From Desulfobulbaceae bacterium (GTDB taxonomy: Bacteria > Desulfobacterota > Desulfobulbia > Desulfobulbales > Desulfocapsaceae): 64,000 bases of DNA. Of this stretch, positions 1 through 64,000 are shown piece after piece. The notes under the pieces were generated by a model. The model searched no databases and was not told the DNA's origin. It was given only the letters and a program-made list of their open reading frames with translations. Position 1 is the stretch's first letter; every line of letters starts with the position of its first letter. The stretch is taken from the NCBI GenBank assembly GCA_024636345.1, contig JAGXHG010000004.1, forward strand, positions 124,001-188,000, read 5' to 3'. Made by a program: the position numbers and the translations under genes.

Positions 1-2
1 TT

Positions 3-344
3 CTTTTTTTCAAACAGGCACTTGCAGCAGACAATCATTTCTGTCGCACCCTGAAGGGTCAAAGCGACAGAGTAGGCAAGAACATAGAACTTGACCGGGT
101 CCCTTTTTCCAGCGAAAGCATGAGCGTCAGACCATTCAGTGGAAAGACATTCACCCTGCACGGCCAACTCCCTGACACCAGCGGCCTCATCTCGGTCCAA
201 GGATATTTTATCGACACCGACACCATCCACGTGACAAGATACCACCAGCATAACCAATACAGGACAATGACCACATCCCTTGGACTCCTGCTGATCGCAG
301 CCTTATGGTTTCATTCCCTGATATTTAGGAGCCGTACGAAATAA
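3..344 (+). CDS. C-terminal part of a membrane-anchored protein (5' end outside window)
   Basis: The frame is open from the first bases of the window to a TAA stop, so this is the 3' end of a longer gene; the ATG at 120 is internal. The visible 113 residues are a polar, probably extracytoplasmic stretch followed by one C-terminal membrane segment (about 20 residues starting TSLGLLLIAALW) and a short basic tail, RSRTK, expected in the cytoplasm. The stop codon lies inside a copy of the dispersed hairpin repeat, so the last residues are encoded by repeat sequence. I do not recognise the family. A gene for a secreted protein follows in the same direction after 120 bp. Confidence 0.6.
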   Translation, partial: LFFKQALAADNHFCRTLKGQSDRVGKNIELDRVPFSSESMSVRPFSGKTFTLHGQLPDTSGLISVQGYFIDTDTIHVTRYHQHNQYRTMTTSLGLLLIAALWFHSLIFRSRTK

Positions 345-375
345 TCTCTTTTTTTTTTGACCATTTCGTGGTTTC
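327..375 (+). repeat. Dispersed hairpin repeat, copy 1
   Basis: The left arm AGGAGCCGTACGAAAT (327-342) is one base shorter than the 17-base arm at 16048. A degraded right arm, ATTTCGTGGTTTC (363-375), follows after a 20-nt T-rich loop. The arm overlaps the end and stop codon of the preceding gene. The T run in the loop could help transcription termination, but the right arm is too decayed for this to be certain. Confidence 0.55.
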
Positions 376-464
376 ACAATTCAGATGACGCCTTATGATA
401 TAACAACGGCCTATAAATTTTCGACACCAACCCAAGCACCCCCTCATCTACAAGGAGTCTTACA

Positions 465-1106
465 ATGATTCGTTCTACCTTCTGTATCCTGCTTCTGCTC
501 AATCTTCTGCTGCCAGGCCACCTCTCTGCTTCAGCCAGCAAGATGATAACCCTCACCGTCCCGGACAGCGTTTTGAGTCAGGCCCTGGATAAATCCCTGC
601 CGATTTCGGTTGACACCGAATCCAGCACCTTGAGCGGGGCCATCACCATTGTCAAGATCAGCAACCTCCAGATACACGACCAAGGGATTTCCTGCCGTAT
701 CGCCCTCCATGGAGATGACATGCACCTCAATACTGAGATTGGCGGACATGTCATCAAACTCAAGGTCGGTTCTCTCCAACTGGACCTCCAGTGCAACGCA
801 GTCCTGCGCTTTGACCCCGCCAGACAGATGCTCTATGTCAAACCGGTCATCAGCGACCTGAAGGCATCATCCACCGCCGCCCAGGGCGACATTGACGCCC
901 TGCTCCTTGCCTTCCTGAATAACCGTGAGTTCCCGGTGAAGATGAAGCAGATGGAACCCCTCATTGCCGAAACCAGTGGTAAGACAATCAATATCAATAT
1001 GAATATTGTGGGCATCCACACCCGACAGGGAGTCCTGCAATTTGACATCATGCCCCAGATTCAGAGCACAAGCCATAGTACAAAAAAGAAACAAAAGAAC
1101 TTTTGA
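465..1106 (+). CDS. Secreted TULIP/DUF1439-like protein
   Basis: A 213-residue protein with a clear N-terminal signal peptide (hydrophobic core LLLLNLLLPG, then SASAS). There is no lipobox cysteine, so signal peptidase I cleavage and a periplasmic location are expected. The body alternates short beta-rich segments (ITLTVPDSVLSQAL, LNTEIGGHVIKLKVG) in a way that recalls the YceB/DUF1439 lipid-binding-like proteins. That match is a weak pattern resemblance, not an identified domain. The tail is basic (STKKKQKNF). The start is supported by AAGGAG about 9 bases upstream. It converges on cobA-hemD, with 49 bp between the stops. Confidence 0.65.
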   Translation: MIRSTFCILLLLNLLLPGHLSASASKMITLTVPDSVLSQALDKSLPISVDTESSTLSGAITIVKISNLQIHDQGISCRIALHGDDMHLNTEIGGHVIKLKVGSLQLDLQCNAVLRFDPARQMLYVKPVISDLKASSTAAQGDIDALLLAFLNNREFPVKMKQMEPLIAETSGKTININMNIVGIHTRQGVLQFDIMPQIQSTSHSTKKKQKNF

Positions 1107-1155
1107 AAAAGCGCCCAGGAAATTTCCCTCTTCAGATAAAGAAAGCGTTGTTCCC

Positions 1156-2721
1156 TTACTCCTGCTCACTTTTAGCATAAGACTGGACAATTGCATTGAC
1201 CAGGTCAGGGATGGTAAATGTTTCCGGCTGCACATCAACAGTCAGACCATTGTCAGTTATGGTCTTGGCCGTAACTGGCCCAATGGCTGCAATCTTCACC
1301 CCGTGCATCAGCCCTTTGAGCTCTTCCTGGCTGGCAGCATCAAGCATGGTGAGGAAATGAGTAACGGTGGAAGAACTGGTAAAGGTAATCATATCAACTT
1401 TTCCACCTTCCAGCTCAGCTCGTAACTCCTCCTTACACCCTTGCGGAGGGACATTCTGGTAAACAGGCGCCACAGTCACCTGAGCACCAGCCCCACGCAG
1501 AGTCTCGGGCAGAAATTCTCGAGCCTTTACCGCTCTCGGGATCAGGATATTGCGTCCCTCAACCCCAAAATCAAGAAGACTCTCTGCCAGCCCCTCAGCT
1601 GTATAGACGGCAGGAATCAGATCAGCGACAATGCCATAGCGCAGTAAGAAGTCGGCAGTTGCCTTCCCCACTGCCGCCACATCCGGCCCTTTCAGGCTGC
1701 GAGCATCGAGCCCTTTCGCATACAAGCGATCAAAAAAGTATTGAACGGCATTGATGGATGAAAAAAGGATCCAGTGATACTCGTTCAGACGCTCCAGCTC
1801 TTCATCGAGCACGGCATACGACTCCAAAGGCTCCACCTGAATGGTTGGGTACTCAAGACAGTCAGCCCCATATCCCTCCAAGGCAGCCACGAGCTCCGAG
1901 GCCTGCTCCCGCGTCCTGGTCACGGCAATCCGTTTCCCGAACAGAGGTCTCTTTTCAAACCAATCGAGGGTATCACGCAGGGCCACAACCTCGCCCACGA
2001 TAATCAGGGCGGGGGGTCTGATCCCCTCTTCCTCCACACGGTCTACAATGGTCTCCAGGGTAGCCACCACCGTATGCTGTTCGGGTGTTGAGGCCCAGCG
2101 CACAACTGCTACAGGGGTCTTGGAATCGCGACCGTTCTTTATCAAATTGTCGACAATAATGGGCAGATTTTTGATTCCCATATAAATAACCAAGGTCCCG
2201 GCACCGGTGGCGAGCTTCGACCAGTCGATATTGGAATTCTCTTTACCGGGCTCTTCATGGCCGGTGATAAAGGAAACGGAGGCAGTATAACCCCGATGGG
2301 TGATGGGAATTCCAGCATAGGTAGCTGCCGCTGTGGCCGAGGTAACCCCGGGCACAACCTCAAAAGGAACACCAGCCTTGACCAGCTCTTCCAGCTCTTC
2401 ACCGCCTCGACCGAAGATAAAAGGGTCACCGCCCTTGAGCCGGACCACAGTCTTGCCGGCCAGGGACCAATCAACCAGCATCTGGTTGATCTCTTCCTGG
2501 GTATGCGTATGCTTGGTTCCACCCTTTTTCCCGGCATAAATAAGCTTGGCATCTTTAGGCACATGCTTTAACAATTTGGGGCTTGCCAGATAATCATAGA
2601 CAAGGACCTCGGCCCGCTCCAACAGATATTTTCCGCGCAGGGTAATGAGTCCGGGATCGCCGGGACCGGCCCCTACGAGATAAACCTTTCCAGGTTTTAT
2701 GTTCTTTGTTTGCTGTTCCAT
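1156..2721 (-). CDS. cobA-hemD: Uroporphyrinogen-III C-methyltransferase / uroporphyrinogen-III synthase fusion
   Basis: A 521-residue two-domain protein. Residues about 12-253 are a SAM-dependent uroporphyrinogen-III methyltransferase: VYLVGAGPGDPGL at 13-25, the GGDPFIFGRGGEE motif at 97-109 and TSATAAATYAGIP near 127. Residues about 260-515 match uroporphyrinogen-III synthase. HemD closes hydroxymethylbilane into uroporphyrinogen III; the CobA half methylates it to precorrin-2 for siroheme, cobalamin and, in sulfate reducers, heme by the alternative route. Such fusions are well known in anaerobes. It lies 142 bp downstream of the deoxyhypusine-synthase-like gene on the same strand. No good ribosome-binding site precedes the ATG. 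hemA and hemC are not in the window. Confidence 0.95.
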   Translation of the reverse strand: MEQQTKNIKPGKVYLVGAGPGDPGLITLRGKYLLERAEVLVYDYLASPKLLKHVPKDAKLIYAGKKGGTKHTHTQEEINQMLVDWSLAGKTVVRLKGGDPFIFGRGGEELEELVKAGVPFEVVPGVTSATAAATYAGIPITHRGYTASVSFITGHEEPGKENSNIDWSKLATGAGTLVIYMGIKNLPIIVDNLIKNGRDSKTPVAVVRWASTPEQHTVVATLETIVDRVEEEGIRPPALIIVGEVVALRDTLDWFEKRPLFGKRIAVTRTREQASELVAALEGYGADCLEYPTIQVEPLESYAVLDEELERLNEYHWILFSSINAVQYFFDRLYAKGLDARSLKGPDVAAVGKATADFLLRYGIVADLIPAVYTAEGLAESLLDFGVEGRNILIPRAVKAREFLPETLRGAGAQVTVAPVYQNVPPQGCKEELRAELEGGKVDMITFTSSSTVTHFLTMLDAASQEELKGLMHGVKIAAIGPVTAKTITDNGLTVDVQPETFTIPDLVNAIVQSYAKSEQE

Positions 2722-2829
2722 AATAGATACAAATATACGTTTGAATGTTTTTCTCTAAACCGTCGTGACCGGCAGAAAGAGCCGAGCGTTCATCATCCAT
2801 CCTGAAGCGAACGACACCAGGCCATCCAT

Positions 2830-2882
2830 GGCCTGCGTAACGAAAAAGTCAGAGGTGTAGTGGTTATTTCGCACCGGCTCCT
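2830..2882 (-). repeat. Dispersed hairpin repeat, copy 2
   Basis: The right arm on the plus strand, ATTTCGCACCGGCTCCT (2866-2882), is the complement of AGGAGCCGGTGCGAAAT. An imperfect partner, GGCCTGCGTAACGAAAAA, ends near 2847, leaving a loop of about 18 nt. On the minus strand the arm encodes the last residues (GAGAK) and the TAA stop of the 2864-3829 gene. It has the same geometry as copy 3 at 16048-16100. Confidence 0.6.
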
Positions 2883-3829
2883 AATTCATCAAGCAGGCAG
2901 GCAACCAGCAGAGGGATCATCAATTCATGATGTCCCGTCACATTGTAGCCGCGCCCCCCCCCGGCCGTCGGCCTGTTCACCACATTGGCCAAGGGCCGGT
3001 ACTGTTTCATGAAATCAAAATTTGCGGTGGTAAAATCATCCACCCGGTGGCCCAGATTTCTAACCACCGTCAACGCCTTTAAAAATACCTCCGGCAAAAG
3101 GACCGCCGAGCCGATATTCAGATAGGCCCCACTCTGCAGAGTAGCGACCTGGGCACAGAAGATCCGAAAATCAAGATGGGAGGTCGCACCAATCGCCTCC
3201 CCTGAGGCTGAAGGGTGTATATGAATAATATCCGTACCCACCGCAACATGTACCGTGACTGGGATCCCCAGACGAGAGGCCGTGGCCAGCAGACTTTTAT
3301 CATTATGGGGAAAATTCCCGGCAATAAGAGCTGCACCCACGGCAGCACCCATGCCCATTCCCTCTTTGGCACCCTGGTTAATAGCACCATTGAGAACCTC
3401 ACCCGTCTCTCTGGCCGCACCAAAGGCCCCGTTCCCCAAGACATTCCCCACTTCCTCCGAGGTAAAACCGGCCATGGCGATCTCGGCATCATGGATAATG
3501 CAGGCCCCGTTCATGGCAATGCCGGAAATGATGGAGCGTTCCATCAGATCAATCAGTAGAGGATTCAAACCCACCTTGATTACATGAGCCCCCATCCCGA
3601 CCAGAAGTGGATGTCCGCCACGATGAACTGCGGCCAGACGCCGTACCAGTTCAGGAAAATCTCGGCCCAGCAACTGATCCGGCAGGGAATCCATAAGGGC
3701 TCGCACTGTACTGCCAACCGGGATGGGCCGGGCAAAGTTCTCTACTGTCACCTTGGAAGGCCGTCCATGTAGGGAATAGGTGCGCAGCCCACTGAAATCA
3801 AGGGGTTCAGGCGTCTTTCTGGGCATCAT
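2864..3829 (-). CDS. Conserved protein, possibly deoxyhypusine-synthase-like (function unknown)
   Basis: About 321 residues, glycine-rich and with no signal peptide. Segments such as GMGAHVIKVGLNPLLIDL, AMNGACIIHDAEIAM and PVTVHVAVGTDIIHIHPSAS suggest a Rossmann-like NAD-binding fold. The overall order recalls deoxyhypusine synthase homologues, but I cannot see a convincing catalytic lysine motif, so the family call is weak and enzymatic function should not be assumed. The start is chosen at the ATG after GGAG (10-nt spacing); TTG and GTG codons just upstream are also open. The first 23 bases overlap the end of gmhA, so translation is probably coupled. The C-terminus is encoded by a copy of the dispersed hairpin repeat. 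Confidence 0.6.
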   Translation of the reverse strand: MMPRKTPEPLDFSGLRTYSLHGRPSKVTVENFARPIPVGSTVRALMDSLPDQLLGRDFPELVRRLAAVHRGGHPLLVGMGAHVIKVGLNPLLIDLMERSIISGIAMNGACIIHDAEIAMAGFTSEEVGNVLGNGAFGAARETGEVLNGAINQGAKEGMGMGAAVGAALIAGNFPHNDKSLLATASRLGIPVTVHVAVGTDIIHIHPSASGEAIGATSHLDFRIFCAQVATLQSGAYLNIGSAVLLPEVFLKALTVVRNLGHRVDDFTTANFDFMKQYRPLANVVNRPTAGGGRGYNVTGHHELMIPLLVACLLDELGAGAK

Positions 3830-4406
3830 CACCAAAAATCTCCTTCTCTACCAGCTCACAGAGGAGATGTTCCACCCAGAGATGGGTCTCCTGAATATGC
3901 GGAGTCATATCAGAAGGCACGTTCAAAACAAAATCAGATGCCCGGCCCACTGCCCCGCCATCACCTGCCAGTCCACCTGTGAGCGCCGCAGTCACCATCC
4001 CGATCTCGCGTGCAACCTCCATAGCCTTGAGCACATTGACCGAACCGCCGCTGGTGGAAATACCCAGAGCCAGATCTTCAGGCTTTCCCAGGGCCTGCAC
4101 CTGTTTGACAAAGATCTCATCAAAGGAGAAATCATTGGCAATGGAGGTGAGCACCGAGCTGTCGGTGGTGAGTGCCAGGGCCGCCATGGGCCGACGATTG
4201 ATCAAGAAACGATTGACAAACTCGGCGGCCATATGTTGAGCATCAGCCGCACTACCGCCATTGCCAAAGAGGAGAATCTTCCCCCCTCGGCGAATGGTCA
4301 TCACCATCTGCTGAACCAGGGCAATAATGACCTCACCCTGGGTCTGGGCAAAAGATTCCTGGGCAAGGATCGAGTTTTTTAATGATGTGAGGATTATCTG
4401 TTGCAT
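3807..4406 (-). CDS. gmhA: Sedoheptulose-7-phosphate isomerase
   Basis: A 199-residue single SIS-domain protein of normal GmhA length. Key features are the GNGGSAADAQHMAAEF segment near residues 48-63, the sugar-phosphate site LGISTSGGSVNVLKAM, and the C-terminal ETHLWVEHLLCELVE helix. It converts sedoheptulose 7-phosphate to D-glycero-manno-heptose 7-phosphate, the first committed step of the heptose of lipopolysaccharide inner core, in the cytoplasm. This supports a Gram-negative envelope. It overlaps the next gene by 23 bp and is likely the first gene of a gmhA-unknown-cobA/hemD unit. Confidence 0.95.
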   Translation of the reverse strand: MQQIILTSLKNSILAQESFAQTQGEVIIALVQQMVMTIRRGGKILLFGNGGSAADAQHMAAEFVNRFLINRRPMAALALTTDSSVLTSIANDFSFDEIFVKQVQALGKPEDLALGISTSGGSVNVLKAMEVAREIGMVTAALTGGLAGDGGAVGRASDFVLNVPSDMTPHIQETHLWVEHLLCELVEKEIFGDDAQKDA

Positions 4407-4545
4407 TATGATCGGACAAGAGAAATAAGAAAACGGATGTAAAAGGACTGAAAAACGCTACTTTCAACCCTTGCCTCCAATTATTACAGCTTGAAGCGAG
4501 TAAACCGTATGGAAAACGACTCTAAGATATCCTGCACAAAAAGGC

Positions 4546-4586
4546 AAAAAAAAAGGGACATGCCGGTCACAGGTACTGGCAGTCCC
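4546..4586 (-). terminator. Rho-independent terminator of adk
   Basis: A GGGAC...GTCCC hairpin with internal GCC/GGC pairing spans 4555-4586. Read on the minus strand it is followed by nine T residues (4554-4546). It lies about 70 bases downstream of the adk stop codon. Confidence 0.85.
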
Positions 4587-4656
4587 TTAAAGTAGATACT
4601 CCCGGAATCCCTAAAAAGTCAGACAGATAGATTCAGGGACACCGTCAAAAATACTA

Positions 4657-5337
4657 TCAATTGAGCTGGCTCATGATCGCGGCAGTCACATCCTTGATAG
4701 AGATGGAGCCATCAACGGTAATCACCTTGGCGCCACCTGCCTTCTTAAAATAATTAACCGCTGCCATGGTGCCGGTTTTGGTGTCATAATAGATATCATG
4801 ACGTTTGCCGATTGCCGTCTCATCCTGATCATCAGCACGGGCACTCAGCTCACCGCCGCAGACACGGCATACCAGCTTGCCATCTTTTTCAACCGGCTTG
4901 ATGGCCTCGAAGGCAATATGATTGGGATGGTTATTATCATTGGCACACAGACGGCGACCCATGATCCGCTCTTTGGCAATCTGACGGTCAAGCTCAATCT
5001 CGATCACATAATTCAGGGCCATTCCCGCCTCTTTCAGGGCTTTGTCCAGCGCCTCAGCCTGGGCCAGCGAGCGTGGAAAGCCATCAAGCAGCCATCCTTG
5101 CTCCTTGGATTTCGCAAGGGTCTCGAGAACCATGGGGATAGTGATCTCATCAGGGACCAGATCGCCGCGGTCAATATATTCTTTGGCCTTCTTACCAAGC
5201 TCAGTACCGCCCTTGATATGCTCACGAAAAATTGCACCGGATTCAATATGATTACAACCATATTTATCCTTAACAATAGCGCCCTGTGTACCTTTGCCAC
5301 TTCCGTTTGGCCCGAAAGCCAGAATATTTACCGCCAT
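4657..5337 (-). CDS. adk: Adenylate kinase
   Basis: A 226-residue protein from the chosen start. It has the P-loop GPNGSGKGTQ near the N-terminus, the NMP-binding segment LVPDEITIPMV, WLLDGFPRSLAQAEAL, and a long LID carrying CRVCGG, a half zinc-finger-like pair. It catalyses ATP + AMP to 2 ADP. The start at 5337 is preferred because AAGGAGAA lies 7-8 bases upstream; the in-frame ATG at 5352 has no ribosome-binding site. The P-loop has PN where most family members have AP, a modest deviation. It is transcribed alone, divergently from hom, and ends at a strong terminator. Confidence 0.93.
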   Translation of the reverse strand: MAVNILAFGPNGSGKGTQGAIVKDKYGCNHIESGAIFREHIKGGTELGKKAKEYIDRGDLVPDEITIPMVLETLAKSKEQGWLLDGFPRSLAQAEALDKALKEAGMALNYVIEIELDRQIAKERIMGRRLCANDNNHPNHIAFEAIKPVEKDGKLVCRVCGGELSARADDQDETAIGKRHDIYYDTKTGTMAAVNYFKKAGGAKVITVDGSISIKDVTAAIMSQLN

Positions 5338-5653
5338 ACCGTTCTCCTTCATCCAATGTTTTTTTATTTTACGATTTTTTCAAAAACCGCCTAACATAAT
5401 TCACCAGCAATCAAGAGCACATACGCTGAAACCAATACGTGCATTCACTCAAAATAACCGTAAAACTATAAACCAAAAAAGAAATTGAGGCCAGCAAAAT
5501 ATCTGCTCTTCTTTTTTGACTTTCATTCGGAAAGCGGTTATTTTCACTTCAATTCTCGAAAGAGCAACAGGAAGAATCCTCTTTCTCCATTTTTCTCTTC
5601 CTTTTCTCTACTTCTGTTTCTTATCTTCAATAAAACACGATGCGTAAAAAATC
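5338..5653. other. Intergenic region between divergent adk and hom
   Basis: AT-rich spacer with poly-T and poly-A tracts that should hold both divergent promoters. I see no confident promoter pair, riboswitch or hairpin. A six-codon ORF (ATG CGT AAA AAA TCA TGA, 5639-5656) ends in an ATGA overlap with the hom start, which could be chance. Confidence 0.4.
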
Positions 5654-6955
5654 ATGAAAGTTATCAAAGTGGGCCTTATTGGCTTTGGCACTGTGGGCAG
5701 CGGTCTGGCCCAGACCCTTTTCCAGCAGAGTGAGCGCCTCGTGCGCAAGATTGGCACCAGGGTCGTTCTTTCTCGAGTGGTAGACATCAACCTGAACAAA
5801 CTCCCTGAAAACTTCAAGGAAACAATCCTGTCCAAAGATGTCGGTGATATCTTTAATGACCCGGACATTGATATCGTGGTTGAGCTTATCGGTGGCATTG
5901 AACCGGCCCGGACCTTTCTCCTTGAGGCGATCAGACACGGAAAACATGTGGTCACCGCCAACAAGGCCCTGCTCTCCATACATGGCAAAGAGATCTTTGA
6001 AGCGGCGGTGCAAAATAACGTCGAGGTAGGATTCGAGGCCAGCGTCGGCGGCGGTATCCCGGTAATCAAGGCCCTGAAGGAAGGACTGGTCGCCAACCGG
6101 ATTCTCTCCATCATGGGCATCATGAACGGCACGGCCAACTATATCCTCACCAAAATGACCGATCATGGCACAGCCTTTGACGAGGTGCTGAAAGAGGCCC
6201 AGACCCTTGGGTTTGCCGAGGCAGACCCCACCTACGACATCGAAGGCATTGACACCGCCCATAAACTGGCCATACTCATGACAATCGCCTACGGCAAACA
6301 TGTCCAACTCAAGGACATCAACACCGAGGGGATCAGCAAAATTCAGCCCATTGACATCGAATTTGCCAGGGAGTTCGGCTGCCGAATCAAGCTTCTGGCT
6401 ATCAGTCGTCACCATGGCGACCATATGGAAGCTCGGGTGCACCCCACCCTGGTGCCGGAATCGCACATGCTGGCCAATATCAACGGGGCCTACAATGCCA
6501 TCAATTTCACTGGCGACACCGTGGGTGATGTCTTGCTCTACGGGAAGGGAGCCGGCAAGATGCCAACGGGCAGCGCCGTGGCAGCGGACGTGGTCGATAT
6601 CGGCAGAAATATCCTCCACGGTTCAATCAACCGGGTGCCGGCCCTTTCTTATCTACCTGAGCATATCGGTCTCCCCACCATTACCCCCATGACCGAACTC
6701 GTCTGCCCCTATTATTTCCGGATCACCGCTCTCGACAAACCAGGGGCACTTTCCACCATTTCAGGCATCTTCGGCAAACATACCATCTCTATTAAATCCG
6801 TTATCCAGAAGAGTCGGCAACAGAATGAACCGGTCAGCATCGTGCTTCATACCCATGAGGCATCGGAGGCAGCTGTGCAAAAGGCTCTGGCCGAGATTGA
6901 CGCCCTGGATCTCTGCCCCGAGCCAACGGTCAAAATCCGCTTTCTCGTGGATTAA
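5654..6955 (+). CDS. hom: Homoserine dehydrogenase
   Basis: A 433-residue protein with an N-terminal Rossmann domain (VGLIGFGTVGSGL), the HVVTANKALLS segment with the conserved lysine, the catalytic-domain signature GIMNGTANYILTKM and EADPTYDIEG, and a C-terminal ACT domain from about residue 352 (YYFRITALDKPGALSTI). It reduces aspartate semialdehyde to homoserine. The ACT domain is the usual site of threonine feedback inhibition. The following ApgM-type gene may supply the next threonine step. The ribosome-binding site is weak. Confidence 0.95.
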   Translation: MKVIKVGLIGFGTVGSGLAQTLFQQSERLVRKIGTRVVLSRVVDINLNKLPENFKETILSKDVGDIFNDPDIDIVVELIGGIEPARTFLLEAIRHGKHVVTANKALLSIHGKEIFEAAVQNNVEVGFEASVGGGIPVIKALKEGLVANRILSIMGIMNGTANYILTKMTDHGTAFDEVLKEAQTLGFAEADPTYDIEGIDTAHKLAILMTIAYGKHVQLKDINTEGISKIQPIDIEFAREFGCRIKLLAISRHHGDHMEARVHPTLVPESHMLANINGAYNAINFTGDTVGDVLLYGKGAGKMPTGSAVAADVVDIGRNILHGSINRVPALSYLPEHIGLPTITPMTELVCPYYFRITALDKPGALSTISGIFGKHTISIKSVIQKSRQQNEPVSIVLHTHEASEAAVQKALAEIDALDLCPEPTVKIRFLVD

Positions 6956-7020
6956 AAACAATGAATGCCAGCCCGTATCCCTGAGAGCACAACCATAAAT
7001 TCAGACCAAGGCTTTTTTTG

Positions 7021-8250
7021 ATGAAATATCTGATCCTGGTAGGCGACGGTATGGGAGACCTGCCTATAGCCGAACTGAGCAACCGCACCCCTCTGGAGGT
7101 CGCAAACACTCCCTTTCTGGATTCCCTGTGCCGCCAGGGTGAACTGTTTCTGACTCACACCATTCCCGATGGCTATCCACCGGGCAGCGATGTGGCGAAC
7201 CTCTCCCTGCTTGGTTACAAGCCCGAAGAGTATTACACTGGCCGCGCTCCGCTCGAGGCTGCCGCCATGGGGATTAGGCTTAGCCCGGAGCAAACCGCCT
7301 TCCGCTGCAACTTGGTCACTCTGGCCCACGAAGCCGACAATCAAGTGCGCATGATCGACTATTCCGCCGGCCATATCAGCAGTGACGAGTCCCACCAGCT
7401 GATTGCGGCTCTCGAGGCAGGATGCGCTACAGACACCTTTCACCTCCACGCCGGGGTCAGCTACCGCCATATCCTTCTGGTGCAGGGACATTATCCCCAG
7501 ATGAACACCGTCCCACCCCATGACTTCACCGGCAAGGACGTGAGCGCCCCCCTGGCCCGTTACCGCGAACATCCCCAGTGGGCCGCACTCCTGGATAAGG
7601 CCTCAGCCATTCTGGCCGACCATCCCATCAATGCCGCCCGAATAGCCGCAGGAAAAAATCCTGCCAACGGTATCTGGCTCTGGGGAGAAGGTAAATTACC
7701 CACAATGCCGACCCTGGCTGAGCGTTTCGGACTGAGCGGCAGCCTGATCTCGGCAGTGGATCTGCTCAAGGGGTTGGGGGTGAACGCCGGACTCTCCATC
7801 ATTAATGTCCCAGGGGCCACCGGCTATCTCGACACCAACTATGACGGCAAGGCCCGGGCCGCACTCGAGGCCCTGCGTTCCCAGGACTTTGCCTTTGTCC
7901 ATGTTGAGGCACCGGATGAGGCTGGCCACCAGGGATTGCTCCAGGACAAGATCCAAGCTATTGAAGACTTTGATCGAAAAATTGTTGGTCCTATTTTCCA
8001 ACAACTCCAGGAAAACGGTGAGGATTTCCGTTTAATTGCCACCATGGATCACTTCACCCCTCTTTGCTTTCGCACCCATACTGACACCCCAGTCCCCACC
8101 ATCCTCTACGACTCCCGAAAAACAAATAATGGTTGTGGCCTTCCCTTCAGTGAAAAATCAGGAGAGGCTGAGGACAAAAGACTTCACAATGGCATGGCCA
8201 ACGGGGAGCTGCTTATGGAAAAACTCCTGGAGCGACATAAACATGGATGA
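7021..8250 (+). CDS. ApgM-type phosphoglycerate mutase family protein, candidate homoserine kinase
   Basis: 409 residues from the ATG at 7021; the TTG just before it is less likely. It belongs to the alkaline phosphatase superfamily like archaeal cofactor-independent phosphoglycerate mutase: the N-terminal metal site LVGDGMGDLP, the nucleophile region GYPPGSDVANLSLLGY, HVEAPDEAGHQG and the metal site MDHFTP. In many anaerobic bacteria relatives sit beside hom and are proposed homoserine kinases (the TIGR02535-type subgroup) replacing ThrB. That placement holds here, 65 bp after hom. Role as a mutase or a homoserine kinase cannot be settled from sequence. Its last 8 bases overlap the thioesterase start. 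Confidence 0.85.
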   Translation: MKYLILVGDGMGDLPIAELSNRTPLEVANTPFLDSLCRQGELFLTHTIPDGYPPGSDVANLSLLGYKPEEYYTGRAPLEAAAMGIRLSPEQTAFRCNLVTLAHEADNQVRMIDYSAGHISSDESHQLIAALEAGCATDTFHLHAGVSYRHILLVQGHYPQMNTVPPHDFTGKDVSAPLARYREHPQWAALLDKASAILADHPINAARIAAGKNPANGIWLWGEGKLPTMPTLAERFGLSGSLISAVDLLKGLGVNAGLSIINVPGATGYLDTNYDGKARAALEALRSQDFAFVHVEAPDEAGHQGLLQDKIQAIEDFDRKIVGPIFQQLQENGEDFRLIATMDHFTPLCFRTHTDTPVPTILYDSRKTNNGCGLPFSEKSGEAEDKRLHNGMANGELLMEKLLERHKHG

Positions 8251-8695
8251 ATTGATCCACCGGAGTCAGCACCGCGTCCTCTATGGCGATACCGATGCCG
8301 CAGCCGTGGTCTATAATGCCAACTATCTTCGCTACTTCGAGCTTGGAAGGACTGAATTCATGCGTGATCGGGTCTGTACCTATCGTGAGATTGAGCAACT
8401 GGGGATCATCCTGCCGGTGACCGAATGCCATATTCGCTTCAAGGCCCCTGCTCGCTATGATGATCTGCTCACCATAGAGACCTTTCTCACTGAGCTGAAG
8501 AAGGTCTCCTGCACCTTCAGCTATCGGATACTAAGAGAAAAAGAGGCAAGCAAGCCACTCCTCCTGGCCAAGGGCTTCACCACCCATGCTTCGGTCAACC
8601 GGGAGGGAAAACTGACCCCTTTGCCAACCGAAATCACCCAAAAGTTGCAGATTTTTCTCCCCTCTCCTGCCCCATTGCAAAGAGAATCTTCTTGA
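8243..8695 (+). CDS. YbgC-type acyl-CoA thioesterase
   Basis: A 150-residue hot-dog-fold protein with the 4HBT/YbgC signature YGDTDAAAVVYNANYLRYFE, including the conserved aspartate of DTD, and the basic RFKAPARYDD turn. Such proteins hydrolyse acyl-CoA or acyl-ACP esters. The start codon overlaps the end of the upstream gene in an ATGGATGA arrangement, indicating translational coupling. Its TGA stop is embedded in the -35 box of the tRNA-fMet promoter. Confidence 0.88.
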   Translation: MDELIHRSQHRVLYGDTDAAAVVYNANYLRYFELGRTEFMRDRVCTYREIEQLGIILPVTECHIRFKAPARYDDLLTIETFLTELKKVSCTFSYRILREKEASKPLLLAKGFTTHASVNREGKLTPLPTEITQKLQIFLPSPAPLQRESS

Positions 8696-8719
8696 CATCA
8701 CCTGCCAATTTGATATAAT
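8692..8719 (+). promoter_or_regulatory. Consensus sigma-70 promoter of tRNA-fMet
   Basis: TTGACA (8692-8697) and TATAAT (8714-8719) are both perfect matches with a 16-bp spacer. The -10 box ends 12 bases before the tRNA. The -35 box overlaps the stop codon of the thioesterase gene. Confidence 0.85.
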
Positions 8720-8731
8720 GCAAAAATGCAT

Positions 8732-8808
<77 letters not shown>

Positions 8809-8820
8809 TATGAATTCAAA

Positions 8821-8857
8821 GGGGTTATAGGCTTTTTGCCTGTAACCCCTTTTTTGT
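8821..8857 (+). terminator. Terminator of tRNA-fMet
   Basis: A GGGGTTATAGGC stem pairs with GCCTGTAACCCC across a five-T loop and is followed by a T run. It lies 12 bases after the tRNA 3' end. Confidence 0.9.
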
Positions 8858-9075
8858 TTCCATACATCAACGCCTCTCCGCCATCACCACTCTTTTTAAA
8901 AAAGATACATCCAAGGATTCACGCAACTCACTGAAAACAAGGCATTTCTCATTTTATATCAAAAAAAAGCACTCAAGGCCTCTTGCTTTTTGACCCCTCT
9001 GTGATCAGAGTTAACTATATATTTCCTATTGTGCTATCAGCAAAATTTACCATCATTTTACCAGTGGAGGACAAT

Positions 9076-9417
9076 ATGGATAATCAAAGAAAATATTTCA
9101 GAATGGATGTCCAAGGGATGGAGGCTGATATCTCTGACGATATCGGATTCTGTTCTGCACATGTAAAGGATGTCTCCCGATTTGGCATTCGCCTCTCTGA
9201 ACTCCCGAGAAAATTGCACATAAAGGGAAACAAATTCTTGCTGGTCATATCTGACCAGCAAGGCCACCGGTTCAAAGTGCATGCTCAAGGCAAATGGGTG
9301 GAAGAACAAGGGTTTGAAATGGTACTTGGAGCAGAAATAAAAGACGCTCCTTGGGCGTGGACTGAGTTTGTGTCCACTATTGAACCGACAAAAAATGATG
9401 TCTGGGGTTCGGCTTAA
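9076..9417 (+). CDS. PilZ domain protein (c-di-GMP binding)
   Basis: A 113-residue single PilZ domain. It carries both c-di-GMP-binding signatures: RKYFR (RxxxR) near residue 5 and DVSRFG (DxSxxG) about 30 residues later. The start is set by GGAGG five bases upstream of the ATG; an upstream in-frame ATG lacks one. It probably acts as a free-standing c-di-GMP receptor or adaptor. A diguanylate cyclase with an intact active site lies near the other end of the window and a pilus locus in between, but no physical link is shown. Confidence 0.88.
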   Translation: MDNQRKYFRMDVQGMEADISDDIGFCSAHVKDVSRFGIRLSELPRKLHIKGNKFLLVISDQQGHRFKVHAQGKWVEEQGFEMVLGAEIKDAPWAWTEFVSTIEPTKNDVWGSA

Positions 9418-9530
9418 AGATTGCAAACCAATCTCCCTCGCAATCTAGATCCACCGGCAGTTTCAAAGAAATGACCTAAAAGCCCCGGTTGACATTTATA
9501 CATTGTTCTTTCAGCTTGGGAAATCTTTCA

Positions 9531-9570
9531 TACAGGCCCTTTTCTGTCTATAGACAGAAAAGGGCCTGTA
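9531..9570. repeat. Perfect 40-bp palindrome between convergent genes
   Basis: Two 18-base arms (beginning TACAGGCCCTTTTCTGTC) flank a self-complementary TATA centre, giving a perfect 40-base inverted repeat. It lies between the PilZ gene and the convergent exonuclease gene, so a bidirectional terminator is the simplest reading. Only short, interrupted T runs follow on either strand. Confidence 0.85.
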
Positions 9571-9683
9571 TGCTTTTCAACATTCGGGCCTTGCTCTGTT
9601 CACTTACCCGATCTTATTCTGCCAATACAGTACTGAGAAGTCTGGCTTATACCCTCTTTGACTCGAAGCCATCAATGCAGATC

Positions 9684-10292
9684 TTATACTTCCGCAAAGA
9701 GTGCCTGAGCCTTCGCCTTGGAAATCCGTGAAAGTTTTTTGAGAGAGTCCAAGGACACACCTGCCACATTATAGAGCCTTTTGACATCCTCAATCATTGC
9801 CAGCCACAGACGGGCTGTCATCTCGGCATCGGCTGCGGCCCGATGAAAGGCGCCGTTGACTTGCAGGTTTTTATAGCGGACCAGAAATTCCAGATTATGA
9901 CTCTGGAGATGGGGATAGATTCGCCGCGCGGTCCGGAGAGTGCAGACCATCTCGCTGGTTCTTGTCCTGTTAATGCGAGCCAGTTCGGCATCAAGAAACC
10001 TGCCGTCAAAGGGAGCATTATGGGCAGCAAGGGGGTAATCTCCCATAAACTCGACAAATCCGGCCATAACCTCTGCACCATCAGGGGCACTCCGTACCAT
10101 CGCATTGGTAATTCCTGTCAAGCCCTGGATAAAAGGACTCACTGAAATACCGGGGTTTATCAAACTGTGAAAGCGATCAACTATCCTGTTCTTATCAATC
10201 AGCACAGCGCCGATCTCAATAGCACGATCTCCACGCTGAGGAGACAAACCTGTTGTCTCAAAATCGAGCACGATGATAGGGAAATTACCCAT
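9684..10292 (-). CDS. DnaQ-like 3'-5' exonuclease
   Basis: 202 residues from the chosen start. All DEDDh exonuclease motifs are visible: Exo I LDFETTGLS, Exo II HNAPFDGRFLDAEL, and Exo III HRAAADAEMTARL with the catalytic histidine and aspartate. It resembles the proofreading subunit epsilon of DNA polymerase III or a free-standing relative. Without the C-terminal polymerase-binding region of E. coli DnaQ the precise role is open. The start at 10292 has GAGG about 8 bases upstream; the longer frame to 10427 overlaps the upstream transporter gene and is unlikely. It follows the Fsr-like exporter gene after 44 bp. Confidence 0.88.
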   Translation of the reverse strand: MGNFPIIVLDFETTGLSPQRGDRAIEIGAVLIDKNRIVDRFHSLINPGISVSPFIQGLTGITNAMVRSAPDGAEVMAGFVEFMGDYPLAAHNAPFDGRFLDAELARINRTRTSEMVCTLRTARRIYPHLQSHNLEFLVRYKNLQVNGAFHRAAADAEMTARLWLAMIEDVKRLYNVAGVSLDSLKKLSRISKAKAQALFAEV

Positions 10293-10336
10293 AACTGAAA
10301 CCTCTATTCCTTGGATCGTTCTGCACCCATCAATAA

Positions 10337-11575
10337 TCACGTGGCCAAGCGTTTCCGCCGTTTGGACTCCGTTTCCAGATCCGGCAGGAAAATGGCGAGC
10401 AGACCGATAGCGGGTAGAAACGAACACAAGTGATACACATAGGCAAGACTGGTGTTATCAGCAAGATGGCCGAATACGGCGGCGCCGATCCCGGCCATAC
10501 CAAAGGCAAAACCAAAAGACATCCCGGCCACCGTACCGACTCGTGCCGGGAGGAGTTCCTGGGCATAGACTACAATTGCCGGAAAAGCTGAAGCGAGAAT
10601 CATCCCGATGGGCACACTGAGTATCCCGGTCCAGAAGAGATTGGCATAGGGCAGGGCCAGGGTAAAGGGAAGAACCCCCAGGATTGATCCCCAGATCACC
10701 ACTTTCCGGCCATAACGATCCCCAAGCGGACCTCCGGAAATAGTGCCAACGGCTACCGCGCCGTAAAACACAAAGAGATGAAGCTGTGCGCTCTGTACCG
10801 GGAGATGAAACTTCTCAATCAGATAAAAGATATAGTAGCTGCCCATACTGGCCATATAGAAAAACTTGGAGAAAATCAAAGCCAGTAGCACAGCCAGAGC
10901 CAGGGCTACCTTGCCCCGCGGCAACACCACCTGATTTACGCCTGTGCCTACCCGTGATTTAAGCTGTATCAGCCCCTGCCTCTTGGACCAGTGACCAACC
11001 TGGATCAGAAGATATATTCCCAACAGGGCTGCACCAGCAAACCAGGCCACGCTGCTTTGTCCCTGTCGGAGTATGATAATAGCGGCAAGCAGTGGGCCAA
11101 TGGCCGAACCAGCATTCCCCCCCACCTGAAACAACGATTGCGCCAGACCATGCCGCCCCCCCGAGGCCATACGCGCCACCCGTGATGATTCCGGATGAAA
11201 TACCGACGAACCTGTTCCCACCAAGGCTGCCGCGAGCAACAGCACCGAATAACTTCCAGCCTGGGAAAAGAGCACAAGGCCAATCAGGGTCAGACCCATA
11301 CCCACGGGCAGCGAATAGGGACGCGGATGCCGGTCAATATAAAAGCCAACCATGGGCTGAAGGATCGAGGCCGTTCCCTGAAAGGTCAGGGTGATCATCC
11401 CGATCTGAGCAAAGCTCAATCCATAATTAGTCTGAAGCAGTGGATAGATTGCGGACAGCAAGGTCTGCATCATGTCATTGAGCAGATGACAGACACTGAT
11501 CACAACAAGGATGGCAAAAGCTGTTTTTTCAGCGGGCTGAACGTTTACGGAGGGAAAACTCATGGGAATTTCCAT
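10337..11575 (-). CDS. MFS exporter, fosmidomycin-resistance (Fsr) family
   Basis: 412 residues with about 12 membrane segments in two six-helix halves. The MFS loop signature is seen in the second half (GGPLGDRYGRKVV) and GFYIDRHPRPY marks the first. The start region (VCHLLNDMMQTLLSAIYPLL) and the VFHPESSRVAR motif after TM4 are typical of Fsr-type transporters, which export fosmidomycin and unknown natural substrates. The true substrate here is unknown. It is likely cotranscribed with the exonuclease gene downstream. Confidence 0.85.
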   Translation of the reverse strand: MEIPMSFPSVNVQPAEKTAFAILVVISVCHLLNDMMQTLLSAIYPLLQTNYGLSFAQIGMITLTFQGTASILQPMVGFYIDRHPRPYSLPVGMGLTLIGLVLFSQAGSYSVLLLAAALVGTGSSVFHPESSRVARMASGGRHGLAQSLFQVGGNAGSAIGPLLAAIIILRQGQSSVAWFAGAALLGIYLLIQVGHWSKRQGLIQLKSRVGTGVNQVVLPRGKVALALAVLLALIFSKFFYMASMGSYYIFYLIEKFHLPVQSAQLHLFVFYGAVAVGTISGGPLGDRYGRKVVIWGSILGVLPFTLALPYANLFWTGILSVPIGMILASAFPAIVVYAQELLPARVGTVAGMSFGFAFGMAGIGAAVFGHLADNTSLAYVYHLCSFLPAIGLLAIFLPDLETESKRRKRLAT

Positions 11576-11817
11576 TATAACGGCAACAGGGATTCCCAGC
11601 TCAAGGCCGCATCAAGAGGGAAGCAAGAAAGACTCACAGGAATCAGTTCCTATATTATTCCATTTCTAAACCACGACTGAACAACACAGTAAAGCCGAAA
11701 TGCAAGGATACTCCAGTGTCATACAGGCCAGGAATGGTGAAAGCAGGACCGACAAGTTACTGTTTGATGCAGAATTGGAATGAAATAATTACTGATCGTT
11801 CATGGTTATCGGGCTGA

Positions 11818-12372
11818 TCAATAGGGTTTCTTCCCTAAAAAATTGCCGGGAGGATCATAGTTACAGACAACAATCAAATTGCCCCGGCACACCCGGGTGG
11901 CACAGCCGATCTGTCTGGTATCCCGCCAGACCAGCTGGGTGTAATGACCAACATTTGCAAAACGAGAGGCTTGAATCGTACCTCCCCTATAGTTGGATTT
12001 TTCTTTTGCCCAGGCCATGACCGCGTCCAGTGTTCCATAATGGCTGGCGGTGCCAATAAAGATATTCTCGCCAAATTTTTGTTGCCACTTGCCTGAGCGG
12101 GGACGATGTTCAATCCCACATCGGGAAGAGGCAAGATGATCAGCCCATCGCTGTGCATAAGCAGCCAGTTCCTCTGACCAGCGCAGAGGACCGACACCGA
12201 CTTCCGCGCGGATTTTATTGTGCAGGGCAACAATCTTCTCGGCTTCCGACAGACTCACACGGGAACCAGACAAATCACTATGCACTATTGGACTCTCAGC
12301 AGCACTCAGAGAGAGGCCCTGCAAAAGAAACACTGCCACAAACATCATGACCAGACACCGCAAATGTTGCAT
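11818..12372 (-). CDS. Secreted CAP/SCP domain protein
   Basis: 184 residues from the ATG at 12372, with a signal peptide (CLVMMFVAVFLLQGLSLSAA). The CAP domain has the ordered motifs LHNKIRAEVG, ELAAYAQRWADHL, FGENIF, VMAWAKEKSNY, HYTQLVWRDT and VVCNYDPPGNF, including the conserved histidines of the CAP cavity. Four cysteines may form two disulfides. Bacterial members are secreted and mostly of unknown function. It resembles the plant PR-1-type subgroup more than the YkwD type because of the HYTQLVW motif. Confidence 0.9.
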   Translation of the reverse strand: MQHLRCLVMMFVAVFLLQGLSLSAAESPIVHSDLSGSRVSLSEAEKIVALHNKIRAEVGVGPLRWSEELAAYAQRWADHLASSRCGIEHRPRSGKWQQKFGENIFIGTASHYGTLDAVMAWAKEKSNYRGGTIQASRFANVGHYTQLVWRDTRQIGCATRVCRGNLIVVCNYDPPGNFLGKKPY

Positions 12373-12492
12373 ATCTTCACGTACGCTCAATCTCTTTTTA
12401 CTCTTCTCCAATCAAACAATTTCTTCTTTCTTTCGCTTATTCCCACAGCCGACAAAGTCGCGCCAAAGAAACAGCTCTATCAAAAAAAGCCG

Positions 12493-13188
12493 TTACATTG
12501 CTATCTTTATAATGGAGAAACCTCCAATAAGCAGAACCACAAAGATCACGCAGAGGATATTGAAATAACGGTCAATAAAATGCATTGCCTTCTTGCCCCA
12601 CTTCTTTAAGAGCCAGGCGACAACAAAAAAACGAGTGGCCCGGGCGGCGACTGATGCAAGGATAAAAACAAATAAATTCACCCTGGCTACCCCGGCCGTT
12701 ATGGTAATCAGCTTATAGGGCAGAGGGGTAAGCCCGAAGATATAGACAATCCAGGCATTCCATTTATCATACACCTGAAAAAGGTACTCTCCTCCAAGAC
12801 CGGTTCCAAAAGTGCTAATAAAATAGGACGGCAAGGGAATATCATTGCGTCCATCAACCAGCACCAGTTGCACATGCGCTACGTTCTCCACAATCCATCT
12901 GCCCATAGTTTCCCAGGCAAAAACACCAATACCATATCCTGCCAGACCGCCAAAGACAGAGGCAATTGTACAATAAAGGGCTATTCGCCACCATCTGGTG
13001 GGTGCGGCCAGAACCATGGGGATAAGCAGGATATCAGGAGGCAGGGGGAAAAAACTACTTTCGGCAAACGAGATACATATAAGCGCCGGGATAGCGTAGG
13101 GTGTGTACGCCCAATGCAAGGTCCAGTAATAGATCCAACGATGAATCTGCCACAAGGAGGATGGACGCTTTAAGACATTTTCACTCAT
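12493..13188 (-). CDS. YqaA-type (DedA/VTT superfamily) membrane protein
   Basis: 231 residues with several membrane segments. The VTT-like core is visible: FFPLPPDILLIPMVLAAP near the first reentrant helix, GGLAGYGIGVFAWETMG, and FGLTPLPYKLITITAGVARV. Related proteins include DedA/YqaA lipid scramblase-like membrane proteins. The start could be the ATG at 13188 or the GTG two codons earlier; AGGTG lies just upstream. It is the gene after clpA on the same strand, with 115 bp between. Confidence 0.8.
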   Translation of the reverse strand: MSENVLKRPSSLWQIHRWIYYWTLHWAYTPYAIPALICISFAESSFFPLPPDILLIPMVLAAPTRWWRIALYCTIASVFGGLAGYGIGVFAWETMGRWIVENVAHVQLVLVDGRNDIPLPSYFISTFGTGLGGEYLFQVYDKWNAWIVYIFGLTPLPYKLITITAGVARVNLFVFILASVAARATRFFVVAWLLKKWGKKAMHFIDRYFNILCVIFVVLLIGGFSIIKIAM

Positions 13189-13303
13189 CACCACACCTGC
13201 CCAGCCAGCCGGATGATCATTTCCACAGCTCTAATCGTATCAAAATACATAATTTTCTCTTTCCTCTACCGACCTCACCATTTTACCTTGCACCTGTCAC
13301 CTC

Positions 13304-15586
13304 TCAACCTTTGCCTGGATAGCTGAAGACCAGTTTTTTCGCCTGTAGATCCACTTGGACCTCGCCGCCCCGGGTCAAAGCGCCAAAGAGGATCTCGTCG
13401 GTGAGCACATCGCCAATCTCGGTCATAATCAGTCGCCGAAGCGGCCTGGCGCCATAATCAGGATCATAGCCCTTGGTGGCCAGATACTTGCGGGCGCGGG
13501 GACTCAAGGTAATGATCACCTTCCGTACTGCCAGTTGCGCCTGTAATTCAATAATCATCTTGTCTACGACTTTTTCCACCGCTTCCGCGTTCAAGGCCCC
13601 AAAAGAGATAATAGCGTCAAGCCGGTTACGGAACTCGGGAGCAAACAAACTCTTGACCGCCTTCTGACCACCCCCCTTTTTCTCGGTCACAAAACCAATA
13701 GGCGTGCTGCTCATCTCACGGGCGCCGGCATTAGTGGTCATGATCAGAATCACATTCCTGAAATCGGCCTTCCGCCCCGAGTTATCGGTCAGGGTCGAGT
13801 GATCCATCACCTGAAGAAGAATGGAGAAGATATCAGCATGAGCCTTTTCGATTTCATCGAGCAACAGCACCGAATAAGGATGCTTACGGATGGCCTCGGT
13901 AAGTAGACCGCCCTGATCAAAGCCAACGTAGCCTGGAGGCGCACCGATGAGACGGGCCACCGCATGTTTTTCCATGTACTCACTCATGTCAAAACGCTCA
14001 AAATGGATGCCCAGGGTCTGGGCCAACTGCCTGGCCACCTCGGTTTTGCCTACTCCCGTGGGTCCGGCAAAAAGAAAACAGCCGGTGGGTGACTGCGGAT
14101 GACCAAGACCGGCCCGCGCCCTTTTGACCGCGCCCGCCACCGTGTCAATGGCAGTATCTTGACCAAAGATCACTCCTTTCATAATTGTGGCCAGTTCTTT
14201 TAAGGAACCAAGCTCGGCATTTGATCCACTTTTGGCCGGAACCCTGGCTATACGCGAGACCACCGCCTCTACATCCCGGACAGTGACCGTCCGGCCAATC
14301 TTGCCGGCCAGACGAAAGCTCGAACCCACTTCATCAAGGACATCAATAGCCTTATCCGGCAGAAAACGGTCGTTAATATAGCGGTCAGCCAGTTCGGCTG
14401 TGGCTTTGATGGCCGTTCCGGAATATGAGACCTGATGGTGCTGCTCATATTTCTGTTGCAGGCCCTGAAGGATCAGTCGGGTTTCCTCAACGCTCGGCTC
14501 TTCGACATCGATCTTTTGAAAACGACGAGAAAGTGCCCGATCCTTTTCGATATGGTTTTTATACTCTTCATAAGTGGTTGAGCCGATACAGCGCAGAATC
14601 CCGGACTGGAGGGCGGGTTTCAACAGATTGGAGGCATCCATGGAGCCGCCACTTGTAGCGCCAGCCCCGACAATAGTATGAATCTCATCAATAAAGAGGA
14701 TGGCGTTTTTCTTCCGCTCCACCGCCTCCACCACACCCTTCATCCGTTTCTCAAAATCACCCCGATATTTGGTGCCGGCAACCAGCGTCCCCATATCGAG
14801 GAGATAAATTTCCACGTCCTGCAGGAGATCTGGAACCAGCCCTTTCTTGCCTGCAGCCCGAGCCGTACTATCATCATGAATGCGCAGGGCAAGCCCTTCA
14901 GCAATGGCAGTCTTGCCAACACCAGGCTCTCCTACCAGCAGGGGATTATTTTTCTTACGCCGACAGAGCACCTGCATCATCCGGCTCACCTCCAAATTCC
15001 TACCGATAAGGGGATCAAGGTGACCTTCTGCCGCCCGGCGCGTCAGATTAACCGTAAATTCCTGAAGGATTTTCTCGTCCTTATCGGCCTCCCTGTTCTC
15101 AACTCCCGGTTCAGGGCCAGCAGGCATCCGGGGCAACGGCTCCTTCTGCAAGCCTTCAGAAGGCAGCCCATGAGAGATATACTCGATCACGGCCAGACGG
15201 CCGACCCCTTCAGAACCGAGAAAATAGACAGCATGAGACTCCGCCTCAGAAAAAATGGCCGCCAGGACATCACCACTGTCCACCTCGTTCTTGCCACAGC
15301 TCTGGACATGTGAGACCGCCCGTTGCAATACCCGGTTGAAGGCCACGGTCTGGGCCGGTTCACTGGGACCAACAGCACCGAGGGTCGGTAACTCTCCTGT
15401 AAAGAAAGCCTCCAACCGCTGTTTCAGCTTTTCAATGGAGCCTCCACACTGACTGATAATATGAGTTGTTAACTCATCATAGAGCAGACCATAGAGCATA
15501 TGCTCCACGGTCACATATTCATGCCTGTAGCTCTTTGCCTCTCTGATCGCTCTGACCAGTGCTGTTTCCAATGTCTTGCTTAACAT
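13304..15586 (-). CDS. clpA: ATP-dependent Clp protease ATP-binding subunit ClpA
   Basis: 760 residues from the ATG at 15586, which has GGTGAG upstream; the frame is open further but without support. It has an N-terminal Clp-N double repeat (residues 1-140), D1 AAA+ with Walker [10 protein letters not shown] and Walker [10 protein letters not shown], and D2 with Walker [10 protein letters not shown] and [11 protein letters not shown]. The [14 protein letters not shown] pore/sensor region is present. ClpA unfolds substrates and feeds them to ClpP; clpP is not in the window. It is preceded by clpS, the standard pair for N-degron degradation. Confidence 0.95.
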
Positions 15587-15643
15587 TTTCTCACCATATT
15601 CCCGTAAGCAGAGAGGAACAATCCCCGCTGAACACATATTTAA

Positions 15644-15958
15644 CTATATTTTTTCCATGGAACAACGCAAGGGAAAGCCATTTTTTCTGGCCAGATGATG
15701 CACCAGTTCCACCTTGGTCTCACAGATCTCCAGAGTATAAACCCCAGCCACCCCTATCCCTAGCTGATGCACGTCAAGCATGATTTTTGTCGCCACCGAC
15801 GTTGATTTTCCAAAAATATTTTCCAGGATCAAAACCACAAATTCCATAGAGGTATAATCATCGTTATGCAGCAATGCCCTGTACAGAGAAGGCTCACGAA
15901 TCTCCTCTTTGTCTCTGGTGGCAACCGAATCCTGATGCTCATTTTTTATCTTGCTCAT
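15644..15958 (-). CDS. clpS: ClpS adaptor of ClpA
   Basis: 104 residues from the chosen start. The diagnostic LLHNDDYTSMEFVVLIL motif, with the N-degron-contacting asparagine and aspartates, and IMLDVHQLGIGVAGVY are both conserved. ClpS delivers proteins with bulky N-terminal residues to ClpA. It is 57 bp upstream of clpA on the same strand. A variable, charged N-terminal extension precedes the core, as is usual for the family. Confidence 0.95.
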   Translation of the reverse strand: MSKIKNEHQDSVATRDKEEIREPSLYRALLHNDDYTSMEFVVLILENIFGKSTSVATKIMLDVHQLGIGVAGVYTLEICETKVELVHHLARKNGFPLRCSMEKI

Positions 15959-16047
15959 TTTTTCAACACACAATCAGGCTGTTCATTTATTTTAAGCCGC
16001 TGTAAAAAATTAACATGACCATATATATAATTTTCCGAGGCGGTATA

Positions 16048-16100
16048 AGGAGCCGTAACGAAATAGATATAAATGGCCACGTTATTTCGTAACGGCTCCT
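16048..16100. repeat. Dispersed hairpin repeat, copy 3 (best-preserved)
   Basis: Perfect 17-base arms, AGGAGCCGTAACGAAAT (16048-16064) and its complement (16084-16100), flank a 19-nt loop containing TGGCCA. The right arm overlaps the TAG stop codon of holA. There is no T tract after either arm, so a simple intrinsic terminator is unlikely. It sits in the 140-bp gap between holA and clpS. Confidence 0.85.
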
Positions 16101-17466
16101 AATGTTCCGTTTTCTTCCCGGCAAGCATGGTAAGAAAAAGATCTTCCAAGAGCAGGGTTGGTGGCAGAGGTGATCCTTTGAGCTGGAACTCAGTCTTCAA
16201 AAGAAGGGCCATCCACTCCTTCAACACCGGACAGGAAAACTCTTCCGCTTTGCTGAAACTCATGAACAGGGCATATGGATGACCTTTCAACATCTCAGCC
16301 CATTCCCCCTTTTCCTTAAGGGCAGGCAAATAGATATCTTGAAACTGTCTGGCCTGCATCCCCCGCTGCCAGGACGGACTTGCCTGCAACTGCATGGAAC
16401 GAAACAGGAGCAACCTTCTTATATAATTGCGCATGGTGGCCAGAATAGCAAGGCCATGAACTCCATTTTCCACCAGACGGTTAAGAATTACCAGAGTAGA
16501 GGCTACCTGTTTTCTCCCAAAGGCCTCAGTCAATTCAAAGAGGGCGTCCTCTCTAGTCCGACCCACCATTGTCTCGATATCCGCACAACTGATCAACGGC
16601 CGATCCTGAGTAAACAGGGCCACCTTCTCCAGCTCCATGACCACTGCCACCGGATAAAAGCCTACCCGTTCAAAAAGCATCTCCATGGCCCGCGGCTCAA
16701 TCTTTTTCTGGAAGGGGGCAAGAGTCCTGAGAGCCAACTCACGCAAAACCTCTTTCTGATTCTTCTGCGCCGCAGAACTGGCTCCAGCTTCAATAGAACA
16801 ATCAACAATCAGGCCATTTTTCTTGATGAAGGTGTAAAGTTGTTTTCTCTTATCAACATTTTCAGCACTGAGAAACAGAAAATTGTATCCCGGCAAACCC
16901 TTCTCAAAGGCGGCAAGATAGCGATCAGCAAGGGTTGCAGCCCCACCACCCCTGACTCCTGTTTGCGGCCCGGACTCGGCGAGCAGCTTGTCAACCCAGC
17001 TCAGATCGCCACCGGGCTTGGCAAAACTGAACAACTGCTGCCACTGATCAGGGCCAATATCAGAAAAATTTTCATCCGCGTCAAGTGTGGCCAGGCCTGC
17101 CAGGCTCTGGAGCTGTAGACGGGCTGGCCCTGGCCGCCCCGCCTCATGGGCCAGCGTTGCCTTATTCCAGATATCTTTGGCCACCGCCCTGGAATGAAAA
17201 AGACGGCTGTCCGTCACTCTGTAGATCTGCCGACCAGGCAAAAGGCTAAAATTAATAACCTGACCAAGGGTTCGGCTCGGATCCTCCTGATCTCCATCAA
17301 TGGGATGTACCGTTCCCCCTTCCTTCTGGAGGAGAGCCTGCTGCAGCATATCAGCCGCCTCACGGCACAGGTATCTCTCCCCGAAAAAGAGAACTACCCG
17401 CTCCTGCTGCTCCACACCCCTTTGACCAAGCCAGGATGTCAGTTCGTTACGTTTAATCAGGGCCAT
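16099..17466 (-). CDS. holA: DNA polymerase III subunit delta
   Basis: A 455-residue protein, longer than E. coli HolA (343). It shows the delta-family layout: an N-terminal AAA-like domain without a working P-loop (VVLFFGERYLCREAADML), a middle segment with FLFLSAENVDKRKQLYTFIKK, and a C-terminal clamp-loader helical domain (DALFELTEAFGRKQVASTLVILNRL, LLLFRSMQ). An insert around residues 100-170 accounts for the extra length. Delta opens the sliding clamp in the clamp-loader complex. Its ATG lies 2 bp after the stop of the large exported-protein gene, so the two are almost certainly in one transcript. Confidence 0.88.
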   Translation of the reverse strand: MALIKRNELTSWLGQRGVEQQERVVLFFGERYLCREAADMLQQALLQKEGGTVHPIDGDQEDPSRTLGQVINFSLLPGRQIYRVTDSRLFHSRAVAKDIWNKATLAHEAGRPGPARLQLQSLAGLATLDADENFSDIGPDQWQQLFSFAKPGGDLSWVDKLLAESGPQTGVRGGGAATLADRYLAAFEKGLPGYNFLFLSAENVDKRKQLYTFIKKNGLIVDCSIEAGASSAAQKNQKEVLRELALRTLAPFQKKIEPRAMEMLFERVGFYPVAVVMELEKVALFTQDRPLISCADIETMVGRTREDALFELTEAFGRKQVASTLVILNRLVENGVHGLAILATMRNYIRRLLLFRSMQLQASPSWQRGMQARQFQDIYLPALKEKGEWAEMLKGHPYALFMSFSKAEEFSCPVLKEWMALLLKTEFQLKGSPLPPTLLLEDLFLTMLAGKKTEH

Positions 17467-17468
17467 GG

Positions 17469-20066
17469 TCAGTCAACATTCACTCCTGCCGCTCGCTCTG
17501 TTTCTGTGCCATTCTTCTGGGCAGCCTGTCCCGCGGTCTGTCCACTGTTCTGTTTCTCAACCTGTTTTTGATCCATGATTTTGTGCAAAATGGCAGGCAG
17601 CGAACCAGGTTGCAGATATTCTTCCCCCATCCCCTGTTTAAAGATGATCGCCGCCTGATTACTGACATCTTTCCAGCTCAAATTAGCGGAACGGGAAGCA
17701 ACCAGCTCAAACAAAAGCTGATTATAAGGATCATTAATAATGGCCTTGCCGGTCCCCACTGTGGCCAGGATATCCACCTTGTTATGAAAGAATGTGGCAA
17801 GCTCTGAATAAACCCGGATTCCACCACAGGAACCAAGGCTCAAAAAACGTTGTTTGCTGACCAGATCCGCCGGGACAATAGCCCCGGACTTCAACAGCTC
17901 CTCCAGAGGATCAAGTAACTGTTCTTTGCGCCAGTAACTATGACCGCGCTGGGCAAACATCTCATGCCCGCCCTTCAAGAACTGTTTGAGAAGCTGCTGT
18001 TGTTGACTCACATCATGATACACGACAACAGAATGGGAGATCTCAATACCATTCATGTGCTTCACCCAGTCGACAACCAGCGGATACCTGACCTGCAGCT
18101 TATGAATCTGATCAAGATTTTGTGCAGGGGCCCCAAGAAGTGCTTTCAGCTGCGCCACCGCGGCACGATCACGAACGCTCTCTGCCGCCAGTAAAGAAAA
18201 AGAGTTGGAAATCCGCGGTCGATAGCCATGGGCCATCAGGGTCTGGCAATTGGAACGGAAGGACTGGCTTCCATCGTCATCACTATGAAAGACAGACAAA
18301 CTGCTCAGTTTTCCATCCATCTTCCACTGAGAGAAACTGGTCTTCACATATTGGTCAAGAGGGATCGTGCCATACTCAGACATCATCAGCCTGATTCTGA
18401 TCTTATCCACCTCGCCAACCAATTGCGGATACTCCTGGATATAATATTGGAGGATTACCCGCAACTGGGTGCTGAACACCGCATTTTTATCACGAATTGC
18501 GGTCAGCATCTTGGCAATAAGGTAGGTACGCGTCTGCGGCTCGATGGTCTGAAGCAGGGTCATAAAGGTGGCGGAAAAGAGGATCAGGCTGTTTTCATCC
18601 TGAAAAGCTGATTCAGCCACCAGGTCAAGGACCTGTTCCTGCTCCCGCACCTGGTCCGGGAAAAAGAGGGTGAGCTTCCCTTTCTGGGCCAGACTGATGA
18701 TAAAATCGGAGACATGGGTGTTCTGCGGATCAATGTTTTTGAGAAAGACCAGAAGGTTACCACCAAAACGGGTATCAATTCTTTCTTTTAAGACCGGCAC
18801 CAGGATATCACGAAAGGATGAATCATAGAGATCACTGCCCCGGGAAAGAAGAATATAGGCATTGGCGGTGGTGCAATCTTTTGCCGCCTGAAGCCGGGCT
18901 GCCGATGTGGCTCGACGCAGGACGCCAATGGCCTCCCCCCTGCCTCTGGCAAGAGCAGCCGAGAATTCACTGTTGAACCGGGCCCGCACCTTTGCGTCAA
19001 GACGCTGAAAGATCTCACGGAGATAACTGGCAGGACAGGAGGACAGGACTTTGATCCCCACCTCTTGACCACTTGCTTCGGTGATATCATGCAGATTATT
19101 GACCTTCCAGATCAGATGATCTCCGGCATCAAAAAATGCCTGGAGCAACAAGCTTTTATCCTTGGCCTGATACGAAAAAAACTGCGCTTCCTGCACCTCC
19201 TGCGCAACAGCGAAGTAATTGGTAATCCAGGAAAGTGAGCTTGCGGGCGTAACTCCAGCAAGCTGGAACAAGGAACGTGCATTCCAGGCATCTGTATTTG
19301 ACAGCCTTTGCAGATGGTTCATATTGAGCAAGGCCGACTCCGGGGTCATCGCAATGATCTTACAGCTCTTTTCGGTGGCCCAGCACTGTTTTTCAGTCAT
19401 TCGATTAATGAGCAGCAATCCCTTGTCAACGGTCTCTACTGTTTGCCCCGGCACTTCCAGGAAGGCCTTGAAAGCCCAGAGGGCAGGTTCCTTCAACGAT
19501 GCCAGCCTATCTATCAGCTCAAGCATTACAGACGGGTTCAGATTTTGGGCCTGACCAATAGCCATAGCCACCCGGGCTGAAACATAATTCAGAGTAGCAA
19601 GTTTTTCCAGCAACTTCCAGCAAGCCTCAGCATCCACTCCGGAGAGCGTGGAAAAATGTTCCAGAACAGCAATATAGCCAAAAGAGATATGGGACTGTGG
19701 CAGCCGGTGCAGGACTTCCAGCACCCCCTCAGCAGTCATAGAGGGTAAACTACCAAAAATCCTGAGAGCCCTCATATTGGTATAACTCAAGTCTTTGACC
19801 AATTCTTTGGCCTGAGCGAGTTGCTTCGCATCCATCTTCACCTTGGCCAAGGCCTCCATCGTCTGTATAGAGGCTTGTTCCGTGGCAAGATCGCTACTGA
19901 TTTTACCGCTACCACTACCTAAACCAGCAAGACTTCCTATCGGCCACGACAAGAACATAACCAACACAAAAACCAACAGTAGTCCCTCACCACCCATCAA
20001 CTTTTTCAACTTTTGCATTCCCACTTCATCACTTTTATGTTTACTATTCCCTGGCATCAAAATCAT
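17469..20066 (-). CDS. Large exported protein with C-terminal caspase-like (clan CD) fold candidate
   Basis: 865 residues; no family recognised by name. A basic N-terminus and one hydrophobic segment (about 29-48) mark a signal peptide or membrane anchor. Residues about 60-560 are helical, repetitive and probably solenoid-like. From about 588 the pattern changes to alternating strands and helices: SVFHSDDDGSQSF (591-603), SVVVYHD (679-685), a histidine in AQRGHSYW (H709), and a hydrophobic strand ending in a cysteine in FLSLGSCGGI (C747), then DILATVGTG (765-773). Strand-His then strand-Cys, 38 residues apart, is the caspase/CHAT/gingipain order. The tail is polar and glutamine-rich. Catalysis is inference. 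It abuts holA, with clpS-clpA beyond. Confidence 0.6.
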   Translation of the reverse strand: MILMPGNSKHKSDEVGMQKLKKLMGGEGLLLVFVLVMFLSWPIGSLAGLGSGSGKISSDLATEQASIQTMEALAKVKMDAKQLAQAKELVKDLSYTNMRALRIFGSLPSMTAEGVLEVLHRLPQSHISFGYIAVLEHFSTLSGVDAEACWKLLEKLATLNYVSARVAMAIGQAQNLNPSVMLELIDRLASLKEPALWAFKAFLEVPGQTVETVDKGLLLINRMTEKQCWATEKSCKIIAMTPESALLNMNHLQRLSNTDAWNARSLFQLAGVTPASSLSWITNYFAVAQEVQEAQFFSYQAKDKSLLLQAFFDAGDHLIWKVNNLHDITEASGQEVGIKVLSSCPASYLREIFQRLDAKVRARFNSEFSAALARGRGEAIGVLRRATSAARLQAAKDCTTANAYILLSRGSDLYDSSFRDILVPVLKERIDTRFGGNLLVFLKNIDPQNTHVSDFIISLAQKGKLTLFFPDQVREQEQVLDLVAESAFQDENSLILFSATFMTLLQTIEPQTRTYLIAKMLTAIRDKNAVFSTQLRVILQYYIQEYPQLVGEVDKIRIRLMMSEYGTIPLDQYVKTSFSQWKMDGKLSSLSVFHSDDDGSQSFRSNCQTLMAHGYRPRISNSFSLLAAESVRDRAAVAQLKALLGAPAQNLDQIHKLQVRYPLVVDWVKHMNGIEISHSVVVYHDVSQQQQLLKQFLKGGHEMFAQRGHSYWRKEQLLDPLEELLKSGAIVPADLVSKQRFLSLGSCGGIRVYSELATFFHNKVDILATVGTGKAIINDPYNQLLFELVASRSANLSWKDVSNQAAIIFKQGMGEEYLQPGSLPAILHKIMDQKQVEKQNSGQTAGQAAQKNGTETERAAGVNVD

Positions 20067-20147
20067 AACGCTTTCTCATGCCCCCTAGCCCACAAAACAA
20101 AAGATTAATAATAATCAATTCCCGATAAACTGTAAAAAAAACTTTTC

Positions 20148-21071
20148 ATGCAACAGCGCCATTCCCAATTTTTCCCCTCTCTCTGCCTGGTTCTGGCCAT
20201 GTTTCTCTGGGGAAGTTCTTTTGTTGCCATGAAACTGGCCTTTCAGGATTATCACCCTATGGTAGTCATCTTTGGCAGAATGTCGGTTGCCTCACTGGCC
20301 TTCCTCTGTTTTTTACCCAGATTTCGAACCATCCATATCCGCCGACAGGACTGGCATCTCTTCGCTATCATGGCGTTAAGCGAGCCCTGCCTTTATTTCT
20401 TTTTTGAGGCGCTTGCCCTGCAAAACACCAGCGCATCTCAGGCATCACTGATCACCGCCATGCTGCCGCTACTGATCACAATTGCCTCAGTCTGCTTTCT
20501 CAGTGAAAGAGCATCGAAGCAAACCCTGTTCGGTCTTTTTCTGGCAATGGGCGGGGCCATCATCCTCAGCCTTGGAGGATCAGCGAACGAACAGGCACCA
20601 GCGCCCCTGCTCGGCAATTTCTATGAATTCATGTCCATGATCTGCGCCACGATCTATACCATCACCGTCAAACGACTCACTGTTTTCTACCCGGCTTTCT
20701 TTCTCACCGCTGTCCAAGCCTGGATCGGAGCCCTCTTCTTCGCACCCTTCCTCACCCTGCCCCAGGTTCCGCTGCCCGTGTCCTTTCTCCTTGTACCGAT
20801 GTCAGCCATCCTTTATCTGGGACTGGCAGTCACTCTGGCCGCTTACGGCCTCTATAACTACGCACTGGCACAGATGGAAGCGAGCAAAAGCTCAATCTTC
20901 ATCACCCTGATTCCCCTGTTCACCCTGCTGCTCAGTCGGATTCTCTTTAATGAAACATTTACACCATGGCAGTATTTTGGCGGATTCACTATATTTTTTG
21001 GTGTATCGCTAAGCCAGGATTTTTTCAGGATTTCAACAGGAAGGTTATTTCAAAAAAGAACAAAACCGTGA
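20148..21071 (+). CDS. EamA/DMT-family transporter
   Basis: 307 residues with ten predicted membrane segments in two EamA repeats: the first has FLWGSSFVAMKLAFQDYHP at its start, the second begins near residue 160 (NFYEFMSMICATIYTITVKRL). The family exports or imports small metabolites; the substrate cannot be read from sequence. It is transcribed divergently from the large exported protein, 81 bp away, and is followed after 30 bp by the rubredoxin-tailed protein gene. Confidence 0.88.
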   Translation: MQQRHSQFFPSLCLVLAMFLWGSSFVAMKLAFQDYHPMVVIFGRMSVASLAFLCFLPRFRTIHIRRQDWHLFAIMALSEPCLYFFFEALALQNTSASQASLITAMLPLLITIASVCFLSERASKQTLFGLFLAMGGAIILSLGGSANEQAPAPLLGNFYEFMSMICATIYTITVKRLTVFYPAFFLTAVQAWIGALFFAPFLTLPQVPLPVSFLLVPMSAILYLGLAVTLAAYGLYNYALAQMEASKSSIFITLIPLFTLLLSRILFNETFTPWQYFGGFTIFFGVSLSQDFFRISTGRLFQKRTKP

Positions 21072-21101
21072 GCAGATCACGTATCCATCAGGAGCCAAGC
21101 A

Positions 21102-21611
21102 ATGGACAAACAACTCCAGAAACAATTAGAAAAACTTTTTTTAGAAATGACACGCGGTGCTGCCCGCAAAAAAATCTACGCCCTGCGAGCACGGCAGGAT
21201 GGCAACAAGGCTCTTGCCCGCCTCTTTACAGCCATAAGCAGCTCAGAGTCCGCCCAAGCCGCCCGTTTCCTCATTCAACTTCGCGGCCAGACAGGCAGCA
21301 GCGAGCAAAATTGCTCTCTGGCCTTCAACGATGAAATTCCTCTTTCCATCACCCTGTACGAACAGGCGACGAGGCAAGCGGACGACATTCACAACAAGGC
21401 CATGCACAGCGCCTGCTCCCAGTCTGCCAGAGTCCAGCGTATGCATCTGAATCTAAAAAAGAAACTGGACAGAAGAAATGGCCAGGACGAAGAGAGTAAG
21501 ATCAGTTATCACATCTGTCAGTTCTGCGGATTTATCATGGAAAACAGGGCCCCGGAAAACTGCCCCATATGCACTGCCCCGGCCAGCCGCTTTCAGGTGA
21601 TCACTGCCTGA
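21102..21611 (+). CDS. Rubrerythrin-like protein with C-terminal rubredoxin domain
   Basis: 169 residues. The C-terminus is a rubredoxin-type iron site, CQFCGFIMENRAPENCPIC, in the form seen at the end of rubrerythrins (YHICQFCGFI...APASRF). The N-terminal 130 residues are helical, but I do not see the full set of ExxH diiron ligands of a canonical ferritin-like domain. The protein may bind only the mononuclear iron. A role in peroxide or oxygen defence is plausible for an anaerobe but not shown. AGGAGC lies about 8 bases upstream of the ATG. Confidence 0.7.
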   Translation: MDKQLQKQLEKLFLEMTRGAARKKIYALRARQDGNKALARLFTAISSSESAQAARFLIQLRGQTGSSEQNCSLAFNDEIPLSITLYEQATRQADDIHNKAMHSACSQSARVQRMHLNLKKKLDRRNGQDEESKISYHICQFCGFIMENRAPENCPICTAPASRFQVITA

Positions 21612-21662
21612 AACTACCAGGGACAAAACAGTCTCAAAGCCTTCCTTGCTCCCCAAACAAGA

Positions 21663-21692
21663 AAGCCCGTAACTTATGAAAGTTACGGGCTT
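21663..21692 (-). terminator. Terminator after tRNA-Leu
   Basis: AAGCCCGTAACTT pairs with AAGTTACGGGCTT across a four-base loop. On the minus strand it follows the tRNA by about 10 bases and is trailed by a short T-rich stretch. It closes the gap-pgk-tpiA-secG-tRNA unit. Confidence 0.8.
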
Positions 21693-21702
21693 ATTAAAAA
21701 AA

Positions 21703-21788
21703 TGGTGCCGCAGGCGAGAGTCGAACTCGCACGACCGTGGGCCACTACCCCCTCAAGATAGCGTGTCTACCAATTCCACCACTGCGGC
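21703..21788 (-). tRNA. tRNA-Leu (GAG)
   Basis: 86 nt including an encoded CCA, with a long variable arm as expected for leucine. The anticodon loop TTGAGGG gives GAG, reading CUC/CUU. It begins 8 bp after the secG stop, so it is probably cotranscribed with secG. E. coli has the same secG-tRNA-Leu(GAG) order (leuU). Confidence 0.95.
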
Positions 21789-21796
21789 GCACTTCT

Positions 21797-22201
21797 TTAT
21801 TTTTTTTCTTTATTGTCGGTTGCTGTTCCTTCCGTTGCTGCAGGTGCCGTCTCTTCTTTCACTGGAACAGTTGGCATGGGGATAACTTTTTCCTCTTTCC
21901 CTGCCTTATCTTCCACCTGTTGCACTGCTGCAGGTTTGGGCTTTGCCAACTCGGTCATAACCGACCCGGTACTCTTGCTGGATGAGAAATACGCCAGTAA
22001 GACCGATGTCAACATAAAAACTATTGCCACAGAAGTCGTAATCTTGTTCAACAATGGCAACGGACCTTCTGACCCGAACAGCGATTGACCAGAACCACCA
22101 AAAGTTGCCCCCACATCTGCCCCTTTCCCATGTTGGAGCAGGACAATCACGATCAGAAAGAGACAGACCGCTACATGGACAACTGTTAATAAGGTAATCA
22201 T
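21797..22201 (-). CDS. secG: Preprotein translocase subunit SecG
   Basis: 134 residues: two membrane helices (VVHVAVCLFLIVIVLLQHGKG and TTSVAIVFMLTSVLLAYF) joined by the conserved GKGADVGATFGGSGQSLFGS loop. The C-terminal tail of about 55 residues is rich in lysine, glutamate and proline, longer than in E. coli. SecG assists SecYE in protein export. It starts 9 bp after tpiA. Confidence 0.95.
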   Translation of the reverse strand: MITLLTVVHVAVCLFLIVIVLLQHGKGADVGATFGGSGQSLFGSEGPLPLLNKITTSVAIVFMLTSVLLAYFSSSKSTGSVMTELAKPKPAAVQQVEDKAGKEEKVIPMPTVPVKEETAPAATEGTATDNKEKK

Positions 22202-22210
22202 CAGTAAATA

Positions 22211-22972
22211 CTATATTTTGTGAAAATGAATTATCCGTTCAAACGACTCTGCATTGAGGGCCGCACCTCCAACGAGAGCACCATCGATATCATCCTGAGC
22301 CATCAACGCATCAATATTATCAGGCTTAACCGAGCCACCATACAATATCCTAATCTGATCGGCAACATCTTTTTCATACATTCCTGCCACAAGATTGCGG
22401 ATAAAAGCGTGAACCTCCTGAGCCTGCTCTTTTGTGGCTGTTTTCCCAGTCCCAATCGCCCATACCGGTTCGTAGGCAAGAACAGTTTCTACCATATCCG
22501 CAGCAACGACACCGGCAAGACCGGAGCGGATCTGCTCTTCAATAATCTTGAAGGTCTGCCCGCCCTCCCGCTCGTCCAGAGTTTCCCCGACACAAAGGAT
22601 GGGTACAAGCCCAAAGGCAAGGGCGCCCCGGACTCGTTTATTAATAAGCACATTATCCTCATGAAAGATCTGCCGCCGTTCAGAATGACCAACAATGGCG
22701 GCCGCACCACCTGCGTCCAAGACCATCAGGGGAGATATTTCACCGGTAAAGGCCCCTTGCGCCTCCCAACAAACATTCTGGGCAGCAAGGAGGACCCCTG
22801 TCTCAGCAACCATATGGGCTACCTGACTGAGCACGGTAAAGGGTGGGGCCAGCAACACATCACGATCCTCAAGACCCAAGCATGTTTTTGCAATATCTGC
22901 AGCAAGATGGCAGGCATCAAGGACTGTAGTATGCATCTTCCAGTTTCCGACAAGCAACGGCCTTCTCTTCAT
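22211..22972 (-). CDS. tpiA: Triosephosphate isomerase
   Basis: 253 residues from the ATG at 22972, which has AGAGGAG 7 bases upstream; a longer open frame to 23020 is not needed. Active-site motifs: LVGNWKMHTT (catalytic lysine), IVGHSERRQIF (histidine), and LAYEPVWAIGTGKTA (catalytic glutamate and flexible loop), then ILYGGSVKPDN. It interconverts dihydroxyacetone phosphate and glyceraldehyde 3-phosphate. It is third in gap-pgk-tpiA-secG. Confidence 0.97.
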   Translation of the reverse strand: MKRRPLLVGNWKMHTTVLDACHLAADIAKTCLGLEDRDVLLAPPFTVLSQVAHMVAETGVLLAAQNVCWEAQGAFTGEISPLMVLDAGGAAAIVGHSERRQIFHEDNVLINKRVRGALAFGLVPILCVGETLDEREGGQTFKIIEEQIRSGLAGVVAADMVETVLAYEPVWAIGTGKTATKEQAQEVHAFIRNLVAGMYEKDVADQIRILYGGSVKPDNIDALMAQDDIDGALVGGAALNAESFERIIHFHKI

Positions 22973-23035
22973 AACTGACTCCTCTGAGGCGTTCCCGCGA
23001 CATAGCCGCCATTCGCGCACAGCAATTTGTATCTT

Positions 23036-24211
23036 TCAACCAAGGGCATCAACACCCGGCAGACTTTTTCCCTCCATCAGCTGGAGAAAAGCACCACCCC
23101 CGGTTGACATATAAGAAATATTTCTGGCCTCACCAGATTTTTTCACAGCCGCATTGGAATCCCCACCGCCTGTCACCGACAGGGCATGTGAGGTAGCAAC
23201 CGCGTGACACATGGCCATGGTCCCCCGGGCAAAGGCATCCATCTCAAAAGCGCCCATTGGCCCATTCCAGACGATGGTCCTGACATCGGCCAGGGCCTCC
23301 TGAAAACAGATGGTCGAAGCGGGACCGATATCAAGGGCCATCCAGCCCTCAGGAATATCCTGGGCCGTCACATTCTTCACCACCGCGTCCGCTGCAAAAC
23401 GATCCGCCACTACAAAATCCACAGGAAAATAGAGTTTCACTCCCTTTTCTTTAGCGGCCTGAACCAATTGTCTGGCACTATCGAGTAGATCGTCTTCAGT
23501 TTTGGAAGCGCCAACCGGAACCCCCTGACTCTTAAGAAAGGTATTAGCCATGGCTCCGCCGATGATCATCCGGTCCACCTTATCAAGCATATTCTGCAGG
23601 GCACCCAGCTTGGATGAGACCTTTGCCCCGCCAACTATCGCCATCAAAGGACGGACAGGTTCGTCCATCGCCTTGTGGAAAAAATCCATCTCAGTTTGAA
23701 GAAGGAATCCGGCACACTTTTCCTGAACAAGGGCAGGGACACCGGCCACCGAGGCATGGGAGCGATGGGACGCGGCAAAGGCATCATTAACATAAACATC
23801 AGCCAGACAGGCAAGCTGTTCGGCAAACACGGGATCATTTTCCGTCTCTTCCTTATGAAAGCGCAGATTTTCCAGAAGAAGTATCTCCCCCGGCTCCATA
23901 GAAGCGACCATGGTCTCAACTTCCTGGCCGACACAATCCGGAGCCAACCGTACATCCTGTCCGAGCAGAGTTGAAAGATGCCTGGCAACAGGGGCAAGAC
24001 TGAAGGCCATAACCCGTTGACCTTTAGGCCGGCCCATATGACTGCACAAGATCAGCTTCCCTTTCTGCTCCAAGATATACTGAATGGTGGGCAGGGCCAT
24101 ACGAATACGGATATCGTCGGTAATCACCCCCTGCTCATCCATGGGGACGTTAAAATCGACACGAACCAGTATGCGCTTCCCGGCAAGCTCCAGATCACGA
24201 ATCGTTTTCAT
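23036..24211 (-). CDS. pgk: Phosphoglycerate kinase
   Basis: 391 residues, full length. Motifs: RVDFNVPMDE and SHMGRPKG for substrate binding, ENLRFHKEE, AIVGGAKVSSKLG, and the nucleotide-binding GGGDSNAAV. It transfers phosphate between 1,3-bisphosphoglycerate and ADP. GAGGAGTGAGGTA precedes the ATG. It follows gap after 39 bp and precedes tpiA after 63 bp. Confidence 0.97.
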   Translation of the reverse strand: MKTIRDLELAGKRILVRVDFNVPMDEQGVITDDIRIRMALPTIQYILEQKGKLILCSHMGRPKGQRVMAFSLAPVARHLSTLLGQDVRLAPDCVGQEVETMVASMEPGEILLLENLRFHKEETENDPVFAEQLACLADVYVNDAFAASHRSHASVAGVPALVQEKCAGFLLQTEMDFFHKAMDEPVRPLMAIVGGAKVSSKLGALQNMLDKVDRMIIGGAMANTFLKSQGVPVGASKTEDDLLDSARQLVQAAKEKGVKLYFPVDFVVADRFAADAVVKNVTAQDIPEGWMALDIGPASTICFQEALADVRTIVWNGPMGAFEMDAFARGTMAMCHAVATSHALSVTGGGDSNAAVKKSGEARNISYMSTGGGAFLQLMEGKSLPGVDALG

Positions 24212-24250
24212 TACCTCACTCCTCTTTCTTTAATCCTGAAGACAAGTCTC

Positions 24251-25468
24251 TTAGAGCATCTTGTCGGCAACCTGAGTTGTCAGATCGCCCAGCATATTGG
24301 TGTAGCTTCCCAGCTCATTATCATACCAGCCATAAACAACCGCCTGGGTCACCGGCACACTGAGCATACGTTCAGCACCGGCACCAAGGGCACAGGATTT
24401 AATTTTCTCTAGATTCACGGTAATTGAAGCAGTGCGGGTATGGGTCTCAGTACCTTCAATAACGGCTGCCGCCTCCGGCGCCCCGATAATATCAGATGAG
24501 ACATTCTGCTCCTCCGTATACTCCAGATAAGGAGAATTCTGGGCATAGTCGCGGTAAATTGCATTAATTCTATCTCTCTTGAGCGGATTTTCGAGATCAT
24601 CCTGAACATTGAGCACCAGTACAATCAGCGAACCGGTTGAGGTCGGGATACGTACTGATTCGGCGATAAAGCCAATAGACTTCATCTCCGGAATAACCAG
24701 AACCAGGGCCTTGGCAGCTCCCGTCGTCGTCAGAATAATATTATTGAGAATCGACCGGTTTTTACGCAGATCAACCGCCCCACTTTTAGGCAGACGATCC
24801 AGGACTTGCTGGCTGCCGGTTGCCGCATGAATCGTGACCATGGAGGCCGAGAGAAAATTCTCCGCCCCGATGCTCTCCATCAACGGCTTGATCATATAGG
24901 AAAGACAGGTCGTGGTGCAGGAAGCCGCCGAGATGAGGGAGTGGCGGGACGAGTCATAATCCTCATCATTGATGCCCATCACCGTGGTCACTGCATCAAC
25001 CGGCATATCCATGCCTTTTGATTTGATCTTGAAAGGGGCGGAGAGCAAGACCTTTTCAGCCCCGGCCTGCAGATGCCCGCGCAGCGAGCCCCACTTGGCA
25101 TCGGCATCGGCGGTGGGATCAGTAAAGGCCCCGGTGGTATCCACCACCAGCTTCACCCCATTTGCCTGCCAGGCAATATCCCTGGGATCACGAGCAGTGC
25201 GCAGAAAGGTTACCGGCACGCCATTGATGACCATAGTCCCCTTTTCTTCATTCAGGTTTTCTATCACCCGGCCACCCTTATGGCCATAAAGATACGACCC
25301 CAGACGGCCATACGAGGAATCACGCTCAATACAGGACGCCAGATCGTTTAATCCCCGACCGATCTCCCGACCAACGTTAACGGTAATTTCAGAAAAATGT
25401 TTTCTTGAGACATGATGCCAGAGTGATAGTTTCCCGATCCGACCGAGGCCGTTTATCCCTAAATTCAT
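24251..25468 (-). CDS. gap: Divergent glyceraldehyde-3-phosphate dehydrogenase
   Basis: 405 residues, about 70 longer than typical GapA. The catalytic core is present: AASCTTTCLS with the nucleophilic cysteine, then HAATGSQQVLD where most enzymes have HAYTATQ, TTTGAAKAL, and YGWYDNELGSYTNM. The N-terminal nucleotide site is GINGLGRIGKL. The second strand reads ITVNVG, without the usual IND, so the aspartate that favours NAD over NADP appears missing. Extra sequence follows at residues 35-50 and 55-75. Genome position at the head of gap-pgk-tpiA-secG argues for a genuine glycolytic enzyme of a divergent subgroup. AAGGAG lies about 11 bases upstream of the ATG. Confidence 0.88.
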   Translation of the reverse strand: MNLGINGLGRIGKLSLWHHVSRKHFSEITVNVGREIGRGLNDLASCIERDSSYGRLGSYLYGHKGGRVIENLNEEKGTMVINGVPVTFLRTARDPRDIAWQANGVKLVVDTTGAFTDPTADADAKWGSLRGHLQAGAEKVLLSAPFKIKSKGMDMPVDAVTTVMGINDEDYDSSRHSLISAASCTTTCLSYMIKPLMESIGAENFLSASMVTIHAATGSQQVLDRLPKSGAVDLRKNRSILNNIILTTTGAAKALVLVIPEMKSIGFIAESVRIPTSTGSLIVLVLNVQDDLENPLKRDRINAIYRDYAQNSPYLEYTEEQNVSSDIIGAPEAAAVIEGTETHTRTASITVNLEKIKSCALGAGAERMLSVPVTQAVVYGWYDNELGSYTNMLGDLTTQVADKML

Positions 25469-25814
25469 GGCAATGATTCTCCTTTACGGGTAAAATAATA
25501 CTTAAATCAGCGCATTGCGTTACACTACAATGCGCAAGACAACACAATATTAACAAAAACCTTTAGTTAGAAGACATACAAAGACTCCACATTCTTATAC
25601 TGTATTCCAAGCTATTCTTCAAAGACTATCAAGTCCATATATTCAAAAAAACACCTTATGGGTATTTTGAAAGATCAGATTTGCTTGTTGCAGCGTATGA
25701 CATGCAGGAAATATTACCACAATATCTTCTCAAGATTACAATATAAAAACCTTAATAACGACGCACCAGTAAAGTAAAAGAACACTTTCCAAAGACACTC
25801 TGACCAGACAAAAA
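25469..25814. other. Intergenic region between divergent gap and sfsA, with an inverted repeat
   Basis: A 346-bp AT-rich gap. An inverted repeat, GCGCATTG-N10-CAATGCGC (25510-25535), lies 42-67 bases upstream of the gap start and would suit an operator or a leader hairpin; the binding protein is unknown. TATTAT on the minus strand between it and gap could be a -10 box, but no good -35 pairs with it. Nothing else recognised. Confidence 0.45.
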
Positions 25815-26531
25815 ATGAAATTCACCACGCCATTGCAAGCAGCAATTCTCATCAGACGCTACAAGCGTTTTCTAGCCGATGTCAAAACTGAAGACGGTAC
25901 AGAATTCACTGTCCATTGCCCGAACTCAGGCTCCATGCGCGGTTGTTCCACCCCTGGAAGCAAGGTGCTCATCTCCCGCTCCGCAAACCCCAAGAGGAAA
26001 TACCCCTGCACCCTGGAAATGATCAAGGAAGGAACAACATGGATCGGCATCAATACCATGCGCACCAACCACCTGGTAGCTGAGGCCATTACCGAGAAAC
26101 GAATTGCTGAATTCAACAATATGGAGACTATTCAAGCAGAAATCAAGACCTCAAAGTCTACTCGACTTGACTTCCTGCTCACCAAGGGCAGCCATAAAAC
26201 CTATATAGAGGTCAAAAACTGTTCCCTGGTTGAAGATGGCTGCGCCATGTTCCCGGATGCCGTAACTACCCGTGGGACAAAACATCTGCATGAGCTTGCA
26301 GATCTTGTGGTTCAGGGGAATGAAGGGGTGATTTTTTTCTGTGTCCAGCGCATGGACGCAGACCGTTTCCGACCAGCTGCCCATATCGACCCGCTCTATG
26401 CCGAGACCCTGACACGCGTACACCGGCAAGGGGTCAAAATCATGGTCTATCAGGCAGAGATCACAGCAGAAGAAATTCGTATTGTCCGTGCCCTTCCCTT
26501 TTCACTTTTCAAGAGCTCAGATCAGCCATGA
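25815..26531 (+). CDS. sfsA: SfsA family protein
   Basis: 238 residues matching the SfsA family throughout: [16 protein letters not shown] near residue 34, [36 protein letters not shown] and [18 protein letters not shown]. The ExK-like nuclease core suggests nucleic-acid binding or cleavage. The E. coli name comes from sugar-fermentation stimulation and the biochemical role remains unclear. Its TGA overlaps the queC ATG (ATGA). Confidence 0.93.
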
Positions 26532-27232
26532 AACAAACACCAGCACCCGTAAAAAAGGGGGTCGTTCTTCTCAGCGGCGGCCTTGACTCCACCACTGTTC
26601 TGGCCATTGCTCAATCTCAGGGCTACGCCTGCTATTGTCTCAGCTTCAGCTATGGACAGAAACAATCCATTGAACTGGAACGAGCCAGCCACATCGCCAG
26701 AAGCTTCTCTGTGGAACAACACCTGATCCTGCAGCTTGACTTAGGAAAAATCGGGGGATCGGCACTCACTACCTCCCTCACCGTACCCAAAGATCGAGAT
26801 CTGAATGTGGAAACAGATGAGATCCCAGTCACCTATGTACCGGCAAGGAACATGATCTTCCTGGCCCATGCAGTTGCCTGGGCTGAAGTTCTGGGAGCAA
26901 CGAATCTTTTTATCGGCGTCAATGCCGTTGATTATTCCGGCTATCCCGACTGCCGCCCGGAATTCCTGGAAGCCTTCACCAAAATGGCAAATTTGGGCAC
27001 CAAAGCCGGCGTGATGGACACCAATGGATTTACCATCCACGCACCACTGCTTTCTCTAAGCAAAAAGGAAATTATCGAGAAAGGTCTTACGCTAGGAGTA
27101 GATTACAGTCTGACCCACAGCTGCTATGATCCAAAAGAAGGGAAGGCCTGCGGCAGGTGCGACTCTTGTCTGCTGCGCCTCAGGGGATTTGCCGAGGCCG
27201 GAATCAAGGACCCAGCCCACTATGTCAGATAG
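26528..27232 (+). CDS. queC: 7-cyano-7-deazaguanine synthase
   Basis: 234 residues. N-terminal PP-loop ATPase motif [40 protein letters not shown]; and the C-terminal zinc site with [10 protein letters not shown]. It converts 7-carboxy-7-deazaguanine to preQ0 in queuosine synthesis. Translationally coupled to sfsA by an ATGA overlap. queD, queE and queF are not in the window. It converges on pyrC with 39 bp between. Confidence 0.96.
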
Positions 27233-27271
27233 GATTCTACTACCATAAACAGAAGAAGAATGGCAAAGTCT

Positions 27272-28552
27272 TCAACCCTGCAAGTCATTATAGGTGATCC
27301 GGCCGCCAAGGAGAGTCAACACCGCTTTACCTTGAAGCTGCCAGCCCAGGAACGGTGAGTTCTTTGACAAAGAAGCTATCAGGTCTTCGGTAAAAAGAAA
27401 CTCCCTGTCAGGATCAATAACCGTTATATCCGCAACATCGCCGATGGCAAGAGAGCCGCCGGCAACGCCAAGAATACGAGCTGGAGCAGAAGACATCAGC
27501 TCGACCAGACGGGCTTCAGTAATCACCCCCTCACGAACCAGGGCCAAAGTCAAGGGAAGGGAAGTCTCAAGACCGATAATACCATTGGCCGCCCGATCAA
27601 ACTCCACTTGTTTTTCCAAAACAGAATGAGGCGCATGATCAGTGGCAATGGCGTCAAAAGTGCCATCCTGCAGACCACTGCGAATGGCCTGACGATCTTC
27701 TTCGGTACGCAGGGGCGGATTCATCTTGGCATTGGTATTATATCCCTCCACTGCCTCCTCGGTCAGGGTAAAATAGTGGGGAGTGGTCTCGGCCGTGACC
27801 AGAACACCCCGTTTTTTCGCCTGACGAATCAGACCCGTCGCTGCCGCAGTGCTCACATGAGCAATATGGACATGATGACCGGTTAACTCGGCCAGGGCCA
27901 GTTCCCGATAGACCATAATGGATTCGGCCGCGACCGGAATACCGCGCAGACCAAGGCGGGTCGAGACCTGGCCTTCATTCATGACCCCGTTACGGCTCAG
28001 CGAAATTTCCTCGGAGTGAGAGATGACAAGCAGGCCGTGACTGGCCGCGTATTCCATAGCCCGCCTCATGAGCTGACTATCAACCACGGGCTGTCCATCA
28101 TCGCTCAGCGCCACCACCCCGGCCGCCTTCAGCTCGCCATACTCAGCCAGCCCTGTGCCGCTGCTGCCCTTACTGATCGCCCCCACCGGATAGACCCGGG
28201 CCGAGACATGCGCTGCCTGTTCCAGGATAAAACGGGTGACAGCAGCCGTGTCATTGACCGGCTTGGTATTGGGCATGCAGGCCACCGCTGTAAAACCTCC
28301 TGCGGCTGCAGCAAGCGCTCCGGAAGTGATGGTCTCCTTATACTCCTCACCAGGCTCACGAAGATGAACATGCATATCGATAAGACCCGGCACCACCCAT
28401 TTCCCCAGCAGGTCGAACCGCCTGGCTCCCTCCGGCACAACAGACTCCGGCGCCACAATCACACCGTCCCGCAGCCACAGATCACCTCGCCCATCAACCT
28501 TGTTCACCGGATCAATGATCCGTCCATTCTGCAGAATTGTTATCTCATTCAT
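27272..28552 (-). CDS. pyrC: Dihydroorotase (class I type)
   Basis: 426 residues. Metal-binding HVHLREPG after LIDMH near residue 59, ACMPNTKPVND, ISHSEE, HIAHVST, and the catalytic DHAPH segment (AIATDHAPH). It cyclises carbamoyl aspartate to dihydroorotate in pyrimidine synthesis. It starts 14 bp after pyrB, as in many Gram-negative anaerobes with a pyrBC pair. Confidence 0.95.
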   Translation of the reverse strand: MNEITILQNGRIIDPVNKVDGRGDLWLRDGVIVAPESVVPEGARRFDLLGKWVVPGLIDMHVHLREPGEEYKETITSGALAAAAGGFTAVACMPNTKPVNDTAAVTRFILEQAAHVSARVYPVGAISKGSSGTGLAEYGELKAAGVVALSDDGQPVVDSQLMRRAMEYAASHGLLVISHSEEISLSRNGVMNEGQVSTRLGLRGIPVAAESIMVYRELALAELTGHHVHIAHVSTAAATGLIRQAKKRGVLVTAETTPHYFTLTEEAVEGYNTNAKMNPPLRTEEDRQAIRSGLQDGTFDAIATDHAPHSVLEKQVEFDRAANGIIGLETSLPLTLALVREGVITEARLVELMSSAPARILGVAGGSLAIGDVADITVIDPDREFLFTEDLIASLSKNSPFLGWQLQGKAVLTLLGGRITYNDLQG

Positions 28553-28566
28553 GGCAACCTGTTCCC

Positions 28567-29517
28567 TTAATTGGCATCCCCGCCCTTCTCTCCGCCCATA
28601 ACCAGATAGAGCAAGGCCATACGAACCGCCACGCCATTGGCAACCTGGTCAAGGATCACGGAACCGGTCCCATCCGCCACATCCGGATTCATCTCAACAC
28701 CCCGATTGATGGGTCCGGGGTGCATAATCAGCACATCTTTTTTGGCCAGCGCCAGCAACTTACGGTTAACCCCGTAAAACCTGGCATATTCACGCAGGGA
28801 AGGAATCAGGGGGTCGTGCTGCCGTTCCTGTTGAATCCGCAGAGCCATTACCACATCAGCCCCAGTCACTGCCTCGGTAACAGAGGAACAGACCTTCGCT
28901 CCCAGTGACTCAATACAGGGCGGTATAAAGGTCGCGGGCCCGGTAACCCTGACTTGGGCGCCCAGCCGGGTAAAGCCGATGATATCAGAATGGGCAACCC
29001 GGCTATGGGCAATATCCCCGATAATCGCGATGGTCAGCCCCTCAATCCTGCCCTTGTGTTCCATCACGGTCATCAGATCAAGAAGCCCCTGACTGGGATG
29101 TTCATGGGTCCCGTCTCCGGCATTAATGATTGCAGCATTAACATGCTGGCTCAACAACAGGGGGGAACCGGAACTGGGATGACGAAGAATGATAATATCG
29201 GGATTCATGGCCTCAAGATTACGGGCCGTGTCAATAAGGGTTTCTCCCTTCTGGGATGAACTGGTGGAAGCAGAGATATTAAAGGTATCAGCGCTCATCC
29301 GCTTGGCGGCGATCTCAAAGGAAAGGCGGGTGCGGGTGGAGGGCTCAAAGAAGAAATTAATGATTGTCTTGCCACGAAGCGTGGGCACCTTTTTGATGGG
29401 ACGCGCAGATATCTCCTTAAAAGAACGGGCAATGGAAAGGACATACAACATATCCTCAGCTGAGAATTGGCCCATCTCCAGAATATGCTTATGCTGAAAA
29501 CGATATTCTTTATTCAC
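28567..29517 (-). CDS. pyrB: Aspartate carbamoyltransferase catalytic subunit
   Basis: 316 residues from the GTG at 29517. Carbamoyl-phosphate site FFEPSTRTRLSFE, SSSQKGETLIDTARNL, HPSQGLLDLMTV and MHPGPINRGVE are all intact. It condenses carbamoyl phosphate with aspartate. The GTG at 29517 has AGGTGG 8 bases upstream; another GTG at 29529 is open but overlaps that ribosome-binding site. No ATG is available near the expected N-terminus. No regulatory pyrI is adjacent. Confidence 0.94.
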   Translation of the reverse strand: MNKEYRFQHKHILEMGQFSAEDMLYVLSIARSFKEISARPIKKVPTLRGKTIINFFFEPSTRTRLSFEIAAKRMSADTFNISASTSSSQKGETLIDTARNLEAMNPDIIILRHPSSGSPLLLSQHVNAAIINAGDGTHEHPSQGLLDLMTVMEHKGRIEGLTIAIIGDIAHSRVAHSDIIGFTRLGAQVRVTGPATFIPPCIESLGAKVCSSVTEAVTGADVVMALRIQQERQHDPLIPSLREYARFYGVNRKLLALAKKDVLIMHPGPINRGVEMNPDVADGTGSVILDQVANGVAVRMALLYLVMGGEKGGDAN

Positions 29518-29547
29518 GTCCGCGCCCACCTGTTAAACTGAGAAAAA

Positions 29548-30192
29548 TCAACGAACCATATCCCCAAGACGATCCCAGCGAATAGAAGTGTAACGATCAA
29601 TGGAAAAAAGTGATTTATCAACATCCCAAGACCAATAGATAATAAGGGCCTTGCCCAAGACATCCTGCAGATCAACAAATCCCCAGAAACGACTATCATA
29701 GCTATTATCGCGGTTGTCGCCCATGACAAAGATCTTGCCATCGGGAACTGTCACCGGTCCGAAATTATCTCTTGGACCGGCAGCAGCACTCATGATTTCA
29801 CGCGTGGTGAAATGGGCATGAGGATTTTCAACCTGCTGGCCATTCAGGAAAACCTGCTTATCTCTAACCTCAATGGTATCACCACCTATGGCCACGACCC
29901 GCTTGATATAATCAAGAGAACGATCACGCGGAAAACGAAAAACAACCACGTCGCCCTGGGCTGGGCCCTGCCGGGAAATCAGCGAGGTCCCAATCACCGG
30001 CAGCCTGACCCCGTAACTGAACTTGCTTACCAGTAAATGATCCCCGATCTGCAGTGTCGGCAGCATGGACCCGGAAGGAATTTTAAAGGCCTGAACGATA
30101 AAAGTCCGCACAAAAAGAGCAAGAAGCACTGCAACCACTATGGCTTCTACATACTCTCGAACAACTGATTTATTATTTTCCATGCTAATCAA
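29548..30192 (-). CDS. lepB: Signal peptidase I
   Basis: 214 residues. One N-terminal membrane anchor (about 15-33) is followed by the catalytic serine in KIPSGSMLPTLQIGD (S42), the catalytic lysine in DYIKRVVAIGGDTIE (K97), and the box E motif GDNRDNSYDSRFWGFV. It cleaves signal peptides on the periplasmic face of the inner membrane. The TTG at 30192 has AAGGAG at good spacing (9 nt), whereas the ATG three codons later is 18 nt away, so a TTG start is favoured. pyrB follows after 30 bp. Confidence 0.93.
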   Translation of the reverse strand: MISMENNKSVVREYVEAIVVAVLLALFVRTFIVQAFKIPSGSMLPTLQIGDHLLVSKFSYGVRLPVIGTSLISRQGPAQGDVVVFRFPRDRSLDYIKRVVAIGGDTIEVRDKQVFLNGQQVENPHAHFTTREIMSAAAGPRDNFGPVTVPDGKIFVMGDNRDNSYDSRFWGFVDLQDVLGKALIIYWSWDVDKSLFSIDRYTSIRWDRLGDMVR

Positions 30193-30592
30193 CCGTATTT
30201 TCTCCTTCTTTAAGTTATCAACAAACTAAGTCCATGCAACTGATTACTGCAAAAAAGCTTTCTTTTCAAGCCAGTTCCCACTTGAAAAAAAATATTGCAC
30301 GCCCCCACCCCCCCAATCCCTTTCGTTCCACCCCTTAACCATGCCAATACACTATGAAAAGGATATGAGCAAATACAAAACATCAACATGTTGTGCCATC
30401 TCAACCAAGCAAACATTCCAAAACCCTATTACCCACTTATTTTATTGGAAATATAATAAATTTTTCTTATTAGTTTTCTTGACAAAGTTTTTTTTTTATG
30501 TCCTTAATAGAAAATCAAGATCGTAACAATTATCAGAATGCATAAACTTAGTGCAAACAATAAGAATATACAGAAAGTACGACTAAACAATC
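30193..30592. other. Intergenic region between divergent lepB and pilM
   Basis: A 400-bp AT-rich gap with a short C-rich tract near 30302-30314. The only recognisable signals are a possible pilM promoter at 30479-30508 and the lepB ribosome-binding site. No RNA gene or open frame of substance is visible. Confidence 0.5.
30479..30508 (+). promoter_or_regulatory. Possible promoter of the pilM locus
   Basis: A perfect TTGACA (30479-30484) is followed after 18 bp, mostly a T run, by CTTAAT (30503-30508), a weak -10. It lies 85 bases upstream of pilM. No sigma-54 type GG-N10-GC element was noticed near the gene. Confidence 0.45.
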
Positions 30593-31651
30593 ATGAAGCT
30601 GCCTTTTCTCTCCACAGAAAAATTGGTTATCGGTATAGATATTGGATCACATGCCGTTAAGATGTGTGAATTGAAACTATCAGACAAGGCCTATACTGTT
30701 GTGAATCTCGGCAGCATAATTCTTCCTGAAGGGGCAGTTGAGGACGGCTCATTACAAGATCCTGAGGCCGTGAGCAAAGCTATTTCCGAGCTCCTGGCCA
30801 ACCTCAAAATAAAACACAAAAAAGTTGCCATTTCCATTTCCGGCTACTCGGTCATTGTTAAAAAAATTCATCTTGAGGTCATGGAAGAAAAGCAGCTTGA
30901 AGAGTATATTACTGCTGAGGCAGAACAATATATTCCCTTTGACATTGACGATGTCTATCTTGATTTTCAAGATCTTAAAACCAATACTGAAGGATCAACC
31001 CACACGGATGTCATGCTTGTTGCTGCCAAAAAGGAAGTGATCGACGATTTTCTGGACATGCTACAGGGGCTGGGTCTTCAGCCAGTTGTGGTCGATGTCG
31101 ATGGCTTTGCCCTGGAAAATATATACGAATCCAACTATCCTCAAAATGAGAATGTAGCATTGGTGGATATTGGCGCCTCCAAGATGAATATCAACATTAT
31201 TACCAAGGGCATGTCCGTGGTAGCAAAAGACATAGGGATAGGCAGCCGACAAATAACTGAGCAGATTGCCGACACCTTCGACATCACCATGGAAGAGGCG
31301 GAAACATTAAAGATTGGACGGAGTCCAGTCGAAGGAAAGCAGGAACAGATTACAAAAATTTTCATTTCCACATGCACCCAATGGGTTTTAGAAATCAAAA
31401 AAGCCATTGACCTGTATCACTCTAACCCTGCCAATAAACACTTGGACAAGGTGGTCTTAAGTGGCGGAGGTGCTAAAGTAGCAGGACTGACTGAATTTTT
31501 GGAAAGAGAAACCCATGTTCCGGTTGAAATTATCAATCCTTTTGCCAAGATGCTCGTCAATCCAAAACAGATAGATACGGAATACCTGAATACTGTTGGC
31601 CCGGAAATGGCTATAGCGACTGGTCTTGCCACCCGTACATCAGCTATTTAA
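30593..31651 (+). CDS. pilM: Type IV pilus inner-membrane platform protein PilM
   Basis: 352 residues, actin-like fold. ATP-binding segments are visible: GIDIGSHAVKMCEL near the N-terminus, ALVDIGASKMNINII in the middle and VVLSGGGAKVAGL near residue 285. The first residues, MKLPFLSTEKLV, resemble other PilM N-termini. PilM is a cytoplasmic ring protein that docks onto the short cytoplasmic N-terminus of PilN and links the assembly motor to the envelope complex. First gene of a pilMNOP-secretin locus. Confidence 0.93.
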   Translation: MKLPFLSTEKLVIGIDIGSHAVKMCELKLSDKAYTVVNLGSIILPEGAVEDGSLQDPEAVSKAISELLANLKIKHKKVAISISGYSVIVKKIHLEVMEEKQLEEYITAEAEQYIPFDIDDVYLDFQDLKTNTEGSTHTDVMLVAAKKEVIDDFLDMLQGLGLQPVVVDVDGFALENIYESNYPQNENVALVDIGASKMNINIITKGMSVVAKDIGIGSRQITEQIADTFDITMEEAETLKIGRSPVEGKQEQITKIFISTCTQWVLEIKKAIDLYHSNPANKHLDKVVLSGGGAKVAGLTEFLERETHVPVEIINPFAKMLVNPKQIDTEYLNTVGPEMAIATGLATRTSAI

Positions 31652-31701
31652 AAGCCGTGACAAAACAACTCGTACATTTTAATTTTTTTGTTACGACAGC
31701 C
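31651..31701 (+). repeat. Decayed copy of the dispersed hairpin repeat
   Basis: AAAGCCGTGACAAAA (31651-31665) and a complementary TTTTGTTACGACAGC, separated by about 20 nt, match the repeat arms with several substitutions. The left arm begins at the pilM stop codon. Confidence 0.4.
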
Positions 31702-31816
31702 ATAAATGGCATAGTGTCGATAGCTTTAGGGATGGATGAATCGTGACCGGTTCCTTATCATTATATTTACTATAAAAATGAATATTTCTTTTTTTCCATC
31801 GGCTTAGGTTATCAAT

Positions 31817-32398
31817 ATGCTTAAAATTAACCTGCTCCCTATCCGGCAGCTCAAAAAACATGCCAAGGCCCGTAACGAATTCTTCGGATTTGTCTCGATC
31901 TTCATACTATTCCTGTCTGTTCTAGGTATCGTGGCCATGGTCCAAAGCAGTAAAGCCACAGCCATTAAATCAGAGACCACCAGGCTGAATCAGGAAAAAC
32001 ATACATATGACAAAATCCTGGCTGAGATAAAAAAGTTGGAGACCGATAAAAAAGATCTCGAAAACAAGATCAGCATCATTAAGAAGTTAAAAAAAGAATC
32101 TTCACTCACTGTCCATGTTCTGGACGAGGTTGCCAGAAAGCTGGACAGCACCAGAATGTGGCTCACTTCTCTCGACCAGCAAGGCGGCTCGCTTACCCTT
32201 ACAGGCAAAGCCCTGGACAATAAGACTATTGCCGAATTCATGAACGCTCTGGACGCATCCTCTTTTATCAGCGATGTCAACCTTTCCGATTCTTCACTCA
32301 GTAAAGTAGCAGGACAGGACCTGAAGGCTTTTTCACTCCAGTGTGCTGTTGGTGCAACGACAGAAGCAGCTGATACTACCAATAAAACGAAACAATAA
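31817..32398 (+). CDS. pilN: Type IV pilus alignment protein PilN
   Basis: 193 residues. The cytoplasmic INLLP motif (KINLLPIRQLKK), which PilM binds, is at the N-terminus and is followed by one membrane helix (about 25-45), a coiled coil (about 50-95) and a small periplasmic ferredoxin-like domain containing MWLTSLDQQGGSLTLTG. PilN and PilO form the inner-membrane alignment complex. 165 bp separate it from pilM, the widest gap in the locus. Confidence 0.92.
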   Translation: MLKINLLPIRQLKKHAKARNEFFGFVSIFILFLSVLGIVAMVQSSKATAIKSETTRLNQEKHTYDKILAEIKKLETDKKDLENKISIIKKLKKESSLTVHVLDEVARKLDSTRMWLTSLDQQGGSLTLTGKALDNKTIAEFMNALDASSFISDVNLSDSSLSKVAGQDLKAFSLQCAVGATTEAADTTNKTKQ

Positions 32399-32416
32399 CC
32401 CACACGTCCTCATTGT

Positions 32417-33040
32417 ATGAAAAAGAATAACCAGGCATTTGCAACCTTTATAGACACGAAATACATCCCTCTGCAAAGGAAGCATAAAATCGCGGGAGCA
32501 GCGGCACTGTTGATTGTGCCTCTCATTCTTTTTGTCGTTGTTTTTTATCTCCCCAAAAGTAAGGAAATCGAGTCACTTACCCAACAAAAAAATACTGCAA
32601 CCCTGGAGTTGCAAAAGGCGAAAGACACAGCTGCAACCCTTAACAAACACAAGGCAGAAATGGCATCCGTTGAGGAACGCTTCAATGAGACATCAGTCTT
32701 ATTTCCAAAAGAAAAAGAGATCCCTCGCCTCTTGACCGACATATCAGCAGAAGGACAAAGCGCTGGTCTTGAATTTCTGACCTTCAAACCTCTGGCAGCT
32801 GTCCCCAAAGATTTTTATTCAGAGATTCCCATCGATATCCAGGTAAGAGGCCCCTATCATAACATGGGTAGTTTTCTTGACCACGTGAGTAAACTGAACC
32901 GAATAGTCAGTGTCTCAAATGTAAAAATAAGCGCTCCCAGTAAAAGTGAAGGAGAGATACTTCTGGATTCTACGTGTCGTCTGGTAACGTACCAGTTTAC
33001 CAATATAACGCTGGCGCAGCCTAACGCCGCAAAGAAATAA
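32417..33040 (+). CDS. pilO: Type IV pilus alignment protein PilO
   Basis: 207 residues. A cytoplasmic lead of about 25 residues, one membrane helix (AGAAALLIVPLILFVVVFYLP), a coiled coil rich in K/E/Q (about 50-90), and a periplasmic domain with FPKEKEIPRLLTDISAEGQSAGLEF, a standard PilO segment. It pairs with PilN and contacts PilP. 18 bp after pilN. Confidence 0.92.
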   Translation: MKKNNQAFATFIDTKYIPLQRKHKIAGAAALLIVPLILFVVVFYLPKSKEIESLTQQKNTATLELQKAKDTAATLNKHKAEMASVEERFNETSVLFPKEKEIPRLLTDISAEGQSAGLEFLTFKPLAAVPKDFYSEIPIDIQVRGPYHNMGSFLDHVSKLNRIVSVSNVKISAPSKSEGEILLDSTCRLVTYQFTNITLAQPNAAKK

Positions 33041-33058
33041 CACACAATACCCTCTCTG

Positions 33059-33601
33059 ATGAAAACGCAAATAAATATCAGACATTTCACATTCACTCTC
33101 AGCTTTTTGCTGGTCTTAAGTGGCCCTCTGTCTCTACAAGCTGTACCTGAAAGTAATGATAGCAGTGAGACGAATCGGACTGTCGGACAAGATCCTCTGG
33201 GGCTGACATTACCCTCCGATGATGCATCAACTATTTTTTCTTACCAGGTTGAAGGAAGACCAGATCCCTTTTCTCCATTCATCACTGAAAAGGCGGCAAG
33301 CTCCACAAATATGGATGAGATTGTCGAAAACGAGGAAAAGCTTTCCGGAATGCAGTTGTTTGAACCAAGCCAGCTAAACCTGGTTGCCATCGTTTTTGAA
33401 GATAGTGCTGAACTGGCCATGGTTGAAGATGCTGCCGGTCAGGGATATGCTCTTCGACCTGGCATGAAAATTGGTAGGAAAGGAATAATTACCACCATTG
33501 ACCCCAATCAGGTTATCATTGAAGAGACATCGGTAACTCGTTCCGGCAAGAAATTAACTAATAAGATCGTTATGCTTTTAAAGAAAAAGGGAGAAGAGTA
33601 A
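33059..33601 (+). CDS. pilP: Type IV pilus protein PilP
   Basis: 180 residues. An N-terminal signal sequence (FTLSFLLVLSGPLSLQA) lacks a lipobox cysteine, unlike most PilP lipoproteins. Then come a disordered linker, the GRPDPFSPF motif, and a C-terminal beta domain (LNLVAIVFEDSAELAMVED...YALRPGMKIG). PilP bridges PilNO to the secretin. 18 bp after pilO and 3 bp before the next gene. Confidence 0.9.
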   Translation: MKTQINIRHFTFTLSFLLVLSGPLSLQAVPESNDSSETNRTVGQDPLGLTLPSDDASTIFSYQVEGRPDPFSPFITEKAASSTNMDEIVENEEKLSGMQLFEPSQLNLVAIVFEDSAELAMVEDAAGQGYALRPGMKIGRKGIITTIDPNQVIIEETSVTRSGKKLTNKIVMLLKKKGEE

Positions 33602-33604
33602 ACA

Positions 33605-35554
33605 ATGTATCCAAAGCTCTCCACATTCCAACCGACTATTTTTCTCACCCTTTGCCTTTTACTTCTGATGAGCACGGGATCAGTCTTTGCTGAGAACACT
33701 TCACCTGCAGCAGATAAGTCCTATTTCATCCAGGACATCAAGTCAAACCTGCAGGACGATGCTTTAAGCATTGAGATTATAGGAAATAGCCTGCCAGATT
33801 ATAATACCTTTGAATTATTTAATCCCGCACGGCTTATTCTTGATATTGCTCACGCCAAGATGGATACCAAGATTGATCCCGACAAAATCTTACCTGACAA
33901 CAGCTACGCGAAACTTGTCACTAAGCCCCTGACTGATCAAGATCCCAGCATCACCCGATTTGAAATCACCATCAATGACAGTCACACCTACTCAGTGGAC
34001 AGAGACCAGAACAACCTGTTGATCCTCATCCACCCCAAAACTGATACCACACAGGCCGTGGCACCTGCCGCACCAAAAGAAGCAGCAGCATCGGGCGCAT
34101 CTGCTCAAAATAACAGCACCCCGAGCATGCTCCAGGATATGGTCATCAAGAAAGGTACTGAGCAATCTGAAGTCCTGATTCTTGCAGATACACCGATCAA
34201 AGACTTTCGTCATAATATCGTTGTCGGCAAAAAAGGTCTGCCAGACATGATGTTTATCGATATAACGGGAGTCGATGGATCGAAACTGGCGCGAGAGACG
34301 GAAGTAGGCACAGCCCTCAGTAAGATCAGAGTCGCACCCAAGGGGACAGGGATCCGCCTTCTCTTTGACTCCGGCCTGGCAACCCTCTTTGATTATACGG
34401 TTACACCAGATCCTCAAGGACTACTGGTAACCATTAAGGAAGCAAAACAAGGCTCACAACAAGGAATGTCCCAAGATATAAAAGCCCCAGCGGACTCTAC
34501 TCTTGAAAATCTTATTGACTCTTCAGCAACAGCCCTCAGTGAGGGAAAGACCAAAGGACAAGATGGCAATGACAAAGTAATGGGAGCCTTAGAAAACTCT
34601 TTTAACTTTGGCGGATACAAAGACACCAAACGTATCAGTGTGGATTTCTTCAAAATTGATCTGCACAATGTCTTTCGCCTGTTCCGTGAGATCAGCGGCG
34701 TTAATATCATTGTTGATGATTCAGTGCAAGGATCACTCACCCTGGCGCTCAATGATGTCCCCTGGGATTTTGCTCTCGATGTCATTCTCAACCTTAAAGA
34801 CCTGCGCAAGGAAGAGCGTTTTAACACTATTGTTATTTACCCGGCAAAGAAGGAATTTTTCTGGCCGGTGCGTGAACAAGACAATCTCTCCGTGGAAGCA
34901 GACCTTTCAATTGTCCAGCAGGAGCAGGACGCCCTGATTATTGAACAGTCGGCGGCTCAATCAGAAGAGAGTGTGCAGGCCAAGGAACTGCTGCGCAATG
35001 CACGGATTGAAGAAAAGGGCGATAACATAGAAAAGGCCGTAACCCTCTACGAGCAGGCCTTCCAACTTGACCCCAAAAATACCAATCTGGCAAACCGCTT
35101 GGCTGTCCTCTATCTGGCAAATCTGGGTATGAATGCCAAGGCCGTTTATTTTGCCAAGGAAAGTTTGAAGATAGATCCCCAAAATAGTCAAGCAGCGCTC
35201 TACGCGGCCATTGGCCTGGCAAACATGAACCAGATTGGCGAGGCCACAGACTATTTTTCTCAGAGTATCAGTGCCCCGACCCCAATGAAAGAGGCTTTAA
35301 TCAGCTACGCATCTTTCAGCGAACAGAATGGACAGCCAGAGAGTGCTCTGAAACTGATTGCCAAATACAATACGCTTTATGGTGAGTCCGTGGACACTAT
35401 GGTGGCCAAGGCCAGGATCTATGACAAAATGGGCCAGAAGGAGAAAGCCAACGAACAATATCGGACCCTGCTTGCCTCTGGTTATCAACTGGTTCCCGGC
35501 CTGAAACAATTTATACAAGAACGGTTGAACGGTAATGTCGCCCCAGCTATCTAG
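33605..35554 (+). CDS. PilQ N-terminal-module protein with TPRs (AMIN-AMIN-STN-TPR, no secretin domain)
   Basis: 649 residues. Signal peptide (1-30); first AMIN-like domain about 40-140; second about 175-285; secretin/TonB short N-terminal-like domain about 340-415 (KRISVDFFKIDLHNVFRLF...GVNIIVDD); then three or more TPR-like repeats from about 455 to the end. This is the front half of a PilQ secretin joined to a TPR tail, with no beta-barrel domain. The barrel is encoded separately by the next gene. It may work as a peptidoglycan-binding periplasmic partner of that secretin, in the place that MshN-like TPR proteins occupy in MSHA loci; this is inference. Confidence 0.75.
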   Translation: MYPKLSTFQPTIFLTLCLLLLMSTGSVFAENTSPAADKSYFIQDIKSNLQDDALSIEIIGNSLPDYNTFELFNPARLILDIAHAKMDTKIDPDKILPDNSYAKLVTKPLTDQDPSITRFEITINDSHTYSVDRDQNNLLILIHPKTDTTQAVAPAAPKEAAASGASAQNNSTPSMLQDMVIKKGTEQSEVLILADTPIKDFRHNIVVGKKGLPDMMFIDITGVDGSKLARETEVGTALSKIRVAPKGTGIRLLFDSGLATLFDYTVTPDPQGLLVTIKEAKQGSQQGMSQDIKAPADSTLENLIDSSATALSEGKTKGQDGNDKVMGALENSFNFGGYKDTKRISVDFFKIDLHNVFRLFREISGVNIIVDDSVQGSLTLALNDVPWDFALDVILNLKDLRKEERFNTIVIYPAKKEFFWPVREQDNLSVEADLSIVQQEQDALIIEQSAAQSEESVQAKELLRNARIEEKGDNIEKAVTLYEQAFQLDPKNTNLANRLAVLYLANLGMNAKAVYFAKESLKIDPQNSQAALYAAIGLANMNQIGEATDYFSQSISAPTPMKEALISYASFSEQNGQPESALKLIAKYNTLYGESVDTMVAKARIYDKMGQKEKANEQYRTLLASGYQLVPGLKQFIQERLNGNVAPAI

Positions 35555-35649
35555 ACCGTTATAATAAAATAAACAGTTCTTTTCATTACACGCAGGTTTG
35601 CACAGATATGACACGTTTCGCTCATTCTTTAATGGCCAAGAGGTTTTCC

Positions 35650-37395
35650 ATGAAACTCAGATCACAAGTGGCGTCAGCACTCGCCCTCTTTCTTCTTTCC
35701 CTTGTTCTTTTGTCTTGTAGTCCCTTGACTGCAGAGCCCGAGAAACCTACAGCAGAGGCCGCAAAGGTTACCATACCCGATGCGACTCCGCCATCTCTGC
35801 CGGTTCAATATCAGAAGCCCTCGTACCGGGTTGATGTTACCGGTAAAGAAGATCTGGACAATCAAGCGGACGATGTGGTTCTCAAGGTAGGCGCGAAGAT
35901 CAGTTCAAATAAGAAAGTGGCACTCAGGGACATCATGAAGCCCTTGGCCAGCCAGAAGAAACTCAATATATCCTGGGCAAGTGATGTTAATCAGGAGGCT
36001 TTAGTAGATGTCGATATCCAAGCCAATGATGATTTTTATAAGGCCACCGAGAATCTCCTGCGGCAGGTTGATTATTTCTATGAAATCGAAGGGAGCACTC
36101 TGATCATCAAATACAGGGAGACCAAAAAATTTCATATTGCCATGCCTTTCTCCAAACAAATCTACACAACTAACTCTGGAGGAAATGCCCTTGGTGGAGG
36201 GGGTGACGAAACTACCAAACAAAATATGGAAGGAACCATCAAAATCACAAGCGAAGGAAATGAGTTTGATATCTGGAATAACATTCAAGCAAATCTTGAC
36301 ATTATTCTTAAAACAGAGCGCACTAAAAAAACAACGATCCTGAAAACCGACAATACCATTGCTGGCTCAGCGGACTCAAAAAGCGAAGATAAAAAAGTAG
36401 AGATGAAAGAAGAAGTAGCGACAAATGAAGGAGAGAACTACTACTTAATAGATAAACCAGTGGGATTAATCACCGTAACAGCACCCCGTCCCATACTCGA
36501 AAAAATAGACAATTACTTCAAATCATTAGAAAAAGAAGTCTACAAACAGATCTCCATTGAGGCCAAGATTATTGAAGTCCAGTTACTCGACAGTTCTTCC
36601 ATCGGCATAAACTGGAATGCCGTACTTCAAAATTTCAACATCAACGGGGCAGTTCAATTCGGTTCCCAATTTGTTGACGCTGCAAGTGGTATTACTCAAG
36701 TTGGCCAAGTTTTTCCCTATATATTTGCCAATGAAAATGCAGATGGCACCTGGGATAATGGCACCAATCATGGATCAACCTACGATCCGACTCGTCTGGT
36801 ATCCAACGTCAAGATCAATACAGCTAATTTCGACGTCTTCCTCAACGCCCTCAAGACCCAGGGCAATACCAAGGTTCTCTCCAATCCCAAGATCAGTGTC
36901 CTCAATGGCCAACCAGCCATGATTTCGGTCGGCCGTAATGTCACCTACTTAAAACAAGTAAAGTCAGATGTTACGGGAACTGGAGTGGACAGAACCACAA
37001 CCTATACGGCAACTCCTGGCACAATTCTTTCGGGAGTTGGCCTTGGCTTGACCGCCACTGTTCTCAACAACAATGAACTGGTCATGACTCTGATGCCTGT
37101 CACTTCCGAGTTGCAAGATGGCACTGAACAAGCTGTAGTAGTTGCAGGTAGCGGTGAAACAGAGATTAAAATGGGACTTCCCATTGTCAATGTCCGCGAG
37201 ATGAGCACAACAGTACGAGTCAAAGATGGTGAGATGCTTGTTATTGGTGGACTTATTTCCGATACGAATACAGAAGAAGGAAACTTTGCTCCAGTTCTTG
37301 GCGACATCCCGCTGCTCAAATACCTGTTCGGCTATGAAGAAAAGGTTAAAAGTAAACGGGAATTAATCATCCTGCTGAAACCACGGATTATCTAA
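35650..37395 (+). CDS. mshL: MshL/PilQ-type secretin lipoprotein
   Basis: 581 residues from the ATG at 35650, which has AAGAGG 6-7 bases upstream; the frame is open from 35608. A lipobox (LVLLSC) marks a lipoprotein. N-terminal domains (about 60-160) contain an STN-like segment, DIMKPLASQKKLNISWASDV. The C-terminal secretin domain carries QISIEAKIIEVQL, NTKVLSNPKISVLNGQPAMISVG, MSTTVRVKDGEMLVIGGLI, and the closing VKSKRELIILLKPRI. It should form the outer-membrane pore through which pili emerge. The layout matches MSHA MshL more than PilQ, since AMIN domains sit on the previous gene. Confidence 0.88.
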   Translation: MKLRSQVASALALFLLSLVLLSCSPLTAEPEKPTAEAAKVTIPDATPPSLPVQYQKPSYRVDVTGKEDLDNQADDVVLKVGAKISSNKKVALRDIMKPLASQKKLNISWASDVNQEALVDVDIQANDDFYKATENLLRQVDYFYEIEGSTLIIKYRETKKFHIAMPFSKQIYTTNSGGNALGGGGDETTKQNMEGTIKITSEGNEFDIWNNIQANLDIILKTERTKKTTILKTDNTIAGSADSKSEDKKVEMKEEVATNEGENYYLIDKPVGLITVTAPRPILEKIDNYFKSLEKEVYKQISIEAKIIEVQLLDSSSIGINWNAVLQNFNINGAVQFGSQFVDAASGITQVGQVFPYIFANENADGTWDNGTNHGSTYDPTRLVSNVKINTANFDVFLNALKTQGNTKVLSNPKISVLNGQPAMISVGRNVTYLKQVKSDVTGTGVDRTTTYTATPGTILSGVGLGLTATVLNNNELVMTLMPVTSELQDGTEQAVVVAGSGETEIKMGLPIVNVREMSTTVRVKDGEMLVIGGLISDTNTEEGNFAPVLGDIPLLKYLFGYEEKVKSKRELIILLKPRII

Positions 37396-37444
37396 TTTTT
37401 ACATAATAAAACAGAAAACAATACCTTTTTTACGGGAGAAAATT

Positions 37445-38467
37445 ATGAAGAGGTTGCACTACGCACTGGTCGGCCTGATGCTACTGTTACTCAGCGGCTG
37501 TGGACAAACTGTGGTTGAGACCCTCCAGGTACAGCAAGCAGCAGGGCCGAATGCGCCGGGGAAGGGGAAGACAATCGTCATCCTTCCCTTTGCTGATTAC
37601 TCCTATGCTGATTCACTTTCTGCGGCTCATCGCCGAGATATGGCCATCACTGAATCTTTGACCGATCGACTGGTTACCAAAGGATTTTCACTGCCCATCC
37701 AGGAAGATGTCTTTGGCTACATGATAGATCAATCCATCATCAGCCTGGTTGCCTATGAGCAGAACGATTCTGTTTCGCTGAACAATGAACTGAGTGGAGA
37801 GTGGTCTGATGTGATGAAAGATCAGATCCGTGGGTACATCTCCGAGCAGCAGACTCAACGTAACAATCAAATCGCCGCCAGCCCTGGAACTCATGGCCTT
37901 ACGCAACAGACGGTCGCCAAGATTGGCCGGAAATTCCATGCTGACTACATTGTTCGTGGTCGTATTCTCGAATTCAAAACCAGGCAGGAACACACTTGGG
38001 CTCCTTGGAAGAGAGGTATCCTGCCTTTCATCTCCGGCACCACCAGCCAAGTTGCCTTCGGATTTGCTGACACTGACCAATATGACAACTGGAATAACAT
38101 GATTGCCGGTGGTACCTGGGGAGCTATTATCGGACACAATGTTAATGGCCCATGGGATACTGATGGTGACAGCAATATCCTAGGCATCTCCGGAAGCCAG
38201 GACGCCAATACCATCCTTTGGGGTGCAGTTGGTGCGCTCGTAGGTCGAGAAGCTAAAAACAGCGGCCAGGTAGATCAGGCCGTGGTCCAGATGCGAATGT
38301 GGATTCAGGAAGCAGCCACTGGTAATGTTATTTGGACAAACAGAGTAGATGTCAAGGTCTCTCCGGAATCAATACTGGCAGACAAACAATATGACACTCT
38401 ATTCAACCAAGCCATTGAAAAAGGTGTTACTACCCTCGTGGATAACTTTGTAACAACCGCACTGTAA
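37445..38467 (+). CDS. Outer-membrane-type lipoprotein, CsgG/LpoB-like N-terminus
   Basis: 340 residues with a clear lipobox (LLSGCG) after a short hydrophobic stretch. The segment KTIVILPFADYSYADSL followed by a helix (AITESLTDRLVTKGF) resembles the CsgG/LpoB/FlgT-type fold that starts with a strand and a helix. Later sections, HADYIVRGRILEF and VQMRMWIQEAATGNVIW, agree with that fold. A glycine-rich insert (about 215-275) is unusual. It follows the secretin by 49 bp with GGGAG before the ATG, so it is probably part of the pilus operon. Function unknown. Confidence 0.7.
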   Translation: MKRLHYALVGLMLLLLSGCGQTVVETLQVQQAAGPNAPGKGKTIVILPFADYSYADSLSAAHRRDMAITESLTDRLVTKGFSLPIQEDVFGYMIDQSIISLVAYEQNDSVSLNNELSGEWSDVMKDQIRGYISEQQTQRNNQIAASPGTHGLTQQTVAKIGRKFHADYIVRGRILEFKTRQEHTWAPWKRGILPFISGTTSQVAFGFADTDQYDNWNNMIAGGTWGAIIGHNVNGPWDTDGDSNILGISGSQDANTILWGAVGALVGREAKNSGQVDQAVVQMRMWIQEAATGNVIWTNRVDVKVSPESILADKQYDTLFNQAIEKGVTTLVDNFVTTAL

Positions 38468-38483
38468 ACAATAAATAAATCAC

Positions 38484-38542
38484 AAACGACAAAGTCCCTT
38501 ACTCCTCCCCACAATGGGGAGGAGTAAGGGACTTTGTCGTTT
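38484..38542. terminator. Very long perfect hairpin between convergent genes
   Basis: Two perfectly complementary 27-base arms (38484-38510 and 38516-38542) flank a five-base ACAAT loop; the arms begin AAACGACAAAGTCCC. It lies 17 bp after the lipoprotein gene and 69 bp before the end of secB on the other strand, the right place for a bidirectional terminator. No strong T run follows on either strand, so it may act mainly as an RNA 3'-end stabiliser. Confidence 0.8.
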
Positions 38543-38610
38543 CCTTCTTGTGGTCCTCATGCGACGCATGAAAACCTGCTTGCATGCCTGGAACGAGAAG
38601 CCAGTCTTTC

Positions 38611-39093
38611 TTAATTCTCCTGCTGGGCGACGTCCTTCTGTTTCTTCGAATTTTGAAAGAGCCCCATAAAATTAATTGGTTCCATCAAAAAGGGAACAAA
38701 TCCACCATCAACGGAGATCTGACTCACTATCTGTCGGGTGAATGGGAAGAGCAACGTTGGACAATCAACACTGAGAACCATCTCCAGATGCTCCTCCGGG
38801 ATATTCTTCAATAAATAGGCCGCTGCATGCTCAATCTCCATGATAAACATGGTCTTGTCATCGTTCCCTTTATCAACAATCTTGGCCGTAATCTGCAGAC
38901 TCACCTCGTAATGGTCATCACCAAGTTTTTTATGATTCAATTTCAGATTCACATCCACCTTAGGTTCTGAATTCTGCAACCGATACACATCAGGGGCATT
39001 GGGATTTTCAAAGGATAAATCCTTAATATACATCTTCTGCATCCGAAAAATCGGACTCTCACCGGCTCCATTATTTCCATGTTCTTCAGTCAT
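38611..39093 (-). CDS. secB: Protein-export chaperone SecB
   Basis: 160 residues from the ATG at 39093, which has AGGA 5 bases upstream. SecB motifs: YIKDLSFENPNAPDVY near the N-terminus, YEVSLQITAKIVDK, EIEHAAAYLLKNIPEEHLEMVL, CPTLLFPFTRQIVSQIS and GGFVPFLMEPINFMGLF. SecB holds preproteins unfolded and hands them to SecA. It is 138 bp downstream of uvrA on the same strand. The charged tail (NSKKQKDVAQQ) is typical. Confidence 0.95.
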   Translation of the reverse strand: MTEEHGNNGAGESPIFRMQKMYIKDLSFENPNAPDVYRLQNSEPKVDVNLKLNHKKLGDDHYEVSLQITAKIVDKGNDDKTMFIMEIEHAAAYLLKNIPEEHLEMVLSVDCPTLLFPFTRQIVSQISVDGGFVPFLMEPINFMGLFQNSKKQKDVAQQEN

Positions 39094-39231
39094 TGTTCCT
39101 ATCCTCATTGAATAAACAAAAATACTTTTCACATCGCTAGATGCATTCATAAACGACAATTTTTACGCACTACCTTATAGCAAATATAAAGGGGACGCAA
39201 AGAAAAACCAGACCCTATTACTCATTTCCAG

Positions 39232-42087
39232 CTATTTCACCAACTTTTTTTCGGCCTCAAGTACTTGCCCTAGAAATCTTCCAGTGTGCGAGCTCTTTTC
39301 AGCCGCAACCTCCTCCGGAGTACCACAGACCACAATCCTGCCACCCATATCCCCACCCTCCGGCCCTACATCTATAATCCAGTCGGCCGTTTTTATCACA
39401 TCCAGATTATGCTCGATCACCACCACACTATTCCCATGATCCACCAAACGCCCAAGGACTTCAAGAAGATGCTGTATATCTGCAGGATGCAGACCTGTTG
39501 TCGGCTCATCCAGGATATACAAGGTCCTGCCGCTGGGTCGTCCTGACAGTTCTTTAGCCAACTTTACCCGCTGAGCCTCACCGCCGGATAAGGTCACAGA
39601 GGATTGTCCAAGGGTAATATATGAGAGCCCCACATCAAACAGGGTTTTCAGGCGATTTTTTAAGGGTGGAATGTTCTGAAAAAAGGCCAATGCCTCTTCC
39701 ACGGTCATGGCCAGCACATCATGAATATTTTTATCACGGTAGCGGATATCAAGTGTTTCCTGATTATACCGTTTCCCTTTACAGGAATCACAGATCACAT
39801 AGATATCAGGGAGAAAGTGCATGGCAATCTTATTGACCCCTTCGCCCTCACAGGCCTCACATCGCCCGCCCTTCATATTAAAGCTGAACTGTCCTATTTT
39901 ATACCCTCTAGCTCGTGACTCAGGTAATCTGGCAAAAAGCTCCCGAACAGGAGTAAAAACCCCGGTATAGGTCGCAGGATTCGAGCGTGGAGTTCTACCG
40001 ATAGGACTTTGATCAATATCTATAATCTTATCCACACACTCTAAGCCGGACAAGAGCGCCCCGTCTTGCAGCACCTTGGGCAATCTCTGCGCTACCCCCT
40101 TTTGGGCCATCCTAAACAGGGTTTCCATCACCAGAGAACTTTTTCCTGAACCAGACACCCCGGTGACACAGGTCATCACTCCTAAGGGGAAAGTGACATC
40201 AATCTGCTTCAGGTTATTCACTGATCCATTGTGCAGGAAGAGCTTATCCTGCTTACCTTTACGAACAGGTCTTCTTTTGGCTGGCTGAACTATCATCATT
40301 CTGCCGGAAAGATAGGCCCCGGTGAGAGAGCCTTCACAGTCCAACAATCCAGGAACCAGGCCATTGTACACAACCTCTCCCCCATGCACACCGGCCCCAG
40401 GCCCCATATCCAGCACATGATCAGCTGCAAGAATTGTGTCAGTATCGTGCTCAACAACAATGACACTATTCCCAAGATCACGTAATTCCACCAAGGTCTT
40501 GATGAGCTTATGATTATCACGCTGATGCAGACCGATACTCGGTTCATCTAAGATATAGAGGACTCCAGCTAGACGGGAACCAATCTGAGAGGCCAGCCTG
40601 ATCCGTTGAGCCTCACCTCCTGACAAAGTCCCGGACCTCCTTTCAAGGGACAGATAGCCAAGGCCAACATCTTCGAGAAAAGAAAGCCGATCAACAATCT
40701 CCTTCAGAATTGGCTGGCCAATCTGCCGTTCCCGGTCACTCAAGGGCAAATGAGGGATTTCTCGAAGCAGTGTGGCAATGGAGAGAGAAGTCAACGCATA
40801 GATCGACCACCTGCCAATTCTAACTGCCAAGGCCTCAGGCTTCAAGCGAGCACCATTGCAACGATGGCAGGTCTGTTCATTCATGTAACGACCGAGTTCT
40901 TCGCGCACCATGGCTGATTGTGTTTCATGATAACGACGATCCAGTTGAGGAATAACACCCTCAAAACTCTGCTCAGAGCGCATAGTTCTTTTCCCTTTCT
41001 GATAGTGAAAGGGGATTTCCTCTCGACCTGAACCGTAAAGAATAATCTCTTGCATCCTGGCCGGCAGTTTCTGAAAAGGGGTATCCATGGAAAAATGATA
41101 GTGATGAGCAAGTGCTGCCAACATCTGACCAGAATAGGAGCTTTCAATCCTTCTCCCCCAAGGCGCAATGGCACCATCCAATAGACTCAATTCCGGCTCC
41201 GGAACGAGCAGCTCAGGATCAAAGAATTGTTTTACACCAAGCCCACCACACTCCTCACAGGCACCCTGCGGATTATTAAAGGAAAAGAGTTGTGTAGAAA
41301 GAGCCGGCATGGAGAGACCGCAAGTATGACAGGCCGCCAACTCACTGAACAATTGTTCCCTCTCCTCGTCGGGGAACAAGGCCAGTAAATACCCTTCTGT
41401 CAACTTGACCGCCGTGGATACAGAATCTGAAAGACGACGACGAATAGATTCCTTCAATACCAACCTGTCCACCACAACCTCAATGGAATGACGCTTGTTT
41501 TTATCAAGCGCTTCCACCTCATCAGCATGCAGGATATCACCATCAACCCGAACCCGGACAAAGCCCTCTTTTCTGATCCGAGCCAGAACCTGCTCGTGCC
41601 GTCCCTTTTTATTGATTACCAGGGGGGCCAGAAGAATCACTTTTGTTTCTTCCTCCAAAGCCAGCAGGCCGAGCACCATCTCCTCTATGGATTGTGAGCG
41701 AATCTCTTCACCACATTGAGGACAACAGGGCTGGCCGCAGCGGGCAAACAGCAGCCGTAAATGGTCATAAATCTCCGTGACCGTGCCAACGGTTGAGCGT
41801 GGATTTTTACTGGTGGTCTTCTGTTCGATGGAAACCGCAGGCGAAAGACCCTCCAGTGAATCCACATCCGGCTTGTCCATCTGCCCGAGGAACTGTCGTG
41901 CATAGGTGGAAAGGGATTCCACGTAGCGGCGCTGTCCTTCCGCGTACAAGGTGTCAAAGGCAAGAGTTGACTTGCCGGAACCGGAGAGGCCGGTAAAAAC
42001 CACCAGACTGTTCCGGGGCAGGTCCACATCAATATTTTTCAGATTATGCATCCGTGCCCCACGGATGCTCAAGGTCTGTGGTTCCAT
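39232..42087 (-). CDS. uvrA: Excinuclease ABC subunit A
   Basis: 951 residues, full length. Two ABC ATPase modules: Walker [21 protein letters not shown] and [18 protein letters not shown] signatures [13 protein letters not shown] and [13 protein letters not shown]. Zinc modules are CPQCG and CHTCG in the first half and CEACEGEG in the second. UvrA finds bulky DNA lesions with UvrB. It is transcribed toward secB. Confidence 0.97.
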
Positions 42088-42259
42088 GAGAAATCAACGC
42101 CAAAGATATAATACTGTTTTCCCGCAGATTCGCTGAGTCGCAGAGAAGAACAAAATAAACCTATTCTCAGCACACCTGCGTCATTGCGGATGCCTGTACT
42201 GTAATATTCTGTAAACAAATTATTGTTAACGGAAGATTACATATGTTTTAACCAACAGT

Positions 42260-42676
42260 TCATACAGCTTCAAACTGCATATGGTCAACTTTGATACAAC
42301 GATCCATAATAACAATCAACCCAGCCTTTTCCGCTAAGGCTGCCGCCTCCCTGTTGATGATTCCCTGCTGCATCCAAATCACTCTTGCCCCAATGGCAAT
42401 CGCTTCTTCAACCACAGGCAACACATCATCAGCACGTCTAAAAATATCCACCACATCAACAGGCTCTGGAATAGAAGAAAGATCAGAATAACATTTGAGC
42501 CCACATATCTCACTATGACCAGGATTCACAGGGATAACCCGAAACCCGGCTTGTATCAGATAGCGGCCCACCACATTACTCGGCCGATTCTCTTTGGGTG
42601 AAAAACCAACTACGGCAATAGTTCTTGCAGTACGCAAGACATCTTTAACAACAGTAAGAGCAGGTAAAGTAAACAT
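42260..42676 (-). CDS. CoA-binding domain protein (YccU family)
   Basis: 138 residues, one CoA-binding Rossmann domain: TIAVVGFSPKENRPSNVVGRYL, GFRVIPVNPGHSEICGLKCY, VDVVDIFRRADDVLPVVEEA, VIWMQQGIINREAAALAEKAGL, and the C-terminal DRCIKVDH. Function unknown in this family. A decayed copy of the dispersed hairpin repeat lies about 100 bp upstream, between this gene and glyQ. Confidence 0.92.
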   Translation of the reverse strand: MFTLPALTVVKDVLRTARTIAVVGFSPKENRPSNVVGRYLIQAGFRVIPVNPGHSEICGLKCYSDLSSIPEPVDVVDIFRRADDVLPVVEEAIAIGARVIWMQQGIINREAAALAEKAGLIVIMDRCIKVDHMQFEAV

Positions 42677-42775
42677 GGCAGATTGAATGTAAGCAAAAAT
42701 AATATATGGATTTTTTAGAGGAGTGAACCCTTTTGCGAGAAAAGGATTTACCGCTTATACAGGCTGTGGTATTTT

Positions 42776-42827
42776 AGGGGCCACTGTGAAATAATAATTA
42801 TATTCTTCCGTTTCATTACGACTCCTT
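42776..42827. repeat. Decayed copy of the dispersed hairpin repeat
   Basis: The right arm TTTCATTACGACTCCT is two transitions from the repeat consensus on the complementary strand. The left arm AGGGGCCACTGTGAAAT is more decayed. The loop is about 17 nt. Unlike other copies, this one lies upstream of both flanking genes. Confidence 0.5.
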
Positions 42828-42958
42828 ATGCTGCTCGTGCCATCCAGCATAAAAATATTTCTTTATCACGGCAGCTTAACTCATTCTGATCAAAGACTGA
42901 AAGCAAAAATAAATTCTTCAACAATCTTGTCCTCTTTTATCACAGATAAGGAAGCTCA

Positions 42959-43855
42959 ATGAATTTTCAAGATATCATCCTGGAACTGAACCATTACTGG
43001 GCAGATCAGGGATGCGCCATTCAACAACCCTATGACATGGAGGTTGGGGCCGGAACATTCCATCCTGCAACCCTACTCCGGTCACTTGGGCCGGAACCCT
43101 GGAAAGCTGCCTATCCCCAACCCTCAAGACGTCCAACCGATGGCCGCTATGGTAACAATCCAAACCGCCTGCAACATTATTATCAATATCAGGTAGTGCT
43201 AAAACCATCGCCCATTGATGTCCAGGAACTTTACCTGAACAGCTTGAAACGTTTTGGACTGAGTCCGCTTGAACACGATATCCGTTTTGTTGAAGATGAC
43301 TGGGAGTCACCGACACTTGGGGCCTGGGGACTGGGGTGGGAAGTATGGCTGGATGGAATGGAAGTAACCCAATTCACCTATTTCCAGCAGGCCGGCTCCA
43401 TTGATCTTCACCCCATCACTGTGGAAATCACCTACGGCCTGGAACGACTTGCTATGTACCTCCAGGGCGTCGACAGTGTTTATGACATTGCCTGGAACGA
43501 TACCGTAAGCTATGGAGAGATCTTCCACCAGGCTGAGGTTGAATTCTCCACCTTTAATTTTGAAGAGGCCAATGTCGAAAAGCTGGTCTCCTTCTTCGAT
43601 ATCTACGAGCAGGAAGCCCTTAAGCTCATTGAGAAAAAGCTCATCCTGCCTGCATATGACTACTGCCTGAAATGTTCACACACCTTCAATCTTCTGGATG
43701 CACGCAAGGCAATAAGCGTTACAGAGCGAACACGCTACATTGGCAGAATCAGAAATATTGCCAGAAAAGTGGCCGAGCAGTATGTCATCCAAAGGGAAGA
43801 AATGGGGTACCCGCTGATCAAAGTCGGACAACCCGCACAGGTAGTTATTGACTAA
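42959..43855 (+). CDS. glyQ: Glycyl-tRNA synthetase alpha subunit
   Basis: 298 residues, complete. Class II motifs: [70 protein letters not shown] and [14 protein letters not shown]. It charges glycine together with the beta subunit. glyS, which normally follows directly, is absent: the next feature is tRNA-Sec on the other strand. AAGGAAG lies upstream of the ATG. Confidence 0.96.
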
Positions 43856-43966
43856 GAAAAACCTTGCTCCAGCAGTGCATGACAAAAAAAGCACCAGAGG
43901 AGAGCGTGGAGGAATAAACTGCGAGACACGACTCATTTCCTCAACATCAACAGTCACGAAAAGGAA

Positions 43967-44064
43967 TGGCGGAAGTGCATGGGAATCGAACCCACCTGCC
44001 AGGCTATTAACCCGACACACCGGATTTGAAGTCCGGGAGGGCCACCAGTACCCTGCCCACTTCC
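43967..44064 (-). tRNA. selC: tRNA-Sec (TCA)
   Basis: 98 nt with encoded CCA and a G discriminator. The anticodon loop gives TCA (CGGACTTCAAATCCG), decoding UGA. The acceptor arm GGAAGTG-/-CACTTCC and a very long variable arm of G/C-rich pairs fit selenocysteine tRNA and no other isotype. It shows that the organism incorporates selenocysteine; selA, selB and selD are not in the window. Confidence 0.93.
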
Positions 44065-44249
44065 ATCCACAGCATTACAAAAGACAAACAAAGCCTAATA
44101 GATATTGACCTTGAAAACAACTGTTTATTATACTTGTTTTTGTATTTATATACTATTAAAAGAGTTGTCCCTGACGATAACAGAAAACAAACAAGAACCT
44201 CACGAATTACTCTACCCCAACAACCAGCCGAGAGACTAAGATAACCGCT

Positions 44250-44606
44250 ATGCAGTGTGAAAGACTCCTAAAACAGATAAAGACATGGTACCTTCATGTC
44301 CAAAGTGAAACGATGGCCCCGGCCCGCATGATAAGCTTCATCGAAAGTCATGCCAGCCAATGTGATATCTGCTTGGCTGACCCTGATCTCAAGGAAGAAA
44401 TCACCAAAATTACAGAAATGATTCTTCCAGAGTCCAAGATTCCAAAAGCAGTCCGCCTACAGCAGGAAGAGGCTGAAGAAGCTGAAGAGGATGAGGCTAC
44501 AGAAGAGGAAGAGAAAAACGTAGAAGACGATGAAGATGGGGATACCGAGAAAGAGGATGAGGACGAAGACGATTTGGAAATATTTGACCCTGACGACGAA
44601 ATCTAA
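44250..44606 (+). CDS. Small protein with acidic tail, unknown function
   Basis: 118 residues. The N-terminal 65 residues form a compact, possibly helical domain with three cysteines, C3, C38 and C41 (the last two as CDIC). The last 50 residues are almost entirely Glu and Asp with a few Lys and end in DPDDEI. The pairing of a short cysteine-containing head and a polyacidic tail is unlike any family I can name. No signal peptide. It may bind metal or basic proteins, but this is guesswork. It is transcribed away from selC. Confidence 0.65.
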   Translation: MQCERLLKQIKTWYLHVQSETMAPARMISFIESHASQCDICLADPDLKEEITKITEMILPESKIPKAVRLQQEEAEEAEEDEATEEEEKNVEDDEDGDTEKEDEDEDDLEIFDPDDEI

Positions 44607-44678
44607 CCTTATGCACCGTGTTTCTCTTTTCAGATTAGACCTGCCATAGTGTGGACGACCGCTGCTTACACCGAAGCT

Positions 44679-45373
44679 TCATAGATATCCACCCAGCCTG
44701 ACTTTGAGAAAAGAAGGGCACTTGGGACGACCTGATGTATAAAAACCATAATACTTGAAGGTAATGATGGAACCAACCGGTGGTGGATTGGCCCGTTCAT
44801 TATTATCGCTAAAACCCGTTCCGATCTTAAACTTGGTTTGATCCGGCAAGCACGCCTTCGCCACCCAGAGCTTCTACCTCCTGCAGCTCGATCTGCAGCT
44901 GTCTTTTATCTTGAAGAATCTTTTGCGAAATCTCAAAAGCAAACGAGGAGGAGTGGTTATCAAACCACGCCTTTGCCTTCACCTGCCGCTGAGCAAACCC
45001 TCCTGTTTTCTGTGGCACATCAAATATAGCAAATTTCAACTCCAACCATCCGTCATGTGGTGGAAGTTTTTTTGACAATGCCTACAGTTTTGTCAACATT
45101 TGCTCCCCTCAGAGCTTTTCCTCCAGAGCAAAAAAAAGGGGGAGGGGAATTATGACAAAACACCTCCGGTGGATGCCAGGATTACCGGTTCTTACTGAGC
45201 AGTCTTTTCCTGTCCCAAGACCTTCGCACCCCATCTATTTTCTTGCTCACCAACCAATCTGAGATCTCGATACTTTCCGTAAAAACGTGAGGAAATATAA
45301 TATTCAACACATACACATTGAACGGCATGAAACAACAGCCTGCCTTACCTTTCCCGCAGGTTCTTTTTCTCAT
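44679..45373 (-). pseudogene. Decayed periplasmic-type ATP-dependent DNA ligase
   Basis: Fragments in order on the minus strand match a small ATP-dependent ligase but lie in different frames. The adenylation motif I region SDWLVSKKIDGVRRSWD (45182-45373) stops soon after RLLSKNR. A middle part, PHDGWLELKFAIFDVPQ (to 45078), is in another frame with stops before it. The C-terminal OB-fold end, GTGFSDNNERANPPPVGS and RPKCPSFLKVR (44679-44864), is in a third. At least two frameshifts and stops are present, and a stretch between the middle and C-terminal blocks looks deleted. The gene is inactive unless sequencing errors explain it. N-terminal residues are also uncertain. Confidence 0.8.
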
Positions 45374-45441
45374 AGCTGAAGCCTTGAATCATAGAATCCT
45401 TAGCCAGAAATATTGCTGAATCGATCTAAAATGAAAAAAAG

Positions 45442-45858
45442 CTATTCCCTTGCAGCGCCACGACAGGCTTCATCCATACGGCATTCAATATATTGGATTA
45501 ATGCGTCATCCCATGTTTCAATGTCGAAACAGATGGCATTTTCACCAAGCAGTCCCCCCGGCACAAAATCGCCTTTTTCTTCCGGGTCAGTAATCATGTC
45601 ACTATAAAAACAGACCGAAAGCCAGCGGAGAGCATCTTCAATGACATCAACCATAACAAAAAGATTTTTTACTTTCTGGTTTGCATGAACAGCTCTGAGA
45701 GAATAGGTAAGGCCAGGTCGGGATACGAAGTCGAGGGCCACACCTTCTTTTTCACTCAGGTATTTCCTGAAATGTAAAAATATCTCTCTATTTTTTTTAG
45801 AAGTGTCAGTCCATTCTTCAATGAACATGTTCAACTCCTGCTCTCTTTTTTCTCTCAT
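45442..45858 (-). CDS. Conserved-looking protein of unknown function
   Basis: 138 residues, soluble, acidic. No family recognised. Notable segments are EEWTDTSKKNREIFLHFRKYL, VVD-like IEDALRWLSVCFYSDM and FDIETWDDALIQYIECRMDEACRGA. Two in-frame ATGs (45858 and ten codons later) each have AGGAG at six bases, so two starts are possible. A 14-bp palindrome overlaps the predicted -35 region. It stands alone between the ligase pseudogene and an orphan small gene on the other strand. Confidence 0.65.
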   Translation of the reverse strand: MREKREQELNMFIEEWTDTSKKNREIFLHFRKYLSEKEGVALDFVSRPGLTYSLRAVHANQKVKNLFVMVDVIEDALRWLSVCFYSDMITDPEEKGDFVPGGLLGENAICFDIETWDDALIQYIECRMDEACRGAARE

Positions 45859-45884
45859 ACCAAACTCCTTCCTTATTGTACTTG

Positions 45885-45919
45885 ACTATACTGTTACCCC
45901 TGAAAACCGTTTAAACGGT
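45885..45919 (-). promoter_or_regulatory. Possible promoter and operator of the 45442-45858 gene
   Basis: TATAGT on the minus strand (45885-45890) is a good -10 box 27 bases before the start codon. The perfect palindrome ACCGTTTAAACGGT (45906-45919) covers the -35 position, where no consensus -35 exists. A repressor or activator site is a reasonable inference. Confidence 0.45.
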
Positions 45920-46149
45920 AAATCCACAAAGCATTGTGTCCATGAGATTGCTAAAGGAATCAAAATTTTATTTTGCTTACCAATGAAATCATACTATCAT
46001 GGTTGATATGGAAATCAACCACTGACGCAGACGACGTCATCAGGTGAAAACCAAGAGAAAATATTGAATTATTCAAAGACTAGTGTAACTTCTGACAGTG
46101 ATAAAGCAATCTGTTAGACTATACAGTGGAATAAACAGGAGGAGCACCT

Positions 46150-46452
46150 ATGCAAGGGGCGGTTTTTATGATTAAACGGGCCGAATACCGGAAAGACAAG
46201 GAAGCTGTCCTTTTTAACCGGGTTATCCAGTGGGCCCAAGAAGACAACGATGACACCATAATTGAGATCGTCCAACGTGCCTTTGCTGACGATGACGCAG
46301 AACACTGGTTGTCAATTCACCCAACCAGCTCCTTTTCCGGTCTCACCGATTATTATCTGGATATTGTCGCCAATGAAAAAGGATTAAATGGCAATGAACG
46401 GCGCCTCCTTACCAAAAAATTGGAGGCCTACAGCAAACAACTGCTCTCATAA
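46150..46452 (+). CDS. Small protein of unknown function
   Basis: 100 residues, soluble and acidic. No family recognised. Residues 10-35 are helical (KRAEYRKDKEAVLFNRVIQWA) and the middle reads EIVQRAFADDDAEHWLSIHP. GGAGGAG lies 6 bases before the ATG, and CTGACA with a 17-bp spacer to TAGACT upstream looks like a promoter. The good translation and transcription signals support a real gene. Confidence 0.6.
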   Translation: MQGAVFMIKRAEYRKDKEAVLFNRVIQWAQEDNDDTIIEIVQRAFADDDAEHWLSIHPTSSFSGLTDYYLDIVANEKGLNGNERRLLTKKLEAYSKQLLS

Positions 46453-46781
46453 CCACACCATCTCTATAAAAACAGGAATCCGCTCAGCAATGGAGATAAA
46501 TGATTTGTCACCCTTGGCTCTTCCTTCAGAAAGAGCCTTCGCTGCTGATTTACTCAAACTAAAATTAAACCCATTCCCATAAAAATGTGCGCAATCTCCA
46601 ATATCACGATGCCTGCTTCAAACATACAGAGGTCATCCATACAGCATCGCCGCATGCACCCTTAAAAAAAACAATAAAATCGATATTATATAACAAAAAA
46701 ACCCCTTGCCGAGGCATGATCTCGACAAGGGGTTCATATGATTAAATGCTTTCATAACTACCTGAAAGCTTATAATATTTT
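46453..46781. other. Intergenic region with a possible gene remnant and a tRNA terminator
   Basis: On the minus strand, about 55 codons between roughly 46450 and 46620 are open (ending KSFISIAERIPVFIEM) but lack a start codon and are preceded by a stop. They read like a C-terminal gene fragment. No relative recognised. The tRNA-Met terminator at 46694-46734 occupies the right end. Confidence 0.3.
46694..46734 (-). terminator. Terminator of tRNA-Met
   Basis: On the minus strand ACCCCTTGTCGAG pairs with CTCGGCAAGGGGT with one mismatch across an ATCATGC loop, followed by seven T residues. Confidence 0.9.
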
Positions 46782-46858
46782 TGGTGGCGATGCAGGGAAT
46801 TGAACCCCGGACACTACGGATATGAGCCGTATGCTCTAACCATCTGAGCTACATCGCC
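46782..46858 (-). tRNA. tRNA-Met (CAT), elongator
   Basis: 77 nt with encoded CCA. The acceptor GGCGATG/CATCGCC is fully paired and the anticodon stem lacks the three G-C pairs of the initiator, so this is elongator methionine. An isoleucine CAT tRNA is less likely given the acceptor and T-arm sequences. Confidence 0.93.
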
Positions 46859-46949
46859 ATTGATTTTGAGACGAGATAATTACCTCATCCACTCCTTCCT
46901 GTCAACCATTTTTCCCTAAGGTAGCCCGAGGAAGGCTCATAAAAATAGG

Positions 46950-47002
46950 AACTATATAAAAATACAAACAAGGAAAGGGCCTCAAAGAGCCCCCTTCCTT
47001 GT
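46950..47002 (-). terminator. Terminator after groL
   Basis: ACAAGGAAGGGGGC and GGCCCTTTCCTTGT pair on the minus strand (46968-47002), followed by T-rich TTGTATTTTTATA. It is about 57 bases downstream of the groL stop. Confidence 0.8.
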
Positions 47003-47058
47003 CATTCACTCTTAATCCTGTCTCATCCTGCCTGAGGATGAGGACAAAAAATCTACTA

Positions 47059-48762
<1,704 letters not shown>

Positions 48763-48782
48763 TTACACCGCTTGGCGCCTTT

Positions 48783-49070
48783 TTATTCGATGATACCCAT
48801 GATATCATCTTCACGCATGATGAGGTAATCCACACCATCAAGTTTCACATCAGTGCCACCGTACTTTGAAAAGAGCACCTTATCCCCGGCCTTTACCTGC
48901 AGGGCCACGCGGTCGCCCTTCTCATTGGTTTTACCAGGTCCTACAGCAATAACCTCACCTTCGGCTGGTTTTTCTTTGGCACTGTCTGGAATGATAATTC
49001 CACCTGCGGTCTTTGTTATCTCTTCCAGCCTTTTCACTAAAAGACGATCATTCAATGGACGAATTTTCAT
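48783..49070 (-). CDS. groS: Co-chaperonin GroES
   Basis: 95 residues. [16 protein letters not shown] at the start, the mobile loop [19 protein letters not shown] and the roof [10 protein letters not shown] are standard. GGAGGAA precedes the ATG. No CIRCE inverted repeat was found upstream, so HrcA control is not indicated. Confidence 0.98.
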
Positions 49071-49173
49071 GTATTTCCTCCGACACGATTTTGTTTAAAG
49101 ATTGGGCATTCGCCCCCTGCATGTTAATCTGGGATATCGATACCAAAAACCAACACCCCTAAAACTGGGCAAA

Positions 49174-49201
49174 ACTATAGGTTGGCTTTTACAAAAATCA
49201 A
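49174..49201 (-). promoter_or_regulatory. Promoter of groSL
   Basis: On the minus strand TTGATT (49201-49196), a 16-bp spacer and TATAGT (49179-49174) make a good sigma-70 promoter about 105 bases before groS. CCCTTGATT and the following region also partly resemble a heat-shock sigma-32 promoter. The -35 overlaps the tail of the ilvE terminator. Confidence 0.6.
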
Positions 49202-49233
49202 GGGGCGAATGTCAAAAAAAACATCCGCCCCTT
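49200..49233 (-). terminator. Probable terminator of ilvE
   Basis: AGGGGCGGATGT and ACATTCGCCCCT pair with one G-T on the minus strand around a T-rich loop, and are followed by TGATTTTTG. It separates ilvE from the groSL promoter. Confidence 0.7.
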
Positions 49234-49365
49234 CACGCGACGCCAACAACTACCTTACCGGAAATCTATGACAACTGAGGCAACAGCCCCCTCAGACTAT
49301 CTTCTAAAAATGCATTAACCTTGGGCTGCCATGGCCATCAAAAAATAATTGTCAGGATATAACAA

Positions 49366-49388
49366 CTATTTCGTAACAAGATCCTGCA
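49366..49388 (-). repeat. Partial copy of the dispersed hairpin repeat after ilvE
   Basis: On the minus strand AGGATCTTGTTACGAAATAG shares the GTTACGAAATA half of the repeat arm just after the ilvE stop. The partner arm is barely recognisable. Confidence 0.4.
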
Positions 49389-49390
49389 AA

Positions 49391-50473
49391 TCAGCCGACA
49401 CGAGTAATCCACTTGAACGGATCATCCTGTTGTCCATTCTGAATCGCCTGCAACTCATCAAACAGCCGCTGTGAAAACAAACCTGTACTGCCACTGTTAA
49501 TTACATATTTTCTATCCTTATAACACAATTCTCCTACAGGCGAGATTACCGCCGCCGTACCGGTACCAAAGGCCTCGGTCAAGCTCCCATTAATATTGGC
49601 CTCAATAACCTCATCAATGGTGACCGGCCTTTCCACAACTTTCACACCCCACTTCCGGGAAAGTTGAATCACAGAATCCCGAGTAATACCTGGCAGAATG
49701 GAGCCGCCTAGCGGTGGAGTCACCAGCTCATCTTTGATCATGAAAAAGATATTTGAGGTGCCGACCTCTTCAACATATTTTCTCTCACAGGCATCCAGCC
49801 ACAGAACCTGGGTGTAGCCAGCCTTATGTGCCTCTTCAGCCGCCATGATACTTGCCGCATAATTGCCGGCAGTCTTCACATGGCCAACTCCACCCTTAAC
49901 GGAGCGTACATACTTATCGGTGACATAAATTTTAGTCGGGCTGAACCCCTCTGGATAATAAGCCCCAACGGGACACATGATAATAAAAAAATAATATTCC
50001 CCGGATGGTCGAACCCCCAGGGCAGGCTCTACGGCAATCATGGTAGGACGAATATAAAGGGTGGCTCCCGCAACCGTAGGTATCCAGTCCCGATCAAGAT
50101 AAACAAGGGCCTTCAGGGCCTTGAAAACCTTTTCAAGCGGTAACCTGGGCATACACATCCGCAGGGCCGATGTATTCATCCGCTCGATATTATCCTGAGG
50201 CCGAAAAAGATATACTTGCCCTTTTTCTCCCTTGTAGGCCTTCAACCCCTCGAAGATCGCCTGACCATAATGAAAGACCATGGCCGCAGGATCCAAGCTG
50301 AATTTATGATATGGGCAGATCTTGGCATCATGCCACCCACTCTGCCGATCCCACTTCATCAAAAACATATGATCAGTAAAATGTGCTCCAAAACCAAGAC
50401 TATCCTGGGCAGGCTTTTGCTTAAGTTGTTCTTGGCTCGCCTTCTCCAGCCCTATCTCCATATTTTCCCACAT
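49391..50473 (-). CDS. ilvE: Branched-chain amino acid aminotransferase
   Basis: 360 residues of the longer class II BCAT type (fold type IV). HYGQAIFEGLKAYKG, RFPQDN-like LFRPQDNIERMN, GVGHVKTAGNYAASI with the PLP lysine, WLDACERKYVEEVGTSNIFF, and GTGTAAVISPVG are all present. It makes or degrades leucine, isoleucine and valine. The ATG at 50473 has AGAGGGAA upstream. Confidence 0.96.
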   Translation of the reverse strand: MWENMEIGLEKASQEQLKQKPAQDSLGFGAHFTDHMFLMKWDRQSGWHDAKICPYHKFSLDPAAMVFHYGQAIFEGLKAYKGEKGQVYLFRPQDNIERMNTSALRMCMPRLPLEKVFKALKALVYLDRDWIPTVAGATLYIRPTMIAVEPALGVRPSGEYYFFIIMCPVGAYYPEGFSPTKIYVTDKYVRSVKGGVGHVKTAGNYAASIMAAEEAHKAGYTQVLWLDACERKYVEEVGTSNIFFMIKDELVTPPLGGSILPGITRDSVIQLSRKWGVKVVERPVTIDEVIEANINGSLTEAFGTGTAAVISPVGELCYKDRKYVINSGSTGLFSQRLFDELQAIQNGQQDDPFKWITRVG

Positions 50474-50798
50474 AACAATTCCCTCTTCTTACTCAAAAAA
50501 CAAATTTGATGTTTTGGCCTCCGAAGCGGCTTTCATCTTATTTCTCTTTTCTTCAACCACGTTAAACTATATAGTAAATAGTAAATTTATTAAGTACTCT
50601 TAGCATATCAGAATTTTCATTTAATCAAACGGTGGGGATCGTACCTCTGAGCGGAAAACAATTTTTCCAAGTTCTCCTGCTATTCAAACATGCATAAGGT
50701 TCCTGACTCAACTTTTAAACTCTACTGAATTACCCAGCTATATAAGAAATTGCAACTTTATTTCTCGCTTCCCGACAACCACTCAAGTTAAATCCGCC
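50474..50798. other. Intergenic region between divergent ilvE and the AI-2E permease gene
   Basis: A 325-bp AT-rich gap. It contains a run of TATATAGTAAATAGTAAATTT (50570-50590) that could hold -10 elements, but no convincing promoter pair. No riboswitch or RNA gene is visible. Confidence 0.4.
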
Positions 50799-51917
50799 AT
50801 GAGCAACGACCAACCACCATCCGAGAGTTCTAACTACCAGCGTCCATACACCTTGGAATCGCGCTATTTCCTCTTGATCTTTTCTATTTCAGCGATCTTT
50901 CTTGGACGTCTCCTCTGGCCATTCTGGTCTATTCTGGTGCTCTCCTTTCTGCTGGCCAGTCTCTTCAGGCCAATCTATTCTTTTTTAAGCACCAGGAAGA
51001 TCTCCGAATCCTTTGCCTCCATCCTTACCTGCACCTTGATCGTCTTTCTCGTTTTTATTCCTCTACTCCTTTTTATCGGCACCCTGTCCAACGAAGCCCT
51101 AAGCCTGTACCAATGGGGACGCGATGCAGGAGTCGGACTCAATATACAATCCTTCCTTCAAAAAAACCCGACAGTAACCCAGATTCAGACCTATCTTCAA
51201 AGCATTGGCCTCAACTTTGAGCCAGCACAACTCACAGACACCCTGTCGTCTCTTGTTAAGACCGGCGGTCTTTTTCTCTACAATCAGGCAAGCTCGTGGG
51301 CAGCAAATATCCTGCAATTCCTTGCCCTCTTCTGCATGATGATCCTGATCATCTTCTTTCTTCTCATTGATCAAGAAAAGCTTGTTGCATTTATCATCCG
51401 CCTATCACCACTCCCCGATCATGAAGACCTGCTCCTTATCGCCAAATTTGAAGAAATCGCCAACGCGATCCTCAAGGGAAATCTCATATGTGGACTCATT
51501 CAGGGCATCATTGCCGGGGGACTCTTTGCCATATTAGATCTGAATGCTCCCATCCTCTGGGGTTGTGTCATGGCAGTTCTGGCCTTTCTTCCAATCTTCG
51601 GCATCGGGCTGGTAATGATCCCAGCGGCAATGATTGTGGCTATGAATGGTCAGCCAGGAACTGGCATATTTCTTTTCCTCGTCTATATATGCCTGTCCTT
51701 TTCCATGGAATATTTGGTCAAACCGAAGATAGTAGGCGGACAGGTAAAGATGCACACCCTGTTGGTATTCCTTTCTCTCATGGGCGGACTTACAGTTTAT
51801 GGGATACTTGGTATCATTTATGGGCCACTAATTATCACTGCTTTTCTCACTCTCTCAGACCTCTATCTTGCAAGATATGATTTTTCCTTAAAAAATAATC
51901 ATAACGAATCGATATGA
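50799..51917 (+). CDS. AI-2E transporter (PerM) family permease
   Basis: 372 residues with seven or eight membrane segments. The family signature is in the C-terminal part: GLIQGIIAGGLFAILDLNAPILWG, FLPIFGIGLVMIPAA and YLVKPKIVGGQVKMHTLLVFLSLMGGL. A central loop (about 110-170) is soluble. Members export autoinducer-2, sodium, or unknown substrates. It is alone before the tRNA-Pro integration site. Confidence 0.9.
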   Translation: MSNDQPPSESSNYQRPYTLESRYFLLIFSISAIFLGRLLWPFWSILVLSFLLASLFRPIYSFLSTRKISESFASILTCTLIVFLVFIPLLLFIGTLSNEALSLYQWGRDAGVGLNIQSFLQKNPTVTQIQTYLQSIGLNFEPAQLTDTLSSLVKTGGLFLYNQASSWAANILQFLALFCMMILIIFFLLIDQEKLVAFIIRLSPLPDHEDLLLIAKFEEIANAILKGNLICGLIQGIIAGGLFAILDLNAPILWGCVMAVLAFLPIFGIGLVMIPAAMIVAMNGQPGTGIFLFLVYICLSFSMEYLVKPKIVGGQVKMHTLLVFLSLMGGLTVYGILGIIYGPLIITAFLTLSDLYLARYDFSLKNNHNESI

Positions 51918-52240
51918 TTATTAAAAAAACATAGCTTTAAATAGCGCTCAAAAATAAAATTACTTTTCAAGCAAAAGAAGTTACTACCCGACCATACCAC
52001 ATGCAAAAGAGACTTCGGCAATCCCAACGACCATAAAGCATATAACGGGATTGTTCTGCCTCAATAAAGATAATGGCTTTAGTTGCCACTTCTCTAACAT
52101 AACTTTATGATTCGTAAGGGCCTGAAAAACATTTCTGACTATTTTTTCACATTAAGACTCGACCCCTATAGATAAGTTAACAGGACAAAAGTGAACGTTA
52201 AATAAACGTCAAATGGAAGGAAATGGGGGGCGGGGAAAAA

Positions 52241-52274
52241 AGAAAAAGCCAAACACTAAATAAGTGTTTGGCTT
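52241..52274 (-). terminator. Stranded original terminator of the tRNA-Asn/tRNA-Pro unit
   Basis: Perfect 12-base arms, AAGCCAAACACT and its complement, flank a five-base loop. On the minus strand a T-rich run follows. It sits 13 bp beyond the displaced tRNA 3' fragment, exactly where the terminator of an uninterrupted tRNA-Pro would be. It would also stop antisense readthrough toward the AI-2E permease gene. Confidence 0.75.
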
Positions 52275-52287
52275 CTGTACTAATTAA

Positions 52288-52332
52288 TGGTCGGGGCGGC
52301 AGGATTCGAACCTGCGGCCTCCTGCTCCCAAG
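52288..52332. repeat. Attachment site, displaced tRNA-Pro 3' fragment
   Basis: A 45-bp perfect copy of the 3' half of tRNA-Pro (anticodon loop to CCA), identical to 59530-59574. It marks the end of the element near the integrase gene. There is no rest of the tRNA here. Confidence 0.92.
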
Positions 52333-52461
52333 ACTGTTTCATCCCCTTTTCGCCTCTTTTCACCCTCCTTCATTTCACATCAAAACCCCTTGACTTTACA
52401 AAGAAAAAGACCTATTTCTATAGTCATGCCTTTTCACTGTTTTTCACCCCAATTAACGACA

Positions 52462-52486
52462 TTTTTGTATCACATTTTGTATCACG
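52462..52486 (+). promoter_or_regulatory. Left arm-type sites of the integrative element
   Basis: Two copies of TTTTGTATCAC (52463-52473 and 52475-52485) with a 12-bp period. The same pair, same order and spacing, lies near the right end of the element. Such paired repeats near both ends are typical of integrase arm-binding sites. Confidence 0.7.
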
Positions 52487-52512
52487 TTTTTCCATAAAAA
52501 GAGGAAAAAATC

Positions 52513-53745
52513 ATGGCACTTAGCGATCTTCAGCTTAAAAAAATGGCCCCAAAAAAGACGAAATTTGAGGTTTCAGATGGAAATGGTCTGTCTATTCAGG
52601 TTTTGCCAGCGGGTACAAAATCATGGATTTTTCGCTATATGATAGACGGAAAGGCGCGACGAATGACACTTGGCCGTTACCCTTCTATGACCTTGGCAGA
52701 CGCAAGACAATTACACGGCGCGGCCATGCAGGAGGTGGAACGAGGCATTGATCCTGGAGCCAAGAAGCAGGAAGCAAAAGCGACAAAGAAGGCAGCTCCT
52801 ACCGTGGCCGATCTGCTTGAAGAGTTTTGGGATATGGAATTGAAAAACAAGCCTTCAGGTAAAGAACGAAATCGGCTTATGGTGAAAGATGTCTTGCCAG
52901 CATGGGGAGAAAAAAAGGTTGCCACTATCACCCGGCGCGATGCCGTCTTATTGGTGGACACAGTACGGGAACGGGCGGCGATTACTGCAAACAGGCTCCA
53001 GAGTGTACTGGTTAGAATGTTCAATTTTGCGGCAGAGCGTGGCATTTTGGAATATTCCCCCTTGGCAGGTATGAAGAAGAAACCAGAGAAGGCCCGGCAG
53101 CGAGTCCTAAACGATGAAGAAATCAAGCTATTGTGGGCGGCTCTTGATCTGGACAATATGACAATCGATATTTACCGGGTTTCAAAGCTGGCCCTGAAGA
53201 TGATCCTGCTTACTGGTCAACGGCCCGGCGAGGTTTGCGGTATGACCTGGGCTGAGATTGTTGGCGATACCTGGACAATTCCAGCGGAAAGGATGAAAGG
53301 AAGAATCGCGCACAGTGTGCCCCTTTCAGATATGGCATTGGAGATCATAGAACAGGCCCGGACATATTCAGGAGACAGCCGTTTTGTGTTCGCCTCCTCC
53401 CATAGCGACGATGGCCCCATGACGTCACACGCTCTTTCTAAGGCCATTCTTCGCCATTGGTCGGAAATCGGATTCAAAGAACAATTCACCCCCCACGATC
53501 TGCGCCGCACACTTCGCACCAGGCTTGCTGAAATTGGTATTGACGATGTGGTTGCTGAGCGGGTCATGGGTCACAAGCTCCAGGGTATGCTGGCAGTCTA
53601 TAACCGGCACACCTACGACACAGAGAAACGGCAGGCACTTGATAAATGGGCCAAGAAGCTACGGCAGATTGTAGGTATAGAGGAACCAGAAGCCGGGAAT
53701 ATTATCGAAATGAGGCGCTTTGTTTCTGGTGGAGGGGCAAGATGA
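52513..53745 (+). CDS. int: P4-family tyrosine integrase
   Basis: 410 residues. N-terminal DUF4102 domain (SDLQLKKMAPKKTKFEVSDGNGL... MTLGRYPSMTLADAR), a core-binding domain (about 98-190), and the catalytic domain with R237 in TGQRPGE, H328 and R331 in TPHDLRRTL, H354 in GHK and Y363 in AVYNRHTY. All catalytic residues are intact. It should catalyse insertion at and excision from the tRNA-Pro site. The stop overlaps the next gene in an ATGA. A GAGGAAAAAATC ribosome-binding region precedes the ATG. Confidence 0.95.
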   Translation: MALSDLQLKKMAPKKTKFEVSDGNGLSIQVLPAGTKSWIFRYMIDGKARRMTLGRYPSMTLADARQLHGAAMQEVERGIDPGAKKQEAKATKKAAPTVADLLEEFWDMELKNKPSGKERNRLMVKDVLPAWGEKKVATITRRDAVLLVDTVRERAAITANRLQSVLVRMFNFAAERGILEYSPLAGMKKKPEKARQRVLNDEEIKLLWAALDLDNMTIDIYRVSKLALKMILLTGQRPGEVCGMTWAEIVGDTWTIPAERMKGRIAHSVPLSDMALEIIEQARTYSGDSRFVFASSHSDDGPMTSHALSKAILRHWSEIGFKEQFTPHDLRRTLRTRLAEIGIDDVVAERVMGHKLQGMLAVYNRHTYDTEKRQALDKWAKKLRQIVGIEEPEAGNIIEMRRFVSGGGAR

Positions 53746-54245
53746 TCAGCATAGAAGAACTGGGGAACCGATACGATTTGTTCGCTTTTGAGCGAGCGAT
53801 AAACGAAGGAGATATTCCCGAAATTGTTAAATTGCTGAAAAAACCATTGTTGAATTTATCCCACGAAACCCGTTTAAAACTTGCTGCTTGTCTTGACCCT
53901 GACAACCCAAAACCAAAGAAGACAGGTAGCAAGCCAAGGGTCACCAGGAACAATGAAATAAGAAATCAAAACATTTTCTTTATATACCGCCACCTATGCA
54001 GAAACCTTGAACTCGCACGATACATTTTAAATGCACACCGAGAAGAATTCGACATTGTTGACGACGATCATCTTACTGATGAGAACGGGGAATTCGCCCC
54101 TGCCTGGAAATACCCAGAAAAAGAGCGGTCACGCAATGCCGTCCCTATTCCACTTTATGAGCAGATACAAGAATATGTTTGCAACTCGTATGGGATAAGC
54201 GGACGGACATTTGATAGTATTCTAAGCAAGGGGAACAAAAAATAA
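53742..54245 (+). CDS. Element-borne protein of unknown function
   Basis: 167 residues, soluble and helical. It is translationally coupled to the integrase by ATGA and has GGAGGGG upstream. No domain is recognised. The N-terminal half has two helices around AFERAINEGDIPEIVKLLKKPLL. The C-terminus (GISGRTFDSILSKGNKK) is lysine-rich and could be a DNA-binding helix. A regulator or accessory integrase protein is possible but not supported. Confidence 0.7.
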   Translation: MISIEELGNRYDLFAFERAINEGDIPEIVKLLKKPLLNLSHETRLKLAACLDPDNPKPKKTGSKPRVTRNNEIRNQNIFFIYRHLCRNLELARYILNAHREEFDIVDDDHLTDENGEFAPAWKYPEKERSRNAVPIPLYEQIQEYVCNSYGISGRTFDSILSKGNKK

Positions 54246-54307
54246 CCTCACAGCTTACCGCAATCGTTTATTGAAACAGTTGCGTTTTTCACACCACTTC
54301 AAAGAGT

Positions 54308-54355
54308 TAAAAGGTTTATGTCAGAAGCAAATGGCATAAACCTTTTTTTATTTTT
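54308..54355 (+). terminator. Terminator upstream of the AlpA-like gene
   Basis: AAAGGTTTATG and CATAAACCTTT (54309-54345) flank a 14-nt loop and are followed by a T run. It ends the int-unknown transcript; the next ribosome-binding site, GGAGG, starts right after it. Confidence 0.85.
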
Positions 54356-54366
54356 GGAGGTACGTG

Positions 54367-54570
54367 ATGGAAAAGAACACAACAGAACGACAGAGGGTTA
54401 TGCGCAAGCCCGAGGTATTAAACTTTACAGGGTTGAGCGACCCCACAATTTGGAGGATGGAAAAGGAAGGTAAATTTCCAAAGAGGTTAAGACTGGGCGG
54501 TAACTCATGCGGCTGGCTGGAATCTGAAGTAACTGGCTGGCTTAATGAACGCATGGAGGCCAGGAACTAA
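54367..54570 (+). CDS. AlpA-family DNA-binding protein (excisionase-like)
   Basis: 67 residues. A MerR-like helix-turn-helix with the AlpA pattern: VLNFTGLSDPTIWRMEKEGKFP, RLRLGGNSCGWLESEVTGWL. Such small proteins activate excision or integrase expression in P4-type elements. The start has GGAGG 6 bases upstream. It abuts the next gene: its stop is followed immediately by ATG. Confidence 0.9.
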   Translation: MEKNTTERQRVMRKPEVLNFTGLSDPTIWRMEKEGKFPKRLRLGGNSCGWLESEVTGWLNERMEARN

Positions 54571-54867
54571 ATGGAAAATAAAAAAGCGGCCACCCCCACC
54601 CTTGAGAGAAACCGCCTTGAGAACAAAAATCATAATAGCACAAATTCGCTGGAACATCAACGCGCGGCGATACGTGACTACCTGCGAGAGCACGGCACAA
54701 TGAGCACGCTTGAGGCACGGCGGGAACTGGATGTTCTGCACCCAGCAGCCCGCGTAATGGAGCTACGCCGGTCAGGACTTGAGATTGACCTGATATGGGT
54801 TGACGATTTTTCCGAAAACGGCAAGATCCACCGAGTAGGACGTTACATCCTGGCCGGGGGAGAGTGA
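54571..54867 (+). CDS. Helix-turn-helix protein (HTH_39-like)
   Basis: 98 residues. A disordered N-terminus (about 1-28) is followed by a winged-helix-like domain: AIRDYLREHGTMSTLEARRE, then LHPAARVMELRRSG, and a strand region. This is the HTH_39 type common in phage and element regulatory regions. It starts the base after the alpA-like stop codon and lies 3 bp before the next gene. Confidence 0.8.
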   Translation: MENKKAATPTLERNRLENKNHNSTNSLEHQRAAIRDYLREHGTMSTLEARRELDVLHPAARVMELRRSGLEIDLIWVDDFSENGKIHRVGRYILAGGE

Positions 54868-54870
54868 CCT

Positions 54871-55434
54871 ATGCGCGGCATTTTTCTTGAGGGCGAATTG
54901 CTGAACTCTATGGCGTTTAGGAGCCTGTCAAAGTGGGGGCTGCAAGTTTATCTTGGATTTCTGACACGGCGCGTCATGGTGAAGTCGAAGGACAAAAGCC
55001 GGGCTGATTCGCGCACTATCACTAATAATGGGCAGATCACCTACTGCTACACTACAGCGGAAAAGAGAGGCATTCCTCGCCGGGAATTTCGAAACGCGAT
55101 TGATGAGATTATAGGCAAGGGATTTATCGACATTAATCATCAAGGCGCTGGTGGTCGGTCGCGTGACATGACCACTTATTTTATCGCTGACCGGTGGAAA
55201 AAATGGGGCACCCCTGACTATCAGCCGACACCTACCCCGCGAATCAGGAACACGAAAGAGGGGCAAGGCTGGCAGGTCTACAATACCCGGCAACAAAAAA
55301 AGTCGGTGACAAATTTGTCACCTGAAAACCCCCTTTCGAGTGACAAAATTGACACTCCAAAACAGAAAAACAGGATTATTGGAGTGACAAAAATGACACC
55401 TGAAAAAATGCACGAAAAAACTATAAGCGCATGA
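54871..55434 (+). CDS. Winged-helix-like element protein with operator-like DNA repeats in its 3' end
   Basis: 187 residues. The first 110 look like a replication- or plasmid-type winged-helix domain (SLSKWGLQVYLGFLTRRV, AEKRGIPRREFRNAIDEIIGKGFID). The C-terminal part is low complexity and has repeats such as VTNLSPEN and VTKMTPEK. These arise because three copies of a 16-bp DNA palindrome lie in the coding sequence. No catalytic motif. It may be a replication or copy-control protein, or a regulator that binds those palindromes. Confidence 0.65.
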   Translation: MRGIFLEGELLNSMAFRSLSKWGLQVYLGFLTRRVMVKSKDKSRADSRTITNNGQITYCYTTAEKRGIPRREFRNAIDEIIGKGFIDINHQGAGGRSRDMTTYFIADRWKKWGTPDYQPTPTPRIRNTKEGQGWQVYNTRQQKKSVTNLSPENPLSSDKIDTPKQKNRIIGVTKMTPEKMHEKTISA

Positions 55435-55492
55435 AAGGTTTAGCAAAACAGCGATTTCATCCGTTTATAGTTTCGAGTGACAAATATGTCAC
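55306..55492 (+). repeat. Four copies of a 16-bp palindrome GTGACAAAWWTGWCAC
   Basis: Copies at 55306-55321 (GTGACAAATTTGTCAC, perfect), 55340-55355, 55384-55399 and 55477-55492, each with at most two mismatches. Centre spacings are about 34, 44 and 93 bp. Three lie inside the end of the upstream gene and one just after it. Iterons for replication or operators for a dimeric regulator are both possible. Confidence 0.8.
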
Positions 55493-55617
55493 TATCTTAA
55501 AGAATCACCAGGTTAAACAAAGCGAACGCGTTTGAATCAAAAAAGGGTGAAAATGGCGGGCGCGTTTTTTCAGGTAAAAAAAAGAGTTCATCATAAATGA
55601 AAATTGAGGTCACAATC

Positions 55618-56085
55618 ATGGCAAATTCCGCTGAAAATACAAAAAGAAAAGAGAAACCCCAACTCTTTAAGCCTGGGCAGAGTGGCAACCCCAAAGGGAG
55701 GCCCAAAGGATCACACAATAAGGCCACCATTGCAGCGTTGACACTCCTGGAGGGGGAGAGTGAGGCATTGACCAGGAAGGCCGTAGAATTGGCTTTAAGC
55801 GGTGATCTGCAGGCTTTGCGCTTATGTCTCGACCGGATCACCCCTACACTCAAAGCAACTTCTGGTCCTGTATCAACTATCATTCCTTCTGGTGGTAGTC
55901 TGGCAGCTCAGGCAGAAGCCATATACCAGGCAGCCTGTAATGGTACTCTGACCACAGACGAAGCGACCACCCTAATGCATTTAGTGCAGAGTCAATGCAA
56001 GATAAAGGAATTGACCGATATGGAGGAACGTCTTGCAAGATTAGAAGGTGGTCCCCTTCCAGCTTCCATTGATGAATTTACTTAA
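55618..56085 (+). CDS. DUF5681-like protein
   Basis: 155 residues. The hallmark FKPGQSGNPKGRPKGSHNKAT is near the N-terminus, followed by a helical region (ALTLLEGESEALTRKAVELALSGDLQAL). Proteins of this kind are frequent in phages and elements, often near terminase genes, and are of unknown function. Start at 55618 with GAGG about 8 bases upstream; an ATG 21 bases earlier is also open. No terminase is found here. Confidence 0.8.
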   Translation: MANSAENTKRKEKPQLFKPGQSGNPKGRPKGSHNKATIAALTLLEGESEALTRKAVELALSGDLQALRLCLDRITPTLKATSGPVSTIIPSGGSLAAQAEAIYQAACNGTLTTDEATTLMHLVQSQCKIKELTDMEERLARLEGGPLPASIDEFT

Positions 56086-56099
56086 TCGAGGATATGATA

Positions 56100-56315
56100 A
56101 TGGCGAATCTTAGAAATAGACTGATGATCCTTGAACAGCAAATCCATGACGCTGAAGTACCGCAACCCACTAGAGTCTTTTTTGATGGCGATGATGGATT
56201 GCAGAAATATCAAAAGATTCATCTTGACCGTCCTGTCTGCATTATCAACACAGTTTGCGGCAGGCGTTGCTCTGCAGATTGCAGTGATAGATCAGCCAGA
56301 CAGTGCAGAATATAA
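56100..56315 (+). CDS. Small protein, first of three similar tandem genes
   Basis: 71 residues with GAGGA upstream. The N-terminus (NLRNRLMILEQQ) is followed by a proline, a hydrophobic FF pair (TRVFFDGDDG), and a C-terminal hydrophobic VCIINTV. Its shape resembles the genes at 56334 and 56745. The last 17 residues hold four cysteines (C54, C58, C62 and C70), a possible metal site. The annotation as a tandem paralogue is from pattern comparison only. Confidence 0.6.
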   Translation: MANLRNRLMILEQQIHDAEVPQPTRVFFDGDDGLQKYQKIHLDRPVCIINTVCGRRCSADCSDRSARQCRI

Positions 56316-56333
56316 CTTAATGGAGGATTATTG

Positions 56334-56528
56334 ATGAGCATAAAAACGCGCCTCTTGCAGGCAGAGAATAAATATAATCTCAGACGCTTTATGGCACCAC
56401 CACTCTTGATTATTACCGATCCAGTGGGGCAGGCTGAGGAGATCGAGGAGTATAAACGCCGGTGGCCTATTATCGGCTTAACCATAACCGTATTGAAGGC
56501 AAAGGAACACCATGAGCAAATTGAATAA
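56334..56528 (+). CDS. Small protein, second of three similar tandem genes
   Basis: 64 residues. GGAGG 7 bases upstream. IKTRLLQAENKYN at the start, then PPLLIITDP, VGQAEEIEEYKRRWPI and a hydrophobic end (LTITVLKA). The order charged RL..E helix, proline-hydrophobic strand, acidic helix, hydrophobic strand matches its two neighbours. It overlaps the next gene by 17 bp. Confidence 0.65.
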   Translation: MSIKTRLLQAENKYNLRRFMAPPLLIITDPVGQAEEIEEYKRRWPIIGLTITVLKAKEHHEQIE

Positions 56529-56724
56529 CAATTTTAAAAAACACCTGTCGGCATTAACTGAGCTTCGTAATATTGCGGCACGAAAGGGGCAGATTGGCGC
56601 AGCCGTGGCCGCTGAGGTTGCCCTTGGAAAGGCCATGGGTTTGTACCAGGATGAGCAGAATGGAGATAAGCAAGCACAGTTTACAGATGCTTTCAAACAG
56701 CTCATTGAGAAACTACCGAATTAA
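56512..56724 (+). CDS. Small helical protein in the tiny-gene cluster
   Basis: 70 residues, helical and soluble (KHLSALTELRNIAARKGQIGAAVAAEVALGKAMGLY). It does not share the pattern of the tandem set. The helix pair with RNIAARKGQIGAAVAAE resembles small terminase-related or DNA-packaging regulatory proteins of phages, but this is not a secure match. Its start codon lies inside the previous gene, so translation is coupled. Confidence 0.6.
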   Translation: MSKLNNNFKKHLSALTELRNIAARKGQIGAAVAAEVALGKAMGLYQDEQNGDKQAQFTDAFKQLIEKLPN

Positions 56725-56744
56725 TATCAACAGGAGGTTGTACA

Positions 56745-56894
56745 ATGAATATTTCAAGCAGATTGAGTAAATTGGAACAATCCAGACCAGAAAGACCAGT
56801 GAAGATATTCTTTGCCAAAAATAATGACGAAAGGGCAGAGTTTGAGGCCCGACACCCGGATCATAAGCTGATTTTGCTTGTTCGTAGTGACTAA
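56745..56894 (+). CDS. Tiny protein, third of the similar tandem genes
   Basis: 49 residues, found by reading the sequence. AGGAGG lies at a good distance before the ATG. NISSRLSKLEQSRPERPVKIFFAKN at the start parallels the two genes upstream: charged RL..LE helix, proline, hydrophobic strand, acidic helix (DERAEFEARHPD), and a hydrophobic end (KLILLVRSD). The strong ribosome-binding site supports expression. Confidence 0.6.
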   Translation: MNISSRLSKLEQSRPERPVKIFFAKNNDERAEFEARHPDHKLILLVRSD

Positions 56895-56959
56895 TAACAA
56901 CGATACAACGATAAGTTGTGATGAATAGTTAATGTGTGGAAAGCCATTAGCATAAACTG

Positions 56960-56996
56960 ACCGCTTCTTTCTTTTGAGATTGAGGCGGTTTTTTGT
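56960..56996 (+). terminator. Terminator after the tiny-gene cluster
   Basis: ACCGC and GCGGT with partial inner pairing flank a loop rich in T and G, followed by six T residues. It closes the transcript that starts at the AlpA-like gene. The 300-bp gap that follows to 57193 shows nothing else. Confidence 0.7.
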
Positions 56997-57193
56997 TACG
57001 TATAATCAGGAATAAGTTCAACTCACAATTTTCTTTAAATGGTTAAGATTGCCGCTGCCCCTCCCTTAGAAATATTTACCAGAATTCCTGTTAAAAATAT
57101 TTCACCTGTGATTGAATGAAACAACGTTCGTTTTGTAGATATCAAGAAACTAGATACTAACTTGTAAGAGGTCGGGGGAAGACAGAGCAACAA

Positions 57194-58051
57194 ATGGACC
57201 AAGAGAGGTTGACATCAGAGACAAACAGGTTGCAGGGGTTGATTGTCAAACTTCAATCAGCTTCCCGAGGCATGTCCGTGGAGCATGCCGAACGAGAAAT
57301 ATTAAGCAATCTCTTTATCGGGCCCGATGCCCCACTATCAGAATTCGTCTTAACCTCGAAGGTGGCGTGTTCAGAGAAGTTTACGAATGTTGCACGTTTT
57401 CTGTTCCCAATTGATATCGTCATCTCGTTTTTGAAATCCATGGCACGCAATGACGTAAGGCGCCCCAACTACTTAGTCCATATCGCCAAACGAATACTAT
57501 CTCCGTGCATAATTACGGAGCAAGAGGACGCAAGATTAACAAGCGGACGACAGAGCAATGAAGAAGAAAGATTCAGCGTGTATCTTTATGATCGTTTGGC
57601 GCGGTTTGAGTTAGCCGATAATGATTTCGGTGAACCTGGCTATACCGAATACGGGGATTTACCCGAGATCGTTCGGGATTCCCGAGATCAGTTTTATGTA
57701 TATAGAATGTATACGCCGAAAGGTGGTTTATTTTACATAGGGAAAGGATTGGGAAAGCGCATCATGCAGCACGAGCGCGAGTTGTTGAAGAAGTGGTTTC
57801 CTGTTCATACGAATTGGAAGAAACTCAACAAGATCTCGCAGATACTGCGTTCAAACAAGGGTGTGCTCTACAAGATTGATTCTTGGCACCAGTGCGAGGA
57901 ATCTGCCTTCCTTAGGGAGGATGAGTTAATTCTGATACACGAAAGAGCGAACCCCTGGCTGTTGGCGAACAGCAACGGCAACAGGTGGAGGGGTGGACCA
58001 AGTAAAAAATTTAATGAATGGAGGCTCAATAATGGATTAGAGGCGCTATGA
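57194..58051 (+). CDS. GIY-YIG nuclease domain protein
   Basis: 285 residues. The N-terminal 160 residues are helical and unrecognised. The GIY-YIG domain spans about 166-262: FYVYRMYTPKGGLFYIGKG, then R189, H193, and an acidic stretch with E242-E244 in REDELILIHE where the catalytic glutamate is expected. The pattern fits the LEM3-like branch of the family. Such nucleases are common on elements as defence or homing enzymes; specificity is unknown. Downstream, an ATGA overlap leads into a 58-residue ORF. Confidence 0.8.
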   Translation: MDQERLTSETNRLQGLIVKLQSASRGMSVEHAEREILSNLFIGPDAPLSEFVLTSKVACSEKFTNVARFLFPIDIVISFLKSMARNDVRRPNYLVHIAKRILSPCIITEQEDARLTSGRQSNEEERFSVYLYDRLARFELADNDFGEPGYTEYGDLPEIVRDSRDQFYVYRMYTPKGGLFYIGKGLGKRIMQHERELLKKWFPVHTNWKKLNKISQILRSNKGVLYKIDSWHQCEESAFLREDELILIHERANPWLLANSNGNRWRGGPSKKFNEWRLNNGLEAL

Positions 58052-58224
58052 CCCCTGGTAGCAGTGTGGTCCTGTTAGTTTTGCATATAATGCAGAGGAG
58101 ATTCTTGACAAGCGCGCCGATAGATTCTCCTGAATTTGAAGAAAGGTTTATATGGGACACGCATCTAATCAACATTCTAATAAAAGAGGTTACTCTTGGA
58201 GCGGTTGCTCGCAAGAGTAACTAA
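58048..58224 (+). CDS. 58-residue ORF coupled to the nuclease gene
   Basis: Its ATG overlaps the nuclease stop codon (ATGA). The reading frame is short, with a hydrophobic start (VVLLVLHIM) and an acidic middle (SPEFEERFIWDTHL). No family recognised. The hairpin at 58189-58221 overlaps its end. It could be an immunity-like or accessory protein, or a chance frame; the coupling is the only support. Confidence 0.35.
   Translation: MTPGSSVVLLVLHIMQRRFLTSAPIDSPEFEERFIWDTHLINILIKEVTLGAVARKSN
58189..58221. terminator. Possible hairpin terminator after the nuclease unit
   Basis: GTTACTCTT and AAGAGTAAC flank a 15-nt loop. The T run after it is absent (TAAAATTT follows), so efficiency as a terminator is doubtful. 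Confidence 0.4.
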
Positions 58225-58279
58225 AATTTGCGGAGTGGTAAGGCAGATGGTCAAGAATGTTTAAAATGAGGGAAAGATA

Positions 58280-59323
58280 ATGTTTATTGGTGTTGGTTTG
58301 CTCGTTTGGCTTATATCCTGTGTGGGGGCTTCATCAATTGCCAGCTCAAAAGGCAGAAGTGGTTTCTTATGGTTCATCCTGGGGGTACTTGTTGGCCCCC
58401 TTGCTTTTATTGTTGTCTTTCTCCCCTCAATGTCAATGGTTTCAGAAGATAGGGCCATACAGAATGGAGAGAGCGGAGATTACAAGAAATGCCCGTTCTG
58501 CGCAGAGGCAGTCAGGAAGGAAGCCATCAAATGCAAGCATTGTGGGAGTGAGCTACCTGCCCCCGTTTTTGAATATAGAGAAGCCACAACAGAGAAACCG
58601 CCAGAAGAGACATTGGCATACAAAGCCGGGAAATATTGGTCCAGAGCTTGCTCATCGTGCGGCATAACTAATCCAACTTATAAAAACTGGTCAGCCGTTA
58701 TAGTTTGTTTAGTTCTTATGGTAGCCATAGGATGGGCAAACGACCACCCTTCTGAGGTTAACATCCATGGGAATAATGGTGTGCCAGATAAACCTATTCC
58801 AAAAGTTTCATCAATCCCAAACGTGCCAAAAAAAGATGGGACGTACGACGCAAGGACAAACGTAGACGAACCACTAACTACAATTACAACAGGTAAAGGC
58901 AAATGGCTCGTCAGTAGCGATAAATCACCAATTAATGATTCAACAAATGTTTTATTGATGCTTAGCGCTGAGCAGGCAGTTAGTTCCGGTTATAACACAG
59001 TCACTCCGAAGTTAATCATTCGCTGCAAGGAGGGAAAAACTAATGCCTACATCACTTGGGATCTTTATCTAGGTCTTGACTCTACAACAATGCTAACTAG
59101 GCTCGACAAAGAAGCTGCTGTAACAAAATCGTGGAGTATTTCAACAGATAACAAGGCCGTTTTTGTATCTGGCAGCGACATCGCATTTGCCAAGCAACTT
59201 ATGGAGCATCAGGCGCTGCTGGCACAAATAACGCCTTACGGTGAAAGCCCAGTAATGGCCAATTTTGAGCTAGAAGGTCTCACAGAAGCAATAAAACCAC
59301 TGCGTGAAGAATGCAAGTGGTGA
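58280..59323 (+). CDS. Membrane zinc-ribbon protein with VasI/TagO-like C-terminal domain
   Basis: 347 residues. Two N-terminal membrane helices (about 3-20 and 28-50), a CxxC-x10-CxxC zinc ribbon (C71, C74, C85, C88), a further CxxC (C124, C127), a third membrane helix (138-151), and a soluble domain (about 205-347) with WSISTDNKAVF, TPYGESPVMANFELEGL and TEAIKPLREEC. The last resembles the VasI/TagO domain named from type VI secretion loci, but no other secretion gene is here and the domain also occurs on phages and elements. Last gene of the element. Possibly a membrane-based superinfection or stress factor; function unknown. Confidence 0.75.
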   Translation: MFIGVGLLVWLISCVGASSIASSKGRSGFLWFILGVLVGPLAFIVVFLPSMSMVSEDRAIQNGESGDYKKCPFCAEAVRKEAIKCKHCGSELPAPVFEYREATTEKPPEETLAYKAGKYWSRACSSCGITNPTYKNWSAVIVCLVLMVAIGWANDHPSEVNIHGNNGVPDKPIPKVSSIPNVPKKDGTYDARTNVDEPLTTITTGKGKWLVSSDKSPINDSTNVLLMLSAEQAVSSGYNTVTPKLIIRCKEGKTNAYITWDLYLGLDSTTMLTRLDKEAAVTKSWSISTDNKAVFVSGSDIAFAKQLMEHQALLAQITPYGESPVMANFELEGLTEAIKPLREECKW

Positions 59324-59448
59324 GCGCGGTAAAAGCTAACCTTGCGCTCAACCGGAGCGCGGTTACAATGCGTTTTTATTTTTTCTTGGCTGGAATTGTC
59401 GGAGTTTTAGGAATAAAAAAAAAGATTTTCTATTTCCAAGCGGCGACG

Positions 59449-59472
59449 TTTTTGTATCACGTTTTGTATCAC
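59449..59472 (+). promoter_or_regulatory. Right arm-type sites of the integrative element
   Basis: Two copies of TTTTGTATCAC (59450-59460 and 59462-59472), same orientation and 12-bp period as the left pair, 57 bp before the attachment repeat. Confidence 0.7.
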
Positions 59473-59485
59473 GCCGGAAAAAGGC

Positions 59486-59521
59486 ATAAAAAAAGGGCTA
59501 CGGAAAAGACCGTAACCCTTT
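59486..59521 (-). terminator. Element-supplied terminator for tRNA-Pro
   Basis: AAAGGGTTACGG and CCGTAGCCCTTT pair on the minus strand with one mismatch, followed by seven T residues. It is 8 bases downstream of the tRNA-Pro 3' end and lies inside the element. Confidence 0.85.
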
Positions 59522-59529
59522 GATTTTAC

Positions 59530-59574
59530 TGGTCGGGGCGGCAGGATTCGAACCTGCGGCCTCCTGCTCCCAAG
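59530..59574. repeat. Attachment site within the intact tRNA-Pro
   Basis: 45 bp identical to 52288-52332, covering the anticodon loop to CCA of tRNA-Pro. Confidence 0.92.
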
Positions 59575-59607
59575 GCAGGCGCGCTAACCAGGCTGCGCTA
59601 CGCCCCG
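59530..59607 (-). tRNA. tRNA-Pro (TGG), integration target
   Basis: 78 nt with encoded CCA. The acceptor is CGGGGCG/CGCCCCG and the anticodon loop CTTGGGA gives TGG, reading CCA. The 3' half, from the anticodon loop onward, is the element attachment site, so the functional gene was rebuilt by integration. It is cotranscribed with tRNA-Asn upstream. Confidence 0.95.
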
Positions 59608-59656
59608 ACACAAAAATTTTAAAAAAGTCCAATCTGATAATCAGACTTAATATTTC

Positions 59657-59732
59657 TGGCTCCCCGGGACGGATTCGAACCGCCGACAGGGTGATTAACA
59701 GTCACCTGCTCTACCAGCTGAGCTACCGGGGA
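59657..59732 (-). tRNA. tRNA-Asn (GTT)
   Basis: 76 nt with encoded CCA. Acceptor TCCCCGG/CCGGGGA, G discriminator, and GTT anticodon in CTGTTAA. It lies 49 bp upstream of tRNA-Pro on the same strand, with no terminator between. Confidence 0.95.
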
Positions 59733-59922
59733 ATAATTGTGAGCACCTATAGCATACTCATAAGAACTTCGTCAACACTTTTACACAATTTTTATGCGAA
59801 AACAAGAAACAAGCAGAGCAGGCAAAAACAAAAGTTTGATGATTCTTCATTTATCTCTCCACACATCTTGCTCTCCACTGGCCACAACCCCTTACAAAAC
59901 CACAACCTTTTAAAGGTGACTA

Positions 59923-61350
59923 ATGAAACCAGGGACAAATAAAACAAAAATTATCGCCACCATAGGACCAGCCTCTGACAGTGTGGAGACCCTTACCCAA
60001 ATGATCAAGGCGGGAATGAACATTGCTCGACTCAATTTCTCGCATGGTGCGTTCTCATCGCACCGCAAAACCATTGCCAAAATACGGGAAGCAGCCCGGA
60101 TATGTGACTGCCGTGTAGCCATTATGGCAGACCTCCCCGGCCCCAAAATGCGTATCGGCACCATTGAGGCCGAACCCATCCTGCTTACGATCGGAGACCT
60201 CTTTACCCTGACAACCGAAGAGATCACCGGCAATAACCGCCGGGTCTCAGTAAGCTATCAGGAACTCCCGCAGGCAGTCAAGGCAGGTGACATCCTTTAT
60301 CTTGATGATGGTTTTATTCAGCTCTGTGTTGATTCGGTGCAAGGCCAGGAGGTGAACTGCATCGTCCAGGTCGGCGGCAGATTACGCTCACACAAGGGAC
60401 TCAATCTGCCGGGCATTGATCTTGGGACCTCGGCCTTTACTGCCCATGACCGCAAGTGCCTGAAATTTGCCCTCAGACATGGTGTGGATGCTATCAGCCA
60501 ATCCTTTGTTGCAACCGAGGCCGACCTCATAGAGGTGCGTGAGACAGCAAGGGAATGGGGCTATTCTCCCTTTATCATTGCCAAGATCGAACGTTCTGCC
60601 GCCCTTAATCATATTGACACCATCCTGCAGGCTGCCGACGGTGTGATGATTGCGCGTGGCGATCTTGGAGTAGAAATCCCCATAGAGGAAATGGCTATTA
60701 CCCAGAAGACAATCATGGCCCAGGCCAAGAAGGCCGGCAAGCCCGTGATCACCGCTACCCAGATGCTTGAATCGATGATCACCAACCGTAGGCCTACACG
60801 TGCCGAGGCTACGGATGTGGCCAATGCCATCCTGGATGGCACAGACTGCATAATGCTCTCCGGAGAATCCGCCATGGGTGCCTATCCCGTGGAGGCCGTG
60901 GCCATGCTGGCCTCCATCGGCAACTCAATCGAGAACTTTCGCCCCGGCTGTCCGCTCAAAAGGCAACTTGCACTCGACAGCGACTGGAAAAAGGCAGCAA
61001 CAGGCCTCATCGCCCTGGCCGTGGATTCCACAATCGAACGCATGGATCCGGCATTCCTGATCATTCCCACCCAATCAGGGGCCACGGCCCGCAATATCGC
61101 CCGTTTCCGCCATAAGGTATGGACCTTTGCCATCTCCAGCTCAGAAAAAACCTGCCAGGAGCTTCTGTTTTCATACGGGGTGCATCCACTAACTGCCGTT
61201 CCCATGCCCGAAGACTGGAATAGATTTGCCAATGAACTCCAACACCGCTTCGAGCTTCCAGGCGAGTTTTCCATCCTGACCGAAGGACCGTCCCCGCTTC
61301 ACCCGGACACAAATCACCGTATGGAGCTCATCCCTTTAGAAGCCCGATAA
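59923..61350 (+). CDS. pyk: Pyruvate kinase
   Basis: 475 residues. TKIIATIGPASDSVE and MNIARLNFSHG near the start, MADLPGPKMRIG, the catalytic FIIAKIERSAAL with the conserved lysine, DGVMIARGDLGVEIP, and ATQMLESMITNRRPTRAEATDVANAILDGTD are all intact. It makes pyruvate and ATP from phosphoenolpyruvate. The C-terminal domain is present. A good ribosome-binding site (AAAGGTG) precedes the ATG. It runs divergently from the tRNA pair. Confidence 0.97.
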   Translation: MKPGTNKTKIIATIGPASDSVETLTQMIKAGMNIARLNFSHGAFSSHRKTIAKIREAARICDCRVAIMADLPGPKMRIGTIEAEPILLTIGDLFTLTTEEITGNNRRVSVSYQELPQAVKAGDILYLDDGFIQLCVDSVQGQEVNCIVQVGGRLRSHKGLNLPGIDLGTSAFTAHDRKCLKFALRHGVDAISQSFVATEADLIEVRETAREWGYSPFIIAKIERSAALNHIDTILQAADGVMIARGDLGVEIPIEEMAITQKTIMAQAKKAGKPVITATQMLESMITNRRPTRAEATDVANAILDGTDCIMLSGESAMGAYPVEAVAMLASIGNSIENFRPGCPLKRQLALDSDWKKAATGLIALAVDSTIERMDPAFLIIPTQSGATARNIARFRHKVWTFAISSSEKTCQELLFSYGVHPLTAVPMPEDWNRFANELQHRFELPGEFSILTEGPSPLHPDTNHRMELIPLEAR

Positions 61351-61633
61351 CTCAAGACAAGGCTAAATTGTCTCCACTGCTCGCCATGACAACTCACCCG
61401 CATTCAGGACGTACGAAGCCTCACAGATCACGGTAATTCGAGTGCGCCAACCTACAAGGTGCTCAAATAAAAAATATATTATGTCTTGACAGGTTGACAT
61501 CAAAAACAATTCATAATAGAACTTCACTTGATCAGGGTGTCATCTGTAAAGCGGTTAGCTCCCAAGACATACACTCGGCCTAGCCCCGTATAAATCTACA
61601 AACAATCAGCCCGGTCTTCTGTCAGCCACTAAT

Positions 61634-63766
61634 ATGCATTCTAACCATCCTAAAGTCTGGTCCTTTCGCCAGCAGCTCAACGCTATCATCTTCATTGCCT
61701 TATTCTTTATTATGGCCTGTGGAGCCTTTGGCGGATGGCGCCTCCTGCAGTTCAACTCCAGCCAGGTGACGATCCAGCAATCATCCCAGGCCCTCCATCA
61801 AAACCTCTATACCAACTTTGACAAAACCCGGCTCATTGGTGAAATCCATACCCAGTTACGTCTCTATATGCAGTCCGGCAAGGCCGACAATCTCGATTTA
61901 ATGCACAAATATTCAGAAGATCTGCGACGTAAGCTCTCAACAGAGGAGAAAAAAATCCTGGGGCATTTTCTTGAGACGATTGATACCCTGGAGATTCGGA
62001 TGGAAAGCCTGGAAGAGAACACCAAGAAAATTGCCCAGACCGAAAAAACTCTTATAGACCTCACCGGACAACTCATAGACATATCAAGCCGCGAAGAAGG
62101 CGCAATCATACGACCTTTAGTTGTTGGCAGCTGCCTGCAACATCACCAGCTCTATGTGACCGCCATTGTCGCCAACCAGATAGATGCCTTGACTCGTATC
62201 CAAACAGATGCGGCAAATATCTTCACCGACCTGGATGCCAAGCTCACTGCTCTCGGCAAAACACTTAACTCCGACCAACAGGTGTTCATCGAACGTTTAA
62301 AAACTGCCAACTACGAGCTTGACGAAACTGTCCATACCATCACATCCATCCGCATCACCACCCTGGAGACTCAACACCGGATTGAACAATTCCTTGAGAC
62401 CCTTAACGCCGGGGTAACCGAAGATTCCCTGACCAAAAACACCGAAGCCTCCGCACTGATGGACACCAGCCTGCAACTGGCCCGCAGCAACCTCCTCTTT
62501 ATGTCCGCCAGTCTCATTGCTTCCGCATTCATGTTCGCTATCATCGCCTTCTTCCTGAATCAAAGAATGATCAGGCCGCTGATAGGATTTGTTGAGCTTC
62601 TCCGCAGGATGACGCAACTTCTGGCCGGATTGCGCGGACAACAGGTGGCAGAAGATGAAAATCTCATCCAGCTCTCAGAGATGGCTATCAGCCGACATGA
62701 TGAGCTAGGCGAGGCGGCCATGGCGGTCAAAATGCTCATCACTCGCCTGCGCGAGCTCTCTCTCTTTCGTCAGACCATTGAGGCCGACGAATCAACGGAA
62801 GAGATCTATGCCAGACTGGCGCAGATATTTGAATATAAACTGGGATTGGAACGATTTGTGATCATGGAACAATCCGATGATAACTCCACAGCAATGGCAC
62901 CCATTTATTGCAACCCTCCAGAATTGGCTCCGGAACTCCCGGAATTTGCCATCGCCGAGCACTGCCGCGCCAAACGGACCGGGTTCATGATCACCTCCCT
63001 GGAAACCCCGTTTATCTGCAAGCAATATCCGTTTTCAGATACTATGGATCATATCTGTATCCCCATGCTAGTCGGAGGTCATGTCGTCGGAGTTGTCCAG
63101 TTTCTCTTTTCCCTGGACCTGCCTAAAGAGGTGCAACACATCAAAAACAAAGCCGTTGAAGAGGCACGCTACTATATTGCCGAGGCCCTCCCTATTCTCC
63201 AGGCCAAGCATCTTGCGCAAAAGCTGAAGGATTTGGCCACTAAAGACCCCCTTACCGGGCTCTACAACCGCCGTTATCTGGACTCAGTCATCGAGCAATT
63301 TATCGAAGGAACAATCCGCAGAAAAAGCAAGATAGGCGTTTTGATGTGCGACATCGATCATTTCAAAAGGGTCAATGACCTCTTTGGCCATGAGACCGGA
63401 GATTTCGTATTGATCCAGTTAGCACAGATATGTATGAGCTGCGCCAGGAAATCAGACATGGTGATCCGTTTTGGCGGGGAAGAATTTCTGCTCCTCCTTC
63501 CCGACTGCGATGAGTCTTGTGCGGCCACTTTGGCGGAACGAATCAGGGCCACGATAGAGTCCCACAAAATACAGACACCAAACAGAACACTCCAACAGAC
63601 CATCAGCATAGGGGTGGCAGAATTTTCTTACGCCTCAAGCAAAACGATCTGGGAAATAATCAAACTTGCCGACATTGCCCTCTACCAGGCAAAGGAAAAC
63701 GGTCGAAATCAAGTTCTCATCTGTCAGGATGACTCAGTTAACAAAGAGCTGGAAAACATTCCCTGA
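61634..63766 (+). CDS. Membrane-bound diguanylate cyclase with GAF-like and GGDEF domains
   Basis: 710 residues. TM1 about 14-36 and TM2 about 287-309 enclose a helical periplasmic sensor of about 250 residues, followed by a HAMP-like linker (310-375), a GAF-like domain (about 390-520) and GGDEF (about 535-700). The active site is GGEEF (614-618). The inhibitory I-site RxxD is present (R605 to D608) at the usual five residues upstream. KDPLTGLYNRRYLDSVI and CDIDHFKRVND support a working cyclase. It makes c-di-GMP and should be product-inhibited. Ligand unknown. Confidence 0.92.
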   Translation: MHSNHPKVWSFRQQLNAIIFIALFFIMACGAFGGWRLLQFNSSQVTIQQSSQALHQNLYTNFDKTRLIGEIHTQLRLYMQSGKADNLDLMHKYSEDLRRKLSTEEKKILGHFLETIDTLEIRMESLEENTKKIAQTEKTLIDLTGQLIDISSREEGAIIRPLVVGSCLQHHQLYVTAIVANQIDALTRIQTDAANIFTDLDAKLTALGKTLNSDQQVFIERLKTANYELDETVHTITSIRITTLETQHRIEQFLETLNAGVTEDSLTKNTEASALMDTSLQLARSNLLFMSASLIASAFMFAIIAFFLNQRMIRPLIGFVELLRRMTQLLAGLRGQQVAEDENLIQLSEMAISRHDELGEAAMAVKMLITRLRELSLFRQTIEADESTEEIYARLAQIFEYKLGLERFVIMEQSDDNSTAMAPIYCNPPELAPELPEFAIAEHCRAKRTGFMITSLETPFICKQYPFSDTMDHICIPMLVGGHVVGVVQFLFSLDLPKEVQHIKNKAVEEARYYIAEALPILQAKHLAQKLKDLATKDPLTGLYNRRYLDSVIEQFIEGTIRRKSKIGVLMCDIDHFKRVNDLFGHETGDFVLIQLAQICMSCARKSDMVIRFGGEEFLLLLPDCDESCAATLAERIRATIESHKIQTPNRTLQQTISIGVAEFSYASSKTIWEIIKLADIALYQAKENGRNQVLICQDDSVNKELENIP

Positions 63767-63944
63767 CAAGCACAGCAGAACTTGCTCCCTTAGACTAACC
63801 CCGCCCAGACACTATTCACTTCAGTCTCAAGCAGGATTCCTCCAGGGCCAGACAGCACAAGGCAAGAGCGGTAATAGCGATTTATGCAGCCACCAACTGG
63901 AGAGACCGTCCCGACATCTCGCCCCTCTTCTTTTACAGAAACAA

Positions 63945-64000
63945 CTACTTCTGATTCCCCATCATCCCCTTCAACATCTGCATGGCCTGTTCCATCTCCT
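63945..64000 (-). CDS. C-terminal end of a gene running off the window
   Basis: On the minus strand, 17 codons ending in TAG are open to the window edge and encode a methionine-rich tail, EMEQAMQMLKGMMGNQK. Too short to identify. It would converge on the diguanylate cyclase gene. It may be a chance frame. Confidence 0.4.
   Translation of the reverse strand, partial: EMEQAMQMLKGMMGNQK

Follow-up and report, generated by a model that had tools for sequence, protein, structure and literature searches.

Members of clan CD have the caspase/haemoglobinase fold, in which the strands are arranged in the order 2-1-3-4, a histidine follows strand 3 and a cysteine follows strand 4. The gingipains (C25) are exported bacterial peptidases, and separase (C50), which is eukaryotic and intracellular, has a long helical part before its caspase-like domain; we know of peptidases with a regulatory solenoid only from inside cells. 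According to the excerpted text of a review, PMC4357240, RgpB (D163), MALT1 (D365) and TbMCA2 (D95), all basic-P1 enzymes, have an acid on helix 1. Csx29, a partner of Cas7-11 with two CHAT domains, carries a TPR domain ahead of its protease region and is allosterically switched, as stated in the excerpted text of PMC10028731.

Here we analyzed a gene for an 865-residue protein in a 64,000-nucleotide stretch of DNA from a Desulfobulbaceae bacterium (the window). Its layout is similar to that of Csx29, in which helical repeats are followed by a C-terminal His/Cys peptidase region; unlike Csx29, the protein carries a signal-like sequence, lacks a CHAT match and shows only weak, stray TPR matches (given below), and no link to Cas7-11 was found among the window neighbors examined with Pfam. 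In its described layout, helical and then caspase-like, separase also resembles it, whereas the protein studied here is bacterial and probably exported. The gingipains are exported and have the acid on helix 1, with a dyad spacing in their profile of 31 versus 38 here, but, to our knowledge, they have no solenoid. With clan CD as a whole (C14, C25, C11, CHAT), the protein shares a histidine that precedes the cysteine and a strand-like segment predicted just before the cysteine, and it has acids after its first predicted strand, as in the members that cut after Arg or Lys. It differs from the clan in having no significant sequence or profile similarity to it, in its His-Ser and in the helix predicted before the histidine, and the fold is a candidate one.

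Results

The gene and its neighbors

The reading frame lies on the minus strand, and its stop is separated from the ATG of holA by two bases (CC); Pfam places holA, then clpS, then clpA after it. An earlier note, made from the letters of the window, had given no strand, and its positions, its length of 865 residues, the 2-bp distance to holA and the clpS-clpA pair beyond are all borne out by the coordinates and Pfam. The frame is a genuine gene, beyond chance, because most of the homologues found are complete and uninterrupted, and every row examined has both H709 and C747 (Table 1). Within the tblastn matches of the ten loci checked, in-frame stops occur only at query positions 837 and 840, close to where the protein normally ends. 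Copies split over two frames, as judged by search coordinates, are present in G006 (L013 and L033) and on contig C47 of G622 (L287), and sequencing error and decay are indistinguishable in these cases. An origin from a phage or mobile element was rejected, as there was no plasmid or phage match and no confirmed relative among viral contigs.

Table 1 Features of the locus, with positions in the window
Feature	Position	Strand	Basis
865-residue probably exported protein, alpha solenoid and His/Cys domain	17469..20066	(-)	open frame; homologues in the order
Hydrophobic signal-like sequence, residues 17-47, from the second ATG (M17) to the putative cleavage site between SLA and G	19926..20018	(-)	hydropathy, 32 sequences
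Paired helices about 32 residues apart, residues 58-300, sequence variable	19167..19895	(-)	AlphaFold2; invariant-column count
Second helical half, residues 301-565, far better conserved	18372..19166	(-)	helices in the AlphaFold2 model; 32 invariant columns
Candidate catalytic domain, residues 566-838	17553..18371	(-)	27/272 columns invariant over 117 rows; candidate fold
D596-D597-D598-G599, after the first predicted strand	18270..18281	(-)	D596, D598 in 114/114 rows; D597 in 112/114
R707-G-H709-S-Y-W712, candidate catalytic histidine	17931..17948	(-)	all six residues in 117/117 rows
S743-L-G-S-C747-G-G749, candidate nucleophile cysteine	17820..17840	(-)	C747, G748 in 117/117 rows
D765-I-L-A-T-V-G-T-G773, predicted strand and glycine turn past the cysteine	17748..17774	(-)	G771, G773 in 117/117 rows
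holA, DNA polymerase III delta subunit	16099..17466	(-)	Pfam DNA_pol3_delta_C, 41.9 bits, cut-off 27
clpS	15644..15973	(-)	Pfam ClpS, 109.3 bits, cut-off 23
clpA	13304..15637	(-)	Pfam Clp_N, AAA_2, ClpB_D2-small

Downstream of clpA (11818-12411, minus strand) a CAP/SCP-type secreted protein is encoded (Pfam CAP, 79.1 bits), adjoined by a VTT-domain-like protein that scores 20.2 bits, below the 33.9-bit cut-off. On the other side, the gene is flanked by a divergent EamA transporter (20148-21071, plus strand) and a protein with a rubrerythrin rubredoxin-like domain (21102-21611, plus strand), one or both of which stay beside it in several relatives.

The sequence reading had tied the protein by position to replication and proteolysis genes. 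The position itself is conserved: holA comes next, in the same orientation, in 43 of the 45 rows (42 of 44 distinct genomes) that had flank at hand, a subset of the 117 genomes, and its estimated start falls at -64 to +124 bp relative to where the matched part ends. Translational coupling of the gene with holA is likely. However, the gene sits away from holA in G038 and G051, both of family f3, and 17 genomes have holA and no copy of the gene, among 20 holA loci that came from genomes picked mainly for lacking it. The block is therefore stable and the gene an optional part of it, and a functional tie is unproved; an encounter of an exported protein with the replication machinery or ClpSA is unlikely. 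Near holA, clpS was recognized in 11 of the 17 gene-lacking genomes, a count that ORF picking can lower by hiding clpS, and the cluster upstream of holA in G020 and G036 resembles, by its protein starts, the cluster beside the gene in G019, G027 and G032.

Distribution

In a sample of 218 genomes of the order, each 80% complete or better, homologues were found in 117 genomes (86 of the 148 high-quality ones) and in 29 of 67 genera, all 117 belonging to families f1, f12 and f3. The order is probably Desulfobulbales, to which the Desulfocapsaceae belong. A sample of the phylum gave 13 gene-bearing genomes out of 394, all from the window's order; five further genomes of the order, among those listed, lack the gene, which leaves about 376 genomes outside the order without a match. 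When the domain alone was searched in 395 genomes, 12 of the 13 matches fell inside the order, and the one outside (21 positions, E 0.09) is taken as chance. A whole-genome search of relatives found the gene in 28 of 58, and a scan for short peptide patterns in 84,980 species genomes, able to detect close relatives only, returned 15 loci (one of them, L015, a fragment in the assembly that also contains L004). These are recorded as Desulfocapsa, Desulfocapsaceae or Desulfobulbaceae, apart from one 'Deltaproteobacteria' and one 'Desulfoarculaceae' record.

One genome of the same genus (G016, 99% complete) lacks both the gene and any holA match at E 0.001; most other genomes of its genus have the gene, and a gap or misplacement in the assembly may be the cause. 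Gingipain-type Peptidase_C25 scored above cut-off at G005:C155, G005:C90 and G008:C36, in two genomes of the genus, so gingipain-type and His/Cys-domain proteins can coexist.

Signal-like N-terminus and helical solenoid

The protein had been described as a cell-surface protein behind a signal or anchor sequence. Hydropathy supports the signal-like segment: hydrophobicity peaks in the 19-residue window 29-47 (mean Kyte-Doolittle 2.35), and 19-residue windows starting past residue 50 reach a mean of 1.0 at most. The best 15-residue N-terminal window exceeds 1.8 in 30 of 32 sequences, the window's included; the mature part also has a 15-residue window above 1.8 in 16 of the 32, never above 1.97. 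An AxA-like site follows the N-terminal hydrophobic segment in most homologues, and M17 is invariant in a 14-sequence alignment (A1), so we infer a start at M17 and cleavage between SLA and G. The protein is thus probably exported, but 'cell-surface' was too strong a term, the periplasm being as likely a destination. At the other end, the tail (839-865) varies, and many distant homologues have a short one or none.

In an AlphaFold2 model from 14 sequences (mean pLDDT 67.3, pTM 0.54), residues 58-530 are mainly helices with most ten-residue blocks above pLDDT 70 (78-96 for the blocks of 61-300); the helices are paired, repeating about every 32 residues as far as residue 300, and more helices continue to 565. 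Residues 58-530 are accordingly modeled as an alpha solenoid, in agreement with the earlier note, which had pictured the first 560 or so residues in this way. Conservation rises along the chain, with 2 invariant columns in 69-300, 32 in 301-565 and 45 in 566-838 among the 32 sequences. The conserved residues of 301-565 include N323, H326, E335 and YDSSFR (414-419), and H326 is the only invariant histidine of the whole protein besides H709. This gradient would fit partner binding by a variable outer solenoid and packing of a conserved inner part on the active site.

Conservation of the candidate catalytic domain

AQRGHSYW contains His709 and SLGSCGG contains Cys747, 38 residues later, and DILATVG spans 765-771, all where the sequence reading had placed them. 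In a first alignment of 32 distinct sequences including the window's (33 rows; the duplicate genome L057 was dropped), H709 and C747 are kept throughout, and C747 is the only cysteine column at 90% or above in the whole protein. The test was widened to 117 rows, made up of 114 of the 117 gene-bearing genomes of the order together with G006, G010 and L014, and excluding the partial matches G023, G567 and G521; as L014 is the same genome as G472, the rows stand for 116 distinct genomes. Identity of the domain to the window's protein drops to 41% (among the 113 rows aligned over more than 200 positions), and R707, G708, H709, S710, Y711, W712, G745, C747 and G748 are unchanged in every row. H709 is the sole invariant histidine of the ten in the domain and C747 the sole invariant cysteine of the two; D596 and D598 are present in every row that has a residue there, and D597 in all but two. 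Conservation of the pair among homologues, which the earlier note had named as a check on its reading, thus extends to 116 of 116 distinct genomes and argues for a catalytic or strictly structural role for H709 and C747, whatever the fold.

The GHS motif (G708-H-S710), whose serine is itself invariant, could instead be the nucleophile elbow of an alpha/beta serine hydrolase in which the cysteine is structural. However, the elbow motif is GxSxG and needs a small residue at 712, where all 117 rows have Trp, and the invariant C747 would be left unexplained. No alpha/beta-hydrolase family is among the Pfam matches of the protein or its relatives, the only peptidase listed being a chance-level Peptidase_M24 (E 0.28, one of 28 members), and we regard a serine hydrolase as very improbable. 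A non-enzymatic envelope scaffold, whose conserved tail would bind a ligand or metal, is improbable too, though somewhat less so: the acid cluster and the His/Cys pair could hold a metal and no activity is known, yet the protein has one conserved cysteine without a second conserved thiol, and the pair is retained in every row examined.

Three further roles for these motifs were rejected. A disulfide role for C747 is out, since the 32 sequences have no second conserved cysteine; selenocysteine at 747 is excluded in all 117 rows, which encode Cys by the standard code; and GTGKA (771-775) is not a Walker A motif, as some homologues have Arg or Leu in place of K774 and the first glycine is absent.

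Comparison of the domain with clan CD

The last third of the protein had been read as caspase-like. A conserved catalytic-type histidine followed by a cysteine, as in clan CD, was found in all 117 rows (116 distinct genomes), with a spacing of 38 as against 31 (C25), 45 (CHAT), 48 (C11) and 51 (C14) measured on the family profiles. In a catalytic-window scan, the pair 709/747 ranked 1 (C14), 1 (C25), 13 (C11) and 10 (CHAT) among 51,740 pairs, and with the H and C columns omitted its ranks fell to 278, 1473, 2293 and 5218 of 51,740; twelve scans of known clan CD families with one another, run as controls, gave ranks of 1 to 89 (of 10,920 to 35,295). The best local hhalign match to C25 aligns RGHSYW with the catalytic GHG, with H709 on the catalytic histidine, over 25-27 columns and without significance. 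Against C25, the core scores 17.4, above every one of 30 column shuffles (maximum 16.5), C25 being one of four families so tested; the C14 score (13.1) is not above the shuffles (mean 13.5) and the C11 score (16.5) is below the shuffle maximum of 18.5. For CHAT, the score of 21.4 (shuffle maximum 21.1, probability 3.0%) belongs to a match out of catalytic register, and an alternative CHAT alignment was rejected because its histidine is two columns out of register.

Profile comparison of the domain with C14, C25, C11 and CHAT by hhalign gave probabilities of 0.2-1.6% and P-values of 0.03-0.26, a trimmed core gave 3.0% at most, and a deeper profile (112 domain sequences) brought no gain (0.2-0.9%). 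Among the known families, C14 matches CHAT at 94%, C25 at 30% and C11 at 4.9%, and the other pairs reach 1.9% (C11-CHAT), 1.0% (C25-C11) and 0.2% (C25-CHAT); hhalign is therefore a weak yardstick, as undisputed clan CD pairs such as C25-C11 fail as well. In the AlphaFold2 model, H709 and C747 are among the 147 of the 273 domain residues whose stretches fall below pLDDT 50, and the ten-residue blocks of 601-670 have pLDDT 51-80. A crude propensity prediction gives strands near 591-593, 662-667, 681-684, 740-743 and 764-771, and helix, not strand, at 699-706 right before H709, which is followed by Ser, where clan CD usually has His-Gly. In summary, a caspase-type fold of clan CD is plausible but unproved: the conserved His/Cys pair speaks for the earlier reading, and the non-significant hhalign comparison and the predicted helix before H709 against it.

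The same data bear on a thiol enzyme that uses the His/Cys site in another fold and for other chemistry, such as acyl or amide transfer in the envelope, with the solenoid still positioning the substrate. Invariance of the pair would argue for a catalytic or strictly structural role in that fold too, and the many invariant columns (27/272), the non-significant profile similarity to clan CD and the helix predicted before the histidine are all consistent with it. On the other hand, the order of H before C, the spacing and the best-pair rank favor clan CD; in papain-like and GATase folds C precedes H, and the element that follows the histidine in clan CE is a strand instead of a helix. We consider such an enzyme unlikely, though it is the alternative we take most seriously.

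Library, structure and literature searches

The earlier statement that no described family has this layout agrees with our searches, as no credible match was found in Pfam, NCBIfam, PADLOC, PHROGs or PDB sequences. The full protein gave no match up to E = 10 in the first three, one chance-level match in PHROGs (E 0.31) and none among PDB sequences, where the domain profile also had none at E up to 10 and the full-length profile had two weak ones (E 0.73 and 2.6). Pfam scans of family members gave scattered weak matches, the best being TPR_EDRF1 (E 0.0047, one of 27 full-length members) and DUF87 (E 0.0092, one of 28 domain members), and Peptidase_C14, C25, C11 and CHAT were not among the matches listed for either set; the best NCBIfam match of the members had E 0.043. 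A fold search with the full AlphaFold2 model returned 209 PDB matches, none at E 0.001 or better, and the best 50 of the 209 are headed by a designed nanocage and large helical proteins, which is uninformative on the domain.

In one literature collection, the family was unnamed in the listed titles and abstract openings on clan CD, CHAT and Desulfocapsa proteases, nothing on holA-clpS-clpA was related by title, and no paper linked Desulfobulbales with caspase, or caspase-like proteins with the periplasm.

Discussion

With moderate confidence, we favor an exported, solenoid-gated, clan-CD-like cysteine peptidase that would cut after Arg or Lys. The protein would be exported, probably to the periplasm, where the solenoid would fold over the catalytic domain. 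Binding of a partner or substrate by the variable solenoid may then open the active site, access to which would be controlled by the N-terminal alpha solenoid, and the C747 thiolate would cleave with the help of H709, each residue sitting, on this reading, at the end of a strand and the two forming the putative dyad. The allosteric control by helical repeats in Csx29, as given in the excerpted text of PMC10028731, provides the model for such gating. Cleavage after Arg or Lys is proposed because D596 and D598 follow the first predicted strand and might line the S1 pocket; alternatively, the two residues could form a calcium site.

The broader proposal, which we hold tentatively and somewhat less firmly than the peptidase assignment, is that these proteins constitute a new clan CD family, in which a solenoid-gated protease of the separase or Csx29 kind was relocated out of the cytoplasm and acts on envelope proteins, cleaving them after Arg or Lys. 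The occurrence of this putative family in a single order holds for the samples searched. If the proposal is true, a peptidase family unnamed in the searched libraries would have its regulatory solenoid located in the cell envelope, and, with the gene in 117 of the 218 sampled genomes of the order, which has Desulfocapsa among its sulfur-cycling members, the substrate of the peptidase would belong to an envelope process that is widespread there.
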